DNA from: a virus
Reading direction: 5' to 3' (one strand)
Virus record (IMG/VR): IMGVR_UViG_3300034121_001039
Location: 1 to 31,608 of that record
Length of the DNA stretch: 31,608 bases
Position 1 is the first letter of the stretch. Every line of letters starts with the position of its first letter. The notes beneath the pieces are model-generated. The model saw nothing but the letters and a program-made list of their open reading frames with translations. It was not told the DNA's origin and ran no database searches. The translations under genes were made by a program, and so were the position numbers. Shown piece by piece: positions 1-31,608 of this stretch.

Positions 1-647
1 AAATAATCAGCGAAGCTGTTCTTCAAGTGAACGATATCTATAAGGTTAAAACTATGATCGATATTCCACAATCTTTAATCAATTCTTATGTTAAGAAAGT
101 TAAAGATACTACAGGAAAAAATCTTCGTCAGTTTTTCGGTGATGTTGACATCGCGGAAGAGATTGTAAAATACATAACTCTTAACAATACAGACGTTGAG
201 AAGATTCCTGGAAACGCTTTAATGGGCGGTGCACAAGGACAAGTTCAAGGACAGGGTCAAGGACAGGTTCAAGTTCAAACTGAAGGTGAGGCACAAACTC
301 AAGGACAGGAACAAGCTCAACCACAAGCTCAACCACAGGGTCAAGGTCAAGAACAAGCTCAACCACAAGGACAGGGTCAAGAACAAGCTCAACCACAAGC
401 ACAATCACAAGAAGGTGATTTTGAAGAGCCACAAGCTCAACCACAAGGACAAGGACAGGAACAAGCTCAACCACAGGCACAAGGACAAGCTCAAACTGGT
501 CAAGGACAAGCTCAAGGACAGGGTCAAGGACAAGCTCAAGGACAGGGTCAAGGACAAGGACAGGGACAACCACAAGGACAGGGTCAAGCTCAAGGACAAG
601 GACAGGGTCAAGAAGAAGATGAAGATGAAGAAGAACTTCCAGCTTAA
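1..647 (+). CDS. Q/G/A-repeat protein, 5' partial
   Basis: The frame is open to the left edge of the window, so the gene probably starts upstream; a GTG at 27 is the first usable start inside. About 65-70 visible residues are an ordinary, probably helical domain (IPQSLINSYVKKV, FFGDVDIAEEIVKYI). The rest, to about residue 195, is low complexity built from Gly-Gln, Ala-Gln and Pro-Gln dipeptides. An acidic tail (EEDEDEEELPA) ends it. I do not recognise the N-terminal domain. The long hydrophilic repeat suggests a flexible linker or surface tail rather than an enzyme. A terminator follows 25 nt after the stop. Long open frames on other strands and frames here are by-products of the repeat. Confidence 0.75.
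   Translation, partial: IISEAVLQVNDIYKVKTMIDIPQSLINSYVKKVKDTTGKNLRQFFGDVDIAEEIVKYITLNNTDVEKIPGNALMGGAQGQVQGQGQGQVQVQTEGEAQTQGQEQAQPQAQPQGQGQEQAQPQGQGQEQAQPQAQSQEGDFEEPQAQPQGQGQEQAQPQAQGQAQTGQGQAQGQGQGQAQGQGQGQGQGQPQGQGQAQGQGQGQEEDEDEEELPA
229..611 (+). repeat. Degenerate CAAGGACAGGGT-type codon repeat
   Basis: Tandem degenerate 6-12 bp units (CAAGGA, CAGGGT, CAAGCT, CCACAA) encode the Gln-rich half of the preceding gene. Units are in frame and imperfect, so length changes by multiples of three or six bases would keep the protein open. Confidence 0.9.
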
Positions 648-672
648 TCAAAAATACTAGTATCTAGAAATT

Positions 673-702
673 AAAAACCTATCAGAAATGATGGGTTTTT
701 TT
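673..702 (+). terminator. Rho-independent terminator
   Basis: Stem AACCTATCA / TGATGGGTT (one G-U pair) closes a GAAA tetraloop and is followed by a run of T. It lies between the Q-rich gene and the gene at 719. Confidence 0.85.
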
Positions 703-703
703 A

Positions 704-714
704 TTTAATATATA
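704..714 (+). promoter_or_regulatory. Late-type motif TTTAATATATA
   Basis: TTTAATATATA ends 4 nt before the ATG at 719. It recurs before many genes of this window on both strands. It resembles the T4 late -10 element TATAAATA in composition and position. Confidence 0.55.
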
Positions 715-718
715 AAAT

Positions 719-1366
719 ATGAAAAAAATCATTACATGGGAAGAGTTTAATGAATCTTATAATAAACCAAGAGTAGGTGGTAAAAAGAGATGGTCTGTTA
801 AATATAAAAAAACAATAGACTGTAATAATCCTAAAGGTTTTTCACAAAAACAATATTGTAAGAGAAAAAGAAAAGGTGGTAATTATAAGTCTGTTAAAGA
901 AAACTTTGGTCTATCTGACCAAGAAATAGAAAATAAGATAATGGAAGTATGGAAAGTAGATCCATATGAGTTTAAAGACTACATTACTTCATCTATGGAT
1001 CATGGTGACTTATATGGAAGTTGTAATTTGACTTTTGTTCTTTGGTATCCTTATCCAGATTCTAATGTCGAACCATGTGCCATATTTATGTTAGAAGATA
1101 ACGAATGGAAGAAAGGACCTTGGTATGACAATATGGATGCTATATTGAAAAGTGAAAGATATGAAGTTGGTATAGAAGCTTGGGTTCCGGATGTTGGTGG
1201 TAATCATGAAAAGATAGAGAAGTTTTACAACTACGCAAACAGAGTTCTACAGGAAGCGGATATACCATACATTGCATCTTATCCAGATGTTCGACACGAA
1301 GGAAAGATACTTTTAGAGTATGGCTATACCTGGGGTTATAAAACAAAATTCATTGGCGACGAATAA
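719..1366 (+). CDS. Hypothetical protein with capsid-targeting-like N-terminus
   Basis: A 215-residue protein. It begins MKKIITWEEFNES, with the spacing of the T4 internal-protein targeting peptide (MKTYQEFIAEA): basic start, W7-x-x-F10, then NE. Residues about 33-53 form a basic Cys motif (CNNPKGFSQKQYCKRKRKG) of a type I recall from other phage proteins and suspect of nucleic acid binding. The remainder, rich in Trp, Tyr and acidic residues, is not recognised. The late-type motif sits 4 nt upstream and there is no Shine-Dalgarno. Late expression plus the N-terminal tag suggests an internal virion protein; the function is unknown. Confidence 0.8.
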   Translation: MKKIITWEEFNESYNKPRVGGKKRWSVKYKKTIDCNNPKGFSQKQYCKRKRKGGNYKSVKENFGLSDQEIENKIMEVWKVDPYEFKDYITSSMDHGDLYGSCNLTFVLWYPYPDSNVEPCAIFMLEDNEWKKGPWYDNMDAILKSERYEVGIEAWVPDVGGNHEKIEKFYNYANRVLQEADIPYIASYPDVRHEGKILLEYGYTWGYKTKFIGDE

Positions 1367-1379
1367 ATCTAAATGAGAA

Positions 1380-1390
1380 AATAATATATA
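1380..1390 (+). promoter_or_regulatory. Late-type motif AATAATATATA
   Basis: The motif ends 4 nt before the ATG at 1395, the same spacing as at 704-714. Confidence 0.5.
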
Positions 1391-1394
1391 GTAA

Positions 1395-2045
1395 ATGAGA
1401 TACCTAAAAACGTTCGAAAGCCACAGCAGTAAAGACATTCTTATTGTTGTTGATGTTCAAAAATCATTCAAAAAATTCTTCAATGAGATTTATCTTCATG
1501 AGTTGAAAAAGTATTGTAATGAGTTCAGTAAGGTATATCAAATCTGGGACAACCACGTAGATGGAAAGAACGTCGATAAAGACTATCTATATGATGAAGA
1601 TCCTGAAATACCTGTTCATAAAGATCTTTATCACTTTCCTAACCAAACTGACTTGATTGAGAAAAGATACAACTATGACGTTGATGCAGACTTCTATAAA
1701 AAAGTTCTTACACCGGAAACCTATGAAGAAGTTAAGACTAAAGAAGATGCAAACGAATTGAAAAAGGGAGATTTCTTTCCTACAGAAGAAGGAACTCTTA
1801 TTATATATGTCGGAAATAACCACAAATGGTATCATATGCCAAAGAAACTTCACGAACTTTTTACAGAAGTTGCAGAGGCACAAAATATGAATGAAGGATT
1901 GAGTGAGGTTAAAGATGTGATTCTTGTAGGTGGTGCAGATGGAGAATGTCTTACAGATGTTGAAACTGCAGCAGAGGCAATGGGTGTAAAACTGAGACTT
2001 AATCACAAATATATCTATAGTGCTAGCCACTGTCCAATAAAATAA
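1395..2045 (+). CDS. Isochorismatase-like cysteine hydrolase
   Basis: A 216-residue protein of the isochorismatase/nicotinamidase superfamily. The first strand carries the catalytic Asp (ILIVVDVQKSF, D20). The C-terminal VGGADGECLTDVETAAEAMG carries the nucleophile Cys185 followed by the usual T-A-x-x-A-x-x-G helix. A central Lys near LIEKRY would complete the Asp-Lys-Cys triad. Family members hydrolyse amides or enol ethers such as nicotinamide, isochorismate or N-carbamoyl compounds; the substrate here cannot be read. The N-terminus MRYLKTFESHSS precedes the fold and weakly resembles the capsid-targeting tag, without a clear (L/I)NE. A late-type motif is directly upstream. The gene at 2055 follows after 9 nt, probably in the same transcript. 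Confidence 0.82.
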   Translation: MRYLKTFESHSSKDILIVVDVQKSFKKFFNEIYLHELKKYCNEFSKVYQIWDNHVDGKNVDKDYLYDEDPEIPVHKDLYHFPNQTDLIEKRYNYDVDADFYKKVLTPETYEEVKTKEDANELKKGDFFPTEEGTLIIYVGNNHKWYHMPKKLHELFTEVAEAQNMNEGLSEVKDVILVGGADGECLTDVETAAEAMGVKLRLNHKYIYSASHCPIK

Positions 2046-2054
2046 GATTTATAT

Positions 2055-2435
2055 ATGAGACTTATATTAGAGTTTGATAAATATAGTGTTATTGAAGATG
2101 TTGTTGCTGAGATGTCTAAGATATTTCCTCATGTGAAAATGAAAGGAAGTGTTCTATATGCTTCTTCTATTTTAGACAAAGGTGGAAATCCTCTTGTGAG
2201 AATAGACTCAAAACAACCATTGATGGCACTTTTGATTCAATTTATTGGTGATCATATTGTTATAAAATCATTTGTAAACTCTGTAAGAGAACCTAACTTC
2301 TCAAAAAGATTTATGGATGGTCTTTCAAATGTTTTAGAACCAAAATATACCATAGTAGTTGATCAAGATGTGAGTCAAGGATATTGGGACCATATAATCG
2401 AAAAGTATCCTCAATTTAATTGGATTAAAAAATAG
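2055..2435 (+). CDS. Hypothetical protein
   Basis: A 126-residue protein of unknown family. Upstream TTTATAT abuts the ATG, so a separate start of transcription is possible. The N-terminus MRLILEFDKYSVIED has an F-x-x-Y spacing like the targeting tags of neighbours, but it could equally be the first beta strand of the fold. The C-terminus GYWDHIIEKYPQFNWIKK is aromatic. It sits between the isochorismatase-like gene and a small basic protein, 9 nt after each boundary. Confidence 0.7.
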   Translation: MRLILEFDKYSVIEDVVAEMSKIFPHVKMKGSVLYASSILDKGGNPLVRIDSKQPLMALLIQFIGDHIVIKSFVNSVREPNFSKRFMDGLSNVLEPKYTIVVDQDVSQGYWDHIIEKYPQFNWIKK

Positions 2436-2444
2436 TTTCATTTC

Positions 2445-2651
2445 ATGCCAGCAAAGTCAAAACAACAATTCAAATATGTTTACGCAATGCGTAATAAATA
2501 TGGTTCTAAGAAAAAGGCTCCTAAAAACATGAAGTGGGTATTCAACAAAGAATGGACTGATGTGAGTTTTAAAGATTTACCCAAGAAAATAAAGGAAAAG
2601 TGTATATATGATTATGTAAACTTTTTGAATGAAGTGTATTTCAAATACTAA
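2445..2651 (+). CDS. Small basic protein, MPAKSK type
   Basis: A 68-residue basic protein beginning MPAKSKQQFKYVYAM. This resembles the N-terminus of small phage and bacterial proteins that start MPAKSKAQQR (DUF3008-like), though the rest differs, so the link is weak. About a quarter of the residues are Lys. It starts 9 nt after the previous stop. Its stop codon overlaps the stop of the convergent gp25-like gene. Confidence 0.65.
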   Translation: MPAKSKQQFKYVYAMRNKYGSKKKAPKNMKWVFNKEWTDVSFKDLPKKIKEKCIYDYVNFLNEVYFKY

Positions 2652-3025
2652 CCAACCACCAAATATACATCTAAGTCTCTTATCTGGAAAAATACTTCCA
2701 TGTATTCTTGATATCTTTCTGGATCTTCAAAAAATGATACAGTTAATGTATATTCTATTCCGTTTATTTCTGGAATATAGCTACCAATCTGTTGTTTAAG
2801 ATCACTTTCTATACTATCCGAAGAAAGTCTCGTCTGGTGAAGATAGAAAGGAAGGTCTCCTCCGAATTCAGTATCAAAAAAAACCTCACCTTTGTTCGTA
2901 AATAGAATCATCTCCCATTTTTGAACGATTACTCTTATTACATCGTCTTCTATGAGATCTAATGCTCTGAATCTTGGATGTCCAGGATATCCTAAATAAA
3001 AGTCTGTGAAATTAAAGTTCGCCAT
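2648..3025 (-). CDS. 25: Baseplate wedge protein, gp25/W family
   Basis: A 125-residue protein matching the GPW/gp25 family, the lysozyme-like wedge protein of contractile tail baseplates. The signature runs from about residue 30: VIVQKWEMILFTNKGEVFF, then an acidic-Gly-Gly-x-L step (TEFGGDLPFYL), followed by alternating helices and a C-terminal strand pair. T4 gp25 is similar in size. It acts in baseplate wedge assembly and sheath nucleation. A late-type motif lies 3 nt before the start on this strand, fitting late structural expression. It is encoded next to gp44, with about 28 nt between the two genes. Confidence 0.85.
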   Translation of the reverse strand: MANFNFTDFYLGYPGHPRFRALDLIEDDVIRVIVQKWEMILFTNKGEVFFDTEFGGDLPFYLHQTRLSSDSIESDLKQQIGSYIPEINGIEYTLTVSFFEDPERYQEYMEVFFQIRDLDVYLVVG

Positions 3026-3028
3026 GAG

Positions 3029-3040
3029 TTATATATTAAC
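3029..3040 (-). promoter_or_regulatory. Late-type motif GTTAATATATAA
   Basis: On the minus strand GTTAATATATAA ends 3 nt before the gp25 ATG. Confidence 0.55.
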
Positions 3041-3053
3041 TTTGGCATATCCT

Positions 3054-4013
3054 TTATTTTAAAATATCTCTAAACTTCCCTATTATCGTCATACCTAATA
3101 CAATCGGATCTGTGTTTGTTTCCAGCTTACTTGTATAGTCTGCTATGACATAGTTACATTCAAACAGTTTATCGATATTTTTACCATTTTCAATAGACCA
3201 GTCTATGAATGGCTTACCTAATAACTTAATCATTGAATCAATCTTCTCTGCACCAAAGTTTGACATAAGAAAATGATAAACACTTTCATAGTTTCCACTT
3301 TCATAGATAAAGTTGTACAAATCTTTTTTTACTTTATTGGATACGTTACTTACTCCATTGTTTATATCTCCTGTCTCTAAAAAATCCTGTACTTCTACAA
3401 GAATACCTCTAAAGTCTGGGAACTTTTTGTTTATTATAGAAACTAAATTTTCTTTAGATATTTCTCGTTCTTCTTTTGGTAAAATAGTGTCTTGTATTCT
3501 TTTGTACAACTCCATTTTTAGATGTTTTTCTTCTTCCACATCTATACAATCAAAGTTTACAGTCTTTATTCTAGACTTTAATCCGTCTGAAATTTTGTTG
3601 ATGTGATTCGTCGTGATTATAAATCTTACACTATTGTTATATTTTTCTATGAATGCTTTGAATGCGTCTTGGAATTGTGCAGAAACTCTTTCAAACTCAT
3701 CTAAAAAAACATATTTTATATCGGAACTTGACTCAAACATTGGAGTGAACTTACAGAAATTCTGTATTTCTTCTCTAAGAACATCTATAGAAGTATCTAA
3801 AGAACAGTTAAGTTCTAAGTATGGTGTTTCTTTTGTATATTTTCCAACAAGTATTCTTGCCAAACTGGTTTTCCCAGTTCCATAGTGACCATAGAAAATA
3901 TAATGTTGGTTGATACCGTTTTCGAATTGTTTCTTTATTCGTGGAAGAAGTATGATGTCTTCTAGACGTTTTGGTCTCCATTTCTCCCAAAGCAATAAGT
4001 TTTTAACTGACAT
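3054..4013 (-). CDS. 44: Sliding clamp loader ATPase, gp44-like
   Basis: A 319-residue AAA+ ATPase, the same length as T4 gp44. In order: an N-terminal WEKWRPKRLEDI typical of clamp loaders, Walker A GHYGTGKTS (residues 42-50), Walker B YVFLDEF, sensor 1 IITTNH, and the arginine finger in KSRI. The C-terminal collar follows. It would load the gp45-type ring on primed DNA with a gp62 partner; neither gp45 nor gp62 is in the window. The upstream element GACAATATATCA is shared with the RNase R gene and differs from the late motif, which fits earlier expression of a replication gene. Confidence 0.95.
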   Translation of the reverse strand: MSVKNLLLWEKWRPKRLEDIILLPRIKKQFENGINQHYIFYGHYGTGKTSLARILVGKYTKETPYLELNCSLDTSIDVLREEIQNFCKFTPMFESSSDIKYVFLDEFERVSAQFQDAFKAFIEKYNNSVRFIITTNHINKISDGLKSRIKTVNFDCIDVEEEKHLKMELYKRIQDTILPKEEREISKENLVSIINKKFPDFRGILVEVQDFLETGDINNGVSNVSNKVKKDLYNFIYESGNYESVYHFLMSNFGAEKIDSMIKLLGKPFIDWSIENGKNIDKLFECNYVIADYTSKLETNTDPIVLGMTIIGKFRDILK

Positions 4014-4032
4014 ATTAAAGTTTTTTTACACA

Positions 4033-4044
4033 TGATATATTGTC
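4033..4044 (-). promoter_or_regulatory. GACAATATATCA motif upstream of gp44
   Basis: The same 12-mer GACAATATATCA occurs on the minus strand about 20 nt before the gp44 ATG and about 17 nt before the RNase R ATG (16052-16063). Its distance from the ATG is longer than that of most late-type motifs. Confidence 0.4.
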
Positions 4045-4062
4045 GGGTAGAAAGAAAGTTTA

Positions 4063-4073
4063 TTTAATATATA
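4063..4073 (+). promoter_or_regulatory. Late-type motif TTTAATATATA
   Basis: The motif ends 5 nt before the ATG at 4079. It supports that ATG over the upstream TTG at 4040. Confidence 0.55.
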
Positions 4074-4078
4074 TTGAT

Positions 4079-5227
4079 ATGATTGGAGATAGTTTTAATT
4101 TCGAAGATGTCTTTTTTAGAGACCTTACCGTCTGCGTATTAGATACGCTTGAGGGACAAATAAAGTGGACAAATCGATTCACATCAGGTGATGTGTTTGT
4201 TCAGGTTCCTATATACTACTCTCTTACAGGAGATGAAAGGTTCTTATTGGACTCATTTTCAGATGATATTGTTTCCGAAAACAGGTTCATTGAGTTAAAT
4301 ACTGATTTGATACCAAGAGGTCATCTTACTATGACAAGCTTTAATATAAAGTCTGACGAATTTGCCAATCCAAATGTTTGGCTTAGAATGGTTGTTGAGA
4401 ATGATTTTGAAATAAGAAAGGTTCTTGGAAAAGTTAGAGCTATTCCAATAACGGTCAACTACGACTTAGAAATCACACTATCAAGTGAGATTGATACATT
4501 CAAATGTAGTCAAGCTATATTAGATACTCTTTGGATTTATAAGTTTATGTACTTCGAGCACAACTTCATGAACATAGATGCTGTTCTTGTTATGCCAGAT
4601 TCCAACACAATAGAGATGAGTAGAGATAAGAACTTGACGAGTGATAACAATATCAAATTGAAATGTTCCTTTACCGTTGAGACTTACTATCCGGCTTTTA
4701 GAAGAGATAGAGTAACATCTACTGGATATCCAAGAGAATATGGATCTGGTATGAAAGATGGTAATGGTTTTGCACTTACGGGTGGAGTATCTGACTATTT
4801 TGAACAACCGAGTCAGGGTGGAACTATAAATACGGGTAGTGTAAATACAAATGAAACTGTTGGTGTTGATCCAAATTCACCAAATGGTGGAGGTGGTGCT
4901 TCAAGACCGGTCTTTCCATCCACAGGACCTGCAGGAACTACTACAGGACCTAATACCGGACCTAATGGTAAACCATGGATAAATGGACCATTTAATCCAA
5001 ACAATCCATTACCTGGATATGGTCAGACTGGTACTTTTAACAATACTGGAGGTAGCACGAACCCTTCGGATCCTTACGGAACTTTTGGTCAAGACGGATA
5101 TGCAATAGAGCCAAAAAGAACAAGATGGTTCAATAATATACTTAGATCTAGAGAGAGAGCGGGTGGTAGTTCGACTGATCCAGTAACCGGACAACAGAAT
5201 GTAACACCTCGTACGCCAAATCAATAA
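4079..5227 (+). CDS. Putative virion structural protein with Pro/Gly/Asn-rich tail
   Basis: 382 residues from the ATG at 4079. An in-frame TTG at 4040 would add 13 residues, but the late-type motif ending 5 nt before 4079 favours the ATG. Residues 1 to about 215 form a folded beta-rich domain (IYKFMYFEHNFMNIDAVLV, then SFTVETYYPAFRR). The last about 165 residues are low complexity, rich in Gly, Pro, Asn and Thr (for example FNPNNPLPGYGQTG), like an extended virion tail. I do not recognise the family. Late motif, divergent placement from gp44 and the tail composition suggest a neck, tail or head structural component. Confidence 0.7.
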   Translation: MIGDSFNFEDVFFRDLTVCVLDTLEGQIKWTNRFTSGDVFVQVPIYYSLTGDERFLLDSFSDDIVSENRFIELNTDLIPRGHLTMTSFNIKSDEFANPNVWLRMVVENDFEIRKVLGKVRAIPITVNYDLEITLSSEIDTFKCSQAILDTLWIYKFMYFEHNFMNIDAVLVMPDSNTIEMSRDKNLTSDNNIKLKCSFTVETYYPAFRRDRVTSTGYPREYGSGMKDGNGFALTGGVSDYFEQPSQGGTINTGSVNTNETVGVDPNSPNGGGGASRPVFPSTGPAGTTTGPNTGPNGKPWINGPFNPNNPLPGYGQTGTFNNTGGSTNPSDPYGTFGQDGYAIEPKRTRWFNNILRSRERAGGSSTDPVTGQQNVTPRTPNQ

Positions 5228-5252
5228 AAATAGAAAAAAATGGCTTTTTGTA

Positions 5253-5265
5253 GTTAATATATACT
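5253..5265 (+). promoter_or_regulatory. Late-type motif GTTAATATATACT
   Basis: The motif ends 27 nt before the ATG at 5293, leaving an A-rich leader. This longer spacing is shared with portal, scaffold and capsid genes. Confidence 0.5.
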
Positions 5266-5292
5266 CTATACATAAAAAAAATATCAAAAAAT

Positions 5293-6576
5293 ATGAAGAA
5301 TCTTAAACTTGAATTGTTTAACTTTAAAAAGAATCTTTCTCTAGAACAAGATGAGATTTCTACGATAGTTGAGGGACACATGAATGCTTGTAATGAAGCT
5401 TCTGAAAAATCCATCGTAATTTCGTTAAACGAAAGACTTAAACCTTATACTTACGATAAAAGCGTTAAATCTCTTTTAGAGGGATTGAATGATGACATGA
5501 AGAACTTTGAGTTACTTTATGAGTTGAAAAACCTTTATAATGTTCTTAATACTAAAAATAGTGGTGAACTTTATAGACAACCTATCAACGTACTTTTACA
5601 AACTATCAACCTTGAGACTGATCAAGACAGAATGTCTAAAGTTTTGAACGAACTTGCTATTTATGACTGGGTTCCTGAAATCAAATTATTCGTACATAAC
5701 TTAACAAAATCACCTGAGCAAAGAACAAACTTATTAAGTGGTGGTAAAGGTGAATCTATCTTTACAATCGTTGAGTCTGTTGAAGATGGACACATTGCTT
5801 TGGTTAGAGATTCTTGGTTTCTTTTAAGTGAAAACGTAATCGAAAAAACATTGGTTGAAAACCACGTTAAAGACGAAGAGTCTTTAAAATCATTGAGAAT
5901 GTTAGAAACTGCAATGAAATATGCTTCTGTAACAGAAGATAGAGTTAACTTCAGAATTTCTGAATATTTAACAATCGGATTATCTGTTGCTAAAAAAGGT
6001 AAAGTATTCATCAATGATGATGAAATGAATGACGAAACTACATTAGAAAGTTTATTTAACTCTCCAATCGTTCCAATCGTTAACAAAAACTTTTATCCAA
6101 TCTTACTTGAGGTTTCTAAAAACTTAGATAAGTTTGTTGAGTTAGACGTAGTTAAAAGAGTAAACAACTTGATTAATCCATTTTTAGAGTGTTTTGCATT
6201 CAACTATAAAAAAGCTACTTTCTTATACAGATGTGACGAAAGATATGGTAACTCATTCTTCAAATACGAATCTGCTTTAGAGTTAGTAAACGAGGTAAGA
6301 AACGAGCTTAACTATGACTTGACTTACTTCTTCGAAAATAAATTAGGAAAAGAATTAGTTGTTAAAAGAAAGTTAGAAGACAAAGAAAGAGAAATCACAC
6401 TTAAATTAGAAGACGTTAGTTTCAACATTGAAAAACTTAAAGGATCTATGAAGATGATTGGAGAATCTGAAGTATTGACAACGGCACTTAAAAACTTAGA
6501 AAAAAGAAAAACGGTTTTAGACGCAGAATTATATGGTGTTAAAGAAGTACAGTATAAAGAAAGATTAAGATCTTAA
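5293..6576 (+). CDS. Putative abundant virion protein, unknown family
   Basis: A 427-residue acidic protein, mostly helical in appearance, with a charged coiled-coil-like C-terminus (about residues 350-415, KLEDKEREITLKLEDVSFNI). No enzymatic motif is visible. Its regular codon choice (TTA, AAC, GTT, ATC) resembles the capsid and scaffold genes more than the small genes. It also has a late-type motif at 27 nt with an A-rich leader, the arrangement seen at the major head genes. I therefore infer a high-copy structural protein. The start MKNLKLELFNFKKNL resembles a targeting tag only loosely. A strong terminator follows. Confidence 0.7.
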   Translation: MKNLKLELFNFKKNLSLEQDEISTIVEGHMNACNEASEKSIVISLNERLKPYTYDKSVKSLLEGLNDDMKNFELLYELKNLYNVLNTKNSGELYRQPINVLLQTINLETDQDRMSKVLNELAIYDWVPEIKLFVHNLTKSPEQRTNLLSGGKGESIFTIVESVEDGHIALVRDSWFLLSENVIEKTLVENHVKDEESLKSLRMLETAMKYASVTEDRVNFRISEYLTIGLSVAKKGKVFINDDEMNDETTLESLFNSPIVPIVNKNFYPILLEVSKNLDKFVELDVVKRVNNLINPFLECFAFNYKKATFLYRCDERYGNSFFKYESALELVNEVRNELNYDLTYFFENKLGKELVVKRKLEDKEREITLKLEDVSFNIEKLKGSMKMIGESEVLTTALKNLEKRKTVLDAELYGVKEVQYKERLRS

Positions 6577-6598
6577 TATTTATTTATTGATAATTTTT

Positions 6599-6624
6599 AA
6601 AAATCCCCTTTATGGGGATTTTTT
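6599..6624 (+). terminator. Rho-independent terminator
   Basis: Stem AAAATCCCC / GGGGATTTT around TTTAT, then a T run, 22 nt after the stop of the 427-residue gene. Confidence 0.9.
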
Positions 6625-6708
6625 GTTTTATAAACTTTTTCATGTTCGATGTCTATAACATGAAAGCATGAAAATCCTTTATGGATACCAAAAAATAAAT
6701 GCTTATTA

Positions 6709-7074
6709 ATGTACTTAAATAATAGAGAACTTTACATAGAATTAGTAGTCAGCAAAGCACAGGGAAGACTTACAAGGCCCGCTCAAAAAATGCTAGAGCT
6801 TTTAGCAAAGAAAACAATCAAAAAAATGAGATATTGGTCGAATGACGACAAGATGGACTGTTACCAAAGTGGACTTCTATATGTATTTCAAAACTGGTAT
6901 AACTTCAACGAAGAGAAATCAGTAAATGCCTTCGCTTATTTCACCGAAATCTTTAAAAGGGGAATAGCCAAAGGATATAACGATCTTTATAAAAAGAAAG
7001 GTGACAACGAACATCAAATAAGACTTATTTCCATAGAAGGATCTAATGACGGAATGGGTCTACACTCTTTATAG
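6709..7074 (+). CDS. 55: Late-transcription sigma factor, gp55-like
   Basis: A 121-residue protein matching T4 gp55, the small sigma-like factor that directs host RNA polymerase to late promoters. The recognisable core is YWSNDDKMDCYQSGLLYVF, then NWYNF and SVNAFAYFTEIFKRGI, equivalent to sigma region 2 in gp55 homologues. T4 gp55 is longer (185 residues), so this form is short, and I do not see an obvious C-terminal clamp-binding hydrophobic motif. It would read the TTTAATATATA-type elements. A small open frame begins on the base after its stop codon (TAG then ATG), suggesting coupling. Confidence 0.85.
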   Translation: MYLNNRELYIELVVSKAQGRLTRPAQKMLELLAKKTIKKMRYWSNDDKMDCYQSGLLYVFQNWYNFNEEKSVNAFAYFTEIFKRGIAKGYNDLYKKKGDNEHQIRLISIEGSNDGMGLHSL

Positions 7075-7224
7075 ATGATATCAACAACAAAAATATTTAC
7101 ATACGACATAGTCGCCGCTCCTAGTTTTGGAATGGCTACTATGTCTTTTAATATGACTATAAATCCTTCGAGGAGAACTCTTAGAAGAAGCAAGATCAAG
7201 AAGGTATTTCTACAATCTTTATAG
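7075..7224 (+). CDS. Possible small protein coupled to gp55
   Basis: A 49-codon frame starts immediately after the gp55 stop (TAGATG) and runs MISTTKIFTYDIVAAPSFGM to KKVFLQSL. It is basic at the C-terminus (RRTLRRSKIKK). Its last 29 bases overlap the 3' end of the convergent gene. The exact abutment suggests translational coupling. It could also be a chance frame. Confidence 0.4.
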   Translation: MISTTKIFTYDIVAAPSFGMATMSFNMTINPSRRTLRRSKIKKVFLQSL

Positions 7225-7396
7225 TTATCTCTATCTCTACATTCTTATCTTTGAATTCTGCTAATTTTGCGTCAACAAAATCTGATGGATTGTGAAGGCT
7301 CACATGATTTTTCTTAATACGGGTTTCAATACCAAAATTGTCTTTTGCTTCAAATACTCGTCCTTGGTATTTTTCTGTGTTGCTTGATGAAATCAT
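7196..7396 (-). CDS. Hypothetical small protein
   Basis: 66 residues from the ATG at 7396 (MISSSNTEKYQGRVFEAKDN). An upstream in-frame ATG at 7441 would add 15 residues but would run into the divergent cyclase promoter region. Alternating hydrophobic stretches (KNVEIEITIKIVEI) suggest a small beta-rich fold. No family recognised. The 3' end overlaps the small frame after gp55. Confidence 0.55.
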   Translation of the reverse strand: MISSSNTEKYQGRVFEAKDNFGIETRIKKNHVSLHNPSDFVDAKLAEFKDKNVEIEITIKIVEIPS

Positions 7397-7444
7397 AATA
7401 TCTATTTTTATGCTAATATATGTATTATTTATTACATCCACAAA

Positions 7445-7455
7445 TTTATATATAC
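7445..7455 (+). promoter_or_regulatory. Late-type motif TTTATATATAC
   Basis: The motif ends 3 nt before the ATG at 7459 and fixes that ATG as the likely start of the cyclase. Confidence 0.5.
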
Positions 7456-7458
7456 TAT

Positions 7459-8142
7459 ATGGAGAGAATAGATAGATTTAATGTATTTGAGGCCAAAATT
7501 GTTCCTTTGAACAGAATGCCCAGAAGTAGCCGAAAACCAGAGAGATCCGGAAGATCCGGAAGATTACTTACTGATGAACAAAAATACTATGATGAAAACC
7601 AAATAGAAGATACAAGTGGTCCAAAACCCGCTATGTTATTTACAGATGTTGTAGGATCTTCTAAAATGTGGTCCGACGATCCACAAACTATGAGCATACA
7701 ACTCGATAAACATTTTAAGATTATGGATAATCTTGCTAGAAAGTATGGTGGTTTTGTGGTTAAAACAATCGGTGACGCCTTTATGGTATATTTTCCAAAA
7801 AACGAAAAGTCATTAGAAAATGCTGTTGATTTTGCGGTAGAGGTAATCAAAATTGAAGAGCTTCCACTTAGAATAGGAATATGCTCTGGTAATATGACTG
7901 CCAAAAAATGTAGAATACAGAATGTTGAGCTTGTAGACTTTTTTGGAGATGTTGTGAACACTGCATCAAGAATGGAGTCCAAAGTTGCAGAGCAGGGTGG
8001 TATTGCATTTACCTCTGTTGATAATATTGATAATCAAATGGAGTCTATTTCAAAAAAATACAAATTGGTTAAGATAACTGGTAAAGGTATTCCAGATTTA
8101 AAAGGTGTGAAAGTCGAATTTGCTTATAAGTTAAAAGTATAA
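7459..8142 (+). CDS. Class III adenylate cyclase with capsid-targeting-like tag
   Basis: 227 residues from the ATG behind the late-type motif; an in-frame ATG at 7420 is less likely. Residues 1-12, MERIDRFNVFEA, match the T4 targeting pattern (F7-x-x-F10-E-A). Residues 13-56 are a basic, flexible linker. The cyclase homology domain spans about 57-225. All six classical residues are seen: metal ligands D63 (FTDVVGSS) and D106 (KTIGDAF), the adenine-selecting pair K102 and D160 (VDFFGDVVN), and transition-state N167 and R171. The K/D pair predicts ATP to cAMP. The single domain must dimerise to be active. No membrane or sensor domain is present. It converges on glutamine synthetase across a shared terminator. 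Confidence 0.92.
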   Translation: MERIDRFNVFEAKIVPLNRMPRSSRKPERSGRSGRLLTDEQKYYDENQIEDTSGPKPAMLFTDVVGSSKMWSDDPQTMSIQLDKHFKIMDNLARKYGGFVVKTIGDAFMVYFPKNEKSLENAVDFAVEVIKIEELPLRIGICSGNMTAKKCRIQNVELVDFFGDVVNTASRMESKVAEQGGIAFTSVDNIDNQMESISKKYKLVKITGKGIPDLKGVKVEFAYKLKV

Positions 8143-8170
8143 AAAAACCCACTCAAATGAGTGGGTTTTT
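8143..8170. terminator. Bidirectional terminator between cyclase and glutamine synthetase
   Basis: AAAACCCACTCAAATGAGTGGGTTTT with A/T runs on both sides. It serves both convergent genes and shares the core CACTCA/TGAGTG with two other terminators here. Confidence 0.9.
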
Positions 8171-8174
8171 AGTT

Positions 8175-9248
8175 TTAGTTTTCTTCCAAAACTTCTTCGT
8201 CTTGTAGAATAGTTCTTACCATTCTATCAACTATTAAATATGGATCTCCGTTAGATGCTGGTCTTCTATCTTCGATATAACCAATCGCATTTGGATCGTT
8301 TATCGTAGAAGGAATTCTAATAGATTTAGTTCTATCTCCAATACCCCATCCAAAGTCTTTGATAGACGATGTTTCGTTCGCACCGGTTAGTCTTTCGTCA
8401 TTGTTCTCTCCATATACCGCTATATGTTCTGCATGAGTCTTCTCAAGCTTCTTACACATTTCGATTGCAATCTCTTTTTTGTTTACTTTGTCTTCTCTAA
8501 TATTTTTTGTCGAAAAGTTTACATGCATACCTGAACCATTCCAATCATTTCCTTTAAATGGTTTTGGATCTAATTCGATTCTATAATCAAACTCTTCACT
8601 CAATCTATGTAAAATGTATCTTGAAATCCATAGTTGATCCGCACCGTCTTCTGCAAATACAGTTCCTACTTGATATTCCCATTGTCCTAAAGCAACTTCT
8701 GCATTTGTTCCGGATATAGAGATTCCTGCATTAAGACAAAGGTCTGTATGTGCTTCTACAAACTCTCTTCCTACTACATTGTTAGCACCAACTGAACAAT
8801 AGTATTCACCTTGTTCTCTTGGCTCATCTTCTGTTGGCCATCCTAATGGTCTATTTGTTTTGTTATCAAAGATAAAATACTCTTGTTCCCATCCATACAT
8901 AGTTTCATCGTCATATTTTTTTAACGATTCGGTCATTTTAACTCTTGTATTACTTTCGTGTGGAGTACCATCAATATTATAAACCTCACAAAGAACTAAA
9001 ATAGAGTTTGTTGTAAATGGATTATGAAAATAGTTTTTAGGAACTAATAGTAATTCTGATTTAGATGTTTCTGCTTGGTATGTTGAAGATCCATCAAAGT
9101 TCCATACTGGTGCTTTTCTCAAACCATTTTTGTATGAATCTAAAATATTTGTTTCATCTTCGATGTGTTTCAGATTTACGACTTTTGTTTTTGTACGTAT
9201 TTGTTGTGTTTTGGCACCATCCAACCAAATATATTCTAACTTTTGCAT
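8175..9248 (-). CDS. glnA: Type II (eukaryotic-type) glutamine synthetase
   Basis: A full-length 357-residue GSII enzyme making glutamine from glutamate, ammonia and ATP. Signatures in order: WNFDGSST near residue 49, PF-type loop, GWEQEYFIFD with RPLGWP, YYCSVGANN, EVALGQWEYQVG, the ATP-site NGSGMHVNFST, HIAVYGENNDERLTG, then FGWGIGDRTKSIRIP and the C-terminal YIEDRRPASNGDPY. No key block is missing and the frame is intact, so it is probably active as a decamer, the family's usual form. Upstream is an AT-rich leader containing a strong hairpin at 9301-9326. A phage-borne GSII is unusual; it probably derives from a cellular gene and may keep glutamine supply up during infection. Confidence 0.95.
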   Translation of the reverse strand: MQKLEYIWLDGAKTQQIRTKTKVVNLKHIEDETNILDSYKNGLRKAPVWNFDGSSTYQAETSKSELLLVPKNYFHNPFTTNSILVLCEVYNIDGTPHESNTRVKMTESLKKYDDETMYGWEQEYFIFDNKTNRPLGWPTEDEPREQGEYYCSVGANNVVGREFVEAHTDLCLNAGISISGTNAEVALGQWEYQVGTVFAEDGADQLWISRYILHRLSEEFDYRIELDPKPFKGNDWNGSGMHVNFSTKNIREDKVNKKEIAIEMCKKLEKTHAEHIAVYGENNDERLTGANETSSIKDFGWGIGDRTKSIRIPSTINDPNAIGYIEDRRPASNGDPYLIVDRMVRTILQDEEVLEEN

Positions 9249-9300
9249 AATGTGTATGTTTTTTCTTATATTTATTAAAAAAAAGCTGTTCCGTTTTGCA

Positions 9301-9326
9301 CATGGCCCCTATTTTTTAGGGCCATG
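9301..9326. other. Strong GC hairpin between divergent genes
   Basis: CATGGCCC / GGGCCATG around a T-rich loop, exceptionally GC-rich for this region. It lacks a T run directly after it on the plus strand or a clear one on the minus strand. It could be in the glutamine synthetase leader (53-78 nt before its ATG) or a terminator for something else. Confidence 0.6.
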
Positions 9327-9365
9327 TTGAAAAAAAATGTATTTTTATTTAAAATAAACTTTTAC

Positions 9366-9373
9366 TATATTTG
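9366..9373 (+). promoter_or_regulatory. Host-like -7 box TATATTTG
   Basis: TATATTTG fits the Bacteroidota -7 consensus TAnnTTTG and lies 31 nt before the ATG at 9405. No clear -33 TTG is seen. Confidence 0.4.
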
Positions 9374-9404
9374 AATATAAAATCTATAACTATTTTTTAA
9401 TATT

Positions 9405-9707
9405 ATGAACAAGGTTATTTTACAGATTTGGGAAGAATCAGAGAGAGGCTGGGGAACACGACCAGATGGTTGCTCTATGCACATAGACTTAAAAGAAAGA
9501 GAAAACTACATACAGACTATCTATGATAGTAGAAAGTCTGATGAATCTATACCTAATGAGTATGATAGGATTGTTGGTGAAGGTGTTGAAGCATTCATCG
9601 AAGATGCACTTTTCAAACTTGTGGAAAAAGACAAATCTGTTAGACTTACTCAATACCAGATGAACAATCTTATGGGTATGGAAGAAATAACAATAAAAGA
9701 AGCATGA
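9405..9707 (+). CDS. Hypothetical protein
   Basis: A 100-residue acidic protein with a conserved-looking N-terminus (WEESERGWGTRPDGCSMHID), where Trp, Gly and Cys cluster. No enzyme family recognised. It is preceded by a host-like TAnnTTTG box rather than the late motif, so it is probably expressed early. It overlaps the next gene by 4 bases (ATGA), indicating coupling with a membrane protein. Confidence 0.75.
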   Translation: MNKVILQIWEESERGWGTRPDGCSMHIDLKERENYIQTIYDSRKSDESIPNEYDRIVGEGVEAFIEDALFKLVEKDKSVRLTQYQMNNLMGMEEITIKEA

Positions 9708-10051
9708 TTACAGGATTTTACGCGATGTTATTCGCATTTATATTTTCGGAAATATACCATTTTTTCAACAAAAAAAGACTTGATTTAATTTTCAAGAACA
9801 AAGACACTAAAACTATAAGAAAGGTTGACATTGTTTTTTACATGTCAAAACTTTTATCTATATTTTGGCCGATTGTGGGATTGTTTTCCAGTTTTAGTCA
9901 TCTATTCCTATTGATAATAGTGATGAATCTAATGAAGTTTGTTTTTTATCATTTAAACGACCACATATATAAAGTATATATTAGTGCTCTTCCTTGGATG
10001 AACGTTGTAGTTTATATAACGATATTATCTTTTAAATTCTTTATACACTAA
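9704..10051 (+). CDS. Small integral membrane protein
   Basis: 115 residues with three or four hydrophobic segments: about 3-21 (GFYAMLFAFIFSEIYHFF), 46-66 (ending IVGLFSSF), 67-81 (LFLLIIVMNLMKFVF) and 94-113 (ALPWMNVVVYITILSFKF). A basic loop (KKRLDLIFKNKDTK) follows the first. It starts inside the stop of the preceding gene. No family recognised. It may modify the host membrane early in infection, or act in exclusion or lysis, but nothing in the sequence decides this. The 3' end overlaps the convergent gp4 gene by 11 bases. Confidence 0.7.
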   Translation: MITGFYAMLFAFIFSEIYHFFNKKRLDLIFKNKDTKTIRKVDIVFYMSKLLSIFWPIVGLFSSFSHLFLLIIVMNLMKFVFYHLNDHIYKVYISALPWMNVVVYITILSFKFFIH

Positions 10052-10568
10052 AGTTTTTAAGATTTTCTTCAGTTATTATAATGAAAGAAAATCCTTTTTT
10101 GTTACACCAGTTTATCATAGTCTCCCATTTTTGTTTGTTCTTATAAGCCATCTTTAGATCATACTCAAAACTTTTAAGTTTCTTCATTCCTTTTTCAGGA
10201 ACTGTAAGTTTACCTTCTGTTAAAGCGATTACCATTTTGTATTCTTTCATAGGCTTAACCTCAACCACTACTTCTTTTAAAACGCCGTCTGCACCTCTCA
10301 TTCTATAAAAGAAGTCTGGATAGTATCTATGTGCTTTTATACGTGTATCTCCATTTTCAAAGTGTGTCATCTGATAAGGTATTTCTAAACATTCTGCACC
10401 CCATTGAAATATCTCTTCTTTTAAATCAAGCCATACCATTATCTTCTGTTCCCAAGAACTTCTATAATATACACCACCCTGTGTGTTTAACTTTAAAACC
10501 TTGTCTTTATTGGTTGGTATGAAGTTTCCACCGTGATATCTACTATTGTTAGGTTTAGAATTTATCAT
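10041..10568 (-). CDS. 4: Head completion protein, gp4-like nuclease
   Basis: A 175-residue protein matching T4 gp4 (gp50), the head completion protein with a TnsA-like endonuclease fold. The diagnostic run is YYRSSWEQKIMVWLDL, then QWGAECLEIPYQ, HRYYPDFFYRM and VVVEVKPMKEYK. The E, D and E-x-K residues fit the metal-dependent nuclease core. T4 gp4 acts after packaging, before tail joining. A dense late-type motif (10584-10598) lies between this gene and the divergent gene at 10614. Confidence 0.82.
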   Translation of the reverse strand: MINSKPNNSRYHGGNFIPTNKDKVLKLNTQGGVYYRSSWEQKIMVWLDLKEEIFQWGAECLEIPYQMTHFENGDTRIKAHRYYPDFFYRMRGADGVLKEVVVEVKPMKEYKMVIALTEGKLTVPEKGMKKLKSFEYDLKMAYKNKQKWETMINWCNKKGFSFIIITEENLKNFSV

Positions 10569-10583
10569 GTATTTGATTCTTTT

Positions 10584-10598
10584 TATTTATATATAAAA
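10584..10598. promoter_or_regulatory. Near-palindromic TTTATATATAAA element, divergent
   Basis: TTATTTATATATAAAA reads as the late-type motif on both strands. It lies about 15 nt from each of the divergent ATGs at 10568 and 10614, so it could serve both. Confidence 0.5.
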
Positions 10599-10613
10599 GA
10601 AAAAACTTTACAT

Positions 10614-11309
10614 ATGAGTCCATTAGAAGGAAGAGTTCGATTGAGTCTATTGGTTTATGGTAATAGTATAGAAGATAACTTTAAAAACAATTCTTTTTTC
10701 TTTGCCGAAAAATATTCCAAAAGTGATGAAATGGTCACTGCAAAACGTACAGAAGACATACAGATTGGTGGTTTTTACTTTCTACATTACCTTGATGACT
10801 CCAACTGGATGAAGTATTCTCCAGTATTTGTAGTGGAACAAAAGAATTTTGGAAATCAAATCATATTATTTGCAGTAAACTTAAACTTTATACCTCTTCA
10901 GATAAGAGCTCTTATATTCGACCAATATATAGCCGAAAATTATTTTGAAAATGATACTTTTTTGAAAGTAGACTATGTCGGTATGTATAAAGAGCTTGTC
11001 AAGTTTGGATTCGAATATGCTCTAATGGAGTATAATGTTATTCAGATAAAGAAAGTTCATAAGATTCACATGGAAATACTTCCGCGTTTCTTCTTTTCAC
11101 AGCACCCTAAGGCAACGTATGATCCAAAGAAACTGATGGATATATGGCATAAAAAACTCGAAACAAAATCTGCCAGAAATCAAGAGATGATGAAGTCTAT
11201 GGTAGATGAATTCTATGATATAAACAACGAAATATCAGAGAAGTATAAGGTTATGAAAGGTCATATAGAAAGAATTCAAAAAAGCTTAAAAAAATATGGT
11301 GGAAAGTAA
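10614..11309 (+). CDS. Putative virion protein near gp4, possibly gp2/gp53-like
   Basis: 231 residues from the ATG at 10614 (MSPLEGRVRLSL). An in-frame ATG at 10533 would lie inside the gp4 gene and before the promoter motif. The central part, GGFYFLHYLDDSNWMKYSPVF followed by NQIILFAVNLNFIPLQIR, has the layout of T4-like head/tail completion proteins that I associate with gp2 or gp53. I cannot decide which. The C-terminus (about 180-228) is a Lys/Glu-rich helix, probably a coiled coil. T4 also places genes 2, 4 and 53 together, which supports a completion role. Confidence 0.6.
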   Translation: MSPLEGRVRLSLLVYGNSIEDNFKNNSFFFAEKYSKSDEMVTAKRTEDIQIGGFYFLHYLDDSNWMKYSPVFVVEQKNFGNQIILFAVNLNFIPLQIRALIFDQYIAENYFENDTFLKVDYVGMYKELVKFGFEYALMEYNVIQIKKVHKIHMEILPRFFFSQHPKATYDPKKLMDIWHKKLETKSARNQEMMKSMVDEFYDINNEISEKYKVMKGHIERIQKSLKKYGGK

Positions 11310-11317
11310 AAAATGAG

Positions 11318-11325
11318 TATCTTTG
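11318..11325 (+). promoter_or_regulatory. Host-like -7 box TATCTTTG
   Basis: TATCTTTG is identical to the box before the tmRNA and lies 34 nt before the ATG at 11360. Confidence 0.45.
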
Positions 11326-11359
11326 TAGAGTAAATAAAAACAAAAAAAACTCTCTCTCT

Positions 11360-11809
11360 ATGAATTACTCAACTTACATTTCTGCAGCAGAAAAGCTATC
11401 AACTTTTGGTCAAAAACAAAAAGCATTGGCTCTTATTAACCATGCCAACGATTTGGAAAGAAAAAAAATAAACGAACTAAAATTCAATATTTTAGTTGGT
11501 GAAGTAAGACCTTTTAAAGATGCAAAGTTTCACTCCGTACAGGTTATAAGAGAAAGAGAAGCAAACACAATCATGTGTATCTTCCAATCTGATATGGTTA
11601 ATACTCACAGAATCAACGCAAAGATAAAACCGGGTGGTGAGGTTCAGTGGTCTGATGGTAATCTATTCATGGATAGACAATCTGTTAAGTCTTATCAAAG
11701 ACTATTAGACTATCTAACTAACTATCAAAGTGAAGTTCAGAAACTTCTTGGAGAAATTGAGATAAAGCGAGACGATATTAAGGTCGTAAATCGAAGCTTT
11801 TATATTTAA
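11360..11809 (+). CDS. Hypothetical protein
   Basis: A 149-residue protein with an N-terminal helical part (MNYSTYISAAEKLSTFGQ to about 45), a beta-rich middle (FHSVQVIREREANTIMCIF) and a C-terminal helix. Not recognised. It has its own host-like TATCTTTG promoter and its own terminator, so it is a single-gene transcript, probably early. Confidence 0.7.
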   Translation: MNYSTYISAAEKLSTFGQKQKALALINHANDLERKKINELKFNILVGEVRPFKDAKFHSVQVIREREANTIMCIFQSDMVNTHRINAKIKPGGEVQWSDGNLFMDRQSVKSYQRLLDYLTNYQSEVQKLLGEIEIKRDDIKVVNRSFYI

Positions 11810-11813
11810 AAAT

Positions 11814-11840
11814 AAAGGGTAGTTTTTGCTACCCTTTTTT
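11814..11840 (+). terminator. Rho-independent terminator
   Basis: AAAGGGTAG / CTACCCTTT around TTTTTG, followed by T residues. Confidence 0.9.
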
Positions 11841-11880
11841 GTTTTCCTATACCACCACTCTTAAAAGAGGTACGTCATAT

Positions 11881-11892
11881 TTTATATATACC
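11881..11892 (+). promoter_or_regulatory. Late-type motif TTTATATATACC
   Basis: Located about 22 nt before the portal ATG, giving an A/T-rich leader without Shine-Dalgarno. Confidence 0.5.
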
Positions 11893-11914
11893 TTAAAATT
11901 TTAAATAAATTTTA

Positions 11915-13627
11915 ATGGCATCGTATAACTATAACAACAATCAAGAAGGACAGGGCATGGGCTTTGTAAATTCTGCAGTAGAGAATAAAGGTCTTTTTAG
12001 TAGAATACTTAGAACTCTTTCAAACTACGGAATGAACTATGACGATATGATAATTCGAAACCAAGTAGGTATTGGTATAAACGAAGATCCATATGCAGCC
12101 AAAGGAAACTCTATGTACGACTTCTTTTCACAAAGAGCTGTTGCATCGGTTTTAAATAGAAAGTCTATTCCTTACTTAGATAAGGCTTATGCTGACAAAA
12201 GAAGGATTCTTAGAGAATATTCTATCAAAGACGAAATTCGTGATATGATTAGTGCCGTTGCGGATGAATGTATCGTTTACAATGATGATAGAGACTTCTG
12301 TTCTCCTAGAGCAATATCAAACGATTATTCTCAAGAAATAAAAGACAAATACCAAGAGTATTTTGAGAAAATCTATAATAAATATGGATTTTCAGATAGT
12401 ATCACTGCTTGGAATATGATAAAAGACTTTCTTATTGATGGTTATGTTGCAGTAGAGATTGTTTATGATGATAAAAAGAAGAATATCATTGCATTCAACA
12501 GACTTAGACCTGAAAGTTTAGTTCCTGCATATGAACCAAATGTAGGACATTTATGGATTCAGTTTCCTGAAGATCCTCAGCTTAGAAGAATATTTTTGGA
12601 TTCACAGATTGTATTCATTTCTTATTCTACACAAAATGATTATTCAGAGACTTCTTATATTGAAGGACTTATTAAACCATATAACCAGTTAAAGATTCTT
12701 GAACAAACTAGAATCATGTTCAACGTAATCAATGCAACTATTTATCAAAAGTTTACTATTCCAATTAAAGGTCTTTCTAGACAAAGAGCGGAAGAACAGA
12801 TTGGTCAGTTGATACATGACTACTCTGAGGAAGTTGAATGGGATGACACACTTGGTACACTTACCTTGAATGGATCTAAACATCTTCCTTATAACAAACA
12901 AGTTTGGTTTCCTGATGGTGATGCAGGTACTCCTAATATGACATTAGAATCTCCACAAGGACATGACTTAAATGAAGAATCAATGCTTAAGTGGTTCCAC
13001 CAGGCACTTAAAAGAGCTAGTAAAATTCCATTGACACGTTTCGAAGGAGAAGGTGGTGGTGGTAATCTAATATCAGATGCTGCTGAGATGACAAGAGATG
13101 AGATTAAGTTCCATAACTTTATATCTAGAATACGAGCAAACTTTAAAGAACTTATAGTTAAACCACTTAAACTACAGATGCTTATCGAGTTTCCTGAGTT
13201 GAAAGAAGATGAGATTGTTCTTAATCAAATGGATATAATCTTCTACACTAATCAAATATTTGAAGAGTGGAAAAAGATAAACAATTTGTCTAAAAAGGCG
13301 GAAGCACTTGGAACTCTTACTGCAGTAATGAATGGTGAGAAACCTTACTTCCATATCGAATGGTTGATGGATAATGTCTTCAAACTTACTCCTGAAGAGA
13401 AAGCGGAAAACCAAAAATACTGGGCAAAAGAGGCTGCTGGTGCCGGTGCTGGACCTGCGGGTGCTGCTGGTGCCGAAGGTGGTGCCCCTGCACAAGGTGG
13501 TGAAGGTGGTGAAGCTCCTGCTGAAGGTGGACAAGCAGCCGCTGAAGCTCCTGCACAGGGTGGACAAGCAGCTCCTGAAGCTCCTGCCGAAGGTGGTGCC
13601 GAAGGTGGTGCAGAATTTGAATTCTAA
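11915..13627 (+). CDS. 20: Portal protein, gp20-like
   Basis: A 570-residue portal vertex protein; T4 gp20 is 524. Recognisable blocks are YADKRRILREYSIKDEIRDM with AVADECIVYNDD, then AWNMIKDFLIDGYVAVEIVY, and the stem region with GNLISDAAEMTRDEIKFH near residue 385. It forms the dodecameric DNA channel and initiates head assembly. The last about 60 residues are an unusual low-complexity tail of Ala, Gly, Pro, Glu and Gln in repeats such as APAQGG and APAEGG, absent from T4 gp20. A terminator follows after about 16 nt, shared with a convergent gene. Confidence 0.93.
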   Translation: MASYNYNNNQEGQGMGFVNSAVENKGLFSRILRTLSNYGMNYDDMIIRNQVGIGINEDPYAAKGNSMYDFFSQRAVASVLNRKSIPYLDKAYADKRRILREYSIKDEIRDMISAVADECIVYNDDRDFCSPRAISNDYSQEIKDKYQEYFEKIYNKYGFSDSITAWNMIKDFLIDGYVAVEIVYDDKKKNIIAFNRLRPESLVPAYEPNVGHLWIQFPEDPQLRRIFLDSQIVFISYSTQNDYSETSYIEGLIKPYNQLKILEQTRIMFNVINATIYQKFTIPIKGLSRQRAEEQIGQLIHDYSEEVEWDDTLGTLTLNGSKHLPYNKQVWFPDGDAGTPNMTLESPQGHDLNEESMLKWFHQALKRASKIPLTRFEGEGGGGNLISDAAEMTRDEIKFHNFISRIRANFKELIVKPLKLQMLIEFPELKEDEIVLNQMDIIFYTNQIFEEWKKINNLSKKAEALGTLTAVMNGEKPYFHIEWLMDNVFKLTPEEKAENQKYWAKEAAGAGAGPAGAAGAEGGAPAQGGEGGEAPAEGGQAAAEAPAQGGQAAPEAPAEGGAEGGAEFEF

Positions 13628-13642
13628 AAACATATCAGATAT

Positions 13643-13673
13643 AAAAAAAGCCACTCATTTGAGTGGCTTTTTT
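13643..13673. terminator. Bidirectional terminator after portal
   Basis: AAAAAAGCCACTC / GAGTGGCTTTTTT with an ATTT loop. It ends both the portal transcript and the convergent gene at 13676. Confidence 0.9.
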
Positions 13674-13675
13674 AT

Positions 13676-14152
13676 TTATGCTGCTGTTTCATATGTGTCT
13701 ACATAGAAGTAAACTACTTTATTATCTATTATATGCGGCCTTAAATCGACGGTCATTGAATTTTCCATAAGTTCTTTTACTACTTTACCCATAGGAGTTG
13801 ACAAAACTTTACATCTTAAAGTTAGTTTTTCCACTTTGTTTTCTTTTAAAATAAAAGACATTGATTTTATTGTAAGTACACTCATTTGTAGTGAAAGAAT
13901 ATTTCCACTATTTCCAAGCTGAGCAAACATAGATATTGATTCTATATCGAATTGTATTTTTTTACCAGATTCTAAAATACTTGTTAGTCTAATATCTCTT
14001 TTGAACGAAGTCCACTCTTTGTATCTAGACATCAAATCTTCAAATTGATCCAAAGTATTGTTTTGTAACAATACTTCGTAATCAAAATATTCTAGATTAT
14101 CATCTGATTCAGAAGGATCTAAATGAGACCAATCTTTGAATAACTGTCCCAT
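13676..14152 (-). CDS. Hypothetical protein coupled to RNase R
   Basis: A 158-residue protein beginning MGQLFKDWSHLDPSESDDNL. Its ATG overlaps the stop of the RNase R gene (TAATG), so it is very probably co-translated. The second half is beta-rich (LSLQMSVLTIKSMSFIL, then VEKLTLRCKVL and VVYFYVDTYE). It has no recognisable family. The tight coupling suggests either an RNase partner or a structural protein carried in the same operon. Confidence 0.7.
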   Translation of the reverse strand: MGQLFKDWSHLDPSESDDNLEYFDYEVLLQNNTLDQFEDLMSRYKEWTSFKRDIRLTSILESGKKIQFDIESISMFAQLGNSGNILSLQMSVLTIKSMSFILKENKVEKLTLRCKVLSTPMGKVVKELMENSMTVDLRPHIIDNKVVYFYVDTYETAA

Positions 14153-16035
14153 TAGAATCTCATGAAGTTTATCTGTTTCTTCTCTAAATCTACTGATTTA
14201 ACAACCGCTTTAATAGGATCTCCCAATCTAATCTGTTCTCCAAACTCATTGTATGCTAAATATTTATCTACATCTGCAGTCCATTTCCCATTAAGAGTTT
14301 CTAATCTTATCAAACCTTCACATTTGTTTTCTGTAATCTCTACATAGATTCCTCTATCCATTACTCCGGTAACAATACCATCGAATACCTGACCGATTCG
14401 GTCCTGAAGATATTCAGCTTGTTTGTATTTGATAGAATCTCTTTGTGCTCTGGATGCCACAAGTTCTCTAGCAGAACACCATTTTGCTTGTTCTTCAATC
14501 TTTGTAGGATTTCCTTGCTTTCCAGTCGTTAGTTTATCAAATAATATTCTATGTGTTATTAAATCTGGATATCTTCTGATTGGAGAAGTAAAGTGTGAAT
14601 AGTGTGTGAATCCTAATCCATAGTGTCCTATGTTCTTTATAGTATATACTGCCTTCGACATTGATCTCGTAACCAAAGTCTCAATCATATTTTCTTCAGG
14701 AGATCCTTTTATCTCTTTTAAAAGGTGATTAAGGTTATTTTTCAGTACATCTCCTTCCTCATCTAACTCAAGCTTGTAACCAAAATTGGTACATATACTT
14801 TGAAGAGATGCTAGCTTGTCACCGTTTGGTTTGTCGTGTACTCTATATACGTTGTGCCATTGGTCTTTTGCTAAAAGTTTGGCAACTGATTTGTTTGCCA
14901 ATAACATATATTCTTCAATCAATTTGTTTGCATCTTTCTGTTCTTTGAAGTAGACTCCGATTGGTTTTTTGTCATCTTCTGCAAGTTTGAACTTTACTTC
15001 AATACCACCCATTTCGATAGATCCATTTTTTATTCTAGTTCTTCTGATTTTTTTAGCCAATGTGTCTAATTGTCTAATCTCTTTATGATAGTCTCCATCT
15101 AATCCTTCGATTATCTCTTGTGCTTCTTCGTATGCATATCTTCTGTCAGAGTGTATTACAGTCTTTCCGTGCCAAGTATCTTTTATCTTTCCGTCTTTAT
15201 CTAATGTAAATACTGTTGAAAATGCCAATCTATCCACATTTGGTTTAAGTGAGCATATTCCATTAGAAAGTCTTTCGGGAAGCATAGGTACACATCTGTC
15301 TACTAAATAAACTGATGTTGCTCTTTTGAACGCTTCTTTATCTAATTCTGTTCCAAACTTTACATAGTGTGCAACGTCTGCAATATGTACTCCTACTTTT
15401 ATGTTATTAGGATCTCTCATATCTATTGAGATGGCATCATCAAAATCTTTTGCGTCTACAGGATCTATTGTTATAGTAGTCACGTCACGCATATCCTTTC
15501 TTGATTTAATTTCTTTTTCGGATATTATCTCAGGAACAAGTTCTGCTTCGTTAAGTACTTCTTGTGGAAATTCAACAGGTAGTCCATATTCGTACATAAT
15601 GGCATTCATTTCCGTATTGTTATCTCCAACAAATCCAAGTATCTTAGTAATCTTTCCTCTTGGTGATTTTTTGTCAAGATCCCAGTCTAAAAACTCTACT
15701 AACACTTTTTGTCCATTTTCAACATCCGACTTTCCTTTTATGTAGAAGTCTACCGCCATTTTAGAACTATCGGGTACTACAAAGATTGTATCGTTTTTTA
15801 CTTGAGCAGTTCCCACAAACTCTGTTTTAAATCTTGAAGTTGTTTCTAATACTTTACCTTCTAGTTTTTTTTGTCCTTGGAATATCTCTACTCGAGCAGT
15901 ATCTAAGTGAAGTGCATTAGCAGTCTTCTTTTTATGTATAAAGATTTCTTTACCATCTACTTTTATATTGGCGTTTCCTGACGTGGAGAATTCTACTTGC
16001 GTTTCGAATATGTCTCCTTCTTTAATTTTATTCAT
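14152..16035 (-). CDS. rnr: RNase R/RNase II family 3'-5' exoribonuclease
   Basis: 627 residues from MNKIKEGDIFETQVEF. An upstream in-frame ATG at 16080 lies inside the preceding gene and is less likely. Order: N-terminal cold-shock/OB domain (IFIHKKKTANAL), then the RNB catalytic domain. The RNB domain shows the metal site TIDPVDAKDFDDA (about residues 186-200), VGVHIADVAHYV, PERLSNGICSLKP, VYRVHDKPN and FTHYSHFTSPIRRYPDL. A C-terminal S1 domain (GQVFDGIVTGVMDRGIYVEI) follows. The Lys-rich tail of many RNase R proteins is absent. Family members degrade structured RNA and act with tmRNA on nonstop mRNA. The frame is intact and the catalytic Asp cluster complete. Confidence 0.94.
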   Translation of the reverse strand: MNKIKEGDIFETQVEFSTSGNANIKVDGKEIFIHKKKTANALHLDTARVEIFQGQKKLEGKVLETTSRFKTEFVGTAQVKNDTIFVVPDSSKMAVDFYIKGKSDVENGQKVLVEFLDWDLDKKSPRGKITKILGFVGDNNTEMNAIMYEYGLPVEFPQEVLNEAELVPEIISEKEIKSRKDMRDVTTITIDPVDAKDFDDAISIDMRDPNNIKVGVHIADVAHYVKFGTELDKEAFKRATSVYLVDRCVPMLPERLSNGICSLKPNVDRLAFSTVFTLDKDGKIKDTWHGKTVIHSDRRYAYEEAQEIIEGLDGDYHKEIRQLDTLAKKIRRTRIKNGSIEMGGIEVKFKLAEDDKKPIGVYFKEQKDANKLIEEYMLLANKSVAKLLAKDQWHNVYRVHDKPNGDKLASLQSICTNFGYKLELDEEGDVLKNNLNHLLKEIKGSPEENMIETLVTRSMSKAVYTIKNIGHYGLGFTHYSHFTSPIRRYPDLITHRILFDKLTTGKQGNPTKIEEQAKWCSARELVASRAQRDSIKYKQAEYLQDRIGQVFDGIVTGVMDRGIYVEITENKCEGLIRLETLNGKWTADVDKYLAYNEFGEQIRLGDPIKAVVKSVDLEKKQINFMRF

Positions 16036-16420
16036 TATCTTTTTTCTTTTTTGATATATTGTCGACTCCGTATTTTTCAATCAGAGTGTTTTTCATTTTT
16101 GACAATACTTTTTTATTCTGTATGGGATAGTCTACTCCGAAGTTTTTTCTTAGAGTTTCTTTTCGTTTGACCTCTGAGCATTTTCTACACGAATAGTCTC
16201 CCCAGTTTTTGTTGTCGTATTTTAAGTAGTTTTTGTAGATGACTTCTTTTTCAGTGCCACATCCATCACATTTGCATTTTACTTTATAATGTGATCCGTT
16301 TGGTAGAAGTCCAACGGGAATGATTATTATCTCACCTATTGAAATATCGTATCCTAAGTCCTCATAGTATTGGTAGTTGGACTCGTTTATTTTAATTTCA
16401 ATTTCTCTTGTAAGTATCAT
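16028..16420 (-). CDS. Zinc-finger, homing-endonuclease-like remnant
   Basis: 130 residues from MILTREIEIKINES; an ATG at 16474 is possible but runs back through a hairpin. A four-Cys zinc finger is seen (CDGCG near residue 55, CRKC near 83). It is followed by FGVDYPIQNKKVLSKMKN and EKYGVDNIS. The YGV-N/D-x-x-S repeat is typical of large phage homing-endonuclease-like proteins with several such repeats and a further C-terminal nuclease domain. Here the protein stops after the second unit, so it is probably truncated. Its stop overlaps the RNase R start by 8 bases. Start and function are uncertain. Confidence 0.6.
   Translation of the reverse strand: MILTREIEIKINESNYQYYEDLGYDISIGEIIIIPVGLLPNGSHYKVKCKCDGCGTEKEVIYKNYLKYDNKNWGDYSCRKCSEVKRKETLRKNFGVDYPIQNKKVLSKMKNTLIEKYGVDNISKKKKDNE
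16052..16063 (-). promoter_or_regulatory. GACAATATATCA motif upstream of RNase R
   Basis: Identical 12-mer to the one before gp44, about 17 nt before the RNase R ATG and inside the 3' end of the preceding gene. Confidence 0.4.
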
Positions 16421-16429
16421 GTTTCTATT

Positions 16430-16452
16430 TTGGTGGATATAAAAAATCCACC
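16430..16452. other. Hairpin GGTGGAT / ATCCACC
   Basis: A 7-bp perfect inverted repeat around ATAAAA, just upstream of the zinc-finger gene. The 3' arm is part of a TATAAAAAATCCAC repeat that recurs at 16531 and 18722. The about 200 nt between this gene and the protease-scaffold gene otherwise hold only AT-rich sequence and a late-type motif. Confidence 0.5.
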
Positions 16453-16529
16453 CATTCTTTTTATAAAAAAACATGATTTAGTTTTGTTAATGGTGATTTT
16501 TTTTTATAAAAAAATAAAAATAAGACACT

Positions 16530-16546
16530 TCTATAAAAAATCCACC
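16530..16546 (+). repeat. Dispersed repeat TCTATAAAAAATCCACC
   Basis: A 16-base identical copy lies at 18721-18736, just before the capsid gene's promoter motif. This copy is 26 nt before the protease-scaffold promoter motif. Confidence 0.6.
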
Positions 16547-16571
16547 TTTATAATTTCTACGGTTTTGAAGG

Positions 16572-16583
16572 TTTATATATACT
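16572..16583 (+). promoter_or_regulatory. Late-type motif TTTATATATACT
   Basis: Located 34 nt before the protease-scaffold ATG, with an A-rich leader. Confidence 0.5.
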
Positions 16584-16617
16584 CTAATAATTATACAAAA
16601 AAAAACACAACTATTTC

Positions 16618-18720
16618 ATGAAACCAGTTCTAATTGTAGAAAATTCAACGAACTCTCTTATAAGAGAAAGTTCAAGCACTGGTAAGAAGGACTATATTTT
16701 GGGTGGTACATTCACTGAATTCGGCGTTAAAAACCGTAATGAGAGAATCTACACTGCTGCAAAATTCCTTCCTGCTTTAGAGGAGATGAATGAAAGAATG
16801 AACAATCTTGGAATTGTCTACGGTGAATTTGATCATCCAGACGTTTTCGATACTTCACTTTCAAGAGCTTCTCACGTAATTACGAAAGCTAATTACGTAA
16901 AAGAATCAAACTTGGTAGAAGGTGAAATCAGATTATTAAGCACTTATTGGGGAAAAGAGGCAAAATCGTTAGTAGACGATGGTTGTCCTATTTTCGTTTC
17001 ATCTAGGGCTGCAGGTATTACTGAATCTGATGGCACTGTATCATTAAAAAAACTATTTACTTACGACATCGTTGCTGACCCAGGTTTTGCATCGGCTAAA
17101 ATGAGTGTAAAGGTTCTTAATGAGTCACTTGGTTATGACAACCCAAAATCTAACTTTAGGATATATGATTTATCCAACGAGTCAAAAACGGAAGAGTTAT
17201 TTAATATGAACAACAACGAATTTGTTACTAAACAACAACTAACTGACTACTCTCAGTATTTGGTTAAAGAGTTGGCATCAACTAAAAAAGAAGTTAAGAC
17301 TGCCATTACTAAAGGGAATATGAACCCTAAAAAACTTGAGCAATTGCTTGAGTATTACGATGAATTGAACAACACTAATTCACAAGTAGCTAAATATTTA
17401 GATTACTTAGCTGAGAAAGTTCAAATTATGGTAAATGAAAACAAGTCTTTGAAAGAAACTACAGAGAAATTAATCAAACATAACGATTATTTAGCTGAAA
17501 ATCTTGAAAAGGCTGTAAACTATTCTGAATACTTAGCAGAAAACTTAGATAAGAACATTGCTTATTCTGAATATGTTGCTGAAAACTTAGACAAAAACAT
17601 TGCTTATTCTGAGTATGTTGCTGAAAACGTAGACAAAAACATTTCTTACACAGAATATGTTGCTGAAAACTTAGACAAAAACATTGCTTACTCTGAATAC
17701 TTAGCAGAAAACTTAGACAAAAACATTGCTTACTCTGAATACATTGCTGAGAGCTTAGACAAATCTATTGCTTATGGTGAGTATATCGCAGAACACGTTG
17801 ATAACTCTATTGCTTACTCTGAATACTTAGCAGAACACGTTGAAGGTAACATCGCTTACTCTGAATACATTGCTGAACATTTAGATGATAATATTGCTTA
17901 CTCTGAATACATTGCTGAAAATTTAGACAAATCTATTAACTACCAAGGATTAATCGTTGAGAAGTTAAACGGTGGTAAATTGAACGAATCAGAAGGAGCA
18001 TTCCCATCATTAAATGCTGCAGGATTTGAAGATCTTGAAGATGAAAACGATGATGAAAATGAAAATGCATATGGATCTGAAGAAGAAGACGAAGATGAAA
18101 ACGGAATCGCAGAAATGACTCCTAATCATGCATACGCACACGAAGATAATGAAGATGAGAATGAAGATGAGGATTGTGGCCCAGGTGTTACAGGAAACTC
18201 AGATTCAGAATTATCAGAATCTATTGATAAATTAATCGAAGAAGCTAAAAAACGTAAAGTTTCTGAGACATCAGATTTGAATTTCTTGAAATTCATGTCT
18301 AAATCACAAGTTGATAGCTACTATGCTTTAACTAACGAAGAACAAGAGACAGTAAAACTACACATAAACGAAAGTAGCTACTTCACACAAAAAGAAGTAT
18401 TGTCTTTAATCTCTGAAGCGTTATCAACTAAAAACGAATCTCTTGAAGAAAGAGTAATCAGAATGATGCCTGAGAACACAAAGGCTATCTGGAATCAGTT
18501 AAATGAGTCTGCAAAAAAATCTATCATTTCACAAGCTAGATTATATCCTGCAGAAGTATTAATGACTGAAGGTCAAGTTGAACATTTTTGGGCAACAAGA
18601 AACCTAAAAAAGAATGAATCTGTATCTAAAAAACTTGTTTCTCACGAAGCTCTTATCCAAGAAGATAAGTTGTCTGATAATGACGTAACAGCTATTATGG
18701 AAAGATTCAAAAACATTTAA
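16618..18720 (+). CDS. 21-22: Prohead protease-scaffold fusion (gp21-gp22 type)
   Basis: 700 residues. Residues 1 to about 168 are a gp21-like prohead protease: GGTFTEFGVKNRNERIY, catalytic His73 in GEFDHPD and the Ser in FVSSRAAG (128/129). Residues about 170-290 are helical. About 294-441 consist of about ten 14-residue units (consensus YSEYIAENLDKNIA), a two-heptad coiled-coil repeat. An acidic linker (about 465-520) and a C-terminal helical domain with HFWATRNL follow. (L/I)NE tripeptides at 167-169, 455-457, 583-585 and 628-630 sit at domain borders or in linkers and look like self-cleavage sites. In T4 protease and scaffold are separate genes; here one chain would supply both and be processed during maturation. 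Confidence 0.92.
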   Translation: MKPVLIVENSTNSLIRESSSTGKKDYILGGTFTEFGVKNRNERIYTAAKFLPALEEMNERMNNLGIVYGEFDHPDVFDTSLSRASHVITKANYVKESNLVEGEIRLLSTYWGKEAKSLVDDGCPIFVSSRAAGITESDGTVSLKKLFTYDIVADPGFASAKMSVKVLNESLGYDNPKSNFRIYDLSNESKTEELFNMNNNEFVTKQQLTDYSQYLVKELASTKKEVKTAITKGNMNPKKLEQLLEYYDELNNTNSQVAKYLDYLAEKVQIMVNENKSLKETTEKLIKHNDYLAENLEKAVNYSEYLAENLDKNIAYSEYVAENLDKNIAYSEYVAENVDKNISYTEYVAENLDKNIAYSEYLAENLDKNIAYSEYIAESLDKSIAYGEYIAEHVDNSIAYSEYLAEHVEGNIAYSEYIAEHLDDNIAYSEYIAENLDKSINYQGLIVEKLNGGKLNESEGAFPSLNAAGFEDLEDENDDENENAYGSEEEDEDENGIAEMTPNHAYAHEDNEDENEDEDCGPGVTGNSDSELSESIDKLIEEAKKRKVSETSDLNFLKFMSKSQVDSYYALTNEEQETVKLHINESSYFTQKEVLSLISEALSTKNESLEERVIRMMPENTKAIWNQLNESAKKSIISQARLYPAEVLMTEGQVEHFWATRNLKKNESVSKKLVSHEALIQEDKLSDNDVTAIMERFKNI
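17515..17940 (+). repeat. 42-bp in-frame tandem repeat in scaffold
   Basis: About ten degenerate copies of a 42-bp unit (start AACATTGCTTACTCTGAATA) encode the 14-residue coiled-coil unit. Some neighbouring copies are nearly identical in DNA, indicating recent duplication or gene conversion. Confidence 0.9.
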
Positions 18721-18736
18721 TCTATAAAAAATCCAC
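18721..18736 (+). repeat. Dispersed repeat TCTATAAAAAATCCAC
   Basis: Identical to 16530-16545. It lies directly after the scaffold stop codon. Confidence 0.6.
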
Positions 18737-18761
18737 ACCTGTAAAAATAAGGTTTTTGGAC

Positions 18762-18773
18762 GATATATATAGA
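18762..18773 (+). promoter_or_regulatory. Late-type motif GATATATATAGA
   Basis: Located 32 nt before the capsid ATG, followed by an A-rich leader (AAAAAACAAAAAAATAAAA). Confidence 0.45.
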
Positions 18774-18805
18774 TTATTACAAAAAACAAAAAAATAAAAA
18801 AAATT

Positions 18806-20569
18806 ATGTCACACATTAGAATAGACAAAGCGAAAGCTACAAAGAAATGGGCTCCTGTTCTTGAGAACATGGGAGTTACTGGTGATAGAGTTGAATGGAT
18901 GGCGGAATACGCTGAGTTTCACTCAATCAACGAAAACGCATACGTAAACGCATCTAACGTTGCTGGTATGGGTGGTGTATTTGCTGCACAACCAGGAAGT
19001 TATGCTGGACAAACAAACGGTGGTACTTTAGCTACTGCAGCTTCAGTTGGAACAATCGGTTCAGGTGATGTTGGTCAAAACTTATTGCCAGTTGCAATGA
19101 AAATTGCTGCTCAAACAATCGGTTTAGACTTAGTTGCTGTTAAACCAACTCCAGGTCCGAAAATCGATTTACTTTACATCGATTTCCAATATGATGATAC
19201 TAGATTAGGTGCATCTGACGAAAGACCACAAGTTTTCAAATTAAATGTTGGTGCATCTGCATCTGTATTTAATGCTGCAATCCAAACAGGTGTTGGTTCA
19301 ACAATCGCACAAAATCAAGGTGGATTACAAAATGGTAGATATTTCTACTCAATCAATGGTGCTGGTACTCAGTCATTAGGTAACCCAACAATCTTGAGCG
19401 GAAACGTTGCTGGTGCAACAGTTTCAACTACTGAGCCTTTACAAAAAACTGGTGTTGTTGAGTTCTTAGGATTCTCTAGAATTGATGGTTTCCCAATGTT
19501 CAGAGCGTTTAGACAAGCTAACACTGCACACACTGCAGTTGATCAAGCTAACCTTGCTTGGACATTAGATCCATCAAGAAACACATTTACTGCTACTGCA
19601 TCTATGACTTCTCAAATCACTCACCTTGCTGGTCTTACTATTGCATCTGGAACTGTGACTATTGAGTTAATCTCTGCATTAGAAGATCATATCCCAGGTT
19701 TCTCAACAAACTTTGGTGGTGTTCCTTCTGGATCTGCACAAGGTTCTTACCCAATGTCAAGAAAAGAAGATGATGATACTTATGCTGGTGTTATCGGACC
19801 AAAAATCTCTTCTAAAACTATCGCAGTTGGTACTATCGAAGTATCTTCAGCTTTAAGAAGAACAGAAATCGAAGATATCAAAGCTAACACAGGTATGGAT
19901 ATCGTTCAAAAAATGGAATCTATCCTTGTTAATGAGTTGTCTCAAACAATCTCTAAACAAATCGTTGCTAAAATCTTCGAAATGGGTGCTTTAAACAGAA
20001 CTCTTGCTCCATTAGCAAGTGGGAAAATTGCAGTTACTGCTACTGCTTCTACTATCTTTGACTTAGATACTGCTTATGTTGGTGCTATGAATGGTGGTGA
20101 AACTACTCACGCTGTACAAAGAAAATTGATCACGAAAATTGCTCATGCTTCTAACTACATCGCAACAGAAGGAAGGGTAGGACCTGCTCAATATCTTGTA
20201 ACAAACGGAGGTTTGGCTGCGGCACTTCAAGATATCGCTGGTTATACTGTAAACCCAGTTAAATCTAAATTAAACGGACAAGGTCAGTTGTACCCTGTAG
20301 GTTCTATCGGAGATATCGCTATCTATGTTGATCCTTACATGAAATATAACGACAACAGAATCGTTTTAGGAAGAAAAAACAACCCAGATCAACCAGGTAT
20401 CATTTTCGTACCTTATTTGATGGCTCAATCTATCTCAGTTATTTCTGAAGCGACTTTCGCACCAAGAATGTTACTAAGATCTAGATATGCAGTTGCTGAA
20501 GTTGGTTGGTTCCCACAAAAACAATTTATGACTTTAGTTATAACTGATAACTCTCAGTACTTAAACTAA
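18806..20569 (+). CDS. 23: Major capsid protein, gp23-like
   Basis: A 587-residue HK97-fold capsid precursor; T4 gp23 is 521. N-terminal KATKKWAPVLENMGV corresponds to the helical propeptide. SINE at 40-43, followed by NAYVNASNVAGM, is the likely prohead protease cut. Then LLPVAMKIAAQTIGLDLVAV, the inserted variable region, TIEVSSALRRTEIEDI, and the C-terminal GSIGDIAIYVDPYMKYND and FAPRMLLRSRYAVAEVGWF, all matching gp23 homologues. It forms the hexameric shell. Codon use is regular, fitting very high expression. It is followed by a terminator and preceded by its own late-type motif. Confidence 0.95.
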   Translation: MSHIRIDKAKATKKWAPVLENMGVTGDRVEWMAEYAEFHSINENAYVNASNVAGMGGVFAAQPGSYAGQTNGGTLATAASVGTIGSGDVGQNLLPVAMKIAAQTIGLDLVAVKPTPGPKIDLLYIDFQYDDTRLGASDERPQVFKLNVGASASVFNAAIQTGVGSTIAQNQGGLQNGRYFYSINGAGTQSLGNPTILSGNVAGATVSTTEPLQKTGVVEFLGFSRIDGFPMFRAFRQANTAHTAVDQANLAWTLDPSRNTFTATASMTSQITHLAGLTIASGTVTIELISALEDHIPGFSTNFGGVPSGSAQGSYPMSRKEDDDTYAGVIGPKISSKTIAVGTIEVSSALRRTEIEDIKANTGMDIVQKMESILVNELSQTISKQIVAKIFEMGALNRTLAPLASGKIAVTATASTIFDLDTAYVGAMNGGETTHAVQRKLITKIAHASNYIATEGRVGPAQYLVTNGGLAAALQDIAGYTVNPVKSKLNGQGQLYPVGSIGDIAIYVDPYMKYNDNRIVLGRKNNPDQPGIIFVPYLMAQSISVISEATFAPRMLLRSRYAVAEVGWFPQKQFMTLVITDNSQYLN

Positions 20570-20589
20570 TATCTTAAAGATAATAAAAA

Positions 20590-20618
20590 GAAAGCCACTC
20601 TTAATGAGTGGCTTTTTT
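20590..20618 (+). terminator. Rho-independent terminator after capsid gene
   Basis: AAAGCCACTC / GAGTGGCTTTTTT around TTAAT, 20 nt after the stop. Confidence 0.9.
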
Positions 20619-20644
20619 GTTTTTGGTACTTTTTGCTTTTAAAA

Positions 20645-20656
20645 TTTAATATATAA
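20645..20656 (+). promoter_or_regulatory. Late-type motif TTTAATATATAA
   Basis: The motif ends 3 nt before the ATG at 20660. Confidence 0.55.
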
Positions 20657-20659
20657 CCT

Positions 20660-21058
20660 ATGAGAAATCTAAGTACATTCAAACGATTCTTAAATGAAGG
20701 TAAAAAAGATAAGTTTCCAGATATTAAAAAGTCTGAAATAGATGGATTTATAGTCTATTTAGGTAGAGATGCGAAATCAAATGACCATCTTACTTTCAAT
20801 GTTGCAGACGAAGAAGATATATGGATGCACGTTAAAGGTGTACCAGGTAGTCACGTAGTTATTAGAGTAAGAGAGAATCTTCCTACAGAAACAACTATTA
20901 AAAAGGCAGCAGAACTTGCTAAGAAGAATAGTAAAGCAAAGGATAAAGAAAATGCGATTGTTGTTTATTGTCAAAGAAAATTCGTTAAGAAAGATCCTGG
21001 TATGAATGATGGACAAGTCAAAGTTGACTATGTCAATGCTCACGATATTAATATATAA
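20660..21058 (+). CDS. NFACT-R domain protein with capsid-targeting-like tag
   Basis: 132 residues. Residues 1-14, MRNLSTFKRFLNEG, fit the targeting pattern (F7-x-x-F10) and end in the LNE seen at predicted protease sites. From about residue 28 it is an NFACT-R (DUF814) domain: GFIVYLGRDAKSNDHLTF, the core EDIWMHVKGVPGSHVVIR, a helix KKAAELAKKNS, then VVYCQRKFVKKDPGMNDGQV. In RqcH/NEMF this domain binds RNA and contacts tRNA and ribosome during quality control. The NFACT-N, HhH and coiled-coil parts are all absent, so it cannot be a full RqcH. Stand-alone NFACT-R proteins exist in bacteria. It might inhibit or mimic host rescue factors. Confidence 0.9.
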   Translation: MRNLSTFKRFLNEGKKDKFPDIKKSEIDGFIVYLGRDAKSNDHLTFNVADEEDIWMHVKGVPGSHVVIRVRENLPTETTIKKAAELAKKNSKAKDKENAIVVYCQRKFVKKDPGMNDGQVKVDYVNAHDINI

Positions 21059-21059
21059 A
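21047..21059 (+). promoter_or_regulatory. Late-type motif ATTAATATATAAA over a stop codon
   Basis: The motif overlaps the NFACT-R stop codon and lies 16 nt before the peptidase ATG. Confidence 0.45.
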
Positions 21060-21075
21060 CAAAATAAAAAAGAAT

Positions 21076-22446
21076 ATGGCAGAACAAAAATTACCTAAAG
21101 TAGAGTTTTCCAAAGAGCTTACAGATATGTTAAAAACACTTGAAAAGAAAGGAAACTATCTTGCATTTGAGCTTATGTGGATGACAGAACCTGATGCTAA
21201 ATATTTCAATGGTTTAAAAATAAAGAAAGTAGATGTTTCTAAAGTAGACTGGTGCTTTAACGTAACATTGGAAAATGGGAATAAAAACGATATGAAGATT
21301 GGAAAGTTCATCAGATATTTCTTTCAAAATATTATAAACGAATATGAGATAACTAAATTCTCAAAGTTATATAATAGTATGAAAGGTGGTGGTAAACCTC
21401 ATGAAGATGGTAATCCTATTGAAGTAGAGAAGTTTGTTTATAGTCCTAAGAATCCAAGAAAGACTTTCTTATCACTTGTTACTAAAACATATCCACACGG
21501 AAATGAAGATGAAGTTCTTCAATTTTTACCAACATTACAAAAAGATGTTGTTGGAAACTACTACACTATTATAGGTGGACACACAGAAACAATGTTTACT
21601 TGTCACTTAGATACTGCCGATAGAACTCAAATGACAACCACACTTTTTAGTATAAAAGAAGGAGAAGATGAGATTATCGTAACAGATGGCACTACCGTAT
21701 TAGGTGCAGATGATAAATCTGGAACTACCGTAATGCTTTATATGATGGAACATAACGTACCAGGATTATACTATTTCTTCATTGGTGAAGAAAGAGGTGG
21801 TATTGGTTCACATGCACTTGCAGATGTTTATGAAAGTGTAGACTATTTAAAAGACGTTAAAAGATGTGTTTCTTTTGATAGAAGAAACTATTACTCTATA
21901 ATAACATCACAAATGGGTACTGATTGTTGCTCTCCAGAGTTTGCAGATGCTTTATGTGCGGCTTATACTGCAAATGGTTTAAGTATGAAACCAGATGATA
22001 CAGGTATCTATACCGATTCTGCATCATTTTTAGATGATATTCCAGAATGCACTAACGTTTCTGTTGGTTATTTCAATGAGCATACCGGAAAAGAAAGACA
22101 AAATATGACTTTCCTTACTAAACTATGTGAGGCATCTGTTAAGATAGATTGGAAATCACTTCCAACTAAAAGATCATTAGAAGAACAGATTTCTTACAAA
22201 AAACAATCTTTAGAAGCAAAAGCTAAACATAAAGACCTTTTAGAAGATGTTAAGAAATCAATCGTTTCTTTAGACAGACTTATTTCTGTAGATGGTGGTG
22301 TAACTTATATGTGTCTTGATTTAGAAGGATCTGATATAGGAACAATACACGATTCACTTGTTTCTCTTTCTATGATATTAAAAAAACATGGTGTCGACCA
22401 AGAGGTAGTCTTTGATGAGACATATTTAAAAATAGCACTTAAATAA
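21076..22446 (+). CDS. Zinc metallopeptidase, M20/M28/M42 clan
   Basis: 456 residues. The first about 150 are a separate domain with KVDWCFNVTLENGN and a helical IGKFIRYFFQNII, not recognised. The peptidase fold follows with all the metal positions expected for clan MH: H177 (TCHLDTAD), bridging D212 (GADDKSG), catalytic E238 and ligand E239 (IGEERGG), D268 (SFDRR) and H336 (FNEHTG). Members are aminopeptidases, carboxypeptidases or deacylases; the substrate is unknown. No signal peptide is visible, so it should be cytoplasmic or packaged, although no targeting tag is seen. The late motif upstream and the position after NFACT-R suggest late expression. The acidic gene begins 1 nt after its stop. 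Confidence 0.85.
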   Translation: MAEQKLPKVEFSKELTDMLKTLEKKGNYLAFELMWMTEPDAKYFNGLKIKKVDVSKVDWCFNVTLENGNKNDMKIGKFIRYFFQNIINEYEITKFSKLYNSMKGGGKPHEDGNPIEVEKFVYSPKNPRKTFLSLVTKTYPHGNEDEVLQFLPTLQKDVVGNYYTIIGGHTETMFTCHLDTADRTQMTTTLFSIKEGEDEIIVTDGTTVLGADDKSGTTVMLYMMEHNVPGLYYFFIGEERGGIGSHALADVYESVDYLKDVKRCVSFDRRNYYSIITSQMGTDCCSPEFADALCAAYTANGLSMKPDDTGIYTDSASFLDDIPECTNVSVGYFNEHTGKERQNMTFLTKLCEASVKIDWKSLPTKRSLEEQISYKKQSLEAKAKHKDLLEDVKKSIVSLDRLISVDGGVTYMCLDLEGSDIGTIHDSLVSLSMILKKHGVDQEVVFDETYLKIALK

Positions 22447-22447
22447 G

Positions 22448-22858
22448 ATGAAACTAAAAAAATATAACAACTATCTTAACGAAGATAAGTACGAAGACGA
22501 ATACTTTGACGAATATGGTTCTCAGGATGATTATGAAGGACAGGATGATGCACAAGGTGATGATGATATGGAACACCTTTTGTATCTATTAAGAACGTTT
22601 TTAAAGGATTCTGGTATAAACAATGTAAGTTTGAAGAACTCGGACTCTAGTATAAAATTAGAGATTGTTTTAAAAACAAAAGAAAGATTGACTGATGTAA
22701 TAAAAACTTTTGCAGTTCTTAAAAAACTATCAAATGATATAATGGCAGATTATGATGCAGAGTTTGATATCTGGGAAACCAAACAAGGAGATCCGTTGTT
22801 GATTATCGATTATTATTCACCAGAATATGGTGATGATGAAGATGGAGCACCTTTTTAA
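22448..22858 (+). CDS. Acidic protein with capsid-targeting-like tag
   Basis: 136 residues, starting one base after the peptidase stop. MKLKKYNNYLNED has the Y-x-x-Y spacing and LNE end of the targeting tags. Residues about 13-40 are a strongly acidic linker (YEDEYFDEY, GDDDME). The remainder is a small alpha/beta domain, helical at about 42-55 and beta-rich near KLEIVLKTKERLTDVIK. Family unknown. The coupling suggests co-production with the peptidase; the tag suggests it is an internal head protein. Confidence 0.75.
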   Translation: MKLKKYNNYLNEDKYEDEYFDEYGSQDDYEGQDDAQGDDDMEHLLYLLRTFLKDSGINNVSLKNSDSSIKLEIVLKTKERLTDVIKTFAVLKKLSNDIMADYDAEFDIWETKQGDPLLIIDYYSPEYGDDEDGAPF

Positions 22859-22900
22859 ATAAAAAAAGTAAACTTTTTTAGGTATTTAGAATATTATATA

Positions 22901-22908
22901 TATCTTTG
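22901..22908 (+). promoter_or_regulatory. Host-like -7 box TATCTTTG before tmRNA
   Basis: TATCTTTG matches the Bacteroidota TAnnTTTG consensus, 26 nt before the tmRNA 5' end. An overlapping TTATATATAT could also act as a late-type element. Confidence 0.5.
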
Positions 22909-22934
22909 TTAAAAGAAATAACAATTACAAACAT

Positions 22935-23296
22935 GGGGGTGTCATAGAATCGCCTAGCAGAGTAGTGGTAGTTATGCAGGTATCGGGTTGTCTAGTGTCC
23001 GATTAACAAATTAAGAGGTAACGTCGTAAATGGCAAAACAAATGAAGTAGGAACTCGTGAAGATTTAGTAGCGGCCCTAAAAGCAATTGGAGCTAACACT
23101 CCAGAATTAGTTTAATAAGAGAACTAATCAAAAAAATTCTCCGACTGTATCACGCAGTAAATGTGAAAACCATTTTGTTAGAGTTTGGGTTAAAACTAAA
23201 TATTTTGTGAGTTTAGAAAAACATCAATAAGCCTGTGAATGAATGATTATTGTTAACTGTATAGTACATGCCGGGCAGTGCGGCATCACTTCCACA
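22935..23296 (+). ncRNA. ssrA: Phage-encoded tmRNA
   Basis: About 362 nt, the usual tmRNA size. The 5' end GGGGGUG (22935-22941) pairs at all seven positions, with two G-U pairs, to CACUUCC (23287-23293), forming the acceptor stem. A and CA follow, so CCA is incomplete. A hairpin AUGCCG / CGGCAU (23268-23286) stands where the T arm belongs, but its 7-nt loop lacks the usual UUCRA. AUCGG / CCGAU (near 22981-23003) looks like the first pseudoknot. ACGUC-GUA-AAU-GGC matches the UAGUC-GCA-AAC layout at the resume codon. The tag frame ends in double UAA and is followed by the usual GAGAA / UUCUC helix. A terminator lies 8 nt beyond. It would rescue stalled ribosomes together with SmpB (not in this window). 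Confidence 0.85.
23026..23112 (+). other. tmRNA tag-peptide reading frame
   Basis: If GUA at 23026 is the resume codon, the tag has 29 residues. It starts VNGKTNEVGTRED, contains LVAALKAIG and ends ANTPELV, then UAAUAA (23113-23118). GKTN resembles the start of Firmicutes tags. The end lacks the common ALAA degron. The frame is open upstream of the resume codon and has no ATG. Confidence 0.7.
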
Positions 23297-23303
23297 AAAA
23301 GAA

Positions 23304-23331
23304 AACCCACAAAGATAATTGTGGGTTTTTT
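23304..23331 (+). terminator. Rho-independent terminator after tmRNA
   Basis: AACCCACAA / TTGTGGGTT around AGATAA, followed by T residues. Confidence 0.9.
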
Positions 23332-23362
23332 ATTTTAAATATTATGAAAAAATTATTAGACA

Positions 23363-23394
23363 GATTGTAAGTAAACAAAAAATAACTTACAATC
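23363..23394 (+). promoter_or_regulatory. Perfect hairpin abutting a start codon
   Basis: GATTGTAAGT (23363-23372) and ACTTACAATC (23385-23394) form a perfect 10-bp stem with a 12-nt A-rich loop. The ATG at 23395 follows directly. It looks like a translational operator or protein-binding site rather than a terminator, as no T run follows. Confidence 0.6.
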
Positions 23395-23691
23395 ATGAAC
23401 AAACATCACAACAAACACTGGTTAAGAGAAAAGGAATACCGTTCTCTCAAGAATTCCTATTACTACGATTTTTATTGCACCAGAACATCTACAGAGGCTG
23501 AAATGGAAGAAAGACTTTATTCAAAATTCTGGAACGAGTTTTGTGGATTCTTCCATACCGCACCAAAACACTACAGAAAGACTCTTAACAGAATACAGAG
23601 AGCAAAATCAAAACAAACTCTTTTTAGAGAACTTAAAGGATATGACGTATCCTATGAAGACAATTACAAAGATTGTAACTGGTATTGGTAA
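23395..23691 (+). CDS. Hypothetical basic protein
   Basis: 98 residues, basic and rich in Tyr, His and Trp (MNKHHNKHWLREKEYRSLKN). The middle part, APKHYRKTLNRIQRAKSK, is a strongly basic helix, suggesting nucleic acid contact. No family recognised. The start codon sits directly on the 3' arm of a perfect hairpin, so translation may be controlled. The next gene starts 33 nt downstream. Confidence 0.7.
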   Translation: MNKHHNKHWLREKEYRSLKNSYYYDFYCTRTSTEAEMEERLYSKFWNEFCGFFHTAPKHYRKTLNRIQRAKSKQTLFRELKGYDVSYEDNYKDCNWYW

Positions 23692-23707
23692 AAACAAATC
23701 ACTACTT

Positions 23708-23718
23708 TTTTAATATAA
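23708..23718 (+). promoter_or_regulatory. Possible late-type motif TTTTAATATAA
   Basis: A weaker match to the late-type motif, 6 nt before the NADAR ATG. Confidence 0.3.
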
Positions 23719-23724
23719 GTATCT

Positions 23725-24243
23725 ATGATAATAGATAAATTTGATGGTAGATGGAGGTTTTTATCCAACTTCCACCCATGTGAGGTAGAACATCAAGGTA
23801 TAATATATCCTTCAGTAGAACATTACTATGTTGCAATGAAATGTAACAACGAGCAAATGTTAAATGGTAGACATTATACTATTGGTGATTTCAGAGAAAT
23901 GATTGCTCGTATTCCAAATGCTGCGATTGTTAAATCTCTTGGTAAAAAAATGCAGGTTAGAAAAGATTGGGATGAAAAGAAACTTGACTTCATGCTGTAT
24001 GGTGTCAGAGAAAAATTCAAAGATTCGGGTCTTGCGGAACTTTTACTATCAACAGAAGATTCTTCCTTGGTTGAAGGAAACGATTGGAACGACAAGTTCT
24101 GGGGCGTGTGTCAAGGAAAGGGTTTAAACCATTTAGGTCGAATACTTATGAAAGTCAGAAAAGAAGTAAAAGAAAAAGAAACTGGTGTTGTAGCAAAACC
24201 AAATTCTTTAGATGAATTCTTCAAACAAAGCAGACAAAACTAA
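23725..24243 (+). CDS. NADAR (YbiA-like) domain protein
   Basis: 172 residues, nearly all one NADAR domain: FLSNFHPCEVEHQGIIYPS with VEHYYVAMK at 12-39, and GNDWNDKFWGVCQGKGLNH with LGRILMKVR near 117-145. NADAR proteins are N-glycosidases acting on ADP-ribosylated or riboflavin-pathway compounds. Recent work assigns some of them reversal of ADP-ribosylation of guanine in DNA by DarT2. Glu32 and the aromatic residues of the family are kept. A short C-terminal tail (NSLDEFFKQSRQN) extends beyond the domain and could be a partner-binding peptide. It lies just before an adenine methyltransferase, so a DNA-protection role is plausible. Confidence 0.9.
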   Translation: MIIDKFDGRWRFLSNFHPCEVEHQGIIYPSVEHYYVAMKCNNEQMLNGRHYTIGDFREMIARIPNAAIVKSLGKKMQVRKDWDEKKLDFMLYGVREKFKDSGLAELLLSTEDSSLVEGNDWNDKFWGVCQGKGLNHLGRILMKVRKEVKEKETGVVAKPNSLDEFFKQSRQN

Positions 24244-24266
24244 TATAAAAACAAATAAATAAATAT

Positions 24267-25196
24267 ATGTCAATAATTTCATACTTCGGGGGTAAGGCGA
24301 ACTTCCAATCATTCATTACGCCAAAAATACCAAAAGATTGTAAAACATACATCGAACCATTTTCTGGTTCTTTCGCAATCTATATGGATTCAGACTTAGA
24401 GTTTGAAAATGTTATCTTTAATGATAGAAACAGACACCAAGCAAATCTTATGAGATGTTGTGCGTCTCCAGAAGAGTTCTTAGTTGAAATAAAAGCACTT
24501 TTGGCACCAGGTGGTGAGTTACATACTACAGAAACAGAAGCTGATAAAAAGTGGGATTTCTTCAAAGCTATCTATCACAAATATGTTAAGAATGATTTCT
24601 TAGATAATATGGATTTTGAGATTGGTGATTTCAAAGTAGGTGCAATCTATGCATTTCTTATCACATCTTCTTTCTCTAGTGTTTATCCAAGAGGTGGAGG
24701 ATTCACAGGATATAAGAAAAAGAAAGACAAATTGAACCTTTCAATCTTAATCAACAAGCTTGAAAAAAACAAATACACAAAAAGACTTCAAAACATCTCC
24801 GAGTTCAACAACTCAGATTTTGAAGAAGTAATCAGAAGACATGATTCAGAAGATACTTATATCTATTTAGACCCACCATACGCTCGATTTAACGACGTTA
24901 AAAACGATGATGATGGTAGACGTTTATTTTGGTACGGATGTGACACAGAGAACACTTTTGGTGTTGCTTCTCACAGAAGATTATTAGAGTTATTGAAGAC
25001 TACAAAGTCAAGATGGTCTTTATCTTACTACTACTTTCCTTTATTGGAAGAAATCTTACCAAAAGACAAATATATCTGGACTTCTAAAGAGTTTCATAGA
25101 CCATCTGCGGTTATTAAAACAGAAGGTGTTGAGAAAGAAAAAGGTATTGAGCTTTTGATTATGAACTACGATCCTGAAACTGGAGAAAGAGTGTGA
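24267..25196 (+). CDS. D12-class adenine-N6 DNA methyltransferase
   Basis: 309 residues, Dam-like. Motifs in order: N-terminal YFGGK (6-10), the SAM loop YIEPFSGSFAIY (28-39), FNDRN, and the catalytic YLDPPY with D202-P-P-Y205. Middle residues about 70-180 hold the variable target-recognition part, so the site cannot be read; GATC is possible but unproven. It modifies adenine in phage DNA, probably to evade restriction. No matching restriction enzyme is seen. It is 23 nt downstream of the NADAR gene and 3 nt upstream of the capsid-like gene, an operon. Confidence 0.92.
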   Translation: MSIISYFGGKANFQSFITPKIPKDCKTYIEPFSGSFAIYMDSDLEFENVIFNDRNRHQANLMRCCASPEEFLVEIKALLAPGGELHTTETEADKKWDFFKAIYHKYVKNDFLDNMDFEIGDFKVGAIYAFLITSSFSSVYPRGGGFTGYKKKKDKLNLSILINKLEKNKYTKRLQNISEFNNSDFEEVIRRHDSEDTYIYLDPPYARFNDVKNDDDGRRLFWYGCDTENTFGVASHRRLLELLKTTKSRWSLSYYYFPLLEEILPKDKYIWTSKEFHRPSAVIKTEGVEKEKGIELLIMNYDPETGERV

Positions 25197-25199
25197 AAA

Positions 25200-25922
25200 A
25201 TGGACGATAGAGAGATTCTTGATTTGATAAATACCGGAAAGGTCGAAATGTTCGACTATTCCGGTTTTTTCAAAAATAACATACATCTTCGTTGTTTTGA
25301 GACTAAAATAATTTCAACAAACTTTCCTATACATCTACCATCAAATGATATAGATGTCTGGACACAATGGATAAACACTATAAAAGAAGACTTTAGAAGA
25401 TCTATACATTCTATGTCTATGAAGAAGATATTCGACTCTGAAATTTTCTCGATACTCGACTATAGAGGAATCTCGGATAGAGATTATCCTATTGATTTAG
25501 TTCATGAAATTGCAAAAAGACCATACAAAAATGTTTTGGTTTCACCAAAGATTGCGGCTTTGATACAAGATACTGCCTTTTTCATACCTGATATGAATAA
25601 AGACAGAGGATCTCTTTCAAGTTGTTATAGAATAGGATCAATATTTTCTCATAAAGACATCTATGTAGATCCTTTTCTAAAATGGAACGATATGCGGATA
25701 TGTATATTTGAGGATATATTTGTAAACATAGAAGAAGTTTGTGCCAATATTAAGAATGATTCAACTTTTAATCCAAAGATAATGATGGAGTTTGGATTTG
25801 ACTTCAATTGTGGTCCTTCCGAAGTTCTTCATTTACAAGACGACGAATATCCAAATCTGGACCCAGTTGTGACTACTATACTTAGAGATAGAAAAATAAA
25901 CGGAATATTAGATGAAAACTGA
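25200..25922 (+). CDS. Capsid-like (gp23-related) short protein
   Basis: 240 residues. The region of about 115-185 aligns with the C-terminal half of the capsid protein encoded at 18806. VLVSPKIAALIQD parallels YLVTNGGLAAALQD, and GSIFSHKDIYVDPFLKWNDM parallels GSIGDIAIYVDPYMKYNDN. The upstream segment WTQWINTIKEDFRRSIHSMS may match the capsid helix EIEDI to ISKQIV. The N-terminal half of the HK97 fold and the propeptide are missing, so it is a shortened paralogue rather than a gp24 vertex protein (T4 gp24 is 427). No protease or targeting motif is seen. It starts 3 nt after the methyltransferase stop and overlaps the next gene by 11 bases. Confidence 0.7.
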   Translation: MDDREILDLINTGKVEMFDYSGFFKNNIHLRCFETKIISTNFPIHLPSNDIDVWTQWINTIKEDFRRSIHSMSMKKIFDSEIFSILDYRGISDRDYPIDLVHEIAKRPYKNVLVSPKIAALIQDTAFFIPDMNKDRGSLSSCYRIGSIFSHKDIYVDPFLKWNDMRICIFEDIFVNIEEVCANIKNDSTFNPKIMMEFGFDFNCGPSEVLHLQDDEYPNLDPVVTTILRDRKINGILDEN

Positions 25923-26223
25923 AGATTTTGATAGGATACATTCGTTAGGATTCTGGATTACAATAGATTGGAATCTATGTTTTTCTATAGACTATATGGT
26001 GGACGACGATCAGATAAACATTTTGGTTTGTTCCTATGAAGAATGGTCTCCGAATATTAAATTTGATGATGTTATAGAGCTATCCTGTGATATTTTTTAT
26101 GAATGGTACAATGAAAATAAAGATAAGATAGACAATCTATCTCAGAATGATTTTGATGATATTGTATTAGGTAATATTACCAAACGGGTAAGAAGAAATC
26201 TAAACCTAGACAAACTTCTATAA
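25912..26223 (+). CDS. Hypothetical acidic protein
   Basis: 103 residues, acidic, starting inside the 3' end of the capsid-like gene. MKTEDFDRIHSLGFWITIDW could be a tag-like start but lacks the usual aromatic spacing plus NE. A strand-rich middle and an Asp/Asn-rich helix follow; the C-terminus is basic (ITKRVRRNLNLDKLL). Not recognised. The terminator downstream ends the NADAR-methyltransferase operon. Confidence 0.65.
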   Translation: MKTEDFDRIHSLGFWITIDWNLCFSIDYMVDDDQINILVCSYEEWSPNIKFDDVIELSCDIFYEWYNENKDKIDNLSQNDFDDIVLGNITKRVRRNLNLDKLL

Positions 26224-26224
26224 A

Positions 26225-26253
26225 CAAAAAAAGAGTCGTTTGACTCTTTTTTT
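26225..26253. terminator. Bidirectional terminator
   Basis: AAAAAGAGTC / GACTCTTTTT around GTTT, with A and T runs on both sides, between convergent genes. Confidence 0.9.
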
Positions 26254-26257
26254 TATT

Positions 26258-26470
26258 TTATTTTTTAAATTCTTCAAACCATTCTCTTACTTCATCTTCA
26301 CCATCAAAAGTAGTAGGCCATTCATTCATTTTTACCAATAACTCTAAAACTTCTTCTTCGTTATAGGATTTTTCATCAATATATCTCTCACCATTCATTC
26401 CAGCGTGACCCTCATCAGAGAATATACCTTCGTTTTGAAAGTCTTCAAATCTTTTAACTTTCTTTACCAT
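26258..26470 (-). CDS. Small acidic protein with capsid-targeting-like tag
   Basis: 70 residues. MVKKVKRFEDFQNEG has F8-x-x-F11 followed by QNEG, close to the FLNEG of the NFACT-R protein. The rest is acidic (NEEEVLELLVKMNEW, DEVREWFEEF), helical, with no recognised family. It is the last gene of a three-gene minus-strand operon after the nucleotidyltransferase. Confidence 0.7.
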   Translation of the reverse strand: MVKKVKRFEDFQNEGIFSDEGHAGMNGERYIDEKSYNEEEVLELLVKMNEWPTTFDGEDEVREWFEEFKK

Positions 26471-26471
26471 A

Positions 26472-27167
26472 TTATTTGTTTTTTAATTTTCTATCCAATA
26501 GCTTGGCTATGTTTGATCCTATGAAGTAATGTAAGTTCTTCAAAGTATCCGCTTCTACCGTTTCAATCTCGTCCATGAATCTGAACTGGTATCTATAAGT
26601 ATCTTTTTCGTCTTTATCATCCGCATCTATTTTTGAGATTGATAGTTCCATATGATAGTTGTCGTTGATGTTTATTTTAAAATCGAATGTGGTCTTATCA
26701 CACGGTGTTGTTTTGAATTTAGGTTCATACTCTACATCAAAGATAGAATAGTCTGTTATCTTAGCTCTTTTCATATAGTAGTTCAAAAACATTGCAGGAG
26801 CTTCAATAAAGTCGGACAGTATTTGTAAATCCTCACCAAAGTTTTTTGATTCTACGACATCTTCAATCTTCTTTTTAAGATCGATTATCGTAGAAAACTC
26901 TATTTTGTGATAGATACAGTTTATGTCATATAAGTAAATAAAAGAATTATCAATAATATTTCTTTTCTCTAAATCTGTTTTGAATATGAATTTCGTGTGT
27001 ATGATTGAAGTGTCTTCGGTTGCAAGTCCGTGTACAGATATTACAAGCTTTAGAAAGTCTTCTTGATTAGACATTTCATAAATCGTCTCGATGGTGTTCA
27101 CTACTCCTTTTTCTTCATCGAATACTTCTTTGAATACTTCTTCTATTTCGGATATCTTTATGTTCAT
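26472..27167 (-). CDS. Hypothetical protein
   Basis: A 231-residue acidic protein, mostly mixed alpha/beta, rich in Ile, Asp and Lys (MNIKISEIEEVFKEVFDEEK). No motif recognised. It lies 1 nt after the nucleotidyltransferase stop and 1 nt before the small tagged gene, so the three are very likely one operon. The context does not fix a function. Confidence 0.7.
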   Translation of the reverse strand: MNIKISEIEEVFKEVFDEEKGVVNTIETIYEMSNQEDFLKLVISVHGLATEDTSIIHTKFIFKTDLEKRNIIDNSFIYLYDINCIYHKIEFSTIIDLKKKIEDVVESKNFGEDLQILSDFIEAPAMFLNYYMKRAKITDYSIFDVEYEPKFKTTPCDKTTFDFKININDNYHMELSISKIDADDKDEKDTYRYQFRFMDEIETVEADTLKNLHYFIGSNIAKLLDRKLKNK

Positions 27168-27168
27168 A

Positions 27169-27933
27169 TTATTTGAATTGTTTATCGTATGATTTGTTTT
27201 TCAACTCCATCACTTTGTTGATGTATCCATTTCTTCTCAAAAGTTTGAACACTAGGTTTCCAGTAGAATATTCACCACTTTCACTTTCTAAACCACTTTT
27301 TCTAAAGTCTTTAACTTTTTTCCAAACTTTATCAAGTTTTTCTTTAAAAGCTTTATATTGATCTTCGTTTACTTGTTCTTCAAGTTCTTCAATCTGTTCC
27401 ATAACAGGTTTTGCTTTCTTACGAATAATCTTTTCATCTGGTTCAAAGTCTGCCTTTTCTGGTCTTTTGATCCATTCGTTATTCATTAACGAAAAGGCAC
27501 CACCCATTCTTCCAGTTTTTATTGCAGTTTTTAAATCTTCTTTATCTTGAATAGCAACTTCTACTTCATATCCTTTGATTTTAATATCGTGTTGTGCATT
27601 CCAGATTTTCTTAGCAAGGTCACAAACGGTTTCTGCCAACTCTAAATCATCATCGATATCTTTTTGATTAACTATTATATGAAGGTCATAATCTGAATAT
27701 TTTTCAGACCAGTTGTAGTTACACAAAGAACCACAAAGAACTATATCAAGTACATCTACTTGTATATTACTTCCATCGAAGAAGTCTTGTCCTATTTGAA
27801 GAAGGTCTCTTCTTACTTCCTCATCTAACTCAAAGTTGTCCCACAACTTTGTATTAAGTTCGTCTTTTAAATAGAACGACTTTATTGCCTCAAAGTCTGC
27901 TTGAACAAATTCGTAAAATTTTCTAAGTTTCAT
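27169..27933 (-). CDS. Pol-beta-fold nucleotidyltransferase with capsid-targeting-like tag
   Basis: 254 residues from the ATG at 27933. An ATG at 27960 adds nine residues but runs through the late-type motif, so 27933 is preferred. The N-terminus MKLRKFYEFVQAD has F6-x-x-F9. The nucleotidyltransferase motif is CGSLCNYNWSEKYSDYDLHI (68 onward) with metal ligands D81 and D83; the third acid is probably E125 in GYEVEVAIQD. WNAQHDIKIKG and GGAFSLMNNEWIKRP match a large phage family of unknown substrate. Residues about 165-254 form a charged helical tail. It may add nucleotides to RNA or protein; the target cannot be read. Confidence 0.85.
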   Translation of the reverse strand: MKLRKFYEFVQADFEAIKSFYLKDELNTKLWDNFELDEEVRRDLLQIGQDFFDGSNIQVDVLDIVLCGSLCNYNWSEKYSDYDLHIIVNQKDIDDDLELAETVCDLAKKIWNAQHDIKIKGYEVEVAIQDKEDLKTAIKTGRMGGAFSLMNNEWIKRPEKADFEPDEKIIRKKAKPVMEQIEELEEQVNEDQYKAFKEKLDKVWKKVKDFRKSGLESESGEYSTGNLVFKLLRRNGYINKVMELKNKSYDKQFK

Positions 27934-27935
27934 AG

Positions 27936-27949
27936 AGTATATATTAAAA
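27936..27949 (-). promoter_or_regulatory. Late-type motif TTTTAATATATACT
   Basis: On the minus strand the motif ends 2 nt before the nucleotidyltransferase ATG. Confidence 0.55.
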
Positions 27950-27968
27950 TATATTTTCAATATTTTGA

Positions 27969-28187
27969 TTAAACTATATTATCAATCACATCAAATATAA
28001 AGTAAAAACCAAACGTGAAATACTCTTCATATTGATCCTCTTTTATTAAAGTAGAATCAAATTTTCTAACTTCATTATATTTTGCACCACCAAATGCAAC
28101 CTTAGGTACTGATATCTCAATTATAATATCTTTAAATTCCGGTTTAAGTACCAGTGTCTGTGTTAATGGATTAAAATCTGTAGCCAT
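27969..28187 (-). CDS. Small protein at end of tail fibre cluster
   Basis: 72 residues (MATDFNPLTQTLVLKPEFKD). The start overlaps the stop of the lectin-like gene by 17 bases, so it is co-translated with it. The composition is beta-rich and aromatic at the C-terminus (YFTFGFYFIFD). It may be a fibre-associated protein or chaperone. Not recognised. Confidence 0.65.
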   Translation of the reverse strand: MATDFNPLTQTLVLKPEFKDIIIEISVPKVAFGGAKYNEVRKFDSTLIKEDQYEEYFTFGFYFIFDVIDNIV

Positions 28188-29055
28188 AATAATATCTATA
28201 AAAATTTTCTATTCTGATTTGTTCAGATGTATTCAACCAATAGTTAAAAACAATTCCACTTGCCATATGACAACCGGCCGATGTTGCAGAAGAGTTATTA
28301 CCAAAACTATATCCGGTATTAGGCATAGTTGATGTTGATGAACCAAAGGTTGTTGTTACTGGTGTCATATTCAATTTACCATTAAGATATATTTCCATTT
28401 CAGAGCCGACTCCAGTTGGTTGATACATTCTAAGCTTAACTGTTAATATAGTCCAAGAATTATTGTTAGTTCCTGCAAGTGTTGCATCGTATGTATCATA
28501 GACCGAACTTGTTGATGTAGGATTTCCAATAAAACTTACTCGTATTTTCGTACCACTCTCTGCGGTTATCAATATATCGCCAATTGTATTAGCAATCGTA
28601 GTTGATACTCTATAAAACAATACACGACCCGCAGTTAGTGTTGATAGTCTAACAACTAACATAACCGTTAACTCTGCAGTTCCGGTGTATGTACTTGATG
28701 TTGAAATTCTATCGGCTGCAGAGTTGAAGTCAATATATGCCTTATCATTTAAAACACCTGGTTTAGTGTATGCCGGTGATGAACCACCTGTTAAAAATGC
28801 GGCACTATTCATCAAGTTATACATAGTCGTAACACTAGTTCCAGATACTACACAGTAATCCGCCAACCAAAAAACCTGAGCTTTTTTACTACCTATTAAA
28901 CCAACGGTAGGATCTTGAACCTTATCATGACTTCTTATACCATTTAATAAACCCTTTTTAAATCCACTTTCCATTCTAGAAAAGCCCAATCCGGTTTTAA
29001 AACCCTGTAAAACTCCGGTTGTAAGTCCACTACTCATTTCTCCTTTACTACTCAT
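28171..29055 (-). CDS. Tail fibre-associated lectin-like protein
   Basis: 294 residues. The N-terminus, about 1-45, is Gly/Lys/Met-rich (GLTTGVLQGFKTGLGFS). The body from about 60 looks like a concanavalin A/LamG jelly roll: ADRISTSSTYTGTAELTVML, then WTILTVKLRM, MEIYLNGKL and the closing SEQIRIENFYRYYYGYRF. Such domains bind glycans at phage tips. An internal ATG at 29037 is an alternative start. It overlaps the preceding gene by 8 bases. Confidence 0.7.
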   Translation of the reverse strand: MSSKGEMSSGLTTGVLQGFKTGLGFSRMESGFKKGLLNGIRSHDKVQDPTVGLIGSKKAQVFWLADYCVVSGTSVTTMYNLMNSAAFLTGGSSPAYTKPGVLNDKAYIDFNSAADRISTSSTYTGTAELTVMLVVRLSTLTAGRVLFYRVSTTIANTIGDILITAESGTKIRVSFIGNPTSTSSVYDTYDATLAGTNNNSWTILTVKLRMYQPTGVGSEMEIYLNGKLNMTPVTTTFGSSTSTMPNTGYSFGNNSSATSAGCHMASGIVFNYWLNTSEQIRIENFYRYYYGYRF

Positions 29056-29908
29056 ATGTATCTCCGAATGATTTTATGGTTATTGTTGAACCTATTGCAA
29101 TGGCACCTGTTATGGCACCTGTTATAGCCCATCCTGTCGGTAGATTAAAATAATATCCACCATCTGGTTCATATGTTTTTGCGAAATAAGGCACTGAAAA
29201 TGAGTTAACATCATAAAATATATCATATGGTGCAATCGCTGTCGTATTTCCACTATTTGCTAAAACACTCACCGTATATAATAAATAACTCGTTGATCCA
29301 TTCTTTAACTTAATCGATAATGTTCTCGCAGTTACATCTGTACTAACAGCACTTATACCATATACTCTTCTGTCATAAGCAGCACTACTTATTAAATCTA
29401 TCTCTGTTGAACCCGTTGCGTTGTTTAAAACAACCGACTTTTCAAATGTGTTTGATGTAAATTCATGTGTAACACCATCATAGATTTCACCGTGTGATGT
29501 GAAAGTAATTGCTTCTACTCCCGATAACTGAGTACCTGTATATAATGCCTTTAATGACCAAGTTTTCGGAAGATTAAAATACGAAACACCCATAACATCT
29601 ATTCTTTTTGCCAAAATAGGACTTGATAGTGAACTACTTTGTAAATCAAGTGGTGAAACACTTATCGAGTTACCAGAATTTGCAGAAAGTGCGGTATATA
29701 AAACAACATAAGATTTTACACCATCACTAAAAAATAACCTTATATTTTGTGTATTTGCATCAGAAGTAGATATCGCAAGTCCGTATATCCTTCTATCGTA
29801 ATTAGAATTCGCAGTTAAAACGGTATATTCGGTATTAGGTGCCGCAGATGCCGTAAGTGATACACACTCTAAGTGTAATGAATTTGTTAATTTTAGTGTA
29901 TTTCCCAT
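29048..29908 (-). CDS. Tail accessory protein, two copies of a 140-residue module
   Basis: 286 residues made of two homologous halves, each like the single-module genes at 29912 and 30355. Shared marks are DRRIYGLAIS and DRRVYGISAV, a strand set ending SYVVLYT or SYLLYTV, a Gly/Ser turn followed by Asn (ANSGNS, ANSGNT), YFNLPKTW or YFNLPTGW, and HGEIYD or FGDTYE. No collagen repeats. The module looks like a beta-sandwich for receptor recognition or virion decoration. It lies 3 nt after the preceding gene. Confidence 0.75.
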   Translation of the reverse strand: MGNTLKLTNSLHLECVSLTASAAPNTEYTVLTANSNYDRRIYGLAISTSDANTQNIRLFFSDGVKSYVVLYTALSANSGNSISVSPLDLQSSSLSSPILAKRIDVMGVSYFNLPKTWSLKALYTGTQLSGVEAITFTSHGEIYDGVTHEFTSNTFEKSVVLNNATGSTEIDLISSAAYDRRVYGISAVSTDVTARTLSIKLKNGSTSYLLYTVSVLANSGNTTAIAPYDIFYDVNSFSVPYFAKTYEPDGGYYFNLPTGWAITGAITGAIAIGSTITIKSFGDTYE

Positions 29909-29911
29909 TTT

Positions 29912-30340
29912 TTAATATATTTCTCCAAATATGTGTGTTGTTATAGTTTCTGTGGAAGTGCTGAATGTTGTATTATATTGCATTTGTATAGACCATCCTG
30001 CTAATAAGTTAAAGTATGCTAGTCCATTTGTATCTCTCATCTTTTGAAATACTGCTTCTCCCATTGTGCTACCAAAAACATCAACAACAACTGCAGTACC
30101 ATTTGTTCCAGAAGATGCCGGAATACTAACTGTGTATATTTGACAAACGTTAGTACCATCATTTAGATATATTTTAATTGTTTGTATGGCATTATCCGAA
30201 CTCAAAACTGCAAAACCATATACTCTTCTATTACTAACAGAACTTGTTAGTACATCAAAATTAGTATTTGGTGGAATAGAAGAGGTTATACCTTTGCTTT
30301 CCATAAAACATTCATTGGTAAAAGTTAGACTATTTGCCAT
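29912..30340 (-). CDS. Tail accessory protein, single module
   Basis: 142 residues, one copy of the repeated module: MANSLTFTNECFMESK, NRRVYGFAVLSSDN, CQIYTVSI, FQKMRDTNGLAYFNLLAGW, HIFGEIY. The strongest likeness is to the gene at 30355, especially the FQK-RD-NG-YFN block. Gaps to both neighbours are short, indicating one operon with the fibre. Confidence 0.75.
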   Translation of the reverse strand: MANSLTFTNECFMESKGITSSIPPNTNFDVLTSSVSNRRVYGFAVLSSDNAIQTIKIYLNDGTNVCQIYTVSIPASSGTNGTAVVVDVFGSTMGEAVFQKMRDTNGLAYFNLLAGWSIQMQYNTTFSTSTETITTHIFGEIY

Positions 30341-30354
30341 TTTTTAATTTATTT

Positions 30355-30786
30355 TTAAGCATATGTTTCTCCAAATACAAGAACGAATAAACCCTCTGCT
30401 GCCAATAGTGCGGTATTGTATTCCATCTGAATCTTCCATCCCGCAGGAATATTAAAGTAAGGAACTCCATTTGCATCTCTTTGTTTTTGAAAAACTGATG
30501 CACCATAGACACTACCGAATGCGTCAACTGCGGCCACCGTTGTCGAGTTTCCCGAGTTCAGTGGTATGTTTAATGTGAAAATTTGATATGTCGCACTACC
30601 ATCATGTAAATGAAACTTCAGCGTCTGTGCACCGGCATCGGTTGAGGTTACTGATAATCCGTATATTCTTCTAGTGTATGTAGCATCCGAAGATAATATG
30701 TCGTATTTCGTGTTGGCGGAAGTATTGACACTATAGGTACTACCCTGCATGAATCCCGCACTTGTGAATGTTAAGCTTGTTGCCAT
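30355..30786 (-). CDS. Tail accessory protein, single module
   Basis: 143 residues, the first module gene after the fibre: MATSLTFTSAGFMQGS, TRRIYGLSVTSTDAG, YQIFTLNIPLNSGNS, FQKQRDANGVPYFNIPAGW, VFGETYA. It is homologous to 29912 and to both halves of 29048. It has its own late-type motif (30806-30820), so the array may be expressed apart from the fibre. Confidence 0.75.
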   Translation of the reverse strand: MATSLTFTSAGFMQGSTYSVNTSANTKYDILSSDATYTRRIYGLSVTSTDAGAQTLKFHLHDGSATYQIFTLNIPLNSGNSTTVAAVDAFGSVYGASVFQKQRDANGVPYFNIPAGWKIQMEYNTALLAAEGLFVLVFGETYA

Positions 30787-30805
30787 AATATAAACTTTTT
30801 TGTTT

Positions 30806-30820
30806 GTTTATATATTTAAA
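30806..30820 (-). promoter_or_regulatory. Late-type motif TTTAAATATATAAAC
   Basis: Located on the minus strand about 19 nt before the ATG at 30786 and after the fibre stop. Confidence 0.45.
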
Positions 30821-30833
30821 CATTGCTTCTTCT

Positions 30834-31608
30834 TTAGCAGTTATTAGACAGAAAAAGTAATACGGTTTGTGTTATCGCATCCGCGGATACATAGTTATTA
30901 TTAGATCCTGAGAATGTTCCTGACATTTTCATTGATCCTGTTAGTCCAAGTTGATTTCCGTCAAAAGTCATGTTTGTTTCACCAACCAAACCAGTTGTTG
31001 TTCCGTCTGACGTTATTACTCTATTGTTTCCGTAGTTTGTTATTGTCGCACCACCGCCTCCGCCCCCGGTTTGATCAACCCATTGAGTGTTATAGTCGGT
31101 TGTATCTATTTTTGCCAATACCTGACCGCTTGTTCCGCCTGTTGGTATTCCAAAACCGGATGTTCCTGATGTTCCGTTTACACCCGAAGTTCCTGATGTT
31201 CCGTTTACACCCGAAGTTCCTGATGTTCCGTTTACACCGCTTGTTCCTGATGTTCCATCAACACCCGAAGTTCCTGATGTTCCGTTTACACCGCTTGTTC
31301 CTGATGTTCCGTTTACACCGCTTGTTCCTGATGTTCCGTTTACACCGCTTGTTCCTGATGTTCCGTTTACACCCGAAGTTCCTGATGTTCCGTTTACACC
31401 GCTTGTTCCTGATGTTCCATCAACACCCGAAGTTCCTGATGTTCCGTTTACACCCGAAGTTCCTGATGTTCCGTTTACACCGCTTGTTCCTGATGTTCCA
31501 GAAGTTCCATTTACACCCGAAGTTCCACTTGTTCCATCAACACCACTTGTTCCAGAAGTTCCATCAACTCCAGAAGTTCCGCTTGTTCCATCAACACCAC
31601 TTGTTCCA
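30834..31608 (-). CDS. Collagen-like tail fibre, 5' partial
   Basis: The frame is open from the right edge of the window, so the start and the amino-terminal part lie outside. A run of Gly-X-Y triplets (GTSGVNGTSGTSGVDG) covers about 140 residues. Next comes GTSGFGIPTGGTSGQVLAKI with DTTDYNTQWVDQ, a joint common in phage fibres, then a GGGGGG stretch. The last about 75 residues are beta-rich (NRVITSDGTTTGLVGET to FLSNNC). Collagen-like parts form trimeric, stiff shafts; the C-terminus would be the tip. The accessory modules follow downstream. A TTG at 31118 could initiate but would lose the shaft. Confidence 0.85.
   Translation of the reverse strand, partial: GTSGVDGTSGTSGVDGTSGTSGVDGTSGTSGVNGTSGTSGTSGVNGTSGTSGVNGTSGTSGVDGTSGTSGVNGTSGTSGVNGTSGTSGVNGTSGTSGVNGTSGTSGVNGTSGTSGVDGTSGTSGVNGTSGTSGVNGTSGTSGVNGTSGTSGFGIPTGGTSGQVLAKIDTTDYNTQWVDQTGGGGGGATITNYGNNRVITSDGTTTGLVGETNMTFDGNQLGLTGSMKMSGTFSGSNNNYVSADAITQTVLLFLSNNC
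31160..31608 (-). repeat. 27-bp tandem repeat encoding Gly-X-Y
   Basis: Units such as GATGTTCCGTTTACACC plus CGAAGTTCCT or GCTTGTTCCT recur near perfectly up to about 31500 and become more degenerate towards the window edge. Each 27-bp unit encodes three Gly-X-Y triplets. Confidence 0.9.

Follow-up and report, generated by a model that had tools for sequence, protein, structure and literature searches.

A class III adenylate cyclase with a capsid-targeting-like tag as predicted head cargo of huge phages

Can a phage carry an enzyme that makes a second messenger into its host together with its DNA? The question is raised by a locus in a 31.6-kb fragment of the virus record IMGVR_UViG_3300034121_001039 (the window, that is, the whole stretch of DNA analysed here), which the original prediction had described as encoding a complete adenylate cyclase that may be delivered by the virion. 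The major capsid protein of the window is 72% identical to that of LR756502 (642 kb) and 70% to that of LR745206 (about 634–635 kb); further off are the 735-kb LR756501 (51%) and the Lak phages (∼29%). By this affinity of its major capsid protein, we place the window in the Mahaphage clade of huge phages, for whose members of >634 kb Bacteroidetes are predicted as hosts (PMC7162821). The longest relative that shares the window's gene order, including the cyclase, is a 135-kb contig. To our knowledge, no phage of the Mahaphage clade has been cultured. The two ends of the window encode a low-complexity QGQGQA-rich protein (1–647) and a tail-fibre-like protein with collagen-like GTSG repeats (30834–31608).

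Table 1. Features of the cyclase locus, the head genes and the tagged genes. Coordinates are those of the window unless another record is named; arrows mark predicted cleavage.
Feature	Position	Strand	Basis or remark
Tagged protein, MKKIITWEEFNE↓S	719..1366	+	tag scan
Nicotinamidase/isochorismatase-like protein, short tag MRYLKTFE↓S	1395..2045	+	function by eye; promoter element at −13
gp55-like late sigma factor	6709..7074	+	phrog_234 late sigma transcription factor, E 4.5e-07
Late-promoter-like element TTATATATA, 13 nt ahead of the cyclase start codon	7446..7454	+	
Class III adenylate cyclase gene, 227 aa	7459..8142	+	PF00211; PDB sequence matches; AlphaFold fold match
CTS-like tag, residues 1–11 (MERIDRFNVFE), predicted cleavage after E11 (VFE↓A)	7459..7491	+	orthologues; pN/pS; tagged proteins in relatives
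Variable linker, residues 12–31	7492..7551	+	no invariant column; pN/pS 0.75; disordered in model
Catalytic domain, about residues 57–210	7627..8088	+	alignment to ATP-bound 5oyh; phage relatives
Metal-binding D63	7645–7647	+	aligned to 5oyh; invariant in phage relatives
Adenine-pair K102	7762–7764	+	aligned to ATP-bound 5oyh
Metal-binding D106	7774–7776	+	aligned to 5oyh; invariant in phage relatives
Adenine-pair D160	7936–7938	+	aligned to ATP-bound 5oyh
Transition-state N167	7957–7959	+	within VNTASR
Transition-state R171	7969–7971	+	within VNTASR
Glutamine synthetase, convergent neighbour	8175..9248	−	PF00120/PF03951; NCBIfam GlnII E 1e-106, below curated cut-off; context only
Prohead protease fused to scaffold-like repeat region	16618..18720	+	phrog_207 head maturation protease, E 1.6e-29
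gp23-type major capsid protein	18806..20569	+	profile match to T4 gp23, E 4e-08
Tagged NFACT-R domain protein, MRNLSTFKRFLNE↓G	20660..21058	+	PF05670, E 3.6e-17
Tagged acidic protein, MKLKKYNNYLNE↓D	22448..22858	+	tag scan
Nucleotidyltransferase-like protein, weaker tag MKLRKFYEFVQ	27169..27933	−	phrog_36119, E 8e-32
Tag plus capsid-arm mini-proteins, basic tail	LR756502 80294–80539; LR745206 93266–93520; G007 2785–3084		

The predicted cyclase reading frame is indeed present and complete (Table 1). Its start codon is best placed at ATG 7459 rather than at the in-frame ATG 7420, because the frame upstream contains stops in most orthologues and the N-terminal tag starts at 7459. This tag, originally drawn as 12 targeting-like residues, is real and far beyond chance, but is better drawn with 11 residues and E11 as the last. 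It has hydrophobic or aromatic residues near positions 4 and 7 (I4, F7, F10) and ends in a predicted prohead-protease site of the [ILV]xE type (VFE↓A), which matches the motif found across the clade. Most cyclase orthologues start with M[KRE]xI..F[KRN].FE↓[AEDS], and I4, F7, F10 and E11 are invariant in nine phage orthologues; the orthologue L011 has Q at position 11, with the site shifted to INE↓A. The linker that follows had been called basic, which is true of this allele but peculiar to it, orthologous linkers being shorter and often acidic. Across ten cyclase genes, pN/pS was 0.10 for the tag-core positions 4, 7, 9, 10 and 11, 0.395 for the remaining tag positions, 0.75 (nearly free drift) for linker residues 12–31, and 0.205 for residues 57–178 of the domain. 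The tag core is under the strongest conservation and purifying selection anywhere in the gene. Judged by these ratios, selection maintains both the tag and the enzyme, but not the linker.

To see how widely such a tag occurs, all ORFs with ATG starts were matched against the pattern M.{1,2}[ILVMFY]..[FWY]..[FYWIL].{0,2}E and compared with shuffles. The pattern was built after examples had been seen, so that the size of an excess matters and exact counts do not. Observed matches far outnumbered shuffled ones in LR745206 (60 versus 6.3, maximum 13 in 200 shuffles), LR756502 (90 versus 6.0), two IMG/VR contigs (15 versus 1.1 and 12 versus 1.0), the first 200 kb of LR756501 (13 versus 1.9) and the window itself (4 versus 0.4). 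No excess was seen in the first 200 kb of Lak-B5 (code 15; 1 versus 1.0), so not all of the wider clade uses the tag. As a control, internal methionines matched the pattern at only 0–0.55%. The commonest form is MK[YH]LKxYKIFE↓S, and tags in related phages end in [ILVF]xE↓S/A/N, giving a cleavage-like profile with I/L/F at P3, E at P1 and S/E/N/A at P1′. The end motif was also enriched in proteins selected for the first half of the pattern only, 44% of which had [ILVFM].E at residues 7–14, versus 16% (odds ratio 4.0, p 1e-34), with Ser as the next residue in 35% versus 7.7% in the background. With 60–90 like-tagged proteins per huge-phage genome (LR745206, LR756502; IMG/VR contigs G002 and G007), the tag apparently acts as a genome-wide code for virion cargo.

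The tagged proteins are diverse. Besides those of the window, they include an RNA ligase, a poly(A)/CCA-type nucleotidyltransferase, methyltransferases, NFACT-R and HNH proteins and a 2H phosphoesterase-exonuclease, a repertoire that would suit injected proteins for counter-defence and takeover. An LR756502 protein (236529–237620) that starts with MIMLSKFYEFKE↓V shares the sequence after its tag with the nucleotidyltransferase-like protein of the window. The nicotinamidase/isochorismatase-like protein matched no Pfam or NCBIfam family. In a tagged protein of LR745206 (448257–449573; L047:8260–9573), a 2H phosphoesterase domain occurs together with an RNase_T exonuclease domain and a match to Acb1 that stays below threshold; this protein is a candidate injected anti-CBASS or RNA-repair enzyme. 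We did not name it Acb1, an anti-CBASS protein, as the match lies below the Pfam cut-off and within a 2H-phosphoesterase/exonuclease protein.

If the tag is a propeptide, the phage should encode a matching head system, and the window contains both a gp21-type protease and a gp23-type capsid protein (Table 1). A single-sequence PDB search gave no real match to T4 gp23 or gp21, and gp23 was matched only with the capsid profile. T4 makes its protease and scaffold as separate proteins, whereas the two are fused here. The repeat region of the fused protein holds 36 [ILV]xE sites, compared with 18.4 in shuffles, and eleven [ILV]AE↓N/S/H sites recur at 14-residue spacing; each 14-residue repeat (YSEYLAENLDKNIA) carries one predicted protease site. 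The capsid protein has a predicted propeptide cut at SINE43↓NAYVNASNVAGMG (SINE43↓NAYVNASN). Crucially for the role of the tag, three small tagged proteins of related genomes run on into the N-arm of the capsid protein, as exemplified by MKHLKNYKSFNE↓DATANASTAGMGGVSPAQPG. Their alignments to the arm score 76, 108 and 81 (shuffle maxima 54, 53 and 43), and the final E of the tag aligns with the predicted cleavage E of the capsid protein. Of all the evidence, this coincidence argues most strongly for the tag being a prohead propeptide; the mini-proteins themselves are possible minor head proteins.

The position of the cyclase gene suggests late expression, with a late-promoter-like element at −13 and an adjoining gp55-like late sigma gene. 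The element resembles the T4 late element TATAAATA. Elements of the TTATATATA/TAATATATA type stand ahead of 11 of the 14 tagged or structural genes of the window and of 2 of its other 23 genes (Fisher p 3e-5, for a grouping of genes that we drew up ourselves), and for five of six tagged genes, including the cyclase, the element begins exactly 13 nt 5′ of the start codon. Similarly, 37% of tagged genes in related genomes have the element at −15 to −12, compared with 11% of other genes (p 6e-15), although some tagged genes lack it. With TWATATATA elements at −13, tagged genes may give rise to mRNAs with little or no leader. We infer that a late gene whose product acts early must have that product packaged.

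The best reading of the locus, and one we consider likely, is that of an adenylate cyclase which is made late, enters the head, loses its tag by a cut after E11 and is injected. Several independent computational lines support the delivery by the virion that had been proposed: the CTS-like tag recurs in dozens of unrelated proteins, has a gp21-type cleavage motif and coincides with the predicted capsid cleavage site, and the selection on the tag, the late-gene context and the gp21/gp23-type head system point the same way. A late cyclase that stays in the cytoplasm, where its cAMP would act in assembly or lysis and the tag would be a relic or have another role (e.g. localisation inside the infected cell), is unlikely: the late-like element and the late sigma neighbour would fit late expression alone, but the tag core is under the strongest purifying selection of the gene, the mini-protein tags end exactly at the predicted cleavage site of the capsid protein, and many unrelated enzymes carry the same tag, matching T4 internal proteins.

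The assignment of a role to the tag is by analogy with T4, whose few internal proteins are the classic example of proteins that a phage injects along with its DNA. T4 IPII and IPIII both begin MKTYQEFIAE↓A, as read directly from their sequences. In IPIII, ten residues suffice as a capsid-targeting sequence (CTS), with residues 4 and 7 serving targeting and 8 and 10 processing (PMC9026906); these are comparable to I4, F7, V9 and E11 of the cyclase. As in IPI, IPII, IPIII and Alt, the tag is short and N-terminal, has hydrophobic or aromatic residues near positions 4 and 7 and a [IL]xE↓A-type end, and it occurs together with a gp21-type protease and a gp23-type capsid; the cargo is otherwise unrelated in sequence. 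Unlike in T4, the dominant tag form (..YKIFE↓S) is spaced differently. T4 cargo consists of anti-restriction proteins, such as the injected Ip2 and Ip3 that block type IV restriction enzymes (PMC12373910), and ADP-ribosyltransferases, whereas here it would include a second-messenger enzyme among 60–90 tagged proteins per genome; the papers that we found report neither such an enzyme as cargo nor so many tagged proteins.

Is the predicted cargo an active cyclase? PF00211 matches it with E 2e-21, and class III cyclases are its best PDB matches by both sequence and fold, with 5oyh ranking first in both. The AlphaFold model (pTM 0.71; domain pLDDT mostly 75–94, residues 1–45 at low confidence) matches 5oyh with E 1e-13, pointing to the fold of a class III nucleotidyl cyclase. 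All six catalytic residues originally listed (D63, K102, D106, D160, N167, R171) are present under those numbers and invariant in phage alignments of 4, 9 and 10 sequences, and their invariance, including the K/D pair, holds down to about 50% identity. The proposed preference for ATP is likewise supported by sequence: K102 and D160 align with the corresponding positions of 5oyh, described as an ATP-bound guanylyl cyclase core with converted specificity. The predicted product is cAMP from ATP. The class III fold, the full catalytic set and the K/D pair for ATP are shared with 5oyh, the mycobacterial Rv1625c and Rv1900c, and Ma1120. Unlike these, the phage protein has no regulatory or membrane domain, in agreement with the predicted absence of any sensor or membrane segment, and has a CTS-like N-terminus instead.

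Class III folds can be repurposed, and models of the Pycsar cyclase PycC match weakly (best E 7e-07), so the packaged protein might be a nucleotide-binding decoy or sponge, or use another nucleotide, without being an adenylate cyclase. We regard this as quite improbable given the invariance of the six residues and the adenine pair to about 50% identity, the domain pN/pS of 0.205 and the different base-recognition residues of PycC (PMC11224242). More improbable by far is a phage-borne, Pycsar-like defence cyclase directed against competing phages. PycC belongs to the same superfamily and shares the setting of phage–bacterium conflict, and the PADLOC PycC models do give weak matches in the cyclase core common to both. 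However, PycC has pyrimidine-specific residues and a paired receptor, whereas the phage cyclase has the purine (ATP) pair K102/D160 in place of the pyrimidine-recognition residues (PMC11224242). No cyclic-nucleotide-binding protein (PF00027) that could serve as receptor or effector was found in the window, itself a fragment, or in 15 related phage records, six of them of 462–735 kb. The residues and the missing receptor led us to reject a Pycsar assignment.

The injected cyclase that we favour belongs to a divergent lineage. Two viral scans retrieved full-length orthologues at 52–100% identity, and the only match among 50,697 phage records was the cyclase of LR745206 (47.6%); the orthologue alignment comprised eleven distinct protein sequences. 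Phage cyclases had been called rare, which is right but not absolute, as other phage class III cyclase domains exist. Pelagiphages have adenylate cyclases in curli clusters (PMC9599517), and the uncultured Caudovirales proteins A0A6J5RWB7 and A0A6J5KRX6 (BFVD) contain a class III cyclase domain with weak fold similarity and 9–20% identity to ours; for none of these did we find any hint of packaging into virions. A first scan of cellular genomes confirmed no relative and a second gave seven weak, core-only matches, so no donor can be named and a cellular origin was not assigned.

In the window's group, the cyclase gene lies between the gp55-like late sigma gene and, in some contigs, a glutamine synthetase gene, followed by the portal region. 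Most class III cyclases are cellular, but host contamination or a mis-assembled cellular gene has a negligible probability, since eight further contigs of differing sequence have the same gene in this place, with the late sigma gene on one side and the portal region on the other, and the scans found neither a close cellular relative nor a near-identical gene outside a phage context. LR745206 has the same sigma–glutamine synthetase–portal–capsid order without the cyclase, which lies ∼330 kb away. The close relative LR756502 and more distant members have no cyclase and can therefore dispense with it. Because of this displacement and absence, the cyclase is to be seen as an accessory gene that was moved or separately acquired with its tag retained; indeed, the distant orthologues L138 and L011 keep the tag in different genomic contexts. 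The GlnII-like glutamine synthetase beside the cyclase is conserved in several relatives, and glutamine synthetases have also been reported in moraphages (PMC12619734).

Taken as head cargo, the stand-alone, homodimeric cyclase would be transcribed late from a gp55-type promoter. Residues 1–11 would then act as a capsid-targeting sequence binding the scaffold core of the prohead, and a gp21-like protease would cut after E11, setting the enzyme free inside the DNA-filled head. On infection, it would probably be ejected together with the viral DNA and convert host ATP to cAMP ahead of phage gene expression, which could cause a flood of second messenger at the moment of infection. This cAMP would act on cAMP-binding proteins of the host: as no PF00027 receptor was found in the phages, a receptor, if any, would be the host's. 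We slightly favour host reprogramming via CRP-family proteins over counter-defence. A broader view, plausible but held with less than even confidence, is that dozens of tagged enzymes (RNA ligase, nucleotidyltransferase, methyltransferases, 2H phosphoesterase, cyclase and others) are injected as an arsenal, in which the burst of cAMP overrides host signalling or blunts cyclic-nucleotide defence.

In the open-licence literature, we found no paper describing CTS tags of Mahaphages or a cyclase that is packaged. What is new here is that the proposed T4-type internal head cargo is an enzyme making a second messenger and that it belongs to an unusually large set of tagged proteins; the proposal is well supported by sequence and unproven. 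If the tag has been read correctly, the largest known phages inject proteins on a far larger scale than T4, and, among these, an enzyme making a signalling molecule would be at work in the host before the first phage gene is expressed. The tag would also allow the virion cargo of uncultured huge phages to be predicted from sequence by a simple rule. Elsewhere in the window, we observed a phage-encoded ribonuclease R (14152–16080, reverse strand; TIGR02063 above cut-off) and a NADAR-family protein (23725–24243; TIGR02464 above cut-off), the latter a possible counter to ADP-ribosylation defence.

Follow-up and report, generated by a model that had tools for sequence, protein, structure and literature searches.

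Among described proteins, those nearest to the one considered here are T4 gp23 and the T4 vertex paralogue gp24 (PF07068). Among the encapsulins, Family 4 is described as a truncated HK97-fold protein of about 100 aa, made up of the A-domain only, encoded downstream of an enzyme gene and found in thermophilic archaea and two Bacteroidetes genera, and the cargo of Family 1 shells is described as carrying a short C-terminal loading peptide of the TVGSL type (PMC8346489). The internal proteins of T4 are reported to be diverse defence proteins with only a targeting sequence in common (PMC3012670, PMC12373910); this capsid targeting sequence is N-terminal and is cut off by the prohead protease (PMC5694885).

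Here we analyse a 240-aa capsid-core protein (the mini) encoded at 25200-25922 (+) of the window, i.e., the whole 31,608-nt stretch of viral DNA under study. With gp23 and gp24 it shares the fold of the A/P core (7vrt and 1yue) and the A-domain motif, and it differs from them in having no counterpart of residues 1-330 of the major capsid protein (MCP), an additional C-terminal tagged helix, an accessory distribution, fast evolution and a Pfam score below threshold. Like Family 4 proteins it is a truncated HK97-fold protein with an enzyme gene upstream (in nine of 12 distinct minis), but at 240 aa it exceeds their size, retains the spine helix beside the A-domain, lacks PF08967 or any other Pfam match, is encoded by a phage and derives from gp23. 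As in the T4 internal proteins, a short terminal peptide is common to otherwise unrelated small accessory proteins (83 of 961 open reading frames (ORFs) in the related phage LR745206), although here it is C-terminal and of different sequence, with a putative destination in the head. A short C-terminal peptide also recalls the Family 1 cargo, but the tag is unlike the TVGSL type and occurs on 83 ORFs of one phage.

When searched against a phage collection with tblastn, the window MCP was 72% identical to that of LR756502 (642 kb), 70% to LR745206 (635 kb), 51% to both LR756504 (636 kb) and LR756501 (735 kb), 36% to LR756500 and about 28-30% to Lak phages. Judged by these matches, the window belongs to a huge, Mahaphage-like phage, near the uncultured 634-642 kb Mahaphages. 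Complete Mahaphage genomes are described at 634, 636, 642 and 735 kb, with Bacteroidetes predicted as hosts of the largest (PMC7162821).

The core of a T4-type capsid protein

The mini reading frame has 240 codons, starts with ATG and stops with TGA. A preliminary description, made from the DNA letters, had taken it for a short capsid-like paralogue, and this was borne out by sequence, profile and predicted fold. In a single BLASTP comparison with the window MCP (587 aa; 18806-20569, +; T4 gp23 family by PF07068, E 2e-29, and by its tblastn relatives), 29 of 100 columns were identical (E 7e-8). HMMER matched mini residues 113-169 to phrog_28442 (E 3e-4), the same family that is matched by the MCP (E 6e-49). 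The Pfam scan of the window mini gave no match at E up to 10, and the best of the other minis scanned reached 15.5 bits for PF07068, under the gathering threshold of 24.4; the mini thus falls short of the PF07068 score threshold but shares the HK97 fold and common descent with gp23-type MCPs. When a profile of four short forms was aligned with one of ten MCPs by hhalign, mini residues 45-203 paired with MCP residues 357-562 (probability 98.4, E 5.4e-15), and homology therefore extends well past the GSI/IYVDP motif.

The AlphaFold2 model of the mini had a mean pLDDT of 83.8 with nine aligned sequences. Capsid and encapsulin entries were found throughout its best 50 Foldseek matches in the PDB, among them the T4 isometric capsid (E 2e-6) and gp24 (E 5e-6), and VIA-align 2 ranked T4 gp23 and gp24 first with a tied Z of 11.9, superposing 194-207 residues at an rmsd of 3.5-3.6. 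The predicted fold is thus HK97-like, not one unlike the HK97 A-domain, and the profile E of 5e-15 together with this fold rules out a chance similarity of the motif. That the mini is a distant HK97-core paralogue of a T4-type MCP is, in our judgement, as good as certain. Two details of the preliminary description have to be adjusted. The alignment said to lie in the C-terminal third exists, with the motif at residues 146-164, about 60-70% along the chain and so not strictly in the last third; the spacing GSI-4x-IYVDP holds for the MCP, and the mini has GSI-5x-IYVDP.

By hhalign and the order of secondary-structure elements, the counterpart of the mini is MCP residues 331-587 (19796-20566, +). 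The spine helix of the P-domain (mini residues 51-78; 25350-25433, +) corresponds to MCP helix 366-399 in the AlphaFold2 models and the hhalign alignment, and is followed by the A-domain core with the motif GSI..IYVDP..K.ND (residues 110-171; 25527-25712, +), located by HMMER, BLASTP and hhalign. The elements come in the same order as in the MCP model, which was poor (mean pLDDT 60.5) and served for element order only: helix 96-105 matches 434-455, strand 111-114 matches 463-466, helix 116-123 matches 468-477, and strands 143-148, 152-156, 166-170, 173-185, 193-203 and 207-213 match 496-501, 504-508, 518-522, 531-545, 554-566 and 574-580, respectively. Only 50 residues precede the spine helix, and MCP residues 1-330 have no counterpart in the mini, a short stretch of strands before the spine perhaps excepted. 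In the HK97 fold this missing region would be made up of arm, E-loop and insertion; the mini is thus without the parts N-terminal to the spine helix that belong to a complete shell-subunit chain. What it keeps is the A-domain and, from the P-domain, the spine helix, which together make up the core of a T4-type capsid protein with the HK97 fold. Its terminal helix (residues 222-238) has no equivalent in the MCP model.

Gene neighbourhood, relatives and divergence

The preliminary description placed the gene outside the head module, which is half right, as the mini lies 4.6 kb downstream of the MCP within a conserved gene order: MCP, NFACT-R, peptidase, acidic ORF, NADAR, methyltransferase, mini. 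The NADAR-domain protein (23725-24243, +; PF08719, E 8e-23) is followed by a D12-class adenine DNA methyltransferase (24267-25196, +; PF02086, E 2e-20), whose gene immediately precedes the mini, and a 103-aa ORF that overlaps the end of the mini (25912-26223, +) terminates in a degenerate form of the tag described below; its homologue in locus L038 bears the tag. The NFACT-R RNA-binding domain right after the MCP (20660-21058; PF05670, 4e-17) is kept in relatives. Further upstream are a head maturation protease/scaffold protein (16618-18720, +; phrog_207, E 2e-29), which contains a long run of near-identical YSEYLAENLDKNIA-type repeats, as it does in LR745206, and the portal protein (11915-13627, +), recognised by a phmmer match to the 'portal vertex protein' ORF of Tenacibaculum phage PTm1. 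The ORF at 27-647 is full of short Gln/Gly repeats (QGQGQ, AQPQ).

A search for the short form in related phages, which combined protein and alignment searches of viral contigs, HMM sorting and whole-record searches, yielded 12 distinct minis in the Mahaphage group: the window (L001), L002, LR745206 (L005), LR756502 (L006), L036 (the same as L057 and L075), L037, L038, L039 (the same as L064), L041, L053, L074 and G018 (L212). Nine of them lie directly behind the D12 methyltransferase, a few bases apart or overlapping; in L053 and L212 one or two small ORFs intervene, and in L041 the mini comes after NADAR, the methyltransferase being absent from view. The mini is genetically coupled to the methyltransferase, and the coupling persists in cassettes that are inverted relative to the MCP (L039/L064, L074). 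Wherever a Mahaphage-group locus shows both genes, mini and MCP are within about 17 kb of each other.

The mini is missing at its site in six of 17 distinct methyltransferase loci (the L060 group, L079, L072, L047/L049, L086 and L087), a set that excludes loci ended by a contig border before the mini site, such as L052; the complementary 11/17 is a biased frequency, since many loci were found via the mini itself. In the mini-less loci the methyltransferase is followed by an ORF of 73-78 aa, tagged or nearly so, with one small ORF intervening in L047, and a similar ORF comes after the mini in L006, L038 and L053; the mini therefore looks inserted or lost between the two. Contigs of 385 kb (G035) and 465 kb (G014), which may be incomplete, gave a match to the MCP only, with no mini found. 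The mini is thus an accessory gene. Neither this presence/absence pattern, nor the close coupling to the methyltransferase in relatives, nor the C-terminal tag had been noticed in the preliminary description.

More distant truncated cores occur outside this set. In LR756500 (L007:7590-8531) one is fused to a different N-terminal domain matching phrog_9572; it and the following ORF (8532-9161, a weak match to the MCP profile, E 3e-4) form two successive capsid-like ORFs amid replication-like genes. The cultured Chryseobacterium phages MA9V-1 and MA9V-2 also hold a distant truncated core; in MA9V-1 this is MA9V1_157, annotated 'hypothetical protein', which is untagged and follows the MCP at a distance of about 3.3 kb. 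A tree with 37 rows grouped the Mahaphage minis in one clan (100/97), inside which the LR756500 core fell with weaker support (93/72), and placed the MA9V-1 core as sister to the MCP of MA9V-1 itself (99/95). Given this separate grouping, truncation to the core happened at least twice; the fine branching order of the truncated cores is unsure owing to long branches. Three further ORFs match the MCP profile away from the MCP: an untagged 157-aa ORF of LR745206 (L104:11407-11880, E 1.4e-19), the short ORF L101:4359-5165 (E 6.5e-5), and L006:14707-15459 (-) (E 1.2e-5; PHROG 28442, E 0.002), which adjoins a glycosyltransferase-like ORF.

In most comparisons, though not all, the mini is the most diverged gene of its neighbourhood. 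L036 is identical to the window at 94% in the methyltransferase, 83% in the MCP, 91% in ORF231, 80% in ORF103 and 38% in the mini; for L037 the corresponding values are 91%, 83%, 89%, 60% and 30%, and for L005 they are 65% (methyltransferase), 70% (MCP) and 28% (mini). Nei-Gojobori dN/dS against L036 was 0.41 for the mini, 0.24 for the MCP and 0.02-0.12 for seven other measurable genes, ORF263 being saturated. Against L002 it was 0.16 for the mini, 0.02 for the methyltransferase and 0.36 for the MCP, which is the faster there, and against L037 synonymous sites were saturated in every gene except the MCP. The mini is under net purifying selection, usually far weaker than that on its neighbours, and its fast divergence can also reflect weak constraint.

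A C-terminal tag on unrelated small proteins

Within the terminal helix of the AlphaFold2 model, residues 229-238 (25884-25913, +) form a tag with the consensus RDxKIxxIL, the best-conserved part of the mini. Among 11 minis (the near copy L002 excluded), mean column conservation was 0.73 over these residues vs 0.31-0.48 in each other section, and R229 and K232 were invariant in all 11. The same ending is present on unrelated small ORFs of related loci. For LR745206, the record was read completely, in pieces, for gene-like ORFs of at least 50 aa (greedy selection, table 11); 83 of the 961 (about 9%) carried the strict pattern [RK][DE].K[IL]..[ILVM] in their last 20 residues, each with Arg first although the pattern permits Lys. 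Elsewhere in these ORFs the pattern occurs 24 times, from which 1.7 copies are predicted at the ends, and shuffling the last 20 residues over 200 rounds gave a mean of 2.8 tagged ORFs and a maximum of eight. An unbiased search for end-enriched triplets recovered C-terminal R..KI (76 observed vs 3.6 expected) together with N-terminal K..K.F (65 vs 4.5).

We can state with great confidence that the tag is real and selected at the protein level. A DNA element at gene ends, such as a promoter or repeat, is ruled out by tag codons near genome usage. One expanded gene family is ruled out within the reach of BLASTP, as the 131 LR745206 proteins with the loose tag (R..K[IL]) fell into 131 singletons after tag removal. 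At E up to 0.001, family scans of the 83 strictly tagged proteins matched two in Pfam, four in PHROGs and one in PADLOC, the sole match to a defence model (E 7e-4); these scans covered tagged ORFs only and so give no measure of orphan status relative to untagged ones.

The tag is confined to part of the phages sampled. Strict tags were found on 19 of 311 ORFs in a sample of LR756502, on seven of 177 in G035 (160 of 385 kb read) and on six of 218 in G014 (160 of 465 kb). In a sample of LR756504 the strict tag was on two of 353 ORFs and the loose one on 32 of 353 (shuffled mean 7.8, maximum 15), its consensus having drifted, e.g., to RKxKIexL. Over the first 200 kb of each record the strict tag was on 0/252 ORFs of Lak-B1, 0/299 of LR756500, 0/259 of LR756501 and 0/254 of MA9V-1, which rules it out as a general feature of huge phages for this sample. 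That the mini is the receptor of the tag is unlikely, as G035 and G014, in which no mini was found, are still tagged, with the proviso that these contigs may be incomplete.

Some tagged ORFs are themselves capsid-like. LR745206 (L095:4947-5339) and LR756502 (L176:11143-11535) each encode a tagged 130-aa A-domain-like ORF, matching a mini profile that includes two homologues of these ORFs at E 8e-14 and 1.5e-9, respectively. Tagged ORFs of this kind also occur at L213:3566-3958 and L214:6413-6805, and in LR745206 (L095:4268-4963), LR756502 (L176:10418-11146) and L213 they adjoin a tagged ORF of 231-242 aa. In the contigs of L087 and L065 (L060 group), where the methyltransferase site has no 240-aa form, a tagged A-domain-like ORF of 130 aa is encoded in another part.

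A second terminal motif, of the MKYLKxYKxFES type (our own pattern), starts 96 of the 961 LR745206 ORFs, about a tenth; it is also enriched in LR756501 and, more weakly, in LR756500. It resembles the capsid targeting sequence of the T4 internal proteins. The mini itself lacks such an N-terminal start, and in LR745206 the motif and the loose tag co-occur on two ORFs vs 13.1 expected. By eye, similar starts are present on window ORFs at 719-1366, 1395-2045, 20660-21058 and 22448-22858 (+) and at 26258-26470 (-).

Possible roles of the capsid core

The mini is dispensable at its site, diverges, lies near a methyltransferase and a NADAR gene and bears a widely shared tag, which together favour an accessory protein. 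It is probably not a brick of the shell, and we put a role in conflict between phage and host a little short of an even chance.

The most attractive special case of such a role, and one already named in the preliminary description, would be a decoy for immunity that senses capsid protein, in which the free P- and A-domain core binds CapRel or a Thoeris TIR sensor without activating it, or spoils the MCP hexamers and so lets them escape sensing. CapRel is reported to bind the MCP through exactly these two domains, the parts kept in the mini, in a complex of 74 kDa (monomers 42 and 36 kDa; PMC9712102), and Sau-Thoeris to sense MCP hexamers in an E-loop- and P-loop-dependent manner (PMC11312562). 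The MCP stretch expected to hold the E-loop is unmatched in the mini, whose NADAR neighbour would suit a conflict over NAD signals (PMC9503650). However, a decoy would be expected to keep pace with the conserved MCP and retain its epitope, and the mini has diverged far beyond the MCP, which speaks against a plain decoy; we regard the decoy role as unlikely.

Somewhat less likely again is a regulator or dominant capper of capsid assembly, the former also among the suggestions of the preliminary description, whose core would join MCP capsomers laterally and, without the locking parts, limit or pace assembly. An HK97 core lacking MCP residues 1-330, encoded no more than about 17 kb from the MCP where Mahaphage-group loci show both genes and derived from MCPs at least twice, is consistent with such a part, but the gene is missing at its site in six of the 17 methyltransferase loci, which have closely related MCPs, the mini diverges where the MCP is conserved, and the tag, its best-conserved part, is absent from the MCP.

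By analogy with the Family 4 A-domain encapsulins, the mini might instead scaffold or house the methyltransferase. Its place behind that gene in nine of 12 cases, often overlapping, its retention there in inverted cassettes and the described downstream position of the truncated protein in Family 4 operons (PMC8346489) would all agree with an enzyme partner; yet the six methyltransferase loci without a mini, the L041 mini with no methyltransferase in view and the identities of 94% for the methyltransferase vs 38% for the mini are unlike tight partners, and we consider this improbable. The same low standing falls to a minor structural protein of the head, i.e., a vertex, portal-collar or head-plug protein. 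The preliminary description had named a minor vertex or portal-collar role, and gp24 does tie for the best Z, but that role is disfavoured for a protein without a counterpart of MCP 1-330 that is absent at six of 17 loci and usually the most diverged gene among its neighbours. A decaying, functionless duplicate, which would account for fast divergence and patchy presence, is scarcely credible given 12 distinct sequences with open frames, dN/dS of 0.16 and 0.41, both below 1, and tag Arg and Lys invariant in 11 of 11.

Our preferred reading, held tentatively, is that of an exapted capsid core that is delivered by its tag and acts in phage-host conflict; its target and the destination of the tag are what we infer. 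An MCP would have been cut down to its core and taken up among the small conflict proteins of the phage instead of serving as a lattice subunit. The tag would send the mini wherever the other tagged proteins go, with the head, where they would be cargo, as the most likely destination; in this it would be a C-terminal analogue of the targeting sequence on T4 internal proteins. Carried in the head, the mini would enter the next host early and act through its variable surface, plausibly countering a defence, perhaps of the capsid-sensing type. That the tag is a signal for head cargo is possible, at slightly lower confidence than the reading as a whole; the N-terminal motif on about a tenth of the ORFs may make a second head signal superfluous, and the tag may lead somewhere other than the head. 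Moreover, not every truncated core has the tag or the link to the methyltransferase: the MA9V-1 core is untagged and L041 has no methyltransferase in view.

The broadest proposal, and a more doubtful one, is that R[DE]xK[IL]xx[IL]L is a proteome-wide targeting signal in one Mahaphage branch, separate from the T4-like N-terminal signal. By it, a large arsenal of small, mostly orphan proteins would be gathered at a single site, most plausibly in the head, from which they would be injected, and some of the arsenal would consist of reused capsid cores, namely the 240-aa minis and A-domain proteins of 130 aa. In the literature searched (titles and abstract openings, with subscription journals outside its scope) no report of the C-terminal tag or of this particular truncated protein was found.

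The HK97 fold and gp23 descent of the mini are of a known kind; the tag and the repeated truncation are the surprising part. Capsid proteins are regarded as bricks, and here phages have cut the MCP down to a fast-evolving accessory core, at least twice independently. As a sequence rule, the tag singles out a group of orphans in the dark proteome of the largest known phages, and these proteins presumably have one partner in common.
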